Source: an uncultured Pelagibacteraceae bacterium (GTDB lineage Bacteria; Pseudomonadota; Alphaproteobacteria; Pelagibacterales; Pelagibacteraceae). Taken from it: a DNA stretch of 64,000 nucleotides. The notes beneath the pieces were generated by a model. It did not search any database, had not been told where the DNA came from, and was given only the letters and a program-made list of their open reading frames with translations. The translations under genes were made by a program, and so were the position numbers. The stretch is taken from contig CACIDF010000002.1 of NCBI GenBank assembly GCA_902585365.1, forward strand, positions 60,746 through 124,745. Direction: 5' to 3'. Shown in pieces: positions 1-64,000 of the stretch (position 1 is its first letter; each line of letters starts with the position of its first letter).

Positions 1-153
1 TCTTTGTTTCTTACAAAAAGTCACTAATTGCAAAATTTCTTTTGTATTAAAACTGCTAGAGTAATTTCTATATATTATGTTTATTGTCTTATTTAATTTA
101 TAGATTTCATCTTTGTTAAATTTGTTTATATAATAGTAAATAGATTTAAACAT
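1..153 (-). CDS. Partial CDS running off the left edge (51 codons open; N-term MFKSIYYYINKFNKDEIYKLNKTINIIYRNYSSSFNTKEILQLVTFCKKQR); possibly thiamine-phosphate synthase-like
   Basis: Open minus frame from ATG at 153 to the window edge; start abuts the plus-strand yggS start (CATATG). Family guess rests on the weak C-K-K-x-R ending and remembered neighbourhood only. Confidence 0.35.
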   Translation of the reverse strand, partial: MFKSIYYYINKFNKDEIYKLNKTINIIYRNYSSSFNTKEILQLVTFCKKQR

Positions 154-795
154 ATGGAAAACGTAGTAAAAAATTTTAATGTAATAAAGCAAGAAATTAT
201 AGATAAAAAGAATGTTAAATTAGTTGCTGTTAGTAAAACTTTCTCAATTAGCCATATATTGCCCATAATTAACGAAGGTCACACTGATTTTGGTGAAAAC
301 AAAGTACAAGAAGCAATGGAGAAATGGACAAGTATTAAGCAAGACTTTCCAAAGATCAATTTACATTTAATAGGTAAATTGCAAACAAATAAAGTTAAGT
401 TTGTTTTACCTTTATTTGATTATATACATTCCTTAGATAATCTTAAGTTAGCAAGTAAGATAGCAGACGAGCAAATAAAAAAAAATTTTAAGCCCAAAAT
501 TTTTATACAAATTAATATTGGTGAAGAATCTCAAAAAAGTGGGATTGAAATAAGTAATTTAGAAAATTTTTATAAAAGATGCATTGAGGAATTTAAATTA
601 AATATAATTGGGCTAATGTGTATTCCACCATTTGATAAAGATTCTAAAAGTTATTTTATAAAAATGAGAGAATTATCTGAAAATTTAAATTTAAAAGATA
701 TAAGTATGGGCATGTCAGATGATTATATGGAGGCTATAGAACAAGGATCAACATTTATAAGAGTAGGCTCAAAAATATTCGGTGCAAGAGTTTAA
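154..795 (+). CDS. yggS: YggS family pyridoxal phosphate-binding protein (PLPBP)
   Basis: KLVAVSKTFS, DFGENKVQEAMEK, HLIGKLQTNK, MGMSDDYMEAIEQGSTFIRVGSKIFG motifs. Confidence 0.93.
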   Translation: MENVVKNFNVIKQEIIDKKNVKLVAVSKTFSISHILPIINEGHTDFGENKVQEAMEKWTSIKQDFPKINLHLIGKLQTNKVKFVLPLFDYIHSLDNLKLASKIADEQIKKNFKPKIFIQINIGEESQKSGIEISNLENFYKRCIEEFKLNIIGLMCIPPFDKDSKSYFIKMRELSENLNLKDISMGMSDDYMEAIEQGSTFIRVGSKIFGARV

Positions 796-1283
796 TAAAT
801 TTTAATTTTTGAATTTTTATTAATTATTTTTAATAGTATTAATAAATCGTTTTTTTTTAGAGCTATACAACCTTCAGTAGGACTATAATTTTTTGTTAAA
901 TGAATAAAAATTGCACTTCCTTTGAATGGTTTTGTTTTTTTTGTATTATACTCTATAACAATTAAAATATCATAAGTGCTATCTCTTCTATAAAATTTTT
1001 CACCTTTATTTTTTTTATCTAAAACAATTTCTTTATTATATTTCTTATTGTATGGATCATCGCACCAACCCATATTTTTGGTAATCTTTTTAGTTTTTAA
1101 TACTGTTTCTGGTTTATTAACTCTATCTGATCGGTAATAAACCTTACCAACTTTAAAAATTCCAATCGGGGTGCAACTATCTCCCTCAGTTTTTTTTGAT
1201 TTTAAACCTTTTTTACCAATAGAGCATTTGAACTTAAATTCATCAACAATTAAGTATTCTTTATTTTTTAATTTTAATAACAT
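792..1283 (-). CDS. L,D-transpeptidase (YkuD/ErfK) catalytic-domain protein
   Basis: Gly-rich TPIGIFKVGKV and catalytic-type HLTKNYSPTEGCIAL motif. Confidence 0.8.
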   Translation of the reverse strand: MLLKLKNKEYLIVDEFKFKCSIGKKGLKSKKTEGDSCTPIGIFKVGKVYYRSDRVNKPETVLKTKKITKNMGWCDDPYNKKYNKEIVLDKKNKGEKFYRRDSTYDILIVIEYNTKKTKPFKGSAIFIHLTKNYSPTEGCIALKKNDLLILLKIINKNSKIKIY

Positions 1284-1294
1284 ATTATAATCTA

Positions 1295-1895
1295 ATGCAT
1301 TCGCAAAAGTTGCATATTTTAAATATACCAGAATTAGATAAAATTATTATAGAAATCAGAGATTATCTTAATTACGAGATTAATAACTTCACTGAAAAAA
1401 AGGAATTGATAAAAAAAATCGATGAAGACAGCAAATTTTTAGAAAATTCAATAATTATTGTTAATCAGAAAGACTTTTTTTCATTAAAAAACAAAACTAA
1501 TGAAAAACAAATTTATTGTATTACAAAATTTCCAATAAAAATCTCTAATTTATTCGATCAATTAAATGCAAGATTAATACAACAAAATTACTCAGTTCAA
1601 TCAAATATTAATATAAACAAATATATATTAGATATTAATTCTAGAATGTTAAAAAAAATCAGATAAAGAATTAAAATTAACTGAACGAGAAATTGATACT
1701 ATTTTATTTCTTAAAAATGAAAATAAACCAGTTAATGTGGATATTCTTCAAAAAAAGGTTTGGAAATATGGTCAAGATTTAGAAACCCATACAGTTGAGA
1801 CACATATTTATAGATTAAGAAAAAAAATCAAAGACACATTCAACGATGTCTCTTTTATAGAAAGTAAAAAGGATGGATATATAATTAATGAGTAA
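1295..1895 (+). pseudogene. OmpR/PhoB-type winged-helix response-regulator-like protein, interrupted by a +1 nt frameshift at an A8 tract (1651-1658)
   Basis: ORF 1295-1666 stops right after A8. Removing one A restores ...MLKKSDKELKLTEREIDTILFLKNENKPVNVDILQKKVWKYGQDLETHTVETHIYRLRKKIKDTFNDVSFIESKKDGYIINE*, a canonical Trans_reg_C domain. Confidence 0.8.
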
Positions 1896-1995
1896 GAAAA
1901 ATCCTCTTAAGAGAGACCTATTTACCAAAAAATATAAACCTAGAATTATTAAACCAAAAAAAGGAAAAGGTAGTTTTAAAAGAAAAAAAAATTGA
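1888..1995 (+). CDS. arfA: ArfA-like alternative ribosome-rescue factor, 35 aa
   Basis: MSKKNPLKRDLFTKKYKPRIIKPKKGKGSFKRKKN*; the KPKKGKGSFKRK block matches the ArfA signature (KKGKGSYxRK). Start overlaps the end of the upstream winged-helix frame. Confidence 0.75.
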   Translation: MSKKNPLKRDLFTKKYKPRIIKPKKGKGSFKRKKN

Positions 1996-2472
1996 TTAAT
2001 TGTTAGTTGATGGTTTAAATATTAAACAAAGACCATTATTACAAAACCTTTTTCCAGTTTCACTTGGACCATCTGCAAAAACATGTCCATGATGAACACC
2101 GCAATTTGCACAATGATATTCAATTCTTTTCATTCCAAATGAGTAATCAACTTTAGTTTTAAATGCACCAGGTAAAGCCTCCGTAAAAGATGGCCAACCA
2201 GTACCGCTGTCAAACTTAGCAGTAGATGCAAACAATTTTGCACCGCAGTTTGCGCAATGATAAAAACCCTCTCTTTTTTCATTCAAAAGATCACTTGTAA
2301 ACGGCCTTTCTGTTCCTTCATTAAACATTATTTCTTTTTGTTTTTTGGTGAGATTTTCATTTATTACTTTTTTTGTGACAGCTTTTACAAACCTAAAAGG
2401 CATTAAAAAAAAAGATAAAAATGTTATACCAAGCAATTTTATAAAAGTTCTTTTATTTAAATTAGATTTCAT
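1996..2472 (-). CDS. msrB: Peptide-methionine (R)-S-oxide reductase MsrB, with N-terminal signal/anchor
   Basis: EGFYHCANCGAKLF, FDSGTGWPSF, YHCANCGVHHGHVF, GKRFCNNG. Confidence 0.93.
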   Translation of the reverse strand: MKSNLNKRTFIKLLGITFLSFFLMPFRFVKAVTKKVINENLTKKQKEIMFNEGTERPFTSDLLNEKREGFYHCANCGAKLFASTAKFDSGTGWPSFTEALPGAFKTKVDYSFGMKRIEYHCANCGVHHGHVFADGPSETGKRFCNNGLCLIFKPSTNN

Positions 2473-2864
2473 TATTTTATTAATATTATTATAAGGAATA
2501 TCATCTGCACCAGGTTTATCAGTACAGACACAAAATGTGATACTTTGAAGTACTTTTCTTTACCATTGTCTTTAAATTTATTTATCAATGGCATTAAAAA
2601 AAAATTAGAAACAAAAAACAAAATACAAATAGACAGCATTAAGTAAAATTTAAGACTAAAATCACTTAAATAAGCGATCAATAAAACAACAATTAGGCTG
2701 ATACTAAGATTTAGTAAGTAATATAATGGAAATATACCTCTAATAAATTTTCTAGCATATTCTTCGTTTAAAAATCTAAATGTAGATGGTGCAACAACAA
2801 ATGAAAAAAAAAGCATAATCCCCAAAAGTATCGCAGTTAAATATGTAATGCTTTGTTCAATCAT
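2472..2864 (-). CDS. Membrane protein, DUF4149/TMEM205-like
   Basis: Four hydrophobic segments; VVAPSTFRFL near the N-terminus. Confidence 0.55.
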   Translation of the reverse strand: MIEQSITYLTAILLGIMLFFSFVVAPSTFRFLNEEYARKFIRGIFPLYYLLNLSISLIVVLLIAYLSDFSLKFYLMLSICILFFVSNFFLMPLINKFKDNGKEKYFKVSHFVSVLINLVQMIFLIIILIK

Positions 2865-3166
2865 TATAAAACAACTTCAAATCCCTCAAAATTAGGCGCA
2901 CCTAAATAAAGATCTTGATGTTGACCAGCATTCTTATGAGCTAACCTGAAGGCTTCTGATTTAGTCCAATTAATAAAGTCCTCTTTTGAATTCCATATAC
3001 TATGTGATGCATACAAGGTAAATTCTTCATTAGTATTTCCTTTAACTAAATGAAATTCTTTAAAACCTGGCACGCCTTTTAAATGAGTGTCTCTATTTTT
3101 CCAAACACTCTCAAAATCTTGTTCCTTTCCAAGTACAATTTTAAATCTATTCATCGCTATAAACAT
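2864..3166 (-). CDS. Antibiotic biosynthesis monooxygenase (ABM) domain protein
   Basis: MNRFKIVLGKEQDFESVWKNRDTHLKGVPGFKEFHLVKG...W.S.EAFRLAH pattern. Confidence 0.8.
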   Translation of the reverse strand: MFIAMNRFKIVLGKEQDFESVWKNRDTHLKGVPGFKEFHLVKGNTNEEFTLYASHSIWNSKEDFINWTKSEAFRLAHKNAGQHQDLYLGAPNFEGFEVVL

Positions 3167-3276
3167 TGTGACTATATATATTTATTACATATGGTTTTAT
3201 AGCTTAATCAGTGTGACACTCTGTTGCTTAAAAATTATAAATAAATAACCATATTTAAGTTAACGGAAGGAAAACT

Positions 3277-3483
3277 ATGAAAAAATTAGCGTTAATTTTA
3301 TCTTTTGTATTATTTTCGAGTTCTGTCTTTGCAGGTTCATGTCCAATGATGGCAAAAAACCTTGATGCAAAAATTGCAGAAGCTCAAGAATTAAAAGATG
3401 CTGGAATGAAGGCTCACGATAGTGGTGATCACAAAAAATCAGTAGATCTTCTTAATAAAGCATTAGAAATGTTTAAAGGATAA
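3277..3483 (+). CDS. Small exported protein with TPR-like C-terminus
   Basis: Signal peptide MKKLALILSFVLFSSSVFA; clear SD (ggaagga) upstream; SGDHKKSVDLLNKALEMF. Confidence 0.7.
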   Translation: MKKLALILSFVLFSSSVFAGSCPMMAKNLDAKIAEAQELKDAGMKAHDSGDHKKSVDLLNKALEMFKG

Positions 3484-3489
3484 ATTCTT

Positions 3490-3524
3490 TGGGGTTTGGG
3501 GCACCTGGCAACAAAACGCCCCTT
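3490..3524 (+). repeat. Conserved hairpin repeat, copy 1 (terminator-like, GCAA loop)
   Basis: TGGGGTTTGGGGCACCTGGCAACAAAACGCCCCTT; outer stem GGGGC/GCCCC; second copy at 38973-39008. Confidence 0.8.
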
Positions 3525-3525
3525 T

Positions 3526-4347
3526 CTAATCATAATAACCAATCTTCTTTAAATATTTCTTGGACATGATTGGTAATAAAAATGCTTTTGGATTTTTAGG
3601 ATAATTTTCCCATAATAAACCATGTTCTTTTTTTTCAGGTGAATTTAAAAACCCTTCACTATTAGGACTTATGTTGAAAGAAATATGATCCACAGTTGCA
3701 TGACCGCTATAACCAATAATTTGACCTTTCTTTACTTTTTTTTTCTTAATACCACCACAATCTTTATGATCAACTAACCTATTTCGTCTTTGGTTAGGAA
3801 TTTCTATTTGATAAAATTTTCTTACTTTGCAATTACCTTTACCAAATCCAGGCACCAAAGGATTATTTGGTAATAAATGGTAGTACAATACCATATCATT
3901 ATCTATTGTTTTAAATGTTAAAGATAAACCATCATATGGATACCTACATCTTATTTTTTTTCCTGTAGTTGGATGTTTAATGATTTTAGTATTCTTCCCC
4001 TTATGTTTTATTTGTGATGCATTATTAATAAGACATGAATACTCAGAACTATAATCAGTTGCTATAACTAATTCCATATCTTTTACAGCAATGAGAGGAG
4101 TGCCTCTTTTTACCTCTATAGTTGTCCCCATTTTTCCAGAGTAACCTGATTTTTTATTACCTAAGCATACTGCTTTACCTGAAGGTTTATATGAATTAGG
4201 ACTTGCAGTAGAAGTAACTTTTGCTCCATTAAATTTACATGGTAGTTTCTTATAAGTCTTATATTTAATTTTAGTCTCAGCAAACGAATGTGAAGTAAAA
4301 AGAGAAAACATCAAAACAAGAATTATATACAGATAAGGTCTTTTCAT
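3526..4347 (-). CDS. Secreted M23/LytM-like peptidase-domain protein
   Basis: Signal peptide; VLYYHLL...VKKGQIIGYSGHATVDHISFNI. Confidence 0.6.
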   Translation of the reverse strand: MKRPYLYIILVLMFSLFTSHSFAETKIKYKTYKKLPCKFNGAKVTSTASPNSYKPSGKAVCLGNKKSGYSGKMGTTIEVKRGTPLIAVKDMELVIATDYSSEYSCLINNASQIKHKGKNTKIIKHPTTGKKIRCRYPYDGLSLTFKTIDNDMVLYYHLLPNNPLVPGFGKGNCKVRKFYQIEIPNQRRNRLVDHKDCGGIKKKKVKKGQIIGYSGHATVDHISFNISPNSEGFLNSPEKKEHGLLWENYPKNPKAFLLPIMSKKYLKKIGYYD

Positions 4348-4976
4348 TCTAAATTAATTATACTTTCTTTTATTGTTTTTGAAATCAACTTAGCACCCTC
4401 ATAGTTTGGATGAATACCATCACTTTGATTAAGCTTTGGATTTAAAGCCACTTTTTTTAGTAAAAAAGGTATTAAAGTTAAATCATATTCTTCTGCTAAC
4501 TTAGGAAAAATATCATCAAATTTTTTCTTATATGCTAATCCGTTTGTTGGAGACGCCTTCATACCTGCTAAAATAATATTAATATTATTGGTTTTTATAA
4601 TTTCTATAATATTTCTTAGATTACTCTCTGTTTGATCTGGATTAATTCTTCTAAGCATATCATTAGCCCCCAATCCTAAAACAATCAAATCAATATCACC
4701 ACCAGAGGTATATTCGTCAATTCTATCCAATCCATCTTCTGAGGTATCTCCAGAAACACTTCCATTTATTACTTTGATATTATATCCAGCTTCTTTTAGA
4801 TCATTTTCTAATATTATTGAAAGTGTTTGGTCTTCTTTTAAACCATACCCAGACATTAAACTATCTCCGAATAATAGTATCTTATTTACATTCTCTAACT
4901 TATTATTCTCGCTACAACTAATCAAAATCAAGCTGATTAGAAGAGTTTTAAAAAATATTAAAAGTTTATTTTTCAA
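4344..4976 (-). CDS. tesA: Arylesterase/thioesterase TesA-like SGNH hydrolase (TTG start as annotated)
   Basis: ILLFGDSLMSGYGL, VINGSVSGDTSEDGL, VLGLGANDMLR, DGIHPNYEGAKLI. Confidence 0.87.
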   Translation of the reverse strand: MKNKLLIFFKTLLISLILISCSENNKLENVNKILLFGDSLMSGYGLKEDQTLSIILENDLKEAGYNIKVINGSVSGDTSEDGLDRIDEYTSGGDIDLIVLGLGANDMLRRINPDQTESNLRNIIEIIKTNNINIILAGMKASPTNGLAYKKKFDDIFPKLAEEYDLTLIPFLLKKVALNPKLNQSDGIHPNYEGAKLISKTIKESIINLE

Positions 4977-5089
4977 TTTTTATTTTTCTTTTTCTCTCTT
5001 TTAATTTTTCTCTTTTCTTTCAAAGATAACTTAGGTTTTTTCATTACACTCGAATCTTTAAATGATTTTCCACTGTATCTTTTTGACAT
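4973..5089 (-). CDS. Small Lys-rich basic protein, 38 aa
   Basis: MSKRYSGKSFKDSSVMKKPKLSLKEKRKIKREKKKNKN*; stop overlaps the TTG start of tesA. Confidence 0.45.
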   Translation of the reverse strand: MSKRYSGKSFKDSSVMKKPKLSLKEKRKIKREKKKNKN

Positions 5090-5119
5090 ATATTAATTAC
5101 TTCATCTAATTAGAAAACT

Positions 5120-6388
5120 TTAGACTAATAATATTAACTTTAAGTTACTTATAATCAAAAAAAATAAAAAATATGCAAAAATAAGCAAATTATTTTTTTT
5201 ATAGTAAACTTTTTTTAAATCTAGATTAAAAGAGAAAATTGTAAGAAATACTATAAGAATAAAAGGATCAAAATATTTGTGGTAAATTGTATATTGTGGA
5301 TTATTCAAAATAATTAATACCAGGAGTAAAATATTTAAATATTTTTTCGAAATTAATGAACAGATCATTAGAATCGAAAAAAAAGATATAAAATAAAACA
5401 AGTAATTATTGTTAAAGAAATAATTAGATAACTTAAAAAATATACCGCCACCACTATAAGAATAATTATAATTAAAGTTTAATACGCAAATTAAAAAGAT
5501 AATTAGAGAAATTAATATATTTTTAATATCAAAAACATTATTTATTTTAATTATTTTCAAAAAAATAAATGGTACTAAGTAAAAGAAAACAATTGAAAAT
5601 GTTATTAAAATATCATTGAAAAAATTATTAAAAATAATTTTTTCGCTCCCTCCAATTCCTATTGCGGCTGATTTTAATAAAAAATTTACATCGAGAATAA
5701 AAATGTAATAGAAAGCAGGAAAAGCCAGCAATAAATTTATAATAACCAAGTACAAAATTTGTCTTGAGAAAAAGCCGTAATATAAAATGAAATTAATTAA
5801 AAAAAATATTGAAAAAACAGAAAAATTAGGACTTAGATAAGCGCTAAAAGCTAAAACAAAAACATTGTAAATAGCAAATTTAAAATTTTTACTCTCATCA
5901 AATTGTAAAAAGTAATAAATGCTTAGAGTAAACAAAATTAGACCAGATAATCTACTATCTGGCCAAATAGATAAACTTCTAAATGTTGGTGATAAAAAAA
6001 TCAGACTTACTAAAAAAAATAAAATTTTTTTATCTACGCCACTAAATTTTATGCTTAAGCACTTATAAAAGACAAAAGGTAATAGCAAGCATAAATGCAG
6101 ATGGGTTAGCCTTATAAAAACATCAGGTACATTAATTTTTTCAAATAAAGATAAAAATATTATTAAAACTGGCGAATGTCTTGTTGCGAATGTGTCATAT
6201 TCATAAAAAGTTTTTAAAAATTCATCAGCAAATCCCTGACTTGCACTCTTTTGATTAAGATAATCTTTAATAGCACCACCTGTCGAATTTTCACTGAAAA
6301 TAAAACTTATTATCAAAGTCACATAAAGAAAAAGATAAAAAATAGTTTCTTTTCTATACGAATTAATACTTGAAAAAGTTAAAGACAT
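5120..6388 (-). CDS. Polytopic membrane protein, possibly glycosyltransferase-like
   Basis: About 10 hydrophobic segments over 422 aa; no decisive motif. Confidence 0.65.
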   Translation of the reverse strand: MSLTFSSINSYRKETIFYLFLYVTLIISFIFSENSTGGAIKDYLNQKSASQGFADEFLKTFYEYDTFATRHSPVLIIFLSLFEKINVPDVFIRLTHLHLCLLLPFVFYKCLSIKFSGVDKKILFFLVSLIFLSPTFRSLSIWPDSRLSGLILFTLSIYYFLQFDESKNFKFAIYNVFVLAFSAYLSPNFSVFSIFFLINFILYYGFFSRQILYLVIINLLLAFPAFYYIFILDVNFLLKSAAIGIGGSEKIIFNNFFNDILITFSIVFFYLVPFIFLKIIKINNVFDIKNILISLIIFLICVLNFNYNYSYSGGGIFFKLSNYFFNNNYLFYFISFFSILMICSLISKKYLNILLLVLIILNNPQYTIYHKYFDPFILIVFLTIFSFNLDLKKVYYKKNNLLIFAYFLFFLIISNLKLILLV

Positions 6389-6401
6389 ATTTAATCTTAT
6401 T

Positions 6402-7379
6402 TTAAATTTTTATATTCATCTTTTTGTATAAATTATTCGCGCTTAACCATCCATTTTCTAGTCTTGGTCCACCGAACCAATCAGCACAAATTCCTAGTCC
6501 TAGTTTTTTATCCCAGTAACTTTTAGTTTTTAAAGGTTTTGAGTTAGATGAATATTTCCATCCGTGAATATGTGTGAAATATATTTTTTTTATTTTTACT
6601 TTAGTTAATTTTTTAAACTTATTAATCAAAACGTTTGTATAAAACTTTTTTTTATTTCTATAATTATCAGTATGTTTTTTCCCATATTCATAAGTGCTTT
6701 GAAGTACCCATAAATCTTTATTATATTTAAATCTTTTTTTTGAATTTTCGTTTGAAACCCAGCCTAAAATATCATCATTAGTAAAAAAACTACTTACATT
6801 ACTATCAGTTTTATTGGTCATCAATAACACAGTCAGACTTGAATTCATTTTTACTTTATTTGTAAATAGTTTTGTTTTTACAAACTTAGATGCTAGCTTC
6901 TTTACTTGTGGAAATGGAGCTGTAATAATTAAGTTTTTTGCATAAGCGCTAGTGTTATTCTTAAATTTAAGAAACCAACAATCTTTTTTTCTTTGTATCT
7001 CTGACAATTCTGATTGGAATTTACAATTTATACTTTTTAATAAATGTTTACTAATGTCGTTATTACCTCTTACACCTATTAATTTAATGTGTTTTTTGTC
7101 TCTTTTTACTCTTTCATTTAAAAATTCGTGATTGCCTTTCCAATGTTTGATAACTCTTTTTCTAATTAGCTTATTAGTAAAAGATTTAAACTCTTTAGAT
7201 CTCGGAGATAGGTATTGAAGACCATGATCAAAACCTATGTTACCTTTAAACCTTTTAAAAGAGCTTCTCCCACCAACTCCTTTAGCTTTTTCGAAAACTT
7301 TAATTGAATATTTTTTAACCAGCTTGTTAGATATTGTGGCACCTGATATTCCTGATCCTATTACAGCAAAATCAATCAT
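6402..7379 (-). CDS. FAD/NAD(P)-dependent oxidoreductase (renalase-like)
   Basis: DFAVIGSGISGATISNKL, VFEKAKGVGGRSS, LGICADWFGGPRLENGWLSANNL. Confidence 0.85.
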   Translation of the reverse strand: MIDFAVIGSGISGATISNKLVKKYSIKVFEKAKGVGGRSSFKRFKGNIGFDHGLQYLSPRSKEFKSFTNKLIRKRVIKHWKGNHEFLNERVKRDKKHIKLIGVRGNNDISKHLLKSINCKFQSELSEIQRKKDCWFLKFKNNTSAYAKNLIITAPFPQVKKLASKFVKTKLFTNKVKMNSSLTVLLMTNKTDSNVSSFFTNDDILGWVSNENSKKRFKYNKDLWVLQSTYEYGKKHTDNYRNKKKFYTNVLINKFKKLTKVKIKKIYFTHIHGWKYSSNSKPLKTKSYWDKKLGLGICADWFGGPRLENGWLSANNLYKKMNIKI

Positions 7380-7391
7380 TAGGACTAATTA

Positions 7392-8321
7392 TTATATTCT
7401 CGCACCTATTTGTTGAATAACTTTAGAGGACATTTCAGTGCCTTTTTCCAAGCATTCTTTTTGAGATAGACCGTTTACGTGACCATGTAAAAATCCTGCG
7501 GCGAATAAATCTCCAGCACCAGTCAAATCAATTATTTTGAGATTTTTTTGAATGCCACATTCTGTAACTTCATCACCATTAATTGAGATTGCACCTCTTT
7601 CACCCCTAGTGATAACCAATAATTTTTTAAGACCTTTTCCAAAATTAATTACCTCATCAAAGTTTTTAGCATCAATTAAAGACATAATTTCTTGTTCATT
7701 AGCAAATGTTATATCTAATTTATTTTTAACTAAATTTAAAAAATGAGGCTTATGTCTATCAACACAAAATTGATCTGATAAAGACATTGCAACTTTATTT
7801 GCATTAGTTATTGCTTTATCAAAAGCTTTTTTAGGATCTCCTTCATCCCACAGGTATCCTTCCAATAGAATAAGTTCACTTTGTTTTACGGCATTTGTAT
7901 CAACATCATTTTCATTTATTTTTCCCGCTGTTCCAAGAAAAGTACACATTGTTCTCTCAGAGTCTGGTGTTACTAAAATTAAACAAGTACCAGTTGGTAA
8001 AGTTTCTTTTTTTTTAGAATAAAAATATTGAACATTTTCTTTTCTAAGTCCTTCTTCATACTTTCCGCCTAATTCATCATCACTCACTTTACCTATAAAA
8101 CCAACTTTATTTTTGAGCTGTGAAATACCAACTATAGAATTTGCTACAGATCCGCCTGACACAGTTTTTTCAATTTTTAAGTTAGATAATAGTTGCTTAA
8201 ATTCTTTTTCCTCAAAAATGAGCTTCATTGTACTTTTAGTAAGACCATTTTTTTGAATAAAATCATCCTCAACTTTGCAAATCACATCTACAATTGCATT
8301 GCCTATACCTAATATTTTCAT
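7392..8321 (-). CDS. PfkB-family carbohydrate/adenosine kinase; start set at internal MKILGIGNAIVDV rather than ORF start 8429
   Basis: GNAIVDV, SGGSVANSI, DLTGAGDLFAAGFLHG; the extension to 8429 lies inside nth. Confidence 0.88.
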   Translation of the reverse strand: MKILGIGNAIVDVICKVEDDFIQKNGLTKSTMKLIFEEKEFKQLLSNLKIEKTVSGGSVANSIVGISQLKNKVGFIGKVSDDELGGKYEEGLRKENVQYFYSKKKETLPTGTCLILVTPDSERTMCTFLGTAGKINENDVDTNAVKQSELILLEGYLWDEGDPKKAFDKAITNANKVAMSLSDQFCVDRHKPHFLNLVKNKLDITFANEQEIMSLIDAKNFDEVINFGKGLKKLLVITRGERGAISINGDEVTECGIQKNLKIIDLTGAGDLFAAGFLHGHVNGLSQKECLEKGTEMSSKVIQQIGARI

Positions 8322-8322
8322 G

Positions 8323-8991
8323 CTAAGCCTTTTTAGTTTTAATTGGTTTTTTTCTATCAGGATAACAACTCGTGCAAATTTTACAAGAAATACCGTAACA
8401 ATCTCGAGCCTTACAATATTCTCGACCATAAAAAATAATCTGTAAATGAAGTTTGTTCCAAGATTTTTTTGGAAATAAATTCTTTAGATCTTCCTCGGTT
8501 TGAACAACATTTTTACCATTTGTTAACCCCCATCTTTGAGCAAGCCGGTGAATATGAGTATCTACAGGGAAAGCGGGATGACCAAAACCTTGAGACATGA
8601 CCACACTTGCAGTTTTGTGACCTACTCCAGGAAGTTCCTCTAATTGTTCAAAGGTGCTTGGAACTTTACTATTATATTTTTCTACTAACGTTTTAGACAA
8701 GTAATAAATACTTTTTGCTTTTATTCTAAATATTCCTATTCTTCTAATTAACCTTTCAATTTTTTTTCTTCCAAGTTTTACGAAATGAATAGGCTTATAA
8801 TATTTTGGATAAATATCTTTTGTTACATTATTGACATTTACATCTGTACATTGTGCAGACAAAAGAACTGAAATTAATAAAGTAAATACATTTCTACTTT
8901 TAAGAGGGACATTAATGTGTGGGTAAGTCTTATTAAGTATTTTTAATACTATTTCAGCTCTTTTGATTTTGTCAGCATTTTTTGAACTCAT
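8323..8991 (-). CDS. nth: Endonuclease III
   Basis: LLSAQCTDVNVN, LEELPGVGHKTASVV, FPVDTHIHRLAQRWGL, 4-Cys FeS motif CxxxxxxCxxCxxxxC. Confidence 0.95.
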   Translation of the reverse strand: MSSKNADKIKRAEIVLKILNKTYPHINVPLKSRNVFTLLISVLLSAQCTDVNVNNVTKDIYPKYYKPIHFVKLGRKKIERLIRRIGIFRIKAKSIYYLSKTLVEKYNSKVPSTFEQLEELPGVGHKTASVVMSQGFGHPAFPVDTHIHRLAQRWGLTNGKNVVQTEEDLKNLFPKKSWNKLHLQIIFYGREYCKARDCYGISCKICTSCYPDRKKPIKTKKA

Positions 8992-9761
8992 TTAAAGTTC
9001 AATACATCTCTCATTGAATAAAGACCTGGTTTCTTCTTCATCAACCACTTTGCTGCGGTTAAAGCACCTTCAGAGTACAAAGCTCTATCAAATGCTTCAT
9101 GATTTAAAGTTATAATTTCTTTGCCGCTAGAAAATTTTACCTCATGTTCACCAACTACTTCACCTTTTCTCATCGAATTAAAATTTATTTTTTTTCCGTA
9201 AGGAAAAGATTTTTTATTTAGATATTTTTTTCCAATCAATCTATTTAGATCTTTATTCTTCCCAATAGCTATTCCTTTTCCAAGCATTAAAGCTGTGCCA
9301 GAGGGGTGATCTTTTTTATGTTTATGATGAATTTCAAAAACTTTACTCAAAAAATTATTTCCAAGAGATTTGGAGGTAATTTCTGTTAAATACATTAATA
9401 AATTAATACCTAAGCTCATGTTCCCAGCTTTTAATATTGGAATTTTTTTAGAATATTTTTTTATTGTATTTTCCTGATTTTTAGTAAAACCAGTAGTGCC
9501 TATAACAACCCTTTTTTTTAATTTTGAGGCAATTTTAAGGACTTCCAGAGTACATTTAGGTACTGTGAAATCTATAATCACATTAGTTTTTTTGAAAGAA
9601 TTAACGTTATTAAATTCGGGTAAAACATTATTTATTTTTCTATTAATTTTAAAGTTTTCTGTGAGTGAAACTAACTTGAAGTTTTTATTTTTATTTGAAG
9701 ATTTAATAAGCTGTTGTCCCATTCTTCCCATGCAGCCTGTTATAGTTAAATTTATTTTCAT
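8988..9761 (-). CDS. dapB: 4-hydroxy-tetrahydrodipicolinate reductase; likely start 9761 (ORF track start 9794 lies in a Fur-box-like palindrome)
   Basis: MKINLTITGCMGRMGQQL, VIGTTGFT, FEIHHKHKKDHPSGTAL. Confidence 0.94.
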   Translation of the reverse strand: MKINLTITGCMGRMGQQLIKSSNKNKNFKLVSLTENFKINRKINNVLPEFNNVNSFKKTNVIIDFTVPKCTLEVLKIASKLKKRVVIGTTGFTKNQENTIKKYSKKIPILKAGNMSLGINLLMYLTEITSKSLGNNFLSKVFEIHHKHKKDHPSGTALMLGKGIAIGKNKDLNRLIGKKYLNKKSFPYGKKINFNSMRKGEVVGEHEVKFSSGKEIITLNHEAFDRALYSEGALTAAKWLMKKKPGLYSMRDVLNFK

Positions 9762-9775
9762 ATAAAGATTTTGTT

Positions 9776-9794
9776 GATAATGATTATCATTCAT
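9776..9794. promoter_or_regulatory. Fur-box-like palindrome 1
   Basis: GATAATGATTATCATTCAT, 15/19 to the classical box GATAATGATAATCATTATC. Confidence 0.6.
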
Positions 9795-9835
9795 AAAGAT
9801 TTTTTTAAAGAGATGTTTTTAATTGGTTTTTTTGT

Positions 9836-9854
9836 GATAATGATAATCAATATT
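9836..9854. promoter_or_regulatory. Fur-box-like palindrome 2
   Basis: GATAATGATAATCAATATT, 17/19 to the classical box. Confidence 0.65.
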
Positions 9855-9900
9855 ATACGTTATTTCTTGAATAATTTTTTTTATTTCTTATTTTTAAGAC

Positions 9901-10080
9901 ATGCAAACTCAAAAATTTAGTTGTAAAAAATGTGGATTAACGATTTCATCAGTATGTTCTAAATGCGATAGAGTTGTTGATGTAAAATTGCTTGATAGCG
10001 GTTGTTTAGTTCAAGTAACTAAATGCGGCGACTGTTCAAGTGTTCCAGTTATTAAAGATATCTGCATAGAAAATAATTAA
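9901..10080 (+). CDS. Cys-rich zinc-ribbon-like microprotein, 59 aa
   Basis: MQTQKFSCKKCGLTISSVCSKCDRVVDVKLLDSGCLVQVTKCGDCSSVPVIKDICIENN*; three CxxC pairs plus two more Cys. Confidence 0.75.
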   Translation: MQTQKFSCKKCGLTISSVCSKCDRVVDVKLLDSGCLVQVTKCGDCSSVPVIKDICIENN

Positions 10081-10087
10081 TTAATAT

Positions 10088-10255
10088 TTATAATACAAAA
10101 TATATAAATATTAATATTATAGCTATCACTATAACCCATATTGAAAAGTTCCTAATTAAGATCTTCAAGTTATAATTAGTTTGAATAAAACCGGGCAGTA
10201 CCAATATAAGAACACCTATTAATGCTATTACCGGGACAATAACTTCAAGACTCAT
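10088..10255 (-). CDS. Small two-TM membrane protein, 55 aa
   Basis: MSLEVIVPVIALIGVLILVLPGFIQTNYNLKILIRNFSIWVIVIAIILIFIYFVL*; closely spaced with the FkbM gene. Confidence 0.6.
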   Translation of the reverse strand: MSLEVIVPVIALIGVLILVLPGFIQTNYNLKILIRNFSIWVIVIAIILIFIYFVL

Positions 10256-10257
10256 AA

Positions 10258-11091
10258 CTATTTCACCTTAATACTTTTATGAAATAAAAAAAAGTTTTGT
10301 GATCTATCCTGAAGTTTTTTTACAAAATTTTCAATATTAAAAACTCTTTTTAAATTTTCGTCAAAAAATAAATAATTTAAATCTTTTTTAATATAATTTA
10401 TCAAATTTTCTGGTGTGTATCCAAACTCTCTATATAAATAAGGAGCAAATTCAAAATATATGAAAGGCTTGTGTTTCATGATTGTTGTTTTACCACTTTT
10501 TAATACATCTAGTTCATGTCCATCTACATCAATTTTAATGAGGTCAATATTTTCAAGTTTTGAGCAAATTTGATCAAGTTTTTTTGTTTTTAATGATGTT
10601 TTCTTTAAAATACCCAAATGAACCTTGTGTTTTTTACCACTATCTAAAAAATTCCATGATGAATGAACTTCCTTGGTTATTTTTTTTTTATTTGAAATAA
10701 AAATATTTTGAAGAATAATTCTTTTTTTTAAATAAGGATTTAAATTTACATTTTTTTTTAGTTTAGAAAATGCATATACTGTTGGTTCAATAGAAATTAT
10801 TGTAGAATTTTTAAATGTTTTTGCTAATGGAAGGGATACAGACCCTATATTTGCACCAATATCAATTATTGTTTTTTTTTTGTTAATATTCATAATTTTA
10901 TCTATATTTAAAATAGAAGCCTCATTGCTTATACCAAGAAAAATTCCCAGGTCGATGCCTTCTCTAAGATTAATACAATAATTAATATTACTTCTTTTTA
11001 TTATCTTGCTTTTGTCTCCAAGAAAGAAAACCAAAAGATTACTTATTAATGAAGCACACTTAATTTTCAATTTTGTTGATAAAGATATCAT
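10258..11091 (-). CDS. FkbM family methyltransferase
   Basis: IDIGANIGSVSLPLAKTF, IDLIKIDVDGHELDVLKSGKTTI, PFIYFEFAPYLY. Confidence 0.9.
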   Translation of the reverse strand: MISLSTKLKIKCASLISNLLVFFLGDKSKIIKRSNINYCINLREGIDLGIFLGISNEASILNIDKIMNINKKKTIIDIGANIGSVSLPLAKTFKNSTIISIEPTVYAFSKLKKNVNLNPYLKKRIILQNIFISNKKKITKEVHSSWNFLDSGKKHKVHLGILKKTSLKTKKLDQICSKLENIDLIKIDVDGHELDVLKSGKTTIMKHKPFIYFEFAPYLYREFGYTPENLINYIKKDLNYLFFDENLKRVFNIENFVKKLQDRSQNFFLFHKSIKVK

Positions 11092-11120
11092 TTAAAAAAA
11101 TAGTTTTTATTTTATTGGTT

Positions 11121-12245
11121 TCAGCTTTTCCAGAAATTTTTCGCCTTTTGAAAGAACTTTTTGATACTAGGATTAGATTTTTCATTTTCAACTTCTCTGA
11201 ATTTTTCAAGAAGTTCTTTTTGTTCTTTGTTGAGGTTAACTGGTACTTCGGTATTTACTTGAACATATAAATCTCCAATACCACCTCCCCTCATTATAGG
11301 CATTCCCTTACCTTTTAATCGAAATTGTTTACCACTTTGTGTGCCAGATGGAATTTTGATTTTTGCTTTTCCTCCATCAATAGTTGGTATTTCGATTGAT
11401 GCTCCAAGAGCAGCATCGGCAATTGACACAGGACATTCAAAAAATAAATTTTCTTCACTTCTTTTAAATAAATCATGGGAATAAACATTTATAAAAAGAT
11501 ATAAGTCCCCACTTGATGCACCTCTAGAACCAGCCTCCCCTTTACCTGCTAATCTAATTCTAGTACCATCATCGACACCTTTTGGAATTGTCACTGATAA
11601 TCTTTTTGATGCTTGTTTCTTTCCTTGACCACCACAATTACCGCATGGATTAGTAATTTGTTCGCCAGTGCCTGAACATTGAGGGCACGTCTGTTGAACA
11701 GTGAAAAAACCTTGGCTCGATCTTACTTGACCATTACCTCCACACATAGAGCAAGAGCCTATGTTAGTGCCAGGTTTAGAGCCACTACCATTGCAAATCT
11801 CACACTTTTCAGATGTTGAAAATTTTATATCTTGTTTTTTTCCTGTATAAGCCTCCTCAAGTGAGATAGATAAATCATATCTTAAATCAGACCCTCTAAA
11901 ATTTGCTTTTCTACTTCTTCTTCCGCCTCCACCAAAATCACCAAAGAAATCCTCAAAAATATCAGAGAAGTGACCAGAAAAATCAAAATTGCTAAAACCT
12001 CCTCTACCACCACCCCCGTTCTCAAACGCAGCATGACCAAAATTATCATAATTTTGTTTTCTCTCCGCATTTGATAAAACGTGATATGCTTCTGATGCCT
12101 CTTTAAACTTTTCTTCAGAAGCTTTGTCTCCCTTATTTTTATCTGGATGATGTTTTACAGCGAGTTTTCTATAGGCAGCTTTTATTTGATCTGCGGATGC
12201 TGATTTATTTACACCTAAGACTTCGTAGTAATCTCTTTTTGCCAT
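11121..12245 (-). CDS. dnaJ: Molecular chaperone DnaJ
   Basis: J-domain with HPDKN; four CxxCxGxG repeats. Confidence 0.98.
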   Translation of the reverse strand: MAKRDYYEVLGVNKSASADQIKAAYRKLAVKHHPDKNKGDKASEEKFKEASEAYHVLSNAERKQNYDNFGHAAFENGGGGRGGFSNFDFSGHFSDIFEDFFGDFGGGGRRSRKANFRGSDLRYDLSISLEEAYTGKKQDIKFSTSEKCEICNGSGSKPGTNIGSCSMCGGNGQVRSSQGFFTVQQTCPQCSGTGEQITNPCGNCGGQGKKQASKRLSVTIPKGVDDGTRIRLAGKGEAGSRGASSGDLYLFINVYSHDLFKRSEENLFFECPVSIADAALGASIEIPTIDGGKAKIKIPSGTQSGKQFRLKGKGMPIMRGGGIGDLYVQVNTEVPVNLNKEQKELLEKFREVENEKSNPSIKKFFQKAKNFWKS

Positions 12246-12273
12246 AACTAATTAGACAAACAGTTGTTAGCTC

Positions 12274-14196
12274 TTAGGCACTTTTTTCTTTATTCTCGTC
12301 TTTTACTTCCTCAAAGTCTGCGTCAACAACGTTATCGTCTTTTTTTCCTTCTTCTTTTTTGTCTTTTGCACTATCGTCTGGTTTAGCGCTTTGTTGTGAC
12401 TTATAGATAGCTTCACCTAATTTCATAGATGCTTGAACTAAATCTTGTGTTTTCTTTTTAAGATCTTCAACATCAGTTCCTTTCAAAGAGTTTCTTAAAT
12501 CTGAACATGCAGTTTCGATAGCTTTTTTATCTGCCTCGGATACTTTACTTCCATGCTCTTTTAAATTTTTCTCAGTTGAGTGCAATAATGTATCTGCTTG
12601 ATTTCTTGCATCAACAGCTTCCCTTTTCTTTTTATCAGCATCTTTGTTAGCTTCTGCTTCCTTAACCATTTTATTAATTTCTTCCTCACTTAAGCCGCCT
12701 GATGCTTGAATTTGAATTTTTTGTTCTTTACCTGTGCCCTTATCTTTAGCAGAAACATTTACTATGCCATTAGCATCAATATCAAATGTAACTTCAATTT
12801 GAGGAACACCTCTAGGTGCTGGTGCAATACCAACTAATTCAAAGTTACCTAAAACTTTATTATCAGATGCCATTTCTCTTTCACCTTGAAGAACTCTGAT
12901 GGATACAGCTGGCTGATTATCTTCAGCAGTTGAGAATACCTGGCTCTTTTTAGTTGGAATAGTTGTGTTTTTATCGATTAACTTCGTTGACACTCCACCT
13001 AATGTCTCAATTCCAAGAGATAGAGGTGTAACATCTAACAATAAAACATCCTTCACATCTCCTTGCAATACTCCAGCTTGAATAGCTGCACCCATAGCAA
13101 CAACCTCATCAGGGTTTACAGATTTATTCGGCTCTTTACCAAAAAAGTTTTTAACTTCTTCTATAATTTTAGGCATTCTAGTCATACCACCAACTAGCAC
13201 TATCTCATCTATTTCACCCGCTGAAAGACCAGCATCTTTAAGAGCTGTTTCGCATGGTGGCATAGTCCTTTTAATTAAATCTTCAACTAGGGCTTCTAGT
13301 TTAGCTCTGGTCATTTTTAAGTTTATGTGTTTCGGTCCAGTCTTATCTGCTGTAATAAAAGGAAGATTTATCTCCGTTTGTGCTGCTGATGAAAGCTCAA
13401 TTTTTGCCTTTTCCGCAGCTTCTTTTAATCTTTGAAGTGCAAGTTTATCAGATTTTAAATCTATTCCACTATCTTTTTTAAACTCAGATAATAAATATTC
13501 AACAATTGTATTATCGAAATCTTCACCACCTAAAAAAGTATCACCATTAGTAGACTTAACTTCAAATACACCATCACCTAATTCAAGTATTGAAACATCA
13601 AATGTTCCGCCACCTAAATCATAAACCGCAATTTTCTTGTTAGTTTTCTTATCTAAACCATAAGCAAGTGATGCTGCGGTAGGCTCATTTATAATTCTTA
13701 AAACTTCTAAACCAGCGATTTTTCCAGCATCTTTAGTTGCTTGTCTTTGGGCATCGTTAAAGTACGCTGGAACAGTTATAACGGCTTTTTTTACTTCCTG
13801 GCCTAAATATTTTTCTGCTGTCTCTTTCATTTTTTGAAGAATAAAAGCTGAAATTTGAGATGGGGAATATTTATTTCCTTTAGCCTCAATCCATGCGTCA
13901 CCTTTTTCTGAATTTACTATTTTAAAAGGAGATGTTTCTATATCTTTTTTTACTGACGGATCATCAAAATTTCTTCCAATCAATCTTTTAACGGCAAATA
14001 CTGTATTTTCAGGATTGGTTACAGCCTGTCTTTTTGCTGGTTGTCCAATTAGTTTTTCATCATTATCTGTAAAGGCAACAACCGAAGGTGTAGTTCTAGC
14101 ACCTTCAGCATTTTCTAAAACTTTTGCTTGCGTGCCATCCATAATTGCTACGCAAGAATTCGTTGTTCCTAAATCTATTCCAATTACTTTGCTCAT
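12274..14196 (-). CDS. dnaK: Molecular chaperone DnaK
   Basis: [47 protein letters not shown]. Confidence 0.99.
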
Positions 14197-14216
14197 GTTA
14201 TTAAATAATAAAGGTC

Positions 14217-14244
14217 ATATAAGTGTTAATTCCTAATCTACAAG
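14217..14244 (-). promoter_or_regulatory. Candidate RpoH (sigma32)-type promoter of dnaK
   Basis: Minus strand: CTTG-N17-CTTATAT, about 20 nt upstream of the dnaK start. Confidence 0.45.
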
Positions 14245-14287
14245 TTATAACTAATATTAATTTTTCTCCTTTTTTTGTTGTTTTTCC

Positions 14288-14848
14288 TCATTTTTTTCGA
14301 GGTTTTTTGGAGACCCCAACTAATGAAGGCCTTAGTAATCTTCCTTTTAACGTAAATCCTTTTTGAATTTCTTGAACAACTATACCTTGTTCTTTTTCTG
14401 CATCTTCAATTTCAAGCATGGCTTGATGTTTGTTTGGATCCAATTTTTTACCAAGGGCAGAAATTTCATTGATCTGATTTTTTTTAAAAATTGATAAGAT
14501 ATCTTTATAAATTATATCAAGATGCTCAATTATTTTATCTTTATTACTTTTTTCAAGACTTTCATCACTAATGATAGATAATTTAGATCTCTCCAAGTTG
14601 TCTGTGAGATTTAAGCATTCTTTCGCGAGTGCCATACCTCCATATTCATAAGCCTCTTCATTTTCTTTTTCATATCTTCTTCTTTGGTTTTCTAATTCAG
14701 CATAGCTTCTTGTCAACTTATCCTCTGTCTCTTTTAATTTCTCTTCTATAGTCAACTCCTCCTTTTGTTCACTTTTGGAGTTTTTTTCGTCATTTACTAT
14801 TTCTTCTTTATTTTCCACCTTTGATGTATTTTCGTTTTCTTTTTCCAT
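14288..14848 (-). CDS. grpE: Nucleotide exchange factor GrpE
   Basis: RSYAELENQRRRYEKE; LDPNKHQAMLEIE..EKEQGIVVQEIQKGFTLKGRLLRPSLVGVSK. Confidence 0.96.
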   Translation of the reverse strand: MEKENENTSKVENKEEIVNDEKNSKSEQKEELTIEEKLKETEDKLTRSYAELENQRRRYEKENEEAYEYGGMALAKECLNLTDNLERSKLSIISDESLEKSNKDKIIEHLDIIYKDILSIFKKNQINEISALGKKLDPNKHQAMLEIEDAEKEQGIVVQEIQKGFTLKGRLLRPSLVGVSKKPRKK

Positions 14849-14884
14849 AGTTATTTATATGGTATGTAAAATGGATATTTCTAG

Positions 14885-15487
14885 ATGAAACCCAAAAAAA
14901 TTTCAAAACTACTAATTGGCACCAATAACAAAGGTAAATTAAGAGAAATTAAAGCTTTATTGCCAAAAAACATTAAGATTTTTTCAACATTTGACTTTAA
15001 TTTAAAAAGCCCTAAGGAAAATGGTAAAACCTTTAAAGAAAATTCTTTTATAAAAGCCAAGTTTTTTTCGAAAAAAAGTGATCAAATTTGTATCTCTGAC
15101 GACTCTGGATTAGAGATTAAAATTTTAAATAATCAACCTGGTATTTACTCAGCCCGATGGGGCGGAAAAAATAATGATTTTGATCTAGCAATTAAAAAAG
15201 TATTCAAAAAATTAGATAAAAGAATGCCCAGTTGGAGAAACAAAAAAATAAAAGCTAATTTTATCTGTGCCTTAACAATTTATTGGCCAAGTGGAAAATA
15301 CAAAACAACAATTGGGAAAATTGATGGTAGAATATCGAATATTAAGGTCGGCACAAAAGGATTTGGATATGATCCAATTTTTATTCCGTATGGATCAAAG
15401 AAAACATTTGGTCAAATTTTACCAAAAAAAAAATATAAAATTGATCACAGATATAAAGCTTTTCAAAAAATTAGAAAATTTTTATAA
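14885..15487 (+). CDS. rdgB: RdgB/HAM1 family non-canonical purine NTP pyrophosphatase
   Basis: LLIGTNNKGKLREIKALL, SDDSGLEI, GIYSARWGG, GFGYDPIFIP. Confidence 0.95.
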   Translation: MKPKKISKLLIGTNNKGKLREIKALLPKNIKIFSTFDFNLKSPKENGKTFKENSFIKAKFFSKKSDQICISDDSGLEIKILNNQPGIYSARWGGKNNDFDLAIKKVFKKLDKRMPSWRNKKIKANFICALTIYWPSGKYKTTIGKIDGRISNIKVGTKGFGYDPIFIPYGSKKTFGQILPKKKYKIDHRYKAFQKIRKFL

Positions 15488-16622
15488 ACTTACCATTTTC
15501 AACTTTGTAGAAGTTGAGGATATGACTGATTTTTTTATCTTTGATCTCAAAAATACCAGTTTTACCTTTAAATATATTTTCTTGATCAAAAATTTTATTT
15601 TTATTTTCTAAATTATTTTTTTTTGATAAATAGTAAACTAGTCCGACTAAGTCATAACTTAAAAATGAAATCTGGTTTGGGTAACTATTAAATTTTTTAA
15701 AATATAATTTAGAAAAAATATCATAATTTTTTTTGTTAATTGATGGAAAATAAATATTTTGTGAACTATCTTCTTTAAGCAAACTGTCATCGAACCACTG
15801 ATTAAGAGTTATAAAATGAACCCTCTTTGTAGACACATCTGTGTAAATAAGTGATGTAATTACGCTTTTTAATGACTCATCAAAATCTGCAATTATAACT
15901 GAATCGAAACCTAATTTTCCTATTGTATCCTTTTTTTCAAGATTTTTTATTTTTTTTTCTTTATTTGGATCATCAGAGTTTTCTATTCTTTTAATTTCAT
16001 CAAGCAGATTTTGTTTTCTAACTTCATACCTTGTGATTTTTTCAATTCTCTTTGTAATCTCAGTTGGTTCAGTTTTATAATAAAAAACTTTTTTTAAATT
16101 AATTTTTGTCTGTGAAATCCCTTTTTTAATCTCCTCTTTGAAGTCAGTTTCAGGAATAAGACAGATAGTTTTTTTAATATTATTGTCCTCAAGAAATTTT
16201 TTAATTGCTGCTATCTGTGAAGTAGCATTCACACCCGCGTATATCAAATTTTTTTGAGAGTTCTTATCCTTATTTGAAAAAGTTATAAAAATAGCATCAT
16301 CAAATTTTCCTAAATTTTTTATATTTTTATCAAAAATAGGTCCAATAAATATTCTAACACCTTGATCGTATAGCTCTTGTGCCGCTTTGATATTATCTTC
16401 AGAATTATCAAAATTGTTTTTTGGATAAATTTCTAAAATTGGATCATCTATTTTATTAACTGCCAAATTTACAGCTCTTAATACTGACTTTCCTATATTA
16501 TGGTTTTGACCATCCAAAGGCAACAACAAACCAATTTTAATCTTTTCCTCGATTGCAAAAAGCTTGCTAGTAAAAATAAAAGTTATGGATATAAAAAATA
16601 TTAAATAAAGTAATTTTTTCAT
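15471..16622 (-). CDS. Periplasmic binding-fold protein, penicillin-binding protein activator (LpoA)-like
   Basis: Signal peptide; KIGLLLPLDGQNHNIGKSVLRAVNLA; IFIGPIFDKN; QISFLSYDLVGLVYYL. Confidence 0.75.
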   Translation of the reverse strand: MKKLLYLIFFISITFIFTSKLFAIEEKIKIGLLLPLDGQNHNIGKSVLRAVNLAVNKIDDPILEIYPKNNFDNSEDNIKAAQELYDQGVRIFIGPIFDKNIKNLGKFDDAIFITFSNKDKNSQKNLIYAGVNATSQIAAIKKFLEDNNIKKTICLIPETDFKEEIKKGISQTKINLKKVFYYKTEPTEITKRIEKITRYEVRKQNLLDEIKRIENSDDPNKEKKIKNLEKKDTIGKLGFDSVIIADFDESLKSVITSLIYTDVSTKRVHFITLNQWFDDSLLKEDSSQNIYFPSINKKNYDIFSKLYFKKFNSYPNQISFLSYDLVGLVYYLSKKNNLENKNKIFDQENIFKGKTGIFEIKDKKISHILNFYKVENGKFIKIF

Positions 16623-16653
16623 ATTATATAATATATAATAAACTCTTAATTTA

Positions 16654-17496
16654 ATGATATCGCAATCACAAAAAAAAGGTCTTTATCTGGTTTCTACTCC
16701 GATAGGAAATTTAGGTGATTTAACAATAAGAGCGTTAGAAATTCTTAAAAATTCAGATTTAATTCTTTGCGAAGATACCCGTGTTTCTATAAAACTTCTG
16801 AATTATTATAATATAAAAACTCAACTCTTATCATTCCACAAATTTAACGAAAAAAAAAAGACTGAAGATATATTAATCAATTTAATGGGAGGTAAAATAA
16901 TTTCACTTATTTCTGACGCAGGAACTCCTGCAATATCAGATCCAGGCAAAATATTAGTGAAAGAATGTATAAAAAAGGATATTCCGGTTACTCCAATACC
17001 AGGAGCTTCATCAGTTATAACTTCTTTATCAATTAGCGGTTTTTCCGACAAGTTTATTTTTTATGGTTTTTTAGAAGAAAAAAAAAATAAATTAATTAAG
17101 GAATTAGAATTTCTTTCCAAAATTGATTGTTCAATAGTTATATTTATTCCACCAAAAAAATTAACTAAAAATGTGGAAACTTTAATAAATTTTTTTAGCA
17201 AAAGAGAAATTGTTCTTTGCAGAGAAATGACAAAATTACACGAGGAATTCATTAGATGTAAAGTTGAAGACTTAAAAAAAATTAAGATTTCCGATAAAGG
17301 TGAACTTACTATTGTTATCTCTGAGGTAAAAGAAAATATAAATCCTTTAGGTTTTTTGAGCGAATCTGATAAAAAAATAATTAAAAGAATGCTAAAAAAT
17401 AAAAGTATTAAAGATATAATTAAAAGTCTTTCTCACAAAGGAATTCAAAAAAAAATAATCTACGATTATTGTCTAGAAGTTAAAAATGATAAATAA
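16654..17496 (+). CDS. rsmI: 16S rRNA (cytidine1402-2'-O)-methyltransferase
   Basis: GLYLVSTPIGNLGDLTIRALEIL, CEDTRVS, SDAGTPAISDPG, PIPGASSVITSLSISG. Confidence 0.96.
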   Translation: MISQSQKKGLYLVSTPIGNLGDLTIRALEILKNSDLILCEDTRVSIKLLNYYNIKTQLLSFHKFNEKKKTEDILINLMGGKIISLISDAGTPAISDPGKILVKECIKKDIPVTPIPGASSVITSLSISGFSDKFIFYGFLEEKKNKLIKELEFLSKIDCSIVIFIPPKKLTKNVETLINFFSKREIVLCREMTKLHEEFIRCKVEDLKKIKISDKGELTIVISEVKENINPLGFLSESDKKIIKRMLKNKSIKDIIKSLSHKGIQKKIIYDYCLEVKNDK

Positions 17497-18082
17497 AAAT
17501 TTTTATTTTTTTTTAATATTTCTCGTTCTCTTAAACAGTTGTTCAGGCACTAGCTCAAGAGGATTGTTTGGGACAGGAGTTTCTGTGGCAATTGACCCAA
17601 GATCTCTAGGAACACAAATTGACGATTCTATTATGGAAAAAAACCTAATAACTAGACTTACTATAGAAGAAAAGAAATATTTCTTATCCATCAAAACCAA
17701 GGTTTTAGATGGCAGAATATTTATTACTGGTAAAGTTGATAATCCAGAGGAAAAGTTAAAAATAACTAAAATCGCATGGGAAACTAGTGGGGTTAGGTCT
17801 GTAAGAAATGATATAAAAATTAAAGAAAAATTCAATTTTAAACAATCAGCAAAAGATACACTAATAACTTCTCAATTACGAGCTGCATTAATTGTAAATA
17901 AAAATATAAAATCTAGTAATTATCAAATAGATACTTATAAAAAAAATATCTATATATATGGAATAGCAAGAAATAGAGATGAATTAGAAATAGTTGTCGA
18001 TGAAGCAAATTCTATCTTGGATGTAAATAAAGTCATTGCCAGCATTCTCTTAGTAGAAGATTTAAGAATTCAAAAAGATTAA
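17486..18082 (+). CDS. BON-domain lipoprotein
   Basis: Lipobox LNSCSG; GRIFITGKVDNPEEKLKITKIAWETSGVRSVRNDI. Confidence 0.8.
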   Translation: MINKNFYFFLIFLVLLNSCSGTSSRGLFGTGVSVAIDPRSLGTQIDDSIMEKNLITRLTIEEKKYFLSIKTKVLDGRIFITGKVDNPEEKLKITKIAWETSGVRSVRNDIKIKEKFNFKQSAKDTLITSQLRAALIVNKNIKSSNYQIDTYKKNIYIYGIARNRDELEIVVDEANSILDVNKVIASILLVEDLRIQKD

Positions 18083-20364
18083 TTTTTTTTGTAATCAATT
18101 ATCTCAGCTGAATAAGCCGCAACAGATGCTAAATTCAGTATATCTGATGTTGAGCTTCTTAATGGTGCAATTTCAATAGCTTGCCCCAAACCTATTAAAA
18201 GTGGTCCAATTAATTTTGCTCTGCTCATGGACTGTATCATCTTATAAGATATCGCAGCACTGTGTTGACTTGGCATAATCAAAACGTTTGCGTTGCCAAC
18301 AATTTCAGAAAACGGATATAGTTCCTGAAACATATCCTCTAAGGCAACATCTGGCTGCATCTCACCATCAAATTTAAAGTCAACATTTTTCTTCTTAAGC
18401 AGTTCAACAGCATCACTTATTCTTTTTGTTCTGTCCGTTGTCGGTTGGCCAAAAGTGGAATGAGATAAAAAAGCAATTTTTGGATCAAATCCAAAAAGTC
18501 TCACAACTCTAGCAGCTGAAATTGCCATTTCGGCAAGTTGTTTTTCGTCAGGGTATTCAATTACCGTGGTATCACAAATAAAGATGGTTTTTCCTCTATT
18601 AACTATCATATTTAAACCAAACATTATTTCACCTGGCCTTGGGTCAATAACTTTGGAAATTTTTTCAAGAGATGCTGAATATCTTCTTGTATTCCCAGTA
18701 ACCATTGCATCTGCATCTCCACATGAAACCATACAAGCACCAAAAGTAACTCTATCATTTCTAACAAGTTTATCACAATCTCGCTCTAATAATCCGTCTG
18801 TTCTTTGAAGTCGTTTAAATAAAAACTCTGTGTATTTATTTCTTAATGTTTCGTTTGTTGAATTAATAATTTCAATGTCAAAGTTTTCTCCATATCCAAT
18901 TTCATTTAATTTTTTTCTAACTATCTCTTCTTTAGCAATTAAAATTGGGATACCCAACCCACTGTTTTTGAATGAAATTGCAGCTTTAAGATTGTTTTCA
19001 TCTTCTCCATCAGCAAATACAACTTTTTTTTGATTTTTTTTAATTTGCGAATTTATACCTTGCATAACAGCTACAGTTGGATCAAGTCTATTTTTTAATT
19101 GCTCTGAGTAATTCTCAAAATTTTCAATTCCTATTCTTGCAACACCAGTTTTAATTGCAGCTTTAGCAACTGCTGGTGGTATAACGCTTATAAGCCTTGG
19201 ATCAAAAGTTGATGGGATAATATAGTCTTTTCCATAAACTGGTCTTTCACCACCCATTGCAGCGACTACTTCATCAGGAACTCTTTCTCTTGCTAATGAA
19301 GCGATAGCATGTACTGCAGCAACTTTCATTTCCTCGTTGATGGTTTTTGATCTAACATCAAGAGCTCCTCTAAAAATATATGGAAAGCCAATTAAATTAT
19401 TTACTTGATTAGGATAATCTGATCTACCAGTTGCAATAATTGCATCATCTCTTACTTCTTCAATTTCTTCAGGAGTAATTTCTGGATCAGGATTAGCACA
19501 AGCAAAAATTATAGGCTTTTTTGCCATACATTTTACCATATCTTTTTTGAGAACTCCTGCTTGAGATAACCCTAAAAAAACATCGGCATTTTTAATAGCG
19601 TCATTTAAATTTCTGTCATTTGTTTTAATTGCGAATTCATTTTTCCATTCATTTAAGTTATCTCTACCTTTGTAAATTACTCCTTTTGAATCAAGCATTT
19701 TGATTTTATTTTTATCTACCCCTGAGTTTATAAAAAGTTTTGCGCATGCCATTGCAGATGCGCCGGCACCATTGATAACTATATTTATTTCATTTAGCTT
19801 TTTTTTTGCTATATCGCAGGCATTTATTAATGCTGCACTAGTTATTATTGCAGTACCATGTTGATCATCGTGAAAAACTGGAATATCTAATATTTCTTTT
19901 AATTTTTTTTCTATAATGAAACACTCAGGTGCTTTTATATCTTCGAGGTTAATTCCCCCGAAACTTTTAGAAATATTTTTTATTGATTTAATTATTTCTT
20001 CAGTATCGTTAGTGTCAATTTCTATATCAATCGAATCTATATCTGCAAATCTTTTAAATAAAACAGCTTTACCCTCCATAACAGGTTTCGATGCTATGGC
20101 TCCTAAATTACCCAGACCTAAAATTGCTGAACCATTACTAATTACTGCTACTAAATTTCCTTTAGTTGTATAATCGTATGCTCGGTCAGGATTCTCAGCA
20201 ATTGCTTTTACTGGTGCAGCAACACCAGGTGAGTAAGCAAGGGCTAGGTCCCTTTTTGACGTCATCGGTTTTGATGAGATAATCTCAATCTTGCCTGATT
20301 TATTGCTATTATGAAATTCTAATGCTTCTTTATCCGAGTAATGTTCAACTTTATTTTTTTTCAT
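18079..20364 (-). CDS. maeB: NADP-dependent malic enzyme with phosphotransacetylase-like C-terminal domain
   Basis: DLALAYSPGVAAPVKAI, FHDDQHGTAI, GAGASAMACA, FACANPDPEI; PTA-like second half. Confidence 0.95.
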   Translation of the reverse strand: MKKNKVEHYSDKEALEFHNSNKSGKIEIISSKPMTSKRDLALAYSPGVAAPVKAIAENPDRAYDYTTKGNLVAVISNGSAILGLGNLGAIASKPVMEGKAVLFKRFADIDSIDIEIDTNDTEEIIKSIKNISKSFGGINLEDIKAPECFIIEKKLKEILDIPVFHDDQHGTAIITSAALINACDIAKKKLNEINIVINGAGASAMACAKLFINSGVDKNKIKMLDSKGVIYKGRDNLNEWKNEFAIKTNDRNLNDAIKNADVFLGLSQAGVLKKDMVKCMAKKPIIFACANPDPEITPEEIEEVRDDAIIATGRSDYPNQVNNLIGFPYIFRGALDVRSKTINEEMKVAAVHAIASLARERVPDEVVAAMGGERPVYGKDYIIPSTFDPRLISVIPPAVAKAAIKTGVARIGIENFENYSEQLKNRLDPTVAVMQGINSQIKKNQKKVVFADGEDENNLKAAISFKNSGLGIPILIAKEEIVRKKLNEIGYGENFDIEIINSTNETLRNKYTEFLFKRLQRTDGLLERDCDKLVRNDRVTFGACMVSCGDADAMVTGNTRRYSASLEKISKVIDPRPGEIMFGLNMIVNRGKTIFICDTTVIEYPDEKQLAEMAISAARVVRLFGFDPKIAFLSHSTFGQPTTDRTKRISDAVELLKKKNVDFKFDGEMQPDVALEDMFQELYPFSEIVGNANVLIMPSQHSAAISYKMIQSMSRAKLIGPLLIGLGQAIEIAPLRSSTSDILNLASVAAYSAEIIDYKKN

Positions 20365-20414
20365 TGGTATTATTTATGTATACAATTGAGCCAATATTAA
20401 GACTAATATGATTT

Positions 20415-21944
20415 ATGAATATAATTAAGTCAACTGGGACTTTCAGTTTTTATACTTTAATAAGTCGTATTTCAGGTTATTTAAGAGATATTCTTATTGC
20501 AATTTTTCTTGGTTCTGGACCTGTAGCTGATGCTTTTTTTGTTGCTTTTAGAATTCCAAACACCTTTAGAAGATTGTTTGGTGAAGGATCATTCAATGCT
20601 GCATTTGTACCAAGTTATTCTAAAGAGTTAGTCAAAGGGAAAAGAAAATCAGAGAATTTTGCTAATAATATTTTCAATCTCTTAACTATTTTTCTTTTAG
20701 CATTAGTGCTTTTAGTCGAGTTATTTATGCCTTTTTTTGTGTCATTAATTGCACCTGGTTTTAAATCTAATCCAGAAAAATTTGCCTTAGCAACTAATTT
20801 AACAAAAATTACTTTCCCTTTTATATTATTTGTTAGTTTAGCATCTTTTTTTTCAGCTATTTTGAACTCACACAACAGGTTTGCGGCAGCTTCAGCTGCC
20901 CCAATTATTCTAAACATTGTAATGATAGGAATATTAATTTGCGGGAAAGTCTTAGGTGAAAAATTAGTTATCTATTTATCATATGGCGTATCTATCGCAG
21001 GTTTTATTCAAGCTATTTTCTTAATAATATTTGTTAAAAAATTTTTTAAACCAAATTTAAAATTTAATTTTAACATTTCAAAAGAGGTTAAATTATTTTT
21101 TAAAAAACTCTTACCAAGCATATTCTCTTCTGGTGTTACTCAAATTAATATTTTAGTAGGAACAATTATTGCTTCATTTGAGGCAAGTGCAGTTTCTATC
21201 TTATATTATGCAGACAGGATATATCAAATAAATCTTGCAATTGCAGGCATCGCAATAGGGACTGTTATACTCCCAAAATTGTCATCTTACATTCAACAAA
21301 ATAAAAAATTAGATATAGATAAAATACAAAACCAATCTCTAGAATTGTCATTACTCTTAAGTTTGCCAGCTATGTTGGCACTAATGATTGCAAATGAAGA
21401 AATTGTATCGTCATTATTTGGTTATGGCTCGTTTGGTGAAATAAGTGTAAAAAATTCTGCGAAAGCTTTACTATATTTTTCAATAGGCCTTCCAGCATTT
21501 TCTTTAATAAAAATATTTTCAAGTTTTATTTTTGCAAGAGATAATACTAGAATTCCTTTTTATTTTTCTACTGTGTCTGTTTTAATAAATATTTTAATTA
21601 GTGTTTATTATTTTAGAGATCTAGGTTTTATTATAATACCAATTGCAACTTCAATATCATCATGGGTTAATTCTATTTTATTATATATTTATTTAAGTAA
21701 AGAAGGATATTTCAAACTTAGCAAAAAACTAATTATACAAATTATAAGAATTACTATTTCAACTATAACAATGGGAATATTACTACAAAATTTAATATCT
21801 TATTTTGATAGTCAATTGTCTTTTGAAAATAATTATAAATTTGTCTATCTGCTTTTTATAGTAATATTGAGTATCTTAATTTATTTTGTAATTTCATTGA
21901 TTACTAAAGCTTTCAAATTGAGTGATATTAAAATAAGGTATTAG
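20415..21944 (+). CDS. murJ: Lipid II flippase MurJ
   Basis: ISGYLRDILIAIFLGSGPVADAFFVAFRIPNTFRRLFGEGSFNAAFVP. Confidence 0.96.
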   Translation: MNIIKSTGTFSFYTLISRISGYLRDILIAIFLGSGPVADAFFVAFRIPNTFRRLFGEGSFNAAFVPSYSKELVKGKRKSENFANNIFNLLTIFLLALVLLVELFMPFFVSLIAPGFKSNPEKFALATNLTKITFPFILFVSLASFFSAILNSHNRFAAASAAPIILNIVMIGILICGKVLGEKLVIYLSYGVSIAGFIQAIFLIIFVKKFFKPNLKFNFNISKEVKLFFKKLLPSIFSSGVTQINILVGTIIASFEASAVSILYYADRIYQINLAIAGIAIGTVILPKLSSYIQQNKKLDIDKIQNQSLELSLLLSLPAMLALMIANEEIVSSLFGYGSFGEISVKNSAKALLYFSIGLPAFSLIKIFSSFIFARDNTRIPFYFSTVSVLINILISVYYFRDLGFIIIPIATSISSWVNSILLYIYLSKEGYFKLSKKLIIQIIRITISTITMGILLQNLISYFDSQLSFENNYKFVYLLFIVILSILIYFVISLITKAFKLSDIKIRY

Positions 21945-21945
21945 T

Positions 21946-22947
21946 ATGGGGGTTAAAAAAATTTTTTCAGGTGTTCAGCCTACTGGTAATCTACATTTGG
22001 GAAACTATATAGGAGCTATCAAGAACTTTGTTGATCTACAGAATGAAAATAACGAGTGTATATTTTGTGTAGTAGATTTACACGCTGTTACTGTTAAACA
22101 AGATCCTAAAATTTTAAAACAAAATACCAGAGAAACAGCCGCAACATTTTTAGCATGTGGTATCAATCCAAAAAAAAGTATAATTTTTAACCAGTCCTCT
22201 GTATCAGCTCATTCAGAGCTTTCTTGGTTGTTAAGTTGTGTCGCTAGAATGGGTTGGTTAAATAGAATGACACAATTTAAAGAAAAGGCTGGAAAAGATA
22301 AAGAAAAGGCAAGTGTTGGTCTTTATATTTATCCTATTTTGATGGCTGCAGATATTCTTTTATATGATGCAACTCACGTGCCTGTAGGGGAAGATCAAAA
22401 ACAGCATTTAGAATTAGCTAGAGATATATCAAAAAAATTTAATACAGATTTTGATGCACCTGAATTCTTTAAAATTCCAGAACCATTAATTCAAAAAAAC
22501 TTTGCAAGAATTATGAGTTTAAAAGATGGAAAAAAAAAAATGAGCAAATCAGACCCATCTGAATTAAGCAGAATAAACTTAACTGACTCAGAGTCGGAGA
22601 TAATTAATAAAATAAAAAAAGCAAAAACAGACACTAGCCCTTTTCCAACAAATATTAACAATTTAAAGTCTAGGCCTGAAATTGAAAATTTAATTGGGAT
22701 TTATTCATCCTTATCAGGAAAAAAAATTGATCTATTGTTTAACGAATTTAAAGATAAAAACTTTTCTTTTTTTAAGGAAAAATTGTCAGAAGTTATAGTT
22801 GAAAAAATTTTACCGATTTCAAAAGAGATTAAAAAATTAAACCAAGATCATTCCTATATTGATCAAGTATTACATGATGGTAGCGAAAAAGCTTATGAAT
22901 TGTCATCAAAAAAAATACAAGATATTAAGAAAAAATTTGGTTTTTAA
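21946..22947 (+). CDS. trpS: Tryptophanyl-tRNA synthetase
   Basis: FSGVQPTGNLHLGNYIGAI; KKKMSKSDPSE (KMSKS). Confidence 0.98.
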   Translation: MGVKKIFSGVQPTGNLHLGNYIGAIKNFVDLQNENNECIFCVVDLHAVTVKQDPKILKQNTRETAATFLACGINPKKSIIFNQSSVSAHSELSWLLSCVARMGWLNRMTQFKEKAGKDKEKASVGLYIYPILMAADILLYDATHVPVGEDQKQHLELARDISKKFNTDFDAPEFFKIPEPLIQKNFARIMSLKDGKKKMSKSDPSELSRINLTDSESEIINKIKKAKTDTSPFPTNINNLKSRPEIENLIGIYSSLSGKKIDLLFNEFKDKNFSFFKEKLSEVIVEKILPISKEIKKLNQDHSYIDQVLHDGSEKAYELSSKKIQDIKKKFGF

Positions 22948-22992
22948 GTATTATTTGCTTTAAAAATTTTATGTAATACTTATATTTATCAT

Positions 22993-23532
22993 ATGTTTGT
23001 ACAAACCGAAATAACTCCTAATCCAAATTCATTAAAATTTCTACCTGGGAAAACTGTATCTTTAATTGGACCGATAGAAATTACAGAAATTAGCAAAACT
23101 AGCAATGATCTTATTAGGAATATATTATCAGTAGATGGAGTAAAAGGTGTTTTTCTTTCTGATAACTTCATTTCCGTAAATAAACACAATGAGTTTGACT
23201 GGGAGGATTTAAAACATATTATCATATCATTTATTAATGATTATTTTGCTAATGGAAATGAAAATGTTATTTCAAAAATAGAGGAAACGAAAGAGTTTGA
23301 TACTTCAACTGTAGAAGGCCAAATTATCAAAATATTGGAAACTAAAATTAGACCTGCTGTTGCAAGGGATGGAGGTGATATTAAATTTAAAGAATTTAAA
23401 GATGGCATAGTCCGAGTAGAACTTCAGGGTGCATGTTCTGGATGCCCCAGTGCTGCATTAACTTTGAAACAAGGGGTTCAAAATTTGTTATGTCATTACA
23501 TTCCTGAGGTAAGAGAAGTTGAGGCTATTTGA
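22993..23532 (+). CDS. NifU-like Fe-S scaffold protein (Nfu)
   Basis: MFVQTEITPNPNSLKFLPG; IRPAVARDGGDIKF; GACSGCPSAALTLKQGVQNLL. Confidence 0.94.
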   Translation: MFVQTEITPNPNSLKFLPGKTVSLIGPIEITEISKTSNDLIRNILSVDGVKGVFLSDNFISVNKHNEFDWEDLKHIIISFINDYFANGNENVISKIEETKEFDTSTVEGQIIKILETKIRPAVARDGGDIKFKEFKDGIVRVELQGACSGCPSAALTLKQGVQNLLCHYIPEVREVEAI

Positions 23533-24686
23533 AAAAAATTTTTCCAAATAAACTAATTAAAAAAAACTTTAATATTAATCAATTTTTAAAGCTTAAAAAA
23601 TTTTTGTCATCTCAAGGTATAATTATAAAAAAAAAAACGACTTTTAAATTTGGTTTTGAAAAATTAAGAACTTTATATTTAACAGGATTATCCAGTTTAT
23701 TTATAATTGTAATTTCTTTTATAATACCTTTGTTTTCAGATATGAGTCCGAAGGTTGCCAAAAATTTTAAAATTAATGATTCAAATAAAAAATTTAAAAA
23801 GGTTTTAGAAGGAGGCGAGTTAGAAAATAATTCAAAGATAGATGAGGGCCTAGATTTATCAAATATTTTGGAGGATGTTTTTAAATTTGAAGATTTGCCC
23901 GAAGACACTGTCCGACTTAGCGCATCTACAATAGAACAACTTTTTGAGGATACTAACTATTCATTAAGTGAAGTAAGAAAAAGTAAAAAGGTTAAGCCAA
24001 TAAGGCTCTCACTTTTACCAAATGAAATCAAACAGATCGAAAATTCAAAAAAAAGAAAGAGTTTATTTATTCAAATTATTTTGCCACTTATATTAGAGGA
24101 AAATAATTTAATTTTGTTAGATAGAAAAAAACTGTTTAGTATTTTAAACAAAAATAAAAATTCAAAAAAAGAAATAAATTGGTTAAATCGAAAATTTAAA
24201 CAATACGGAGTTTTAAATAAGGATATACCCACTTTAAAAGTAAGAATGGACATTGTTCCTGTTTCATTAGCTATTGCTCAAGCAGCAAAAGAAACGGGGT
24301 GGGGAACATCTAGGTTTGCTCTTGAGGGAAACGCACTGTTTGGTCAATGGACCTGGTCTGGAGATGGTATTAAACCTGCCGGCGCTGAGAGTGACACTAA
24401 GCATAAAGTAATGAAATTTAGAGTATTAAAAGCATCTGTGAGAGCTTATCAAAGAAATTTAAATACTCATTCAAGTTACAAAAATTTTAGACAATTAAGA
24501 GCTCAATTGAGAGATGACAGCGAGTCTCTTGATAGTTTATTACTAGCTGATCAATTAGATAATTACGCTGAGACCGGCAAAGAGTACACTAAAATACTTA
24601 AACAAATAATCAATCAGAACTCTTTGAAAGATTTTGATGATGTAAAATTAATGCCTCTTAGTGTTAAATACAAAAATTTGATCTAA
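23529..24686 (+). CDS. Bax-like glucosaminidase-domain protein (non-ATG start)
   Basis: VSLAIAQAAKETGWGTSRFALEGNALFGQWTW. Confidence 0.85.
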   Translation: MKKIFPNKLIKKNFNINQFLKLKKFLSSQGIIIKKKTTFKFGFEKLRTLYLTGLSSLFIIVISFIIPLFSDMSPKVAKNFKINDSNKKFKKVLEGGELENNSKIDEGLDLSNILEDVFKFEDLPEDTVRLSASTIEQLFEDTNYSLSEVRKSKKVKPIRLSLLPNEIKQIENSKKRKSLFIQIILPLILEENNLILLDRKKLFSILNKNKNSKKEINWLNRKFKQYGVLNKDIPTLKVRMDIVPVSLAIAQAAKETGWGTSRFALEGNALFGQWTWSGDGIKPAGAESDTKHKVMKFRVLKASVRAYQRNLNTHSSYKNFRQLRAQLRDDSESLDSLLLADQLDNYAETGKEYTKILKQIINQNSLKDFDDVKLMPLSVKYKNLI

Positions 24687-25741
24687 TTTACTTCAATTGA
24701 CATTTGAATACCTAGCCATCTCCAAATATCACCGTCATTAAGTGAGCAATTTATTCTACCTCTTCTGAACGTAAATTTTTCTCTAAAATTAATTTTGAGA
24801 ATATTATCCTCAAATTTCATGATAGAATTTCTCCATTCATTTCCTTCGTTTGAAAAACAATTAATTTTTTGGATATTTTTTTGTTCCTTAAAAAATTCAA
24901 TCTCAATAGTAGGGGGATTTTGATCATTGCTTATAAATTTATCACTAGGTTTTAAATTTTTATATGCAATTGGAAATAATTTTAGAATAAATTCAAATCT
25001 TTCTAATTCACCATATTTTTCATTTATTGGAAATCTAGGTAGCTCAAAACGATTTTTAGATAAATCAATTACCCCAGAATGTTGACCAAAACCATATTTA
25101 AAATTACCTTCAATAAATTCTGTTTGCTTTAAATTATATTCTCCAAATGGGTAGGAAAAAAAAATTGGGTTATATCCTAATTTTTCCTCAAAAATTTTTA
25201 TAGAATTTTTAATATCTCTTTCGAAGTCATCGTATGAAAAATCCAACAGATATTCGTGTGTATGTGAATGATTGCCTATAAATGCAAAATCATAACTTGA
25301 TACCTCTTTAATTTGGTCCCAGTTCATGTATCCAGGCTTTCCCACTGGTTCTGTAGAAACAAATAATATAAATGGTATCTTTTTTTTCTTAAGAATTGGC
25401 CATGCATTATCATAAAAGGATGTAAACGCATCATCCACAGTTATTAAGATCTTTTTATTTTTCTTTGGATTATTAAATTCATTATCGAACATAACTGGAT
25501 CATAATATTCTATATTATTTTTCTCAATTAGTTCGAGTTGCTTTTCAAAAACATCTATTTTAATATTTGTCGATGGATATTTATTTTCATTAAATCTATG
25601 GTACATAATAGATATAACACCATGGTCATTAGGATAATATTTAATATTTTTTTCTGCATGGGCTGAACTATTTATGAAAAACAAAAACAAAAAAAATTTA
25701 ATTATAGACGCAGCAAATGAAAAAATAATTTTCAAAATCAT
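24683..25741 (-). CDS. Polysaccharide deacetylase family protein, secreted
   Basis: Signal peptide; VISIMYHRF, ILITVDDAFTSFYDNAWPILKK, FIGNHSHTHEYL, FSYPFGEY. Confidence 0.88.
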   Translation of the reverse strand: MILKIIFSFAASIIKFFLFLFFINSSAHAEKNIKYYPNDHGVISIMYHRFNENKYPSTNIKIDVFEKQLELIEKNNIEYYDPVMFDNEFNNPKKNKKILITVDDAFTSFYDNAWPILKKKKIPFILFVSTEPVGKPGYMNWDQIKEVSSYDFAFIGNHSHTHEYLLDFSYDDFERDIKNSIKIFEEKLGYNPIFFSYPFGEYNLKQTEFIEGNFKYGFGQHSGVIDLSKNRFELPRFPINEKYGELERFEFILKLFPIAYKNLKPSDKFISNDQNPPTIEIEFFKEQKNIQKINCFSNEGNEWRNSIMKFEDNILKINFREKFTFRRGRINCSLNDGDIWRWLGIQMSIEVN

Positions 25742-26066
25742 AGATAAGAATAAAACTTATACTAACGAATATGATAACAGTAGAAAAAACTTTGACAAGT
25801 TTGCTATGCTTTTGTTCAAATTTTTAGATAAAAAGAAGGTTAATTTTGAATTAGTTGAAAAAGTAATAGTAAATTTAGGACCAGGTAAATATTCAAGTAT
25901 CAGAACCTCTATATCGACTTTAAAAGCTCTAAACTTAATATATAAATTCAAAATATATGGATTTTCCTCAAAAGATGTTGAAAAATATGATTATTCAAGA
26001 GTTTTTGAATTATTAAAAAAAGGTAAATTAATAAAAAAATTGATTAAACCACTTTATATGAGTTAA
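25674..26066 (+). CDS. tsaB: Shortened TsaB-like protein (t6A biosynthesis)
   Basis: KKNLIIDAANEKI...EKVIVNLGPGKYSSIRTSISTLKAL matches the TsaB GPGSFTGIR region; C-term KPLYMS. Confidence 0.7.
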   Translation: MKNKNKKNLIIDAANEKIIFKIIDKNKTYTNEYDNSRKNFDKFAMLLFKFLDKKKVNFELVEKVIVNLGPGKYSSIRTSISTLKALNLIYKFKIYGFSSKDVEKYDYSRVFELLKKGKLIKKLIKPLYMS

Positions 26067-26075
26067 AATAATATT

Positions 26076-26501
26076 ATGACAGATACAATAGAGCAAAAAT
26101 GTTTGGCAAAAGGTGTAAAATTAACTGATCAAAGAAAAACTATTGCCAGAGTTATATCTGAGTCTAAAAAAAATTATGGTGAGTCAGATCACCCGGATGT
26201 TGATGAACTTTATAAAAGAGTTTCCGACATAGATAGCAAGATAAGTATTGCAACAGTTTATAGAACAGTAAAATTATTTGAAGAGTCTGGTATTTTAATG
26301 AAACATGATTTTAAAGACGGAAAAGCAAGATATGAGCTTAATGATGATCATAATCATTTAATAGATATAAAAACTGGAAATATAATCGAATTTACTAGTG
26401 ATGAAATTGAAATTATTCAAAAAAAAATAGCAGAAAAACATGGATATAAGTTAGTTGACTCAAAACTTGAACTTTACTGTATTAAAGATAAATCTGATTA
26501 A
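26076..26501 (+). CDS. fur: Fur family metalloregulator
   Basis: CLAKGVKLTDQRKTIARVI, HPDVDELYKRV, ISIATVYRTVKLFEESGI. Confidence 0.92.
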   Translation: MTDTIEQKCLAKGVKLTDQRKTIARVISESKKNYGESDHPDVDELYKRVSDIDSKISIATVYRTVKLFEESGILMKHDFKDGKARYELNDDHNHLIDIKTGNIIEFTSDEIEIIQKKIAEKHGYKLVDSKLELYCIKDKSD

Positions 26502-26503
26502 TT

Positions 26504-27838
26504 GTGAAAAAAATATTCATTAAAACCTTCGGTTGTCAAATGAATGAATATGACACAAGTCGTATTTATGATACCGTAAAAAATATTGGTTATTTAAAAA
26601 CAAATGATCACTTAAGCGCTGATTGTTATCTATTAAATACTTGTCATATCAGAGATAAGTCAAAAGAAAAAGTTTTTGACGAAATAGGGAGAGTAAGAAA
26701 AAATTATAAAAATAAAAAAAAACCTATCGTGATTGTTGCAGGTTGTGTTGCTCAAGCTGAGAGTAGTGAAATGATCAAAAGAGAACCCTTTATAGATATC
26801 ATTATTGGTCCACAGTCATATCATAAGATAAATAAGATTATTCGTAATTTTGATTCAAAAAAAAAACATGAATTAACGGAATTTGAAACTGAAGATAAAT
26901 TTAATTATTTAGATAAAATTAAAAATAATGATAGTAAGGTTTCATCTTTTTTAACAATTCAAGAGGGATGTGATAAGTTTTGTAGTTTTTGTGTTGTGCC
27001 TTATACAAGAGGACCTGAATATTCCAGACCTTTTAAAAGAATTATTGATGAAGCTGAGAATTTAGTAAAAAATGGTACGAGAGAAATTATTTTATTAGGA
27101 CAAAATGTAAATGCATATCTTTTCAAAGATAAAGAAAAAAATTTCAATTTGTCTCACTTAATATCGGAGTTAGATAAAATAAAAGAATTAAATAGAATTA
27201 GATACACCACATCTCACCCAAGAGACATGACAGAAGATTTGATTGAATGTTATTCTAATTGTAAAAAACTAATGCCTTTTATACATTTGCCAATCCAAAG
27301 CGGTTCCAATAAAATTTTAAAATTGATGAATAGAAATCACAAAGTAGAAAGATATTCAGAGATTTATAAACTTATAAAGCAAAAAAATCATAATGTTGAA
27401 TTTTCAAGTGATTTTATAGTGGGTTTTCCAGGAGAAACAGATTGTGATTTTAATGATACTATTAAGTTAGTAAAAAAAATTAAATTTATTAATTCTTATT
27501 CTTTTATATATAGCCCAAGGCCTGGCACTCCTGCATCAAAATTGAAACAAATTGACAAAGAAATTGCAAAAGAACGTTTAATAAATTTACAAAGTATTTT
27601 AGAGGATCACCAAATTAAAAAAAACGAGTCGTTAATAGGTTCATCAATTGAAGTTTTAGTAGAAAATAAATTAAAAAGTCAGAATAAGTATTTTGGAAGA
27701 AATATATTTTTAAACTCTGTAATTTTTGATGGTGAGGAAAAGTTTATTGGAAAACTAGTAAATGTAAAAATAGAAAAAACAAATCGAAATACTTTATTTG
27801 GAAAAATTGATGAAAGTAAAGATATGAGAGCTGCTTAA
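26504..27838 (+). CDS. miaB: tRNA-2-methylthio-N6-dimethylallyladenosine synthase
   Basis: KTFGCQMNEYDTSRI; radical SAM EGCDKFCSFCVVPYTRGPEYSR. Confidence 0.97.
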   Translation: MKKIFIKTFGCQMNEYDTSRIYDTVKNIGYLKTNDHLSADCYLLNTCHIRDKSKEKVFDEIGRVRKNYKNKKKPIVIVAGCVAQAESSEMIKREPFIDIIIGPQSYHKINKIIRNFDSKKKHELTEFETEDKFNYLDKIKNNDSKVSSFLTIQEGCDKFCSFCVVPYTRGPEYSRPFKRIIDEAENLVKNGTREIILLGQNVNAYLFKDKEKNFNLSHLISELDKIKELNRIRYTTSHPRDMTEDLIECYSNCKKLMPFIHLPIQSGSNKILKLMNRNHKVERYSEIYKLIKQKNHNVEFSSDFIVGFPGETDCDFNDTIKLVKKIKFINSYSFIYSPRPGTPASKLKQIDKEIAKERLINLQSILEDHQIKKNESLIGSSIEVLVENKLKSQNKYFGRNIFLNSVIFDGEEKFIGKLVNVKIEKTNRNTLFGKIDESKDMRAA

Positions 27839-27839
27839 T

Positions 27840-28838
27840 TTGAATAACTTTTCTTATAAAAAAGCTGTTGATGATTTAAAATTTGTATACTCTGAAAATA
27901 ATACCCTAAGTATTATATTTAAAAACAATGAAATATTAATGGGTGTTGTTGGTGAATTTAACAATAATTTAAAAGAATTGGAAAAAATAACTGATACAAG
28001 TATTTATTCTCGTGGCAATTCAATTTTAGTAAAAAGTACATCAAAAAAAAATGAATTAATAAAAAATGCAATTGTTTTTTTATTTGATCAATTTATAAAT
28101 AACGGCACAATTGAAACAAAAGATATTATATCTTCGGTAAATAAATTTATGATTGAGGAAAAAACAGATAAAATAGAATACATAATTAAAACACCAAAAA
28201 AATCAGTAATACCAAGATCTGAGAAACAAAAAAAATATGTTAGAGCACTAAGAGATAACGAAATTATAATATCTTCTGGACCCGCCGGGACTGGAAAAAC
28301 TTATTTAGCAGTAGCTGTCGCTTTAACTATGCTTCTAGATAAAAAAATAGAGAGAATAATATTATCTAGACCAGCAGTTGAAGCCGGAGAAAGATTAGGT
28401 TTTTTGCCTGGAGATATGAGGGAAAAAGTAGATCCATATCTACGACCTTTATATGATGCGCTTTATGATCTTTTAGATTTTGAAAAAATCCAAAAACGCA
28501 TTGAAATTGGTGATATAGAAATAGCACCTTTGGCATTTATGCGAGGTAGAACATTAAAGAATTCTTTTGCTATTTTAGACGAGGCTCAAAATGCAACTGA
28601 TACTCAAATTAAAATGTTTTTAACTAGAATAGGAGAAAACTCAAAGATTGTTATAAATGGTGATCCATCACAAATAGATTTACCTAATAAATCTTTATCT
28701 GGTTTAAAAAGATCTAAAGAAATACTTGGGCATCTAAATGAGATATCTATAGTAGATTTCGATCACACAGATGTGGTGAGACACCCATTAGTTTCTAAAA
28801 TAGTAAAAGCATATTCCGATCAAAATTCTAAGAAATGA
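27840..28838 (+). CDS. phoH: PhoH-like ATPase (YbeZ)
   Basis: IIISSGPAGTGKTYLAVAVAL, LSRPAVEAGERLGFLPGDM, FAILDEAQNAT. Confidence 0.96.
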   Translation: MNNFSYKKAVDDLKFVYSENNTLSIIFKNNEILMGVVGEFNNNLKELEKITDTSIYSRGNSILVKSTSKKNELIKNAIVFLFDQFINNGTIETKDIISSVNKFMIEEKTDKIEYIIKTPKKSVIPRSEKQKKYVRALRDNEIIISSGPAGTGKTYLAVAVALTMLLDKKIERIILSRPAVEAGERLGFLPGDMREKVDPYLRPLYDALYDLLDFEKIQKRIEIGDIEIAPLAFMRGRTLKNSFAILDEAQNATDTQIKMFLTRIGENSKIVINGDPSQIDLPNKSLSGLKRSKEILGHLNEISIVDFDHTDVVRHPLVSKIVKAYSDQNSKK

Positions 28839-29275
28839 TCAAAATTTATGTTGTTGTTGATTTTCCTAAATGGAAAAAAAAAATTAAAAATTTAAAAAAT
28901 TACTTCAAAATAAAACAAAGAAGGTTTAATACACAAATAAATTCATCAAAAAAAAAAAAGGAATTTACTATATTTTTAACAAATAATTTGAGAATGAAAA
29001 AATTAAATAATAAATTTAGAAAAGTTAATAAACCAACAGATGTTTTGTCATTTCCATTAAAAATAAAGAAGAAAAGTAATATTTATCTTGGAGATATAGC
29101 TATTAGTTATGAAATAGTTAATAAAAGATCCAAAAAATCCCTGTTCGATCATGAATTAGATAAAATGTGGATTCATGGGTACCTACACTTAAGTGGACAT
29201 GATCACATAAAATACAAAGATTTTAAAAAGATGTCTAGAAAAGAAAATTTCATATTTAAACAACTTAATTTTTAA
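28835..29275 (+). CDS. ybeY: Endoribonuclease YbeY
   Basis: NKPTDVLSFPL; IHGYLHLSGHDH. Confidence 0.93.
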   Translation: MIKIYVVVDFPKWKKKIKNLKNYFKIKQRRFNTQINSSKKKKEFTIFLTNNLRMKKLNNKFRKVNKPTDVLSFPLKIKKKSNIYLGDIAISYEIVNKRSKKSLFDHELDKMWIHGYLHLSGHDHIKYKDFKKMSRKENFIFKQLNF

Positions 29276-29276
29276 A

Positions 29277-30791
29277 TTGGCCCAAATTCTAAATAACAAA
29301 TTTTTAATAATTATTATTTTACTTTTTTTAGGTTTTCTTTCATCATTTAGCCTACCTCCCTATAATTTTTTTTTAATAAATTTTTTTATTTTTCCAGTTT
29401 TATTTTATATTTTTGTTATTAATATTAGTCGAAATTTACTTAATAATTTCTTAATTGGATGGTTTTATGGATTCGGGTATTTCTTATCTAACTTATATTG
29501 GATTTCAAATTCCCTTAAATTCGATAAAAATTTTGAAAATTTAATTATTTTATCAATTTTATTAATTCCCTTTTTGTTAGCATTATTTTATGGATTATTT
29601 TCCTATCTACTGAAATTCTTTAATATAAAAATGAATTTTAGTTCAATTCTAATTTTCTCACTTTCACTGTCCCTCGTTGAATATTTGAGAGGAACAATTC
29701 TTGGTGGATTTCCTTGGAATTTAATTTCATTTAGTTTAATAAATATTATTAGTTCACTGCAAATACTTAGCTTTATAGGGACTTACTCTTTAAACTTACT
29801 AGTTATTACTTTTTACACTTTACCAATAATAATTTTATTCAATATTAAAAATTCGAGAAAATTTACTATCTTACTATTGGCAGTTTTGCTTTTATCAATT
29901 AATTCTTATTACGGATTTAATAGAATTGAAAAAGTTGAAAATAAACCAAAAAAAATAATCTCTCCATCAATAAAATTAGTTTCCCCAAAGTTTAATATTG
30001 AGAGGTTTTTTATTAATGAACCTATAGAAGATAAAATTAATGAACTTTTTGAAAATAGTTATCCGCTTGATAAAGATGTTATTTTAGTTTTTCCAGAAGG
30101 TATAACTAATATTGGAGAAATAAATCAGCTAGAAAATGATTTTGATAATATCTCTAATCAATTAACGGATAAATCAAAAATAATCTTAGGTATTACTTTA
30201 GATGATGGAGAAAAAATATTTAATTCATTAGCAGTATTTAACAAGGAATTTGAAATAGAGGATAAATATAATAAAAATAAGCTTGTCCCATTTGGAGAAT
30301 TTCTACCTTTAGAAAAATTTTTAAGCAAGTTTGGTTTAAAAAAAATAACCCATGGATATAAATCGTTCAGCTCTTCAACCGAGAGAAACATTCTTAGTGT
30401 AGGTGAAATTTCATTTTTACCTTTGATCTGTTATGAAATTATATTTTCTGGTGCATTAACGAAAAATGAGGATAATTATGACTTCATATTAAATATTTCC
30501 GAAGATGGCTGGTTTGGAAACAGTATAGGACCTGTTCAACATTTCTCTCACTCTATATTTAGATCAATTGAGGAAGGCAAAGATATTTTAAGAGTTGCTA
30601 ACAATGGAATTTCTGCACATATAAGCTCTAACGGCAAAATTAATAAGATGCTCAACACAACTGAAAAGGGAAGCTTAGAAATTAACTCAGTTACTGGCGA
30701 TTTTCCCACAGTCTTTAGCGTATATGGTAATAAGATTTTCTTTTTTTTAGTATTTATTTATATTAGTTTGATTTTCTTTTTAAAAACTTAA
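29277..30791 (+). CDS. lnt: Apolipoprotein N-acyltransferase
   Basis: [58 protein letters not shown]. Confidence 0.95.
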
Positions 30792-31954
30792 TGAAAAAAA
30801 ATTATTTATTTACAAGCGAGTCAGTATCTGAAGGCCACCCAGACAAGGTCTGTGACAGGATATCTGATATGGTAGTAGATACTTACCTACGCGCAGAGCC
30901 TCAGTCCAGAGTTGCATGCGAAACTTTAACTACAACAAATAAAGTTGTTTTGGCTGGAGAAGTAAGGGGGCCCGAAATAAAAAAAGACGATTTAATCCAG
31001 AAAGTCAGATCTTGTATTAAAGACATTGGATATGATCAAGATGGTTTCACTTATAAAGAAGCCACAAAAATAGAAAGTCATTTGCATGCTCAATCATCAG
31101 ATATTGCAATGGGAGTTGATTCTTCGGGAAACAAAGATGAAGGAGCGGGAGACCAAGGAATAATGTTTGGATATGCTTGTAACGAAACTGAAGTTTTAAT
31201 GCCAGCCCCGATACATTATTCACATAAGATTTTAAGGTTAATGGCTGAAGATAGAAAGTCAGGAAAACTGAAAAATATCGAACCTGATTCTAAGAGTCAA
31301 ATAACTATTGAATATAAAGATGGAAAACCAGCTAATGTAAAATCTGTAGTAATATCTACGCAACATTCTGCAGATGTAAATCAATCTCAAGTTAGAGATT
31401 TAGTTAAGCCATATATTGAAAAATCAATTCCTAAAGAATTATTAAAAAATTTGTCTGAGAAAGAAATTTATGTTAATCCAACTGGAAATTTCGTTATTGG
31501 TGGTCCCGATGGAGATAGCGGTCTAACAGGTAGAAAAATAATAGTTGACACTTATGGTGGAGCTGCACCACATGGTGGAGGAGCTTTCTCAGGAAAAGAT
31601 CCCACGAAAGTTGATAGATCGGCTGCATATGCTTCACGATATCTTGCAAAAAATATTGTAGCTTCAAAAATTGCAGATAAGTGTCTCATTCAATTAGCCT
31701 ATGCTATTGGTGTATCAAAACCACTTTCAATATATGTAGATTTATTTGATAACGATGAAGAAAAGAATAAACATGTAGAAAGCTTAATACAAAAAAATTT
31801 TGATTTAAGTCCTAGAGGTATTAGGGAGATGTTAGGATTAAATAAACCTATATATGAAAAATCCGCAGCATATGGACACTTTGGTAGAGATCCAGGGCCT
31901 GATGGCTCTTTTTCATGGGAAAAAGTTGATAAAAAAGACATTTTCAGTAAGTAA
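30791..31954 (+). CDS. metK: S-adenosylmethionine synthase
   Basis: [51 protein letters not shown]. Confidence 0.99.
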
Positions 31955-32012
31955 TAATAAGTTGAAAATTTATAAATATTAATTATAAAACCTATTACAT
32001 TATTGATATATC

Positions 32013-32039
32013 AAAGTGGGCTTCGGCCCATTTTTTTTT
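32013..32039 (+). terminator. Rho-independent terminator/attenuator with cUUCGg tetraloop between metK and nusA
   Basis: AAAGTGGGC-TTCG-GCCCATTTTTTTTT; ends ~12 nt before the nusA ATG. Confidence 0.85.
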
Positions 32040-32051
32040 GAAAAAGATATT

Positions 32052-33596
32052 ATGTTAAACAGACGAGCGGATAAACTTGAATTATTAAGAATTGCAGAAG
32101 CAGTAGCACTAGAAAAGTCTATAGATAAAGAATTAATTATTAATTCTATGGAAACTGGTATTGCCAAAGCCGCTAAGTCAAAATTCGGTAATGAAAATGA
32201 AATTCAAGTTAATATTAATAGAGAAAGCGGAGATATAGAAATTTTTAGAAAATTAATAATTGTCGAAAAACCAGAAAATAACAATACAGAAATAAGCTTA
32301 GAAAGAGCAAAAGCACTTAATAATGAAAAAAAATTAGGCGAGGAAATATTGCAACCTCTTCCAACATTTGATTTTGGAAGAATTGCTGCACAGACTGCTA
32401 AACAAGTTATTAATTTTAGTGTTAGGGAGGCTGAAAAAGAAAGACAGTTTAACGATTTTATTGACAAAAAAGACACAATATTGAGCGGGATAGTAAAAAG
32501 ATTAGAATTTGGAAATGTAATTGTTGATTTAGGAAAAGCAGAAGCAATAATACAAAAAAATGAAATGATCCCAAGAGAAAATATAAAAGCGGGAGACAGA
32601 GTAAAAGCATATTGTTATGATGTTAGAAGAGAGCAAAGAGGACAACAAATATTCTTATCAAGAGCTCACCCAAAATTTATGGAAAAACTATTCATTCAAG
32701 AAGTTCCAGAAATATACGATGGTTTAATTGAGATAAAATCATCAGCAAGAGACCCAGGTAGTAGAGCAAAAATTTGCGTTAAAGCTATCGATACATCACT
32801 AGATCCAGTTGGCGCCTGCGTTGGAATGAGAGGTAGTAGAGTACAAGCGGTTGTTAATGAATTACAAGGAGAAAAAATTGATATAGTGAATTGGTCTGAG
32901 GATGTAACGGTAGTAGTATCAAATGCTCTCTCACCTGCTGAAGTATTAAAAGTTAATATTAATCAAGAAGCAAAAAAATTAGATGTTATTCTGACTGAGG
33001 AAAATTTGAGTAAAGCGATTGGAAGAAGAGGACAAAACGTTAGACTTGCAACGAAACTTATTGATTATGAAATAAATATCATGACTGATAAAGAAGAATC
33101 AGAAAGAAGACAAGAAGAGTTTAAAGATAGAACAGAGAATTTAATGAAAAATTTAGAGGTGGATGAAACACTAGGTCAACTTTTAGTAGCCGAGGGTTTT
33201 TCGACAATTGAATTATTAAAAGATAGCAAACTAAATGATTTAGTAAAGATAGAAGGTATTGAAGAGGAGACTGCTAAAGAGCTAATCGAAAGAGCTATAG
33301 AATTTGATAAAAAAAATCAAGAAGAAATTCAAAAAAAAATAAAAGATTTAGGTTTAGAAGCTGATTTAATTAATCATTTGGGATTAACACCTGGGATGCT
33401 TTTAACACTAGGTGAGAAAAAAATATTAACTCTCAACGATTTTGCAGATCTTGCATCCGATGAATTAATCGGTGGTTTCGATATTATCAGAGGTGAAAAG
33501 ATCAAGATAAATGGCTATCTCGAAGACTTTGCTTTATCAAAAGCAGAGGCGGACGATCTCATAATGAAAGCCCGAGAAAAAGTTTATAATAATTAG
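32052..33596 (+). CDS. nusA: Transcription termination/antitermination factor NusA; start at MLNRRADKLELL, not ORF start 32016
   Basis: S1 and KH domains (DPVGACVGMRGSRVQAVVNELQGEKIDIV; AIGRRGQNVRLA); sequence before ATG 32052 is the terminator. Confidence 0.96.
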   Translation: MLNRRADKLELLRIAEAVALEKSIDKELIINSMETGIAKAAKSKFGNENEIQVNINRESGDIEIFRKLIIVEKPENNNTEISLERAKALNNEKKLGEEILQPLPTFDFGRIAAQTAKQVINFSVREAEKERQFNDFIDKKDTILSGIVKRLEFGNVIVDLGKAEAIIQKNEMIPRENIKAGDRVKAYCYDVRREQRGQQIFLSRAHPKFMEKLFIQEVPEIYDGLIEIKSSARDPGSRAKICVKAIDTSLDPVGACVGMRGSRVQAVVNELQGEKIDIVNWSEDVTVVVSNALSPAEVLKVNINQEAKKLDVILTEENLSKAIGRRGQNVRLATKLIDYEINIMTDKEESERRQEEFKDRTENLMKNLEVDETLGQLLVAEGFSTIELLKDSKLNDLVKIEGIEEETAKELIERAIEFDKKNQEEIQKKIKDLGLEADLINHLGLTPGMLLTLGEKKILTLNDFADLASDELIGGFDIIRGEKIKINGYLEDFALSKAEADDLIMKAREKVYNN

Positions 33597-33606
33597 GTGA
33601 TGGAAA

Positions 33607-35766
33607 ATGGAAAAACAAAAGAAAAAACTAACAATATCAGGAAAGCCGAAAAAAAATTTTGTTTCTCAACAAAATTTTGAAAGTAAAAAAAAATTTTTTT
33701 CTAATGATAAAAAGTTTTTAAAACCTACAATAAATTATAAAAAAAATTTTAAAACTAAGCCCATAACATCAAAACTAAGTGACTATGAACGCAGAAAGTT
33801 AGCTGAACAAAAAGCAACGAAAGTAATAAGAGGTGAAAATAACCAAAAAGATAAAGATAATAAGTCAAAATTTAGTACAAAAAAAAGAGAGACTAAACTA
33901 ACTGTCTCTAGAGCTTTAAGCGAAGATTTAGAATTTAAATCAAGAAGTCTTGCATCAATTAAACGAGCCAGAGAGAAAGAGCTTAGAATTTCAAAAAATA
34001 AAATTGGTGATGAAGAAAATGCAAATATTAAGAGAGATATAAATATACCTGAATTTATAACAATTAGAGATCTCGCCAATAGAATGGCAGAACAATCATC
34101 AAATATAATTAAACACTTAATGGGTATGGGTGTTGCTGTTACTATTAATCATACAATTGACTCTGACACAGCAGAATATTTAGTAAAAGAATTTGGCCAT
34201 AATCCCATTAGAGAAAAAAAAGCAGATGAAATAATAAAAAGCATTAAAGATACAAAATCCAAAAATCTAAAAAATCGTCCTCCAATAATTACAGTTATGG
34301 GTCATGTTGATCACGGTAAAACTTCAGTTTTAGATGTTATAAGGAGTACAAACATTGTGTCTGGAGAGTTCGGTGGTATCACGCAACATATAGGAGCTTA
34401 TCAAATAACGAAAAGTAATGAAAAAATCACGTTTATAGATACACCGGGTCACGCTGCTTTCACTGAAATGAGAGCAAGAGGTTCGAAGTTGACTGATATA
34501 GTTGTATTGGTAGTTGCAGCAAATGATGGAGTGATGCCTCAAACCATTGAGTCAATAAAACATGCAAAAGCAGCAAAAGTCCCAATTGTTGTAGCAATTA
34601 ACAAGTGTGATCTTCCAGACGCTGATCCCCAAAAAATTAAAAACCAACTTTTAGAGCATGAATTAATTTCAGAGGACCTATCTGGAGATACAATAATGGT
34701 TGAAATTTCGACAAAAACCAAAAAAAATATAGATAAATTACTTGAATTGATTTTATTACAGGCAGAACTTTTAGATTTAAAATGCGATTTTAGCTGTAAC
34801 TCTAACGGAGTAGTTCTTGAGTCAAAAATAGATATAGGTAGAGGACCAATAGCAAATATTATTGTTACATCCGGCAACCTTAAAAAAGGAGATTATTTCG
34901 TTTGTGGTACAAAATGGGGAAAAGTCAGAGCAATTATAGATGATACTGGAAAACAAATTAATGAAGCATTACCATCAACACCTGTCGAAGTTTTAGGTAT
35001 AAATGGTGCAGCAAAATCTGGAGATGACTTCTTAGTTCTTGACTCAGAAAAAGAGGCCAAGGCTTTATCAGAAGCAAGGATTGAAGAGACCAAAACTTCA
35101 AAAAACCCTTTAACTATGTTTACTCAAGAATCTGCTTTTAAAGATAACAAGTCTGAAGATTTAAATATTATTGTAAAATCAGATGTTCACGGGTCTTCAG
35201 AAGCAATAAAAAGCGCAATTAATCAAATTAAACACGATGAGGTAAAGGTAAAAATAATTTTAGTTGATGTTGGAATGGTAACCGAGACAGATGTCAATTT
35301 AGCAAAGGCATCTAATGCAATTCTAATTGCTTTTAACGTTAAACCTAGTAAAGAAGCAAAAAAAATAGCAGAACAAAATAACGTTAAAATTTCCTCATTT
35401 AATATAATCTATGAGTTGATTGATTTTGTAAAAAATCAGATGTCTGGACTATTATCCCCAGATGTGGAAGAAAAGGTAATTGGTTCAGCTGAAATTTTAG
35501 AAATTTTTAAAGTATCAAAAGTAGGAAAAGTTGCTGGTTCAAAGGTTATTGATGGTGAAATTTCTCAGGACGCCTTGGCAAGAATTATTAGAGATGGATC
35601 AATAATTTATAATGGTAAAATAGGCACTATTTTTAGGGAAAAAAACCAAGCCAAGCAAGTGTCAGCTGGACTGGAATGTGGTATATCTTTTAAAGATTTT
35701 AATGACTTTCAAAAAAAAGACATTATAGAGGCTTACAGTTCTACAACGACTGAAAGGGTAATTTAA
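33607..35766 (+). CDS. infB: Translation initiation factor IF-2
   Basis: RPPIITVMGHVDHGKTSVLDVIR, ITFIDTPGHAAFTEMRARG. Confidence 0.99.
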   Translation: MEKQKKKLTISGKPKKNFVSQQNFESKKKFFSNDKKFLKPTINYKKNFKTKPITSKLSDYERRKLAEQKATKVIRGENNQKDKDNKSKFSTKKRETKLTVSRALSEDLEFKSRSLASIKRAREKELRISKNKIGDEENANIKRDINIPEFITIRDLANRMAEQSSNIIKHLMGMGVAVTINHTIDSDTAEYLVKEFGHNPIREKKADEIIKSIKDTKSKNLKNRPPIITVMGHVDHGKTSVLDVIRSTNIVSGEFGGITQHIGAYQITKSNEKITFIDTPGHAAFTEMRARGSKLTDIVVLVVAANDGVMPQTIESIKHAKAAKVPIVVAINKCDLPDADPQKIKNQLLEHELISEDLSGDTIMVEISTKTKKNIDKLLELILLQAELLDLKCDFSCNSNGVVLESKIDIGRGPIANIIVTSGNLKKGDYFVCGTKWGKVRAIIDDTGKQINEALPSTPVEVLGINGAAKSGDDFLVLDSEKEAKALSEARIEETKTSKNPLTMFTQESAFKDNKSEDLNIIVKSDVHGSSEAIKSAINQIKHDEVKVKIILVDVGMVTETDVNLAKASNAILIAFNVKPSKEAKKIAEQNNVKISSFNIIYELIDFVKNQMSGLLSPDVEEKVIGSAEILEIFKVSKVGKVAGSKVIDGEISQDALARIIRDGSIIYNGKIGTIFREKNQAKQVSAGLECGISFKDFNDFQKKDIIEAYSSTTTERVI

Positions 35767-35770
35767 TCTT

Positions 35771-36136
35771 ATGGCGAATGCAGGTAGACCAGTTACTCAA
35801 AGGCAATTAAGAGTTGGAGAAATGATCAAGCAATCATTAAGCATGATATTTTTAAAAGATGAAGCAAAAATACCAGGTATTAATACAAAAGAAATTACAG
35901 TTACAGAGGTAAGAATGGGCCCTGATCTAAAAACTGCTAAGGTCTTTGTACTACCACTTGGGGGTAAAAATTCAGAGGAGATTATTGGGAAATTAAAAGA
36001 ATTTTCTTTTATTGTAAGAAAAGTATTGTCCAAAAAAATCATAATGAAATTTTTACCAAAACTATTTTTTGTAAAAGACGAGTCTTTTGATTATGCAGAA
36101 AAAATTGAAAATTTAATAAAACAAGCTAATAAATAG
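35771..36136 (+). CDS. rbfA: 30S ribosome-binding factor A
   Basis: RQLRVGEMIKQSLS...EVRMGPDLKTAKVFVLPL...LPKLFFVKDESFDYAEKI. Confidence 0.93.
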   Translation: MANAGRPVTQRQLRVGEMIKQSLSMIFLKDEAKIPGINTKEITVTEVRMGPDLKTAKVFVLPLGGKNSEEIIGKLKEFSFIVRKVLSKKIIMKFLPKLFFVKDESFDYAEKIENLIKQANK

Positions 36137-36144
36137 GAAAAATT

Positions 36145-36393
36145 ATGAAAAAAAATATTAATGAAGTAAGTTTACATGAAAAGGATACAGGTTCTTCAGA
36201 GGTTCAAATAGCTCTTTTAACAAATAAGATAGAGACCCTATCTAAACACATGAAGAACTTTAAAAAAGATAAACATTCATCAGTTGGATTATTAAAAGCA
36301 GTAAATAAAAGGAAAAAACTATTGGATTATCTTAAAAAAAATAAAATTGAGTCATACAAAAATATATTAACGAAATTAAATTTAAGGAAGTAA
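36145..36393 (+). CDS. rpsO: 30S ribosomal protein S15
   Basis: HEKDTGSSEVQIALLTNKIETLSKHMKNFKKDKHSSVGLLKAVNKRKKLLDYLKK. Confidence 0.98.
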   Translation: MKKNINEVSLHEKDTGSSEVQIALLTNKIETLSKHMKNFKKDKHSSVGLLKAVNKRKKLLDYLKKNKIESYKNILTKLNLRK

Positions 36394-38466
36394 ATGTTTA
36401 AAATTTTTAAAAAAGAAATTGAAGTCAACGGAAAGAAAATTAGTTTAGAAACTGGAAAAATTGCAAGGCAGGCAGATGGAGCAATAATTGCTACATGTGG
36501 TGAAACGGTTGTTCTAGCAACTGTCGTAGGGGCAAAAAAAGTAAATCCTGATGTAGATTATTTTCCGTTATCTGTAAATTATCAAGAAAAATACTACGCA
36601 GCAGGAAAAATTCCTGGCGGATATTTTAAAAGAGAGGCTAGACCAACAGAAAGCGAAACTCTTATTTCAAGACTGATTGATAGACCCATTAGACCCTTGT
36701 TTCCAGATGAATTTAGAAATGAAGTTCAATTATTACCTACAGTAATTTCTTATGATAAAGAAAATGAAGCTGATATTTTATCAATTATTGCATCTTCAGC
36801 CGCACTGGCAATATCTGGAATGCCATTTATGGGACCGGTTGGTGCATCAAGAGTAGGCTTTATAGGTGGAAAGTATGTTTTAAATCCTACTAAGAAAGAA
36901 TTAGAAAATTCAAAACTAGATTTAGTTGTAGCAGGAACTAAAGATGCTGTTTTAATGGTTGAGTCCGAAGCAAAAGGTTTATCAGAACAACAAATGTTGG
37001 ATGCAGTAAAATTTGGTCATGAGGGTTTCGTGCCAGTTATAAAAATGATCGAGGAACTTGCAAAAGAATGCAAAAAATCTGATTGGGTTATAGAAAAGAA
37101 AGATTTATCAGAGGTCAAAAAAAAATTAGAAGGTGAATTTACTAAAGACCTAAAAAAAGCGTTTTCAATTAAAGATAAACAAGAAAGATCGAATTTAATT
37201 TCCGAAGTAACTGAAAAAGCTAAAAAGTTATATGAAGAAGATGAAAATTATTCAGAACTAGATGTGATGCAAGAATTGAAAAACCTTGAAAAAGGTATTG
37301 TAAGAACAGATATACTGAAAAATAAAAATCGTATTGATGGCAGAGGTCTTTCAGATGTAAGACCAATTAAATGTGAAGTTGGAATACTACCAAGAGTTCA
37401 TGGTTCAGCATTATTCACTAGGGGAGAAACACAAGCAATTGTTACAACAACTTTAGGAACATCTGATGATGAACAAAGGATTGAAAGTTTAGAGGGTCTA
37501 CAACGTGAGAGATTTATGCTTCATTATAACTTTCCACCTTTCTCAGTTGGTGAAACTGGTAGAATAGGAACTGGAAGAAGAGAAATTGGACATGGTAAAC
37601 TAGCATGGAGAGCAATTAACTCATCTTTACCTACAAAAGAAAGTTTTCCTTATACATTTAGAATAGTTTCAGAAATCACAGAGTCTAACGGTTCATCATC
37701 AATGGCAACTGTATGTGGTTCATCATTAGCACTTATGGATGCAGGCGTACCAATTAAAGAACCAGTAGCTGGGATAGCAATGGGATTAATTAAAGAAGGA
37801 GATGATTTTAGCGTTCTCTCAGATATCCTAGGTGATGAGGATCATTTAGGTGATATGGATTTTAAAGTTGCTGGCACAAAAGATGGAATTACTTCTCTGC
37901 AAATGGATATAAAAATAACAGGGATTACATTTGAAATTATGGAGCAAGCTTTAAAACAAGCTAAAGATGGTAGAGTACATATTCTTGATGAGATGAATAA
38001 AGCATTATCTAAATCAAGAGACGATGTAGGAAAACATACTCCTAAAATGGAAAAAATAACTGTTGAAAAGAAAGATATAGCTACAGTTATTGGAAAAGGT
38101 GGTGCAACGATTAGAGAGATAGTTGAAAAATCAGGAGCTAAAGTTGATGTTAATGATGAAGGCGAAGTGACAGTAGCAGCACCTGATGAAGATTCGAGAA
38201 ATAAAGCAATGCAAATGATTAAAGACTTAACAGCTAAAGCTGAACTTAACAAAATTTATAACGGTAAAGTTATGAAGATTATGGAGTTTGGTGCATTCGT
38301 TAATTTCTTAGGTAAACAAGATGGACTTGTTCATATATCAGAACTAGCTGACAAAAGAGTTGCTAAAGTTACAGACGTTGTAAAAGAAGGTGATGAAGTA
38401 AAAGTAAAAGTCATAGGTTTTGATCGAGGCAAAGTTAAACTGTCTATTAAACAAGCAGCTGTTTAA
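36394..38466 (+). CDS. pnp: Polyribonucleotide nucleotidyltransferase
   Basis: RNase PH repeats plus KH ([22 protein letters not shown]) and S1 domain. Confidence 0.99.
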
Positions 38467-38469
38467 CTA

Positions 38470-38622
38470 ATGTTCTCATTATCAAAATTAAAAAATATTT
38501 TTACAAAAAATAAATATGGCAAATATTTAGCTATTGGAGGTTTTGCTTTCTTTTTTATAAAAGGTCTTATTTGGTTAGCAGTCATATTTTCTGTTGGTTT
38601 TAGCGCTTTTAACTTCATTTAA
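38470..38622 (+). CDS. Small membrane protein, 50 aa
   Basis: MFSLSKLKNIFTKNKYGKYLAIGGFAFFFIKGLIWLAVIFSVGFSAFNFI*; immediately follows pnp. Confidence 0.6.
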   Translation: MFSLSKLKNIFTKNKYGKYLAIGGFAFFFIKGLIWLAVIFSVGFSAFNFI

Positions 38623-38773
38623 ATCTCTGTTCATTTTGCGTTTGATATTCCTTAAGTAGTTGCAATAACTTTTTAAAAATGTAAGCTTTTTGTTAACCAT
38701 ATCTCATGGTGATAAAGAGATCGATATCGCATCGGTTAAAAGCGAGTTTTGGAAAAACTAACAAGGAGTGTGT

Positions 38774-38965
38774 ATGAAAAGAATGCACAGAGTTCTTAAT
38801 TCGTTTAGCCGAGGCTCAAAGATTGCTAGGCTAAATCAATTAATGTTCCGAAATTTAAAATCTGTTGAAGCTAATGGCAATGGCACAAGCGGATACGTTA
38901 TTAAATCTGGAAAAAACTCTGGAAAAGTTGTTGGGCATTTAAAAAAAGAGCCTAAAAACATTTAA
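38774..38965 (+). CDS. Small basic hypothetical protein; likely ATG 38774 after SD aaggag rather than GTG 38768
   Basis: MKRMHRVLNSFSRGSKIARLNQLMFRNLKSVEANGNGTSGYVIKSGKNSGKVVGHLKKEPKNI*. Confidence 0.7.
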   Translation: MKRMHRVLNSFSRGSKIARLNQLMFRNLKSVEANGNGTSGYVIKSGKNSGKVVGHLKKEPKNI

Positions 38966-38972
38966 TTAAGAT

Positions 38973-39008
38973 TGGGGTATGGGGGCACCTGGCAACAGAA
39001 CGCCCCTT
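38973..39008 (+). repeat. Conserved hairpin repeat, copy 2
   Basis: TGGGGTATGGGGGCACCTGGCAACAGAACGCCCCTT; outer stem GGGGC/GCCCC, inner CTG-GCAA-CAG (GNRA loop). Confidence 0.82.
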
Positions 39009-39012
39009 AAAT

Positions 39013-39798
39013 TTAAGTAATATTTTTTGGATCTGGCATTCCTACCTTATTATAACCAGCATCAACATAGTGTATTTCACCAGTAACTCCACCAGCCATG
39101 TCACTTAATAGATATAAGGCAGAGTTTCCTACATCAAGATTATCAACGTTTCTTTTTAAAAAAGAATGATCAGCATTCCATTTATATAAAAATTTTGCAT
39201 CTCCAATGGCTGATGCTGCTAAAGTTTTAATGGGTCCAGCACTTATTGCATTTACTCTAATACCTTTTGAACCTAAGTCTCTTGCAAGATATTTGACACT
39301 TGCTTCAAGAGCAGCCTTACATACTCCCATAACATTATAATTAGGAATAGCTTTATTAGCTTCATAACTTAAGGTAATCATACTTCCACCTTGTTTCATG
39401 ATTTTAGATGCCTCTTTTGCAACTTCTGTAAATGAGAAACAAGAAATCAACATACTTCTTAAAAAGTTTTCTCTAGTTGTATTAAGATATTCTCCTGATA
39501 ATTCAGATTTATCTGAAAATGCGATTGCATGAACTACGAAATCTATTTCACCCCATTTAGATTTTATATCTTCAAATAATTTTGTTACTTCCTCTTTTTT
39601 TTCAACATCACAACTAAAAGTAACATTTGAATTTAATTTTTCCGCTAAAGGAACAACTCTTTTCTTTAGCGCATCACCTAAATAGGTAAATGCAAGTTCT
39701 GCTCCTGCTTCTGCAAGTTTTTGAGAAATACCCCAAGCAATTGATCGCTCATTAGCAACACCCATGATCAATCCTTTTTTACCTTTCATCAAACTCAT
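39013..39798 (-). CDS. fabI: Enoyl-ACP reductase [NADH]
   Basis: GLIMGVANERSIAWGIS; YEANKAIPNYNVMGVCKAALEASVKYLARDLG. Confidence 0.96.
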   Translation of the reverse strand: MSLMKGKKGLIMGVANERSIAWGISQKLAEAGAELAFTYLGDALKKRVVPLAEKLNSNVTFSCDVEKKEEVTKLFEDIKSKWGEIDFVVHAIAFSDKSELSGEYLNTTRENFLRSMLISCFSFTEVAKEASKIMKQGGSMITLSYEANKAIPNYNVMGVCKAALEASVKYLARDLGSKGIRVNAISAGPIKTLAASAIGDAKFLYKWNADHSFLKRNVDNLDVGNSALYLLSDMAGGVTGEIHYVDAGYNKVGMPDPKNIT

Positions 39799-39800
39799 TA

Positions 39801-41012
39801 TTAAACCTTTTCAAATACTAAAGTGGCATTAGTTCCACCAAAACCAAAACTGTTAGACATTACAGAATTTAAATTAACATCTTTTTCAACTTTAGTTACT
39901 ATTGGGTAATTTTTTGCTTCATCGTCCATATCCTGAATATTTGCAGATGCAGCAATAAACTTATTTTTCATCATTATTAAACTATATACTGCTTCATGAA
40001 CTGAGGTTGCACCTAAAGAGTGACCAGCTAATGATTTTGTTGAGCTTATTTTTGGTTTGTAATCTTTAAAAGCCTCTCCAACTGCTTTTAATTCCGTTAT
40101 ATCTCCAACTGGAGTAGACGTTCCGTGAGTATTTATATAATCGATTTTATTTTTTGTTGTGCTTAATGCCATCTGCATACATCTAACTGCTCCTTCACCT
40201 GATGGAGCAACCATATCATAACCATCCGATGTTGCACCATAGCCAGTTAATTCTGCATAAATTTTTGCACCTCTAGCTTTTGCATGTTCGTATTCTTCTA
40301 GAACCAAAACTCCACCTCCACCAGATATAACAAAACCATCTCTTGTTTTATCATAAGGTCTTGATGCTTTTTCAGGAGTATCGTTGTATTTAGAAGAAAG
40401 AGCAGTCATTGCATCAAACATAGCTGTCATTGCAAAATGCACTTCATCACTTCCACCAGCAAAAATTATTTTTTGTTTTCCTAATTGAATTATTTCCATT
40501 GCATTGCCAATACAATGGCCACTTGTTGCACATGCTGAACTGATTGTGTAATTAATTCCTTTAATTTTAAATGGTACAGCCAAGGTCGCTGATGCTGTAC
40601 TAGACATTGTTCTAGGAACAATAAACGGGCCCATCCGTTTAGGACTCTTTGCTCTAGTTTTGTCTGCTGCTAAAATAACATTTTCAATAGAAGGGCCACC
40701 AGATCCCATAATCATTCCAGTTGAAGTATTGCTTACATCTTTTTCTTCTAGGCCAGAGTCTTTTACTGCCTCTGCCATAGAAATATAATTATAAGCTGAC
40801 CCTGGTCCCATAAATCTTATAAATTTTCTATCTACATGATCTTCAAGATTAATATTTGGCTTACCATGCACGTGGCTCTTTAAATTATATTCTTTGTATT
40901 CTTCTGAAAAAGAAATTCCTGATTTTGAATTTAATAGTGATTGATAAACTTCCTCTTGATTGTTCCCTAAACAAGAAACAACCCCTATACCTGTTACAAC
41001 AACTCTTTTCAT
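39801..41012 (-). CDS. fabB: Beta-ketoacyl-ACP synthase I
   Basis: [57 protein letters not shown]. Confidence 0.94.
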
Positions 41013-41512
41013 TATTTAAATAAACCTACTTTTAAATTTTCTGTTGAGTAAATTTTTTTGCCATCTGCTAACAAAATTCCATTTGCTAAACCGACAGTAG
41101 TGCCTTCTTTTATAAGAACTCTTTTCATATTAATTTCATAAACTGCTTTTTTGACATTTTTAAGAACTTCACCGGTAAACTTTACTGTGTTAACTCCTAG
41201 AGCTCTTCCTCTTCCAGGATTTCCTAACCATCCCAAATAAAATCCTACAAGCTGCCACATGGCATCTAATCCAAGACATCCTGGCATTACAGGATCTTTT
41301 TTGAAATGACAGTCAAAAAACCATAGACTATCTTTTATATCCAATTCAGCAACAATAAATCCTTTGCCAAATTCACCTTTGTTTTCACTAATTTCTGTAA
41401 TTCTATCAAACATTAACATTGGAGGTGCAGGCAGTTTTGCGTTTCCTGGACCGAAAAGATCACCATTAGCACAACTGATTAAATCGTTGTAAGTGTATGA
41501 GCTTTTTTTCAT
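41012..41512 (-). CDS. fabA: 3-hydroxydecanoyl-ACP dehydratase/isomerase
   Basis: [37 protein letters not shown]. Confidence 0.96.
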
Positions 41513-41562
41513 TTTTCGGTATCCTTAATACTTGATTTAGCAAAAATATAATATAGATTTAG

Positions 41563-41580
41563 TTTAGAATAGTTATAAAT
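41563..41580. promoter_or_regulatory. Irr/PerR-box-like palindrome, copy 1 (upstream of irr)
   Basis: TTTAGAATAGTTATAAAT ending 4 nt before the irr start; related copies at 42018 and 42049. Confidence 0.6.
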
Positions 41581-41584
41581 TACT

Positions 41585-42004
41585 ATGTTAAATAATAGCC
41601 AATATATTGAAAAATTAAGAAGTTCAGGTTTAAGACCAACAAAACAAAGAATAAAAATTTGCGAAGTTCTGTTCAATTCAGAAAAGACTTTTCATTTTAC
41701 TATCAACGAACTTGTAAAAAGAATAAGTAAGTCAACAAACGACAAAATTTCACTTGCAACTGTTTATAACACAGTCCATGCATTTAAAAATAAAGGTTAT
41801 TTAAAAGAGATTCCAATTAATTCTGATCAAAGTTATTTTGATACCAATACGTCGCATCACCACCATTTCTATGACGAGACTCAGAAAGATTTAATTGATA
41901 TAGATGATGCAGATGTTGAGCCAGTTAAAATTAATACAAGAATTCCTGGAAAAAAAATCAAGTCAGTAGAAGTACTTGTTAAAGTCGAAGACGACAAATC
42001 TTAA
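41585..42004 (+). CDS. irr: Iron response regulator Irr (Fur superfamily)
   Basis: GLRPTKQRIKICEVLF, ISLATVYNTVHAFKNKGYL, YFDTNTSHHHHFYDE (His-rich motif typical of Irr); divergent from fabA. Confidence 0.85.
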   Translation: MLNNSQYIEKLRSSGLRPTKQRIKICEVLFNSEKTFHFTINELVKRISKSTNDKISLATVYNTVHAFKNKGYLKEIPINSDQSYFDTNTSHHHHFYDETQKDLIDIDDADVEPVKINTRIPGKKIKSVEVLVKVEDDKS

Positions 42005-42017
42005 TTCAATTTCTACA

Positions 42018-42033
42018 TTATAATAGTTCTAAA
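42018..42033. promoter_or_regulatory. Irr/PerR-box-like palindrome, copy 2 (upstream of katG -35)
   Basis: TTATAATAGTTCTAAA (reverse complement TTTAGAACTATTATAA). Confidence 0.6.
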
Positions 42034-42036
42034 CTG

Positions 42037-42066
42037 TTGACAAATTTATTTAGAATTATTATAAAA
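42037..42066 (+). promoter_or_regulatory. katG promoter TTGACA-N17-TATAAA with Irr-box-like copy 3 overlapping the -10
   Basis: TTGACA 42037-42042, TATAAA 42060-42065; box TTTAGAATTATTATAAAA 42049-42066. Confidence 0.65.
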
Positions 42067-42083
42067 TATAAAAAAGGAGATAC

Positions 42084-44318
42084 ATGAGCACAGAGTTCAG
42101 AAATAAAGATTTTAAATATAAAGAATTAAGCAAATGCCCAGTAACAGGAGCAGGAACAACAGCTAAGTTTTCTGCAGGCAGAGGACAATCAAACAGAGAC
42201 TTTTGGCCAAATAGTTTAAATTTAAAGATATTAAGTCAGCATTCTAACCTGACTAATCCAATGGATAAAAAGTTTAATTATGCCAAGGAATTTAAAAAAT
42301 TAAATTACAAAGCCTTAAAAAGAGATTTAACAAAATTAATGACAGACTCGCAAGAATGGTGGCCAGCTGACTATGGTCATTACGGACCTTTTTTTATTAG
42401 ACTGGCTTGGCATGCGGCAGGTACTTATAGAACTGGTGATGGTAGAGGTGGAGCTGGAACAGGCAATCAAAGGTTTGCACCATTGAATGCTTGGCCAGAC
42501 AATGTCAATTTAGATAAAGCAAGATTGTTACTTTGGCCGATTAAACAAAAATATGGAAAACAAATTTCCTGGGCTGATTTATTTATTTTAGTTGGAAATG
42601 TTGCTTTAGAGTCAATGGGTTTTAAAACTTTTGGTTTTGGAGCAGGAAGAGTTGATATTTGGGAACCTGAGGATGATATTTACTGGGGATCTGAAAAGGA
42701 AATGTTAGGTGTTGAAAGATACAGTGGAAAAAGAGATTTAGAACAACCACTTGGAGCTTCACATATGGGATTAATTTATGTAAATCCTCAAGGTCCTGAT
42801 GCAAATCCTGACCCTCTTCTAGCTGCTCATGACATTAGAGAAACGTTTGGAAGAATGGCAATGAATGATTATGAGACTGTTGCTTTAGTTGCTGGAGGTC
42901 ATACATTTGGAAAATCACACGGAGCGGCATCCGAGTCTCATAAAGGTCCAGATCCAGAGGCATCAAGAATTCAAGATCAATCAACTGGGTGGAATAGTGA
43001 TTATAAATCAGGAAAAGGTGCTGATACTATAAGCAGTGGTATTGAAGGAGCATGGACACAGTCACCTATAAAATGGGACATGGGTTACTTTGATTGCTTA
43101 TTTAATCATGAATGGGAATTAACAAAAAGCCCAGCAGGAGCTCATCAGTGGACGCCAAAACAAAATGGCCAAAGAATTAAAATGGTACCTGATGCTCATG
43201 ATAAAAACAAAATGCATCCACCAATGATGCAAACAACAGATCTTTCTCTAAGGATGGATCCTTCTTATGGACCAATATCAAAACATTTTTACAACAACCC
43301 TAAAGAATTTGCAGATGCTTTTGCAAGAGCGTGGTTTAAATTAACTCATAGAGATATGGGTCCAAGAGCATGTTACTTAGGTAACGAGGTACCAAAAGAA
43401 GAGTTAATATGGCAAGATCCAGTAAAAAAAACAAAATATAAATTAAAGAAAAGTGATATTAAAACTCTTAGATCCAAAATATCTAAATCTAAATTGTCTG
43501 TAGCAGAGTTAGTAAGCACAGCTTGGGCATCAGCTTCAACTTACAGAGGATCAGATAAAAGAGGTGGAGCTAATGGAGCTAGAGTTTCATTAGAGCCGCA
43601 AATTAGTTGGGATGTTAATGATCCAAAACAGATTAATAAAGTTATCAAAACTTTAAAAAAAATTAAAAATAAATTCGATAATAAGAAAAAATCTGTTTCG
43701 TTAGCTGATTTAATAGTGCTTGGTGGAAACGTAGGCATTGAAATGGCAGCTAAGAAAGCAGGAGTAAATGTTGATGTGCCTTTTTACCCAGGAAGAGGAG
43801 ATGCTACACAAGAACAAACTGATATTCATTCATTTGGTCTTTTAGAGCCACAAGCTGATGGATTTAGAAATTATAATAAAGACGAGACATCTACAGTTTC
43901 AGCTGAGGAAAAGTTAATAGACAAAGCACAATTGATGGGTTTAACAGCTCCAGAAATGACAGTTCTTGTTGGTGGTATGAGAGTGCTAGATACTAATTTT
44001 GATCACTCAAAAAATGGAGTTTTTACTAAAAAGCCAGGGACTTTAACAAACGACTATTTTGTTAATCTTCTAGATATGAATACTACTTGGAAAGAAACAG
44101 ATAAATCTGAACAATTGTTTGTGGGAAAAGATAGAAAAACAAATAAAGTTAAGTGGCATGGTACTAGAGTAGACTTAATATTTGGTTCAAACTCGCAATT
44201 AAGAGCATTAGCCGAGGTTTATGCATGCAATGATTCATCTAAAAAATTTGTTAACGACTTTGTTTCAGCATGGACAAAAGTCATGAATTCTGACAGATTT
44301 GATCTGAAATTAAATTAA
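42084..44318 (+). CDS. katG: Catalase-peroxidase
   Basis: [55 protein letters not shown]. Confidence 0.98.
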
Positions 44319-44322
44319 TAAA

Positions 44323-44934
44323 ATGGAAACTGCAATTAATACACCAAAAGTAAGCTTTGAAGATTTCTACGAAGTACCTAATTTAAAATTTGATATTGAA
44401 AAACTTAGAGCTGATTTAGATAAAATTCTTGAAGAAAAAAAGTTTAATTCTCCAGGAGTTACACACTTTGGCGCAATACCTCTTAACCAGATACCTAATG
44501 ATGAAAATTCTATTAAAGGTAATAATATTAGAGGTAAATATTGGACTATAGCAGATGAGACAGGAAAAGAAGTTTCAAGAGACGTAGAAATTGAAGAGTC
44601 TAAATATACTAAACTTTTACCAGAATTTGAAAAAACATATTTTAAAGAAGTTTATGAAACTTTAAGTAAAAAGTTTAAGTTAGGAAGAGTAAGATTATTA
44701 TTAAAGGAACCAAGATCTACTTTAAGTTGGCACAAAGATCCAGAGTGCAGATTACATGTACCAATAATAACAAACCCAGGTTGTTCGATGGTAATCGAAA
44801 ACGTTGCAAAACATTTACCAGCTGATGGAAAGGTTTGGATAACAAATAACACTAAATACCATAATTTTTTTAATGGAGGGGAGCAAGCGAGAATACACCT
44901 AGTAGCGTGTGTATTAGACAGTCCATTTAAATAA
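44323..44934 (+). CDS. Aspartyl/asparaginyl beta-hydroxylase-like cupin dioxygenase
   Basis: LSWHKDPECRLHVPIITNPG (HxD), NGGEQARIHLVACVLD. Confidence 0.65.
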   Translation: METAINTPKVSFEDFYEVPNLKFDIEKLRADLDKILEEKKFNSPGVTHFGAIPLNQIPNDENSIKGNNIRGKYWTIADETGKEVSRDVEIEESKYTKLLPEFEKTYFKEVYETLSKKFKLGRVRLLLKEPRSTLSWHKDPECRLHVPIITNPGCSMVIENVAKHLPADGKVWITNNTKYHNFFNGGEQARIHLVACVLDSPFK

Positions 44935-45179
44935 TGACTGAATTTACCAAAGGCATATTTGAGGTAAGTAGAGACGTTTACAAAAATAACAAAGGCTCAA
45001 TATTAAGAACAATTGTATATACAATTGGTCACTTTGCAATTGCAATTACAGTATTGATGCTTGTGGCAGATGTATCTTTTATGATTGCCTTGACAGATGC
45101 AATTGTTGAACCAATAGCAAATTCAGTTTGGTACTTTGTTTTAGATAAGTGGTGGGCAAGTAAAAGTAAAAAGTCCTAG
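44934..45179 (+). CDS. DUF2061-like small membrane protein
   Basis: RTIVYTIGHFAIAITVLMLVADVSFMIALTDAIVEPIANSVWYFVLDKWW. Confidence 0.65.
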   Translation: MTEFTKGIFEVSRDVYKNNKGSILRTIVYTIGHFAIAITVLMLVADVSFMIALTDAIVEPIANSVWYFVLDKWWASKSKKS

Positions 45180-45634
45180 TTACCCCACAAATATTCATTA
45201 TTAATCCATCCCACATAGTTTCCAGTTTCCACTTTAAACCATTTTTTTTCTTCTTTTTTAACAATCAATAATCTACCACTTTTAATTACTGCTATTGGTG
45301 TTGAATATTTTGTAGAATTTTTAAAGAGTATTTTTTCCTGAAGTGTAATTAATGATTTGTTTTTTTTAAGCTGAGATCTATGAACCCATCCACCATTATT
45401 TTTGTAATCTAGAATTTTTCTAAAATTTTCCTTTTCATCAATTATTTCAACTGGAAAATTTTTTTTTAAGTATACAAATTTAATTGGGTAGTCTAACCCA
45501 GGACCATATCTTACATTTACCTTATTATATTTCAAAGAAAGAAAGTAATTTTCTTCTGCTTTTGTATCATTTAAAAAAATTAAAAAAAAAAATATAAATA
45601 TTATCCTAAACGTATTTATTACATTAAATCGCAT
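45176..45634 (-). CDS. Secreted SH3-domain protein
   Basis: Signal peptide; KVNVRYGPGLDYPIKFVYLKKNFPVEIIDE; GWVHRSQL; YVGWINNEYLWGN. Confidence 0.78.
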   Translation of the reverse strand: MRFNVINTFRIIFIFFFLIFLNDTKAEENYFLSLKYNKVNVRYGPGLDYPIKFVYLKKNFPVEIIDEKENFRKILDYKNNGGWVHRSQLKKNKSLITLQEKILFKNSTKYSTPIAVIKSGRLLIVKKEEKKWFKVETGNYVGWINNEYLWGN

Positions 45635-46341
45635 ATTCTGAATTCTAAATTTAATAAATTAATAATTAAAACTTTTCCATTTAAACACTTTCCAACATCC
45701 AAAATATATTTAATAGCTTCATTAGCTTGAATATTGCCAACTATACCTGCAACTGTACCAATTACTCCATCTTCTTCACAAGTAGCTAAGTCATCATCAG
45801 GTGTACCTTGGTAAAAAGACTCCAAGCAAGGTTTTGTTTTTTTTGAAAAGTTGAACCCAAAAATATGTCCATCAAATTTTCCTATTGCCCCTGAAATTAA
45901 AACTTTTTTTAAAATTTTAGAAAATTTATTTATTAAAAATTTACTACTAAAATTATCAGTCCCATCTATTATTATATCAAAAGATTGTATTATTTTTTTT
46001 GTATTAAAATCATCAATTTTTTTCTTAAAGCTTTTTATTTTAATGTGAGGATTAACTTTTTTTAATCTTTGCTTTACTGCATCAACTTTGTATTTTTTAA
46101 TATCACTAGTAGTAAATATAGATTGCCTATGGATATTAGATAAATTAACTTTGTCATGGTCAATTAAGCCTATTGTTCCAACCCCAGCTCGACTCAAGTA
46201 CTCTGCTACAGGACAACCTAGTCCTCCAAGACCGACGATTAAAACTTTTGATTTTTTAAGTTTTTTTTGTCCATTGATACCAATATCTTTAAGAATAATT
46301 TGCCTCGAATATCTTTCTATTTCCTTATTTGTTAGGCTCAT
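45619..46341 (-). CDS. ThiF/MoeB/HesA family adenylyltransferase
   Basis: RYSRQIILKDIGINGQKKLKKSKVLIVGLGGLGCPVAEYLSRAGVGTIGLIDHD. Confidence 0.93.
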   Translation of the reverse strand: MSLTNKEIERYSRQIILKDIGINGQKKLKKSKVLIVGLGGLGCPVAEYLSRAGVGTIGLIDHDKVNLSNIHRQSIFTTSDIKKYKVDAVKQRLKKVNPHIKIKSFKKKIDDFNTKKIIQSFDIIIDGTDNFSSKFLINKFSKILKKVLISGAIGKFDGHIFGFNFSKKTKPCLESFYQGTPDDDLATCEEDGVIGTVAGIVGNIQANEAIKYILDVGKCLNGKVLIINLLNLEFRICDLM

Positions 46342-46781
46342 TTTTTTCCTGTGGACCCAAAACCACCTTGACCTCTAACAGTATCAGGTAAACTGTCAAC
46401 TTCCTCAAATTCCATTTTAATAATTGGAACTAAAACCATTTGAGCAATTCTATCACCATTATTAATTATGAAATCTTCTTTACCATGATTAAATAAAATA
46501 ATTTTTAGTTCACCTCTATAGTCACTATCTATGGTGCCAGGAGAATTTAATACACCTATGCTTTCTTTTGCAGCCAAACCTGATCTAGGTCTTATTTGAA
46601 TTTCCAATTCCTCAGGTATTGCAACTTGTAATCCTGTAGGAATTAACTCTGAGCTGTTTGGTTTAATTACAACTTTTTTTTCTAAAAACGCAGACAAGTC
46701 AACGCCAGATGAACCGTCTGTTTTATATTTTGGAGTAGTTACTTTTTTATTAGTCTTTTTAATTAATATTTTGACCATCAA
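46338..46781 (-). CDS. dut: dUTP diphosphatase
   Basis: GSSGVDLSA, RPRSGLAAKE, GTIDSDYRGEL, RIAQMVLVP, RGQGGFGSTGKK. Confidence 0.97.
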   Translation of the reverse strand: MMVKILIKKTNKKVTTPKYKTDGSSGVDLSAFLEKKVVIKPNSSELIPTGLQVAIPEELEIQIRPRSGLAAKESIGVLNSPGTIDSDYRGELKIILFNHGKEDFIINNGDRIAQMVLVPIIKMEFEEVDSLPDTVRGQGGFGSTGKK

Positions 46782-47986
46782 ATCATATTCAGCTGATTGA
46801 TAACCCTTTTTACAATCTCATCAGCTACTACTGATTTATAAGTTTTAGAAATAATTTCATCTTCAACTTTTTCATCTTTATAAAATATTGAAACCTCATT
46901 AAAATCAGAGTCAAACCCAATATCGTTCTTGCTAATATCATTGGCTATTATCCAATCACAACCTTTATTTTGTAGTTTTTGTTTACTATTTGAGTGTAAG
47001 TTATTAGTTTCCGCAGAGAAACCTATTACTAATTTTGGCTTATTATTATTTTTTGAAATTAAATTTAGAATATCTATATTTTTTTCAAAATTTAATTTTA
47101 GATCTTTATTTTTTTTAATTTTATTTTCACTTAAATTTTTTACTTTAAAATCACCTACAGCTGCACAAAAAATTGCAACATCACACGGTAAATTTTCTAT
47201 TGTCCTCTGATACATTTCTTCAGCAGTATTTACTTTTAATAAATTAATGTTTGGATCAGGGGTAAGCTTTGATGGACCAGAAATTAAGGTTGTATCAAAA
47301 CCATTATTAAATAATGATTTTGCTATCTCATACCCTTGCTTACCACTCGATCTGTTTGAAATGTATCTAACTGGATCTATATATTCTTGTGTTGGACCAG
47401 CTGTAACAATAGCTCTATATTTTTTATTACTACTTTTTGATTTAAAAAAATTATCAAGTTCTTTTAATATATACTCTATATCAGCCATGCGTCCGTCACC
47501 ATATTCTCCACACGCCATTTCACCATTAAATGGCCCTATGATCCTGTAATTGTAGCTTTTAATTTTTTCTAAATTTTGTTTATTTGATACATGTTCCCAC
47601 ATTCTCACATTCATAGCAGGACAAACAAATATACTTTTATTAGATGCTTGAACGACAGTTGTTGCTAAATCATCACTTATACCTTGACTCATCTTAGCAA
47701 TAATATTTGAGGTAGCTGGAGCTATAAGTATTAAATCTGCCCACCTTGATAGGGAAATATGGTCCATCTCAGACTCATTTTCAACAGAGTACATATCTGA
47801 ATAAACTTTATTTTTCGAAAGTGAAGCAATAGACAAAGGTGTAACAAACTCAGCACCACCTTTTGTAAGTATAGTTTTAACTTCACACTGAATTTTTATG
47901 AGAAATCTAATTAAATCTAATGATTTATAAGCAGCTATGCCACCTGAAATTATAAGTAATATCTTTTTTTTTTCTAAAAAATTCAT
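46778..47986 (-). CDS. coaBC: Phosphopantothenoylcysteine decarboxylase / phosphopantothenate-cysteine ligase
   Basis: LLIISGGIAAYKSLDLIR, APATSNIIAKMSQGISDDL, CPAMNVRMW, TAGPTQEYIDPVRYISNRSSGKQG. Confidence 0.96.
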   Translation of the reverse strand: MNFLEKKKILLIISGGIAAYKSLDLIRFLIKIQCEVKTILTKGGAEFVTPLSIASLSKNKVYSDMYSVENESEMDHISLSRWADLILIAPATSNIIAKMSQGISDDLATTVVQASNKSIFVCPAMNVRMWEHVSNKQNLEKIKSYNYRIIGPFNGEMACGEYGDGRMADIEYILKELDNFFKSKSSNKKYRAIVTAGPTQEYIDPVRYISNRSSGKQGYEIAKSLFNNGFDTTLISGPSKLTPDPNINLLKVNTAEEMYQRTIENLPCDVAIFCAAVGDFKVKNLSENKIKKNKDLKLNFEKNIDILNLISKNNNKPKLVIGFSAETNNLHSNSKQKLQNKGCDWIIANDISKNDIGFDSDFNEVSIFYKDEKVEDEIISKTYKSVVADEIVKRVINQLNMI

Positions 47987-47992
47987 ATTGAA

Positions 47993-49561
47993 TTAAAATA
48001 CTATGACACCTAAAAAAACAAGTAATAATAAACCAATAATACTTTGATTTCTTAGAGATTTCATCTCGTTTTTCTTCTCATTTAACGAAGAATAAGAATT
48101 AGTATTTTGTGGAATTTGACCGCTAGCTAAAAATGCTAAAGCTTGGTTTGCGTTTTCCATAACTTTTGGAAATTCTGGAATTTTTTTTAAAATTTCTGCA
48201 GAATCTTTTAAAGAGTCTACAACATTTTTAATTGGATCCTTTGTTTCTTTTAACCAATTTTCTAGCACAGGTCTTGAGGTTTCCCAAATATTAGTATTGG
48301 GATCTAACTTTCTTGAAACACCCTCTACAACTACCATTGTCTTTTGAAGTAACAAAAGTTGTGGCTGTGTTTGCATGTTAAATTTTTCAGTAATATCAAA
48401 CAACTGTTTTAATAATTTTCCACCAGATATATCTTTAACACTTTGACCAAATATTGGCTCTCCAATTGATCTAAGCGCTTGAGCAAGTTCATCAACTGAA
48501 ACATTTTTAGGCACTAATCCTGCTACTAAATGAACCTCAGCTACTTTCTTATAATCTCGACTTACAAAACCAAATAATATCTCAGCAAGATATCTCCTAT
48601 TTAATTTATCAATTCTCCCCATAATCCCAAAATCTATTGGTACAATTTGGCCTGATGAATTTATAAAAATATTTCCCTGATGCATATCAGCGTGAAAAAA
48701 GCCATCCCTAACAGCCTGTCTTAAAAAATGCTGTATTAAGTCAGATGCAATTTTTGAGGTATTTTTTCCACCCTCAATTAATTTATCTTTCTCTCTTATA
48801 GATATACCATCTACCCAATCTAAAGTTAGCACACTTTCACTAGTAAAATTCCAATATATTTTAGGCACATTAAAACCTAAATCATTCTTTGTATTTTCTA
48901 AGTATTCGTTAGCGGCTGCTGCTTCAAATCTCAAGTCCATTTCGTGATTTGTTATTTCTTTAAATAAAAAGACAACTTCAATTAATTTTAATCTTTTAGT
49001 TTTTGGAATTAACGTTTCTACCAAATAAGCCAACATCATTATTGCATCAATTTCTGAATTAAATATTTCTTTAATATTTGGTCTTAAAACTTTTATAGCT
49101 ACATCCTTTATTGAGTTACCCTCGTTTATCTTAGCTTTATGAACTTGTGCAATTGATGCTGCTGCAATAGGATCAGAGAATTCAATTATATTTTTTGAGG
49201 TTAATTCACCAAGCTCTTCTTTAATTATATTTTCTGCTAATGATTTTGAGAATGGTGGCAATTTATCCTGTAATTTTTCTAAATTTTTTGTAAGTTCTTC
49301 GCCAATAATATCCGGTCTTGTTGCTAAGAATTGTCCAAGTTTTATAAAAGTAGTCCCCAAGTCTTGAATTGTAGAACTTAAATCATTCGTACGACTTGTT
49401 TTCTTTTGTTTCCTAGTAAAAGATAATGAGATTAAATTAAAAAACAATTTGATAAAAAATGGAACTTTGTGAGATTTATCTACAATTTCTATAATATCCG
49501 AAGAGCCTATTTTTCTAGCAATTTTAAATAATATAATAATTCTATTAATCATATTTTCCAT
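47993..49561 (-). CDS. ubiB: Ubiquinone biosynthesis protein UbiB (ABC1/COQ8 atypical kinase)
   Basis: LGTTFIKLGQFLATRPDIIG, AAASIAQVHKA, FFHADMHQGNIF, PIDFGIMGRID. Confidence 0.95.
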   Translation of the reverse strand: MENMINRIIILFKIARKIGSSDIIEIVDKSHKVPFFIKLFFNLISLSFTRKQKKTSRTNDLSSTIQDLGTTFIKLGQFLATRPDIIGEELTKNLEKLQDKLPPFSKSLAENIIKEELGELTSKNIIEFSDPIAAASIAQVHKAKINEGNSIKDVAIKVLRPNIKEIFNSEIDAIMMLAYLVETLIPKTKRLKLIEVVFLFKEITNHEMDLRFEAAAANEYLENTKNDLGFNVPKIYWNFTSESVLTLDWVDGISIREKDKLIEGGKNTSKIASDLIQHFLRQAVRDGFFHADMHQGNIFINSSGQIVPIDFGIMGRIDKLNRRYLAEILFGFVSRDYKKVAEVHLVAGLVPKNVSVDELAQALRSIGEPIFGQSVKDISGGKLLKQLFDITEKFNMQTQPQLLLLQKTMVVVEGVSRKLDPNTNIWETSRPVLENWLKETKDPIKNVVDSLKDSAEILKKIPEFPKVMENANQALAFLASGQIPQNTNSYSSLNEKKNEMKSLRNQSIIGLLLLVFLGVIVF

Positions 49562-50253
49562 CCTGAATGAATAGAAACTATACCACCTGAAAGATTTTTA
49601 TAATTTGGTTTATAAAATTTATTACTCTTTAAAATTTCAATTAATTCCTCTTGATTTACAAAATTTTCAATGCTTTCTATTAAATACTCATATGGTTTAC
49701 TTTCCCCTACAACTATTTTGCCAATTGTTGGAATAAATTTTGAGTAATTTTTGTATAAAAATTCTAAATTTTGATTTTGAATTTTTGAAAATTCTAAACA
49801 AAAAAATCTTCCACCTTTTTTTAATACTCTGTAAGCTTCTTTAATAGATTTATTCAAATTTTTAGTATTTCTAAGTCCAAAACTTATTGTATAAAAATCA
49901 AAACTATTACTCGGCAAATTTAGTTTTTCGGCATTAGAAAGTTTCCATTTAATATTTTTATAATTTTTTAATCTTTTTTTTCCTTCATCCAGCATTTTAC
50001 GATTAAAATCTACACACAATATTTTTGATTTATTTTGATTAATTTCTGAAAATAGTTTAGCGATATCTCCTGTACCACAAGCGACATCAACAAGGGTATC
50101 ATTTGATGATGGGTTAATTTGTCTTATCAATTCTTTTTTCCAGTATCTGTGGACTCCTAAAGACATAAAATCGTTCATTAAATCGTATTTATTATAAACT
50201 GTGTCAAAAACACTTTTCACTAATCCTTTTTTTTGCTGAAGATTTTGCTGCAT
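49549..50253 (-). CDS. ubiE: Ubiquinone/menaquinone biosynthesis C-methyltransferase
   Basis: YNKYDLMNDFMSLGVHRYWKKEL, DVACGTGDIA, SFGLRNTKN. Confidence 0.96.
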   Translation of the reverse strand: MQQNLQQKKGLVKSVFDTVYNKYDLMNDFMSLGVHRYWKKELIRQINPSSNDTLVDVACGTGDIAKLFSEINQNKSKILCVDFNRKMLDEGKKRLKNYKNIKWKLSNAEKLNLPSNSFDFYTISFGLRNTKNLNKSIKEAYRVLKKGGRFFCLEFSKIQNQNLEFLYKNYSKFIPTIGKIVVGESKPYEYLIESIENFVNQEELIEILKSNKFYKPNYKNLSGGIVSIHSGWKI

Positions 50254-50287
50254 AGTAATAATATTATCTTAATTAATATAATATTAA

Positions 50288-51142
50288 ATGCCAGAATTAC
50301 CAGAAGTAGAAGTAGTCACACGTTCACTAAAAAAAACGATTAAAAACCTTAAAATTATTAAAATTATTGTTAACAATCGTAATTTAAGGTTTAAGCTTCC
50401 TAAAAATTTTGAAAGTATTTTGGAAAACAAAATTGTAAAAAATATTACAAGAAAATCTAAATATATCATATTTGATTTTGGTAATAATTTTTACGCAATT
50501 TTACACTTAGGCATGTCAGGAACTTTACATATTCCTTCTAACAAAAATGTTACGAATCTTAGTTTTTATAGTAATCCTACTTTGCCAAAAAAACATAATC
50601 ATATAGTTATTGAGTTTGATAAAATCAAATTAATTTACAATGATCCTAGAAGATTTGGTTATTTCAAAATATTAAACAATAAACATGAATTTAATAACTA
50701 TTTTACAAGAATCGGACCTGAGGCCTTAGACAAAGGATTTAATTTGGTTTATTTAAAAAATAAAATTAAGAATAGAAAAAAAAATATAAAAAACTTTTTA
50801 TTAGATCAAAAAATTGTTTCGGGTATAGGAAATATTTACGCAAATGAAATATTACATAAATCACAAATCTTACCTATGAAAAGTGTTAGAAAATTAAGCC
50901 CAGTAGAATTAGAGAAAATAATTAAATTTTCTAGAATAACGCTTAAGAATGCGATAAAATTTGGTGGCTCATCTATCAAAGACTTCAAAGGTGTTTCTGG
51001 TGGTGGAGGGAGTTTTCAAACTAAATTTACAGTTTATAATAGGGAAAATCTAAAATGTACTAAACGTAAATGTAAGGGAATTATTAAAAAAAGGTATATA
51101 TCAAATAGGTCAACTTTTATTTGTAATTTTTGCCAATTTTAA
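50288..51142 (+). CDS. mutM: Formamidopyrimidine-DNA glycosylase
   Basis: MPELPEVEVVTRSL; LHLGMSGTL; Zn finger CTKRKCKG..STFICNFCQF. Confidence 0.97.
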   Translation: MPELPEVEVVTRSLKKTIKNLKIIKIIVNNRNLRFKLPKNFESILENKIVKNITRKSKYIIFDFGNNFYAILHLGMSGTLHIPSNKNVTNLSFYSNPTLPKKHNHIVIEFDKIKLIYNDPRRFGYFKILNNKHEFNNYFTRIGPEALDKGFNLVYLKNKIKNRKKNIKNFLLDQKIVSGIGNIYANEILHKSQILPMKSVRKLSPVELEKIIKFSRITLKNAIKFGGSSIKDFKGVSGGGGSFQTKFTVYNRENLKCTKRKCKGIIKKRYISNRSTFICNFCQF

Positions 51143-51150
51143 AAAAAATA

Positions 51151-51179
51151 TTGACCGCGTCTCTTTCTAGGGTTATACC
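51151..51179 (+). promoter_or_regulatory. Promoter of rpsT, TTGACC-N17-TATACC
   Basis: Immediately downstream of mutM; -10 ends 10 nt before the rpsT ATG. Confidence 0.65.
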
Positions 51180-51189
51180 ATCGCGTTTT

Positions 51190-51450
51190 ATGGCAAATAC
51201 AAAATCAGCAATCAAAAGAATAAGAAGAATAAGAAAACAAACCTCTGTGAACAAAGCCAGAAAAAGCAGATACAAGACAGCTTTAAAAAAAATGAACGGT
51301 CTAATTGAAAATAAAGACAAAAAAAAAGCTCTTGCCTACTTGCCTAAGTTGAATTCAGAACTCATGAAGATAGCTAAAACTGGTATTATTAAAAAAGGAA
51401 ATGCTTCAAGAAACATTTCAAGGATAACTAGAAAGATTAGCGCTATTTAA
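51190..51450 (+). CDS. rpsT: 30S ribosomal protein S20; start at MANTKSAIKRIRR, not ORF start 51130
   Basis: MANTKSAIKRIRRIRKQTSVNKARKSRYKTALKKM. Confidence 0.97.
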   Translation: MANTKSAIKRIRRIRKQTSVNKARKSRYKTALKKMNGLIENKDKKKALAYLPKLNSELMKIAKTGIIKKGNASRNISRITRKISAI

Positions 51451-51705
51451 TCAACCTAGAGTTATCAAAAAAAAACAACTTTAAATTTACTCACACTATA
51501 TATAAACAGATTAAAATCTATCTAACTACATGTTGAGTCAAATAAATTTTAAAAAAATATTTAAAGTTTTAGTAATTATTTTTTTACTATCCTAAAAATT
51601 TCAAATTCAATTCTTAATTTATTCAATTAAGGATTTTATTTTTTTTTTTTAAATCAAAAAATTTTATTGAATATTTTTGCCTAAGATTTTAGATGGAGTT
51701 TCCCA

Positions 51706-53094
51706 ATGAAAAATAATTTAAATGTAAATATAGATAAAAATTTTAATTGGGAAATCATTCAAAAAGAATTACGCAATCAATTTGGAAATGAAATTTACGA
51801 AAGTTGGTTGAAAAAAATTGTATTCGAGCAAAAATTTACTAACCATATTTTGGTTTCAGTATCGACAAGATTTATTAGGGACTGGATTGTTTCCAGATAC
51901 CTTGACCAAATTTTAGGGATAATTAAAAAATTCAATAAAGAAATAATTAGGGTTGAGTTCAAAATAGAGAATAAAGCAGACTTTAATAAAAACGATAGTC
52001 AAATTAATGCTAACACCAAAATATCTTTCATTAAAGACTCTTTTTTACAATACAATAGGATAGACCAAAATAAATCATTTGAAAATTTTGTAATAGGTGA
52101 AAGTAACAAACTTGCTTTTGAGGCAGCAAAAAAAGTTTCAGAAAAAATTGCACACTATAATCCTTTCTATCTATATGCAGGTGTAGGTATGGGAAAAACA
52201 CATTTATTAAATGCTATAGGACTAAAACTTAAAAAAGATAAAAAAGTTACATTCATATCAGCTGAAAGATTTATGTATCAATTTGTAAAATCTATTAAAT
52301 CTAATGAAATGGTTAAATTTAAAGAAAATTTTAGAAATTCAGATGTATTAATAATAGATGATATACAGTTTATGAATGGCAAAGAGGCTATGCAAGAGGA
52401 GTTCTTTCATACTTTTAATGCTTTGATAGATAAAGACTCACAGGTAATTTTATCTGCTGATAGACCACCTAATAAACTTGTCAAAATTCAAGAAAGAATT
52501 AAGTCAAGATTTTCAGGAGGTTTAGTAGTCGATATACAAAGCCCAGAACATGAATTGCGTTTGAAAATTTTAAAAACTAAAGTCGATGATTTAAATATTT
52601 TATACAATGAAAAATTAAAACTATCCTCAGATATTTTGAATTTTATAAGTAGCGAAATAAGAAATAGTATAAGAGAATTAGTTGGAGCTTTAAATAGAGT
52701 TGCTTCATTTGCTAGGATTTATGACAGAGTTCCAAATATAAATGAAGTTAAGATAATTTTGAAAGATTTACTTAACATAAATGAAACTAAAATAACTATA
52801 GATAACATTCAAACTTTAGTCTGCAAATATTTCAAAATTAGCAAAAATGAAATGCTTTCATCTAGAAGATCTAGATATTTGGTAAGACCAAGACAAGTTG
52901 CAATTTATTTATCTAAAATTCTAACAACAAAGTCTCTACCAGAGATCGGAAGAGAATTTTCTAATAGAGATCACACAACGGTAATTCATTCTGTTAAAAC
53001 AATAGAGAGGCTAAAAGTAGAAAATACTGAAATATCTAACGGGTTAAATCACCTAAAAAATCAAATACTATATAAGAATGAGAATGAAATTTAG
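51706..53094 (+). CDS. dnaA: Chromosomal replication initiator protein DnaA
   Basis: LYAGVGMGKTHLLNAIG, LIIDDIQFM, EIGREFSNRDHTTVIHSVKTI. Confidence 0.98.
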   Translation: MKNNLNVNIDKNFNWEIIQKELRNQFGNEIYESWLKKIVFEQKFTNHILVSVSTRFIRDWIVSRYLDQILGIIKKFNKEIIRVEFKIENKADFNKNDSQINANTKISFIKDSFLQYNRIDQNKSFENFVIGESNKLAFEAAKKVSEKIAHYNPFYLYAGVGMGKTHLLNAIGLKLKKDKKVTFISAERFMYQFVKSIKSNEMVKFKENFRNSDVLIIDDIQFMNGKEAMQEEFFHTFNALIDKDSQVILSADRPPNKLVKIQERIKSRFSGGLVVDIQSPEHELRLKILKTKVDDLNILYNEKLKLSSDILNFISSEIRNSIRELVGALNRVASFARIYDRVPNINEVKIILKDLLNINETKITIDNIQTLVCKYFKISKNEMLSSRRSRYLVRPRQVAIYLSKILTTKSLPEIGREFSNRDHTTVIHSVKTIERLKVENTEISNGLNHLKNQILYKNENEI

Positions 53095-54196
53095 TATTAA
53101 TCAAAAAGATTTACAAGAGTCTTTAGGTTTCTGTCAAAATGTAATTGAAAGACGAAGCACTCTGCCGATTTTGTCAAATGTTTTAATAGAAGCAAAAAAT
53201 AAAATCTTAAGAATCACAGCAACAGATTTAGATATGATTTTTGTTCATAATATTTCAAATGTAGAAATTAATGAAGAGGGAGAAACCACAACTAATTCAT
53301 CTATAATGCATGACATAGTTAGAAAGTTTTCAGCAGGAAAAAAAATAAATATTGAGGCAATTTCTGATAGTAAGCTTCAATTAGAATCTGAAAAATCCAT
53401 ATTTAAGCTAAATTGTATAGATTCAAAAGAATTTCCATTATCTGAGGATGATCAAGATGGAGAGTCTATAACTATTAACTCGCAAAGCTTTTTGAAACTT
53501 CTAAACAAATGCAAATTTTCTATATCCAGCGATGAGACAAGGCATTACTTAAGTGGAATTTTTTTACATTTTACCCAAAATGAAGACAAAAATTATCTTA
53601 CTGCTGTTTCCACGGACTCTCACAGAATGTCTATTTCTAAAATGAGATTGGAGGAACAAATAAAGTTTGAACCTATAATTTTGCCAAAAAAAACTATTTA
53701 TCAACTTTGCTCTATATTAGAAAACTTTAATGGAAATATTAAGTTACTTAATTCAAAATCTAAGATTAAATTTTATTTAAATAACAGCACATTAACTTCT
53801 AAAGTTATAGATGGAAAATTCCCAAATTATATTCAAGTTATACCAAAAAATAATAAAAAAAAATTAGAGGCAGATTTGGAATTATTTCACCATAGCGTAG
53901 ACAGAGTTGCCTCGGTCTCAACAGATAAAAAAGATGGTGTTAGATTTAGTTTATCAAAAAACAAATTAGACTTGTCTGTTAATAACGCGAACAGCGGAGA
54001 CGGAAAGGAAACTTTGTCTGTAAAATTTGATCATGATTTAGATATTAGTTTTAATTCAAAATATTTAGTTGATGTTGCTAGTCAGCTTGAAGGTGAAAAT
54101 ATTGAAATTTATTTTAATGACATATCCTCACCTGCGCTAATCAAAGACCCAAGTGATTTCGATAGTATATATGTAATCATGCCAATGAAAGGCTAA
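53084..54196 (+). CDS. dnaN: DNA polymerase III beta subunit; start at MKFSINQKDL
   Basis: NVIERRSTLPILSNVLIEA; TDSHRMSISK; VIMPMKG C-terminus. Confidence 0.97.
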   Translation: MKFSINQKDLQESLGFCQNVIERRSTLPILSNVLIEAKNKILRITATDLDMIFVHNISNVEINEEGETTTNSSIMHDIVRKFSAGKKINIEAISDSKLQLESEKSIFKLNCIDSKEFPLSEDDQDGESITINSQSFLKLLNKCKFSISSDETRHYLSGIFLHFTQNEDKNYLTAVSTDSHRMSISKMRLEEQIKFEPIILPKKTIYQLCSILENFNGNIKLLNSKSKIKFYLNNSTLTSKVIDGKFPNYIQVIPKNNKKKLEADLELFHHSVDRVASVSTDKKDGVRFSLSKNKLDLSVNNANSGDGKETLSVKFDHDLDISFNSKYLVDVASQLEGENIEIYFNDISSPALIKDPSDFDSIYVIMPMKG

Positions 54197-54201
54197 ATCT
54201 C

Positions 54202-54903
54202 TCAAGAATTTTTATCGAGCTCATTGTAAATATTTTGCTCAACTTGATTTGCTAGTTCATTTTGTTCAATTCCTGGAGGCAACATATTTAGAATTGAAAC
54301 TGTGATTCTTTGATTGGAAATTAGCTTTCCACGCTTAGGCCATACCCTTCCCGAGTTAATAGCGACCGGCAAACACGCAATATTAAGATCATTGTATATT
54401 CTAGAAAAACCTTTTTTAAATTTGGACCTATCATCAAAACTTTTTCTAGTACCTTGTGGAAAAATTATTAGGATTTTATTTGTATTCTTAATCACCTTAC
54501 CTACTTCCTCAGAAAAATTGAGATTTTCTTTAGATATTTTATTTCTATCAATCGATATACAACCCATTTTTTTTAAATACCATCCAAATAAAGGGATTCT
54601 AGTAAGTTCTTTCTTTAGTATAAAGACCGGGTTATCAAATATTGTCTGTAAAAAAAAAGTCTCAAAAATTGACTGATGAGATGATGCTACAAAATATTTT
54701 TGATTGCTTGAGATATTATCAACTCCTTTAATCTCGATTTTGGTAAGCATTATATACTTAAGACAAAAACCAGTCCAATAGCCTAAGAATTTACCGCCTA
54801 GTGTAACTAAATATTGGGGGAGTATTAAACTTGGTATGAATAAAACTAATAGAAATATTAAACCAAAATAGAAAACTAATATAAAAATAGTATTTCTTAT
54901 CAT
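54202..54903 (-). CDS. plsC: 1-acyl-sn-glycerol-3-phosphate acyltransferase
   Basis: SSHQSIFETFFLQ (HX4-type), FPQGTRKS, PVAINSGRVWPK. Confidence 0.93.
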   Translation of the reverse strand: MIRNTIFILVFYFGLIFLLVLFIPSLILPQYLVTLGGKFLGYWTGFCLKYIMLTKIEIKGVDNISSNQKYFVASSHQSIFETFFLQTIFDNPVFILKKELTRIPLFGWYLKKMGCISIDRNKISKENLNFSEEVGKVIKNTNKILIIFPQGTRKSFDDRSKFKKGFSRIYNDLNIACLPVAINSGRVWPKRGKLISNQRITVSILNMLPPGIEQNELANQVEQNIYNELDKNS

Positions 54904-54907
54904 TTTA

Positions 54908-56122
54908 TTAAATTATGTCATTTAATCTTTGTTTTTTACTAATCTTTTTAATCTTTGAATTTTTAATAATGATTTCAATTGGACGAGGTCTCAAATTATA
55001 ATTTGATGATAAAACTATTCCATATGCACCAACGTCTTTGATAGCTAAATTATCGCCTTCATCAATTTTTTGAAAATTTTTTGTTTTAAGGAAACGATCA
55101 GATGTTTCACATATCGGTCCAACAAAGTCATGAGAGCAAGAATTTTTAGAAGATTTTTTAATTAGTGGTACTATATCATGCGTAGCATTGTATAAAGCTG
55201 GACGTATTAAGTCGTTCATTCCAGCATCTATAATAATAAATTTTTTGTTTGAACTATTTTTTATGTAAATTACTTTTGTAAGTAAAACAGCAGTATTTCC
55301 AACAATAGACCGGCCTGGTTCAAAAATAATCTTACAATTATTTTTTTTTGAAAATTTATAAATATTTTTTGAAAGTTTTGAATAATCCAGTTTCTTATTA
55401 TTTTTGATATATGATATACCCATGCCCCCGCCTAAATCAATATATTCAAATTTATATTTAGATTTTGATAAAATTTTATTTATAGCCACAAGCACATTAT
55501 TGTAGGGTTTATTTTGCGTTATTTGGCTCCCAATATGAACACTCAAACAATTAATTTTGACATTTCTGGATTTTTTAAAATTGTCTAAAATTTTGATAAT
55601 GTCATTGCCATTTAAACCGAATTTATCTTGCATTCTGCCTGTCGATATTTTTGTATTAGTTTTTGCATCTATATTAGGGTTCAATCTTAAACCTACACTT
55701 ACTTTTTTTCTAAATTTTTTAGCTAATTTTTCTATATTTTTTAGTTCACTTTCAGATTCAACGTTTATTAAAAGTATATTTTTGCTAATTGCAAATTTTA
55801 ATTCTTCAAATTTTTTTCCTACACCTGAATATACAATTTTATTTGGTTTAAACCCTAAAGATAATACTTTTTTTAATTCACCGTCAGATACAACATCTGC
55901 TCCAAGACCATGTTGCTTAATTATTCTTAAAATTGTTGAATTATAATTTGATTTAACGGAGAAACAAATTAAAGGATTGAAGGATTTAAATGAATTTTTA
56001 AAATTAATTATATTATTAACTAGTCTTTTATTAGAATAACAATAAATTGGAGACCCGTATTTTTTAATTAAATTATCTGCTTTAATTTTTTCAATGTAAA
56101 AATTATTGTTTTTATAATTCAT
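54908..56122 (-). CDS. lysA: Diaminopimelate decarboxylase
   Basis: YCYSNKRLVNN, CFSVKSNYNSTILRI, LGLGADVVSDGEL-type region, DAGMNDLIRPALYNA, CETSDRF. Confidence 0.96.
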   Translation of the reverse strand: MNYKNNNFYIEKIKADNLIKKYGSPIYCYSNKRLVNNIINFKNSFKSFNPLICFSVKSNYNSTILRIIKQHGLGADVVSDGELKKVLSLGFKPNKIVYSGVGKKFEELKFAISKNILLINVESESELKNIEKLAKKFRKKVSVGLRLNPNIDAKTNTKISTGRMQDKFGLNGNDIIKILDNFKKSRNVKINCLSVHIGSQITQNKPYNNVLVAINKILSKSKYKFEYIDLGGGMGISYIKNNKKLDYSKLSKNIYKFSKKNNCKIIFEPGRSIVGNTAVLLTKVIYIKNSSNKKFIIIDAGMNDLIRPALYNATHDIVPLIKKSSKNSCSHDFVGPICETSDRFLKTKNFQKIDEGDNLAIKDVGAYGIVLSSNYNLRPRPIEIIIKNSKIKKISKKQRLNDII

Positions 56123-56238
56123 TAAATAGTAATTTTCTGACTTTGTATCATACTATTACCTTTATATTCAGGATCACTTTTTTTTCCACATGAGACTAAA
56201 GATAGAAATACAATTATAACTAATAACAAATTTTTCAT
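56122..56238 (-). CDS. lptM: LptM/YifL-like small lipoprotein, 38 aa
   Basis: MKNLLLVIIVFLSLVSCGKKSDPEYKGNSMIQSQKITI*; lipobox LVSC + GKKxDP; ATGA overlap with argH, TAATG overlap with lysA. Confidence 0.7.
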   Translation of the reverse strand: MKNLLLVIIVFLSLVSCGKKSDPEYKGNSMIQSQKITI

Positions 56239-57629
56239 TTAATTTCCTTTTTAAGTTTATTTATCATTTTCTTTATGTTTTCAAAAGATGTTCCTCCATA
56301 TGATTTCTTTGAGTTAACCGAATTTTTTATGCTTGCTTCCTCTAATATTTGGTTATTTAGTCTTTTATCAATGTTTCTAACTTGATCTAATTTTAATTCC
56401 TCAAGTGATAAATTTAATTTTTCTGCTAAATTAACTATTTTTGAAGTTATTTTATAAGACTCTCTAAAAGTAATCTTTAAATTTTTAACCATAGCATCGG
56501 CTAAATCAGTTGCTGTTGTATAGCCTCTATTAGCTGCTTGAAGCATTACATTCTTATTAATTATTAAACCTTTTAAAACTTCATCAAATATCAATAAACT
56601 ATTTTTTAATGTATCAAATGAATTAAATACTAACTCTTTGTCGTCCTGTAGATCTTTAAAATAAGATAAAGGCAATCCTTTAACAATAGTAAGCATAGAA
56701 ATTAAAGAACCATAATTTACACCCGCCTTTCCTCTTAGATACTCCAGTGTATCTGGGTTTTTTTTTTGTGGCATAATAGATGAACCAGTTACCAAGTTGT
56801 CTTTTAATTTAATAAAATTGAATTGGTCAGAGTTCCAAATAATCAATTCTTCTGAAATTCTTGAAATATGCATTGAGCATATTGAGACATTATATAAAAA
56901 GTCTAAAACAAAATCTCTATCTGATACTGTATCTATTGAGTTATTAGTTGGTTTACTAAATTTCAGTCTTTTTGTTGTATACCACCTATCGATTTTAAAA
57001 GATGTACCAGAAATCGCACAAACCCCCAAAGGGTTTTCATTTAAACTTTCCAAACTATTTTTAAATCTTTTTTTATCTCTATTAAACATTTCAACACATG
57101 ACATAAAATAATGTGCTAGAGAAATAGGTTGAGCATTTTTTAGATGTGTAAATCCTGGTAAGACTGTTTTTAAATTTTTATCTGCATTATTTAATAAGCT
57201 TTTAATTACTTTAGTTAATAACTTGTCAATTTCATTTACAGAGCTCTTCATCCAAATCTTAAGATCTGTTAAAACTTGGTCGTTTCTTGATCTTGCTGTG
57301 TGCAAAAAACCAGCATCATCACCTATTAATTCAAATAATCTACTTTCAATATTCATATGAATGTCCTCCTTAGAAATATCGAATTTAAATTTTTTCTTAT
57401 CAATCTCATTTTTAATTCTGTTTAAACCCCATAAAATTTTTTCTTTAACTTTAAGAGAAATAATTTTTTGTTTATAAAGCATATCTGTATGAACCATAGA
57501 ACCTCTGATATCCTCTTTGTACAATCGTTTATCGATGTTTATTGAGGATCCTACTTTTTTAAAATTATTAGAAGTTTGTTTCTTAATACGAGTGCTCCAA
57601 ACTGCATAGTTGTTTTTATTTTTTCCCAT
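56235..57629 (-). CDS. argH: Argininosuccinate lyase
   Basis: HTARSRNDQVLTDLKIWMK, GFTHLKNAQPISLAHYF, GSSIMPQKKNPD. Confidence 0.97.
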   Translation of the reverse strand: MGKNKNNYAVWSTRIKKQTSNNFKKVGSSINIDKRLYKEDIRGSMVHTDMLYKQKIISLKVKEKILWGLNRIKNEIDKKKFKFDISKEDIHMNIESRLFELIGDDAGFLHTARSRNDQVLTDLKIWMKSSVNEIDKLLTKVIKSLLNNADKNLKTVLPGFTHLKNAQPISLAHYFMSCVEMFNRDKKRFKNSLESLNENPLGVCAISGTSFKIDRWYTTKRLKFSKPTNNSIDTVSDRDFVLDFLYNVSICSMHISRISEELIIWNSDQFNFIKLKDNLVTGSSIMPQKKNPDTLEYLRGKAGVNYGSLISMLTIVKGLPLSYFKDLQDDKELVFNSFDTLKNSLLIFDEVLKGLIINKNVMLQAANRGYTTATDLADAMVKNLKITFRESYKITSKIVNLAEKLNLSLEELKLDQVRNIDKRLNNQILEEASIKNSVNSKKSYGGTSFENIKKMINKLKKEIK

Positions 57630-57652
57630 GATAATTATTTGTAATATTTAGT

Positions 57653-58180
57653 ATGCCTAATTTAATTAAATTTTTTATAACAGTTATAATTATTTTTTCT
57701 ACATTTAGTAGCTATTCAAAAGATTTAAATTTACCAAAAAATTTGATTATTTATGAAAAACCAAAAGAATATAAGGATGTAACTTTTAAGAATACATTAG
57801 AAAAGGATATAAATTTAATTAATTATGACGGAAAGTTAGTGTTAATGAATTTTTGGGCGACTTGGTGCGAACCTTGTAAAGAGGAAATGCCATCACTTGA
57901 TAAACTTTCTCTAGATAAAAATTTTAAGAATTTAGAAATTCTACCAATAAATATCGGTCAAGAAAAAATTAATAAAATAAAAGAATTTTATATTAAAACT
58001 AATATTGAAAATTTAGATATTTTTTACGATACAGACGTTAGATTAGCTAAAAAGTTTTTACTAAGAGGTCTACCAACAACATTGATAATTAACAAAGATG
58101 GTGGTGAAATTGCTAGAGTTGTAGGATCCATAGATTTCCAAGATAAAAACTTTAAAACGTGGCTTCAGAAGTTTGATTAA
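57653..58180 (+). CDS. TlpA-like thioredoxin-fold protein, secreted
   Basis: LMNFWATWCEPCKEEMPSLDKL; LRGLPTTLIINKDG. Confidence 0.93.
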   Translation: MPNLIKFFITVIIIFSTFSSYSKDLNLPKNLIIYEKPKEYKDVTFKNTLEKDINLINYDGKLVLMNFWATWCEPCKEEMPSLDKLSLDKNFKNLEILPINIGQEKINKIKEFYIKTNIENLDIFYDTDVRLAKKFLLRGLPTTLIINKDGGEIARVVGSIDFQDKNFKTWLQKFD

Positions 58181-58380
58181 TCTTTAAAAAAATAAGCAAG
58201 ACAAATTAAAACTATGATGGCAATAAACTGTAAAAGAACTCTTAGCTGCATAAGTTTATTTGAATATTTTTTACTTGTAGAGCCACCTTTGAAAAGAGTA
58301 CCAATACCCAGAACTAAAACAATAGCAACAGCCAATATAAGAACTATAGCTATTATCTTTATTAATATTTCGGAAACCAT
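58177..58380 (-). CDS. HIG1/twin-TM domain small membrane protein
   Basis: LGIGTLFKGGSTSKKYSNKLMQLRVLLQFIAIIVL. Confidence 0.8.
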   Translation of the reverse strand: MVSEILIKIIAIVLILAVAIVLVLGIGTLFKGGSTSKKYSNKLMQLRVLLQFIAIIVLICLAYFFKD

Positions 58381-58430
58381 TAAAAGTATCTATTACATAA
58401 ATAGTAAAAAAAAAATAAAATAATTTATTT

Positions 58431-59090
58431 ATGACATTTTGCCTTGATACAAAACTAATAAAACCAGAGTCTGATAAAGAAATAAAAAATATAATTGTAC
58501 TATTACATGGTTACGGTGGTGACGGAAATGATATTGCGCAAGTTACATTAAACTGGAAAAGATTCTTGCCTAACACACTATTTGTCTGCCCTAATGCTCC
58601 AGAAAAATGTTTGATTAGTCCATCGGGTTACCAATGGTTTGATCTAAGCAAAGACAATGACGAATTCATTTTGAATGAGAGCAAAAAAAATGAAACAATA
58701 TTAAAAAAGTTCTTAAATGAGGTCAAAGAGAAATTTTCATTACCAAATTCTAGGATATGTTTATCTGGATTCAGTCAAGGATGCATGATGTCAATTAATG
58801 TTGGACTTTCATCAGATGAAAAATATTCTGGAATTTTGGGTTTTTCTGGGAAAATAATCAGTAAAAAAGATTTATCAAAAAGAATAATTCATAAACCTGA
58901 AACATTATTAATACACGGTGAAAATGATGACATTGTTCCTTGTGTAAAATCTTTAGAAGCTAAAGATTTCTTAGAAAGAAACAAAGTCTCAGTTCAATTA
59001 GAAATAATTAAAAACTGTGGTCATCATATACCTATTGAGGCATCAAGTATAGGATTAAAATTTATTAAAAAAATATTTGATTTAAATTAA
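58431..59090 (+). CDS. Phospholipase/carboxylesterase family alpha/beta hydrolase
   Basis: IVLLHGYGGDGNDIA, LSGFSQGCMMSINVGL, LLIHGENDDIVP. Confidence 0.92.
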   Translation: MTFCLDTKLIKPESDKEIKNIIVLLHGYGGDGNDIAQVTLNWKRFLPNTLFVCPNAPEKCLISPSGYQWFDLSKDNDEFILNESKKNETILKKFLNEVKEKFSLPNSRICLSGFSQGCMMSINVGLSSDEKYSGILGFSGKIISKKDLSKRIIHKPETLLIHGENDDIVPCVKSLEAKDFLERNKVSVQLEIIKNCGHHIPIEASSIGLKFIKKIFDLN

Positions 59091-59142
59091 ATTAAACAAT
59101 TTGAAGCATTGAATTAATTTTTTTTTTAGGTTAATTTAATTC

Positions 59143-59709
59143 ATGAATTTTCAAGACCACAATATTTCATTAGAAAAATGTCCCGCACTTGTTTTAAATG
59201 CAGACTACAGACCCTTAAGTTATTATCCATTATCTTTATGGAGTTGGCAAGATTCGATTAAATCAGTATTCTTAGATAGAGTATCAATAGTTTCTTATTA
59301 TGATAGAGTGATCAGAAGCCCTTCATTTAGCATGAAGCTACCAAGTGTTATTGCACTTAAAAGCTACATCAAACCCCTTTCTAATCCAAATTTTACAAGA
59401 TTTAATGTTTTTTTAAGAGATAAATTCTCTTGTCAGTATTGCGGAAGTAAACACGAATTAACTTTTGATCATTTGTTACCAAGATCAAAAGGAGGAAAAA
59501 CCGATTGGGATAATGTTGTGACAGCTTGTTCAGCTTGCAATGTTAAAAAGGGTGGTCGACTATTAGAAAAATCAGGAATGAAATTAAACCAAAGACCTTT
59601 TCAGCCCACAACGGAAGATCTTCATAGAAATGGCAAAAATTTCCCACCAAATTTTTTACATAAAAGTTGGATGGACTATTTGTATTGGGATGTTGAATTA
59701 GAACCGTAA
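59143..59709 (+). CDS. HNH endonuclease
   Basis: FSCQYCGSKHELTFDHLLPRSKGGKTDWDNVVTACSACNVKKGGR. Confidence 0.93.
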   Translation: MNFQDHNISLEKCPALVLNADYRPLSYYPLSLWSWQDSIKSVFLDRVSIVSYYDRVIRSPSFSMKLPSVIALKSYIKPLSNPNFTRFNVFLRDKFSCQYCGSKHELTFDHLLPRSKGGKTDWDNVVTACSACNVKKGGRLLEKSGMKLNQRPFQPTTEDLHRNGKNFPPNFLHKSWMDYLYWDVELEP

Positions 59710-60243
59710 TTAGATTTTTTCAGAAATATTAATTGCAATTTTAGAACCAGTTTTTATTACTTTATCAAAAATTGAATACAAACCATCTTTAGTTGCTCCC
59801 TCATCGTAAGCAATATCTTTATGATCTATTTCATCTTGTCTAAATTTTTCTATTTTTTTCCTAAGTAATTTTTCATCATTTTTAATTTCTTTTATCTGGT
59901 TTAAGTAATGCTCATCTATTACTTCCTCAACAGACGCAGTACAAAGCATTGCTGCTTTCTTTCCTAGTAATGTACTACCAAAACCTAAACCTAAACCTAA
60001 AAGATCCCATAAAGGTAAAAATTTTGTTGGTTCAATTCCTCTTTTTTTTATTTCCTTTTCAAAAAACTCACAATGCTCTACTTCATGCTCTTTCATATGC
60101 TCAATAGTCTTCTTTAGTTCTTCATTTTTGACTATAGTATTTAACGCTAAAAGTTGACCTTCATATATTTTAATAGCACCTCTTTCACCTGCATGATCTA
60201 CCCTAATAAATTCTTCAATTTTTTTTTTATTACTTTTTTGCAT
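59710..60243 (-). CDS. coq7: Ubiquinone biosynthesis protein Coq7 family (ORF track start 60261)
   Basis: FIRVDHAGERGAIKIYEGQ; HMKEHEVEHCEFFEK; DEIDHKDIAYDEGA. Confidence 0.94.
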   Translation of the reverse strand: MQKSNKKKIEEFIRVDHAGERGAIKIYEGQLLALNTIVKNEELKKTIEHMKEHEVEHCEFFEKEIKKRGIEPTKFLPLWDLLGLGLGFGSTLLGKKAAMLCTASVEEVIDEHYLNQIKEIKNDEKLLRKKIEKFRQDEIDHKDIAYDEGATKDGLYSIFDKVIKTGSKIAINISEKI

Positions 60244-60703
60244 ACTTGAATATATAGACAATGACTATGGTTAAAACAAACGAAATTATAAAATTTAAGG
60301 TCGCAAGTGAAACCCCAAATATTGAAAAATCTACATCTTTACAATCAGGCTGAATATTATTTAGAGATTTAAGTATTTCCTCTTTCTCGAGGACTTTAAT
60401 ATTTTCACCTGTGCATGAAAATAGTGGTTCAATAATTCCTTTTTCAATACTTACATGATAACCTGACAACAAAATACCTGCCAAAAAAGTTAATCCTAAA
60501 ATTATTAATAATATATTTCTATTACCAATGAAAAAAGCAGTTAAACTTGTTAAAATTGCAATAGCATACGGTATTCTTTGGTATACGCATAGTATACATG
60601 GTTTAAAGCCAAGTATGTACTCTATATAGAAAGCTGCAGCTAAAGAAAAAAAACTAAGAGTAAAAATTATTATATAAAATTTTTTTATGTTTTGATCTGA
60701 CAT
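60230..60703 (-). CDS. dsbB: Disulfide bond formation protein DsbB family
   Basis: YILGFKPCILCVYQRIPYA; second Cys pair CTGEN..QPDCKDVDF. Confidence 0.9.
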   Translation of the reverse strand: MSDQNIKKFYIIIFTLSFFSLAAAFYIEYILGFKPCILCVYQRIPYAIAILTSLTAFFIGNRNILLIILGLTFLAGILLSGYHVSIEKGIIEPLFSCTGENIKVLEKEEILKSLNNIQPDCKDVDFSIFGVSLATLNFIISFVLTIVIVYIFKYAKK

Positions 60704-60708
60704 TTATT

Positions 60709-61332
60709 TTAAAAATTAATAAGAAATTTATATACAAAAAATGCTAAAACTATAATAATTATCGATACTAATATAGAGACTGGAACCAGTTTTTTTTCAA
60801 TAATCTTTTTCATTGCTGCACCAAAATTACCCAATAGAAAGGCGATTATAAAAAATCTAGATCCTCTAGTTAGAAGAGAGACTATAACAAAATAAATGAA
60901 GTTAAAATGCACAAACCCACTCGTGATTGTTAGTAATTTAAAGGGTACAGGTGTAAAACCCGCAATCGCAAGTAATGTAACCCACGCAATAGTTCCACCG
61001 TCAGAGGAAACCTTATCTTTTAAAAAATTAGTGTTATCAACTCCATATAGCTCAAATATCTTTACGCCGATCTCGTTAAAAAAAATGTATCCTATAAGAT
61101 ATCCTAAACATGCACCTAATACTGAACCTGTTGTTGCTATAAATGCTATTTTTTTCCACTCATTTTTCTTTGCAATTGTCATAGGTATTATAAATACATC
61201 AGGTGGTATAGGAAAAATAAAGCTTTCAATAAATGATATAAACCCTAAAAATTTTTTAGAGTTTTTGTGACCAGCAATTTTAATAGATTTATTATAAATA
61301 TTTTTAATCATAATTTTATGTTCTAAAAACAC
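60709..61332 (-). CDS. DedA/YqaA family membrane protein
   Basis: FIESFIFPIPPDVFIIPM; SVLGACLGYLIGY; FTPVPFKLLTITSG. Confidence 0.88.
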   Translation of the reverse strand: MFLEHKIMIKNIYNKSIKIAGHKNSKKFLGFISFIESFIFPIPPDVFIIPMTIAKKNEWKKIAFIATTGSVLGACLGYLIGYIFFNEIGVKIFELYGVDNTNFLKDKVSSDGGTIAWVTLLAIAGFTPVPFKLLTITSGFVHFNFIYFVIVSLLTRGSRFFIIAFLLGNFGAAMKKIIEKKLVPVSILVSIIIIVLAFFVYKFLINF

Positions 61333-61370
61333 TCTTTATACTATAAATTTTATATTAAATTAATTAAAAA

Positions 61371-61457
61371 GGGCGAATGGCGGAACTGGTAGACGCGTTG
61401 GACTCAAAATCCAATAGCAGCAATGTTGTGAGAGTTCGAGTCTCTCTTCGCCCACCA
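61371..61457 (+). tRNA. tRNA-Leu (anticodon CAA), CCA encoded
   Basis: Acceptor GGGCGAA/TTCGCCC, anticodon stem TTGGA/TCCAA with loop CTCAAAA, long variable arm, AGAGTTCGAGTCTCT T-arm, ACCA end. Confidence 0.96.
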
Positions 61458-61464
61458 AAGTAAA

Positions 61465-63165
61465 ATGAAATTAAATAATTATAATAATCTTATAGAACTT
61501 TTTTTTGATCAATACGAAAAACAAGACAAAAATAATATTTTCCTAATTAACTTAGGTAATCCAAAACATAAATTAAGTTGGGAGAAAACATACTTATTAG
61601 TTAATCACTTATCCAGTCAAATATCTAAAGATATTAAATTGGGTGATAGATGTGTTTTAATTTCAGAAAATAGACCCGAATGGTTGATATCTGATTTGGC
61701 AATTATGTTAGCTGGAGGAATTAGTGTGCCTTCTTACACCACTTATACTACTAAAGATTATGAATACATTATTAAAGATTGTGAACCATCAGTATTAATA
61801 GTTTCAAATAATACTCAGTTTAATAAAATTAAAGACATATTAGACTACAAAAAAATCAAAAAAATTATTTCATTTGACAGATTAGAAAATTTGAAATTTC
61901 AAAATTATTTATGCATTGAAGATATTATAAATAAAAAAGACGGTTTTGAAAATTTTGATAGCGAAATTAGTTTAAAGCGTTCAGACCCTGCTTGTATTAT
62001 CTATACATCTGGAACACAAGGAAATCCAAAAGGTGTAATTTTGAGCCACGGAGGAATTTTGAGTAATTGCGAAGGTGGTTATGAGTTACTAAAATCAATC
62101 ATATCGAAAGATATGAAATTTTTGACCTGGTTGCCATTATCACATTCCTATGAACACACGGTACAATTCATACAAATTGCTGTAGGTGCAAAAGTATTTT
62201 ACGCAGAGAGTATAGACAAATTACTCAAAAATATTAGTGATTGCTCACCTGACATAATGACAGCAGTTCCAAGATTTTATCAAAACCTATACCAAAAGAT
62301 AAGCTCTACTTTTAGTAAAGCGAAAGGTTTAAAAAAATTCCTTGTAGAAAATACTGTTAATTTAGGGTCTAAAAAATTTAATAGAGAAAAAATGAGCATT
62401 AAAGATAAAATAGTAAATAAGATTTGTGAAATTACAGTCAGATCTAAGATTAAAAAACAATTTGGAGGTAGTCTCAAGACGTTCGTATCTGGTGGTGGTG
62501 CTCTTGACCCTGAAATTGGTATTTTTCTCAATTCAATAGGATTACCAACATTACAAGGTTATGGTTTAACAGAAACTTCACCTGTTGTTAGTTGTAACCC
62601 AATTGAAGATATAAGGATAGATACTGTCGGAATTCCTTTTAGGTGTAATAATGTGAAAATAGCTGAGGATGGAGAAATATTGGTAAAGGGAGAAAACGTG
62701 ATGCTAGGTTATTGGAACAAAAAAGCCGAGACTGATAAAGTATTAGTTGACGGATGGCTTCATACAGGAGACATAGGTAAATTTGTAAATGGTTATTTAA
62801 AAATTACTGATAGAAAAAAAGATATATTAATTACGCCAGGTGGTGATAACATTTCGCCCGTCAAAGTAGAGACAGCACTAAATAACTCAAATTATATTGA
62901 TCAAAGCTTAGTGTATGGTGACAACAAGCCCTATCTTGTTGCTTTATTAGTTTTAAATTCAGAAATTAATGCAAATGAAAAAGATTTAAGTGACGAGATA
63001 GAAAAAATAAATAAAAACTTGACTAAAATAGAAAGAATAAAAAAGTTTTTTGTCGTAAAAGAAAATTTTTCTATTGAAAATGGTATGATGACACCAACAT
63101 TAAAGTTAAAAAGATATAAAATAATTAATATTTATAAAAATAACTTTGAACAACTTTATAAATAA
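61465..63165 (+). CDS. AMP-dependent long-chain acyl-CoA synthetase
   Basis: IYTSGTQGNPKGVILSH, LQGYGLTETSPVVS, GWLHTGDIGKF, ITDRKKDILITPGGDNISP. Confidence 0.95.
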   Translation: MKLNNYNNLIELFFDQYEKQDKNNIFLINLGNPKHKLSWEKTYLLVNHLSSQISKDIKLGDRCVLISENRPEWLISDLAIMLAGGISVPSYTTYTTKDYEYIIKDCEPSVLIVSNNTQFNKIKDILDYKKIKKIISFDRLENLKFQNYLCIEDIINKKDGFENFDSEISLKRSDPACIIYTSGTQGNPKGVILSHGGILSNCEGGYELLKSIISKDMKFLTWLPLSHSYEHTVQFIQIAVGAKVFYAESIDKLLKNISDCSPDIMTAVPRFYQNLYQKISSTFSKAKGLKKFLVENTVNLGSKKFNREKMSIKDKIVNKICEITVRSKIKKQFGGSLKTFVSGGGALDPEIGIFLNSIGLPTLQGYGLTETSPVVSCNPIEDIRIDTVGIPFRCNNVKIAEDGEILVKGENVMLGYWNKKAETDKVLVDGWLHTGDIGKFVNGYLKITDRKKDILITPGGDNISPVKVETALNNSNYIDQSLVYGDNKPYLVALLVLNSEINANEKDLSDEIEKINKNLTKIERIKKFFVVKENFSIENGMMTPTLKLKRYKIINIYKNNFEQLYK

Positions 63166-63324
63166 CAAATAATAATTAATGTTGTATTAAGCGCATAAAC
63201 ATTAATGTTTTTACATTAATTAAAAAAAGATTTTTATAATTTTAAATTTAAATTTTACAACTTAATTTCTAAAAAATTAAATAATTGACATAACATAAGA
63301 AAAAATTTAAAAATTACTTTAAAA

Positions 63325-63343
63325 ACGAATCAAAATGATTCGT
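63325..63343 (+). promoter_or_regulatory. Perfect 8-bp hairpin with AAA loop in the leader of the poly-basic peptide gene
   Basis: ACGAATCA-AAA-TGATTCGT, downstream of TTGACA (63285-63290) and before SD AGGGAG. Confidence 0.6.
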
Positions 63344-63361
63344 ACAAACAGGGAGCTAAAG

Positions 63362-63433
63362 ATGGCTAAAAGAAGAAAAAAAGCTAAGAAAAAAGCTAAG
63401 AAAAAAGCTAAAAAAAGAAGAAGAAGAAGATAA
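63362..63433 (+). CDS. 23-aa ultra-basic peptide MAKRRKKAKKKAKKKAKKRRRRR
   Basis: ATG with SD AGGGAG 11 nt upstream; stop 63431-63433; discrete terminator follows. Confidence 0.7.
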   Translation: MAKRRKKAKKKAKKKAKKRRRRR

Positions 63434-63445
63434 TATTTCTTTTTT

Positions 63446-63489
63446 AAAAACGCTTCTCATAACGATTGTGTGAGAAGCGTTTTTTTTTA
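63446..63489. terminator. Strong, probably bidirectional intrinsic terminator
   Basis: AAAAACGCTTCTCA-N11-TGAGAAGCGTTTTT followed by T-run; A-run on the other side; lies between convergent genes. Confidence 0.92.
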
Positions 63490-64000
63490 TTCTTCTTCGT
63501 TTTCAGAAACTAAACTTGTATTTTCCTCTTCACTTACAGACTCTGTTCCATCTTTTTGCGTTTCAACTTTTTGGACCTTTTGATTAGTGACTTCACTTTT
63601 TTCTAAATTTCTTTTTAAGGCTTTATCAAGTTTTTTTTGAGTATTTTCCAAAGAAAGATTTAACACAATTTGAAATTCTGAAATAATTCTTTCATATGCT
63701 TTTTCAAATAACTGCCTTTCACTGTATGACTGGTCTATCATTATATCGTCACCTTTATTTAGATCTCTCACAACTTCAGCTAATTCATAAATTTTCCCAG
63801 ATGTAATTTTCTGCTCATATTCTTGTGCTCTTCTACTCCACATAGACCTTTTTATTTTTGGTTTACCTTTTAAAATAGAAATAGACTTGTTCACTTGATT
63901 AATTGTTGATAAAGGTCGCAAGTGTGATTGTTTGTTAATTGGCAATAAACCAATAGCTTTGTCTTTTTCAAATTTAATATCATAACATTGCACATCAATG
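63487..64000 (-). CDS. carD: CarD family transcriptional regulator, N-terminus truncated at window end
   Basis: KRSMWSRRAQEYEQKITSGKIYELAEVVRDL....QSYSERQLFEKAYERI; frame continues to the window edge. Confidence 0.85.
   Translation of the reverse strand, partial: IDVQCYDIKFEKDKAIGLLPINKQSHLRPLSTINQVNKSISILKGKPKIKRSMWSRRAQEYEQKITSGKIYELAEVVRDLNKGDDIMIDQSYSERQLFEKAYERIISEFQIVLNLSLENTQKKLDKALKRNLEKSEVTNQKVQKVETQKDGTESVSEEENTSLVSENEEE

Follow-up and report, generated by a model that had tools for sequence, protein, structure and literature searches.

Irr-type boxes retained at an exchangeable peroxide-scavenger slot beside irr in SAR11 bacteria

The haem/iron regulator Irr releases DNA when haem binds at its HXH motif, and it activates or represses according to the position of its ICE box (PMC7762939). 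A second haem site differs among Irr proteins and is hence not defining (PMC7762939). In R. sphaeroides the only genes with a predicted Irr box are mbfA and ccpA, both with a role in oxidative defence, and irr mutants are resistant to H2O2 (PMC3413700). Irr of that species does not bind the catalase gene katE (PMC3413700), which we counted against reading katG as an Irr target. Irr boxes on oxidative-defence genes are known; what is distinctive in the locus described here is a slot whose gene is swapped. In the open-access literature, outside which most subscription journals lie, we found neither katG described as controlled by Irr nor the present SAR11 arrangement, and nothing that combines Pelagibacter, Irr and peroxide.

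No marine heterotrophs are more abundant than SAR11 bacteria, which possess few regulators. Catalase-peroxidase occurs in most offshore SAR11 genera (PMC12636525), and it bears on who pays for marine peroxide removal. We analysed a stretch of 64,000 nucleotides (the window) from an 897-kb, 73.7%-complete Pelagibacter (SAR11) MAG. The named genomes nearest to it are single-cell genomes and MAGs of Pelagibacteraceae. The minus strand carries a fab cluster, made of fabA and the next two genes; irr and katG lie on the plus strand. The region shared by the divergent fabA and irr contains the first of three similar palindromes, called boxes 1 to 3. The features are as follows.

41012-41512, minus strand: fabA, divergent neighbour of irr (TIGR01749, above cut-off)
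41525-41552, plus strand: predicted irr promoter, TTAATA-N16-TATAAT (10/12 consensus match; -10 at 41547-41552)
41563-41579, plus strand: box 1, TTTAGAATAGTTATAAA, putative Irr-type operator lying downstream of the predicted irr -10 and upstream of the irr ATG
41585-42004, plus strand: irr, Irr-type Fur-family regulator of 139 aa (PF01475; IrrA NF045678; 141 orthologues keep HXH and the PerR-type ligand residues)
42017-42033, minus strand: box 2, TTTAGAACTATTATAAT, putative Irr-type operator with 3 nt between its end and the katG -35
42037-42065, plus strand: katG promoter seen in the sequence, TTGACA-N17-TATAAA (TTGACA 42037-42042, TATAAA 42060-42065)
42049-42065, plus strand: box 3, TTTAGAATTATTATAAA, putative Irr-type operator that takes in the katG -10 and part of the promoter spacer
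42084-44318, plus strand: katG, intact catalase-peroxidase of 744 aa (TIGR00198, 1141.8 bits, above cut-off; RLAWH, GHTFG and other motifs)

The initial annotation had recognised three palindromes of one design, one just before the irr ATG and two around the -35 and -10 of the katG promoter, and its sequences and coordinates are correct. Only the distance from box 1 to the irr ATG (41585) needs amending, from 4 to 5 nt. Compared with TTTAGAANNNTTCTAAA, which we take to be the Irr/ICE consensus, boxes 1, 2 and 3 match 13, 12 and 13 of the 14 fixed positions; the third copy is indeed one position off. Since the boxes overlap -10 sequences, part of this match is promoter. A distance of 32 bp, or roughly three turns of the helix, separates the centres of boxes 2 and 3. 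A weak minus-strand promoter-like match for fabA (TTTATA-18-TATATT, 9/12, 41550-41579) has its -35 within box 1, so that fabA expression could also be touched by Irr there.

Downstream of katG (44323-45179) lie genes for a 203-aa Asp/Arg beta-hydroxylase-family protein, whose ATG is 5 nt past the katG stop, and for an 81-aa DUF2061 membrane protein. Because both recur beside katG in the 30 katG loci checked (30/30 for the first gene, up to 28/30 for the second), katG may form part of a three-gene cassette. Further on, 1.1 kb past katG, TCTAGAATTTTTCTAAA at 45408-45424 has one mismatch to the canonical Irr consensus; it falls inside a coding sequence (45176-45634, minus strand) and is probably a chance match.

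The genome-wide motif scan proposed by the initial annotation finds the strict motif not to be frequent at random AT-rich sites. The pattern TTTAGAAYNATTATAA occurs twice in the window against 0.007 expected from dinucleotide shuffles, and twice in the whole MAG, both times at the irr/katG locus, against 0.09 expected. With one mismatch allowed there are six genome sites, three of them boxes 1-3, and 12 for the reversed control pattern. A looser pattern, TTTAGAANNNTTNTAAA, was dropped as a statistic, its genome count (2 seen, 3.3 expected) not being significant. Because these search patterns were derived from the copies themselves, what tests them fairly and independently is whether other genomes conserve the boxes.

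We therefore compared 141 distinct irr loci of the genus. A box of at least 14/16 is found in 86% of irr upstream regions and in 84-100% of slot-gene promoters (those of the gene following irr), against about 1% of shuffles; at the threshold of at least 12/14, irr upstream regions carry one in 124/141 cases. Relatives also keep TACTTGATTTA and TATAATATA of the predicted irr promoter, and TTGAC is present in 138/141 slot-gene promoters. The box 3 position is occupied in 73 of the 81 katG promoters, 52 of which have box 3 alone and 21 both boxes 2 and 3. Box 2 stands at an identical offset from TTGAC in all 55 rubrerythrin promoters (36 with box 2 only, 19 also with box 3) and in 27/81 katG promoters. 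Column profiles anchored on the box or on the promoter show these elements conserved within diverged flanks. In the sister SAR11 family a near-canonical ICE precedes rubrerythrin at the same place, with the complete TTTAGAANNNTTCTAAA in two loci (L256, L265); a clear box at irr itself was not found in the loci of that family. Conservation of the boxes thus spans the genus and reaches sister genera.

Could they nevertheless be chance palindromes of AT-rich promoter DNA? The DNA has about 30% GC, boxes 1 and 3 lie within promoter regions, and the genome shows no enrichment of the loose motif. Against this stand the excess of the strict motif, positions fixed in more than 100 diverged loci, and box 2, which lies outside the promoter hexamers and keeps its place in every rubrerythrin locus. 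We regard a chance origin as extremely improbable.

What follows irr is less constant than the boxes. Among the 141 loci the next gene is katG in 83, rubrerythrin in 55 and peroxiredoxin in 3, with no exception wherever that gene is readable. No genome among 201 holds both katG (97 genomes) and rubrerythrin (61); the corresponding P of about 1e-23 is overstated, since genomes share ancestry. On the Irr tree, built from few columns and with many forks unresolved, about 11 slot-gene swaps are needed, at least 4 (katG) and 6 (rubrerythrin) being forced by strongly supported branches, and the boxes persist through the swaps. This exchange of katG, rubrerythrin or peroxiredoxin, a pattern that the initial annotation had not noticed, suggests a peroxide-defence module more than a circuit for katG alone.

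The slot extends beyond the genus: of 30 loci in seven further SAR11 genera, 16 have katG next to irr and 11 have rubrerythrin, while in the remaining 3 neither gene was detected. The module seems absent from some SAR11 lineages; a convincing irr was not found in the near-complete genomes G201 and G207 (genus g2), G209 (g3) and G340 (g4), of other SAR11 genera. A plausible history is that an Irr-controlled rubrerythrin was ancestral, and that katG and peroxiredoxin came later behind the same operators. Five loci (L040, L045, L049, L051, L055) carry, behind the irr-linked rubrerythrin, the gene of a cysteine-rich Fe-S-type protein (MSKEGS...CHGCRRCFNLCDSFP...) that may serve rubrerythrin as redox partner.

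The regulator has a Fur-family fold (PF01475, 78.8 bits against a cut-off of 23.1). Its best NCBIfam model is IrrA NF045678 with 132.1 bits (cut-off 150), followed by Irr with 120.5 (cut-off 170); this score below the curated cut-offs counts against the module proposed here. Competing families score far lower, PerR at 60 and Fur at 43 bits, and the PerR models stay far short of their cut-offs (PerRB 60.4 of 250, PerRA 57 of 200). The HXH motif, H92-H93-H94, is at least 97% conserved in the 141 orthologues. The Cys-Pro haem-regulatory motif of the B. japonicum type is absent from the protein, its only cysteine, C26, not standing before a proline; the four-cysteine structural zinc site is absent as well. 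On alignment to B. subtilis PerR (2fe3), whose regulatory metal ligands we take to be H37, D85, H91, H93 and D104, all five are matched, by H37, D86, H92, H94 and D105. These residues are conserved in the 141 orthologues; they also occur in other Fur-family proteins and are not diagnostic alone.

A Fur/Mur-like paralogue is encoded in the window at 26076-26501, and Fur-family boxes look alike, so the boxes might be operators of this or another Fur-family protein instead of Irr. That they are placed at irr and at the gene next to it argues otherwise, as does the full canonical ICE at the same place in the sister family. Where the locus is present, genomes carry 1.55 (katG) or 1.71 (rubrerythrin) boxes each; assemblies with neither irr nor slot gene, most of which do have a Fur-like match, carry 0.26, equal to the reversed-pattern control, a comparison that is partly circular as the boxes reside at the irr locus itself. 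Another Fur-family owner of the boxes appears quite unlikely.

No OxyR above the family cut-off was found in 19 SAR11 genomes, of which 18 have a completeness of 90% or more (best 60 bits against 329). The sole LysR-type regulator found in the MAG was considered as OxyR and rejected. With OxyR missing at this threshold, Irr may stand in for OxyR/PerR in SAR11. The conservation, across the group, of boxes between irr and a swappable scavenger gene suggests that Irr runs SAR11 peroxide defence.

We propose that the locus is probably an autoregulated Irr peroxide-defence module, in which Irr represses a swappable scavenger gene. Irr bound to box 1, immediately downstream of where irr transcription begins, would limit its own synthesis; on box 3, over the -10, and aided by box 2 beside the -35, it would repress katG. 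We infer this repression from the positions of boxes 1 and 3. Inactivation of Irr, by haem at the conserved HXH, by oxidation or by both, would then release katG and irr. The gene after irr is an exchangeable slot, filled by katG, rubrerythrin or peroxiredoxin according to the SAR11 lineage and placed behind the same boxes. Of the claim of the initial annotation that Irr regulates both itself and katG, the architecture stands: Irr-type boxes occur at irr and at the katG promoter, in a fitting arrangement conserved in the genus and in sister genera, and regulation by Irr is what they would predict.

The direction of control is less certain at some promoters. In the 36 of 55 rubrerythrin promoters that have box 2 only, beside the -35, activation is as possible as repression. 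At such promoters at least, Irr might thus activate the slot gene through box 2, with box 3 adding repression: the position-dependent action of Irr cited above allows it, the centre of box 2 lies about 47 nt upstream of the estimated start, and in strain HTCC1062 rubrerythrin is up 1.57-fold under iron limitation (PMC2864753). That change is small, however, and in katG promoters the repressing place over the -10 is the one usually occupied, in most cases without box 2. Activation through box 2 is a minority possibility in our estimate.

The same strain bears on the signal. The HTCC1062 rubrerythrin, SAR11_0399, likely occupies the slot, judging from our census. A classical haem/iron-sparing circuit would have apo-Irr shut off the iron-costly KatG (haem) and rubrerythrin (di-iron) in scarcity, peroxide being no direct signal. 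It accords with the described behaviour of Irr, with the conserved HXH, and with KatG and rubrerythrin being a haem and an iron enzyme. Yet the rise of rubrerythrin in HTCC1062 speaks against its simple repression by apo-Irr at low iron, and irr itself is not chiefly iron-responsive there (PMC2864753). The three loci with an iron-free peroxiredoxin in the slot argue against a purely iron-sparing role.

So does a further peroxiredoxin, remote from irr, that is boxed in other lineages. Among 40 remote strict-motif sites examined across the genus, 11 belong to one promoter family, that of a 1-Cys-type peroxiredoxin (L356, L365-L367, L369, L371, L377, L378, L383, L384, L393). Few of the others recur, and in genome pairs only; many lie inside coding sequence. 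Iron-uptake genes do not recur among the 40, which also speaks against iron sparing. At least 12/14 positions are matched in 29 of 61 distinct promoters of the remote peroxiredoxin, against 4% of mononucleotide shuffles, a share somewhat raised because the 61 include the discovery sites. Depending on the genome, its divergent partner is a metallo-beta-lactamase-fold gene or a sulfide:quinone-reductase-like gene, a hint of shared control of peroxide and sulfide/persulfide. In the window genome this peroxiredoxin has no box (10/14, equal to background), which leaves irr and katG as the only recognisable targets.

The initial annotation suggested an intact heme/iron/peroxide switch; taken on its own, the sequence would fit haem/iron sensing and peroxide sensing alike. 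We consider the classical iron-sparing circuit a real contender, if less probable than its negation. Somewhat more tentative still is the idea that SAR11 Irr is a direct H2O2 sensor at its PerR-like metal site, rather than chiefly a haem/iron sensor, controlling a repeatedly swapped slot with retained operators. For the proposed repression module, either signal could serve. A conserved Irr switch on katG would link iron, haem and peroxide, and would predict when SAR11 turns catalase on. Operators kept while the target enzyme is repeatedly swapped make a clear case of regulatory-module evolution.

Three described systems resemble this one. OxyR-katG regulation in E. coli and rhizobia likewise places katG under a regulator against peroxide; it differs by its regulator, for which the SAR11 genomes searched gave no match above cut-off. 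The PerR regulons of the Bacillus subtilis type share a Fur-family protein beside a catalase/peroxidase gene, peroxide-scavenger targets and the five aligned ligands, whereas SAR11 Irr has one cysteine, lacks the four-cysteine zinc site and scores far under the PerR cut-offs. Closest are the Irr/ICE regulons of Rhizobiales and Rhodobacterales, with a Fur-family Irr carrying HXH, a near-identical palindrome, a box over or near the promoter and oxidative-defence targets. In SAR11, by contrast, one box arm is usually TTATAAA and not TTCTAAA, and no wider iron regulon is recognisable among the strict-motif sites; irr is linked to its target, and katG, rubrerythrin and peroxiredoxin share one swappable slot.
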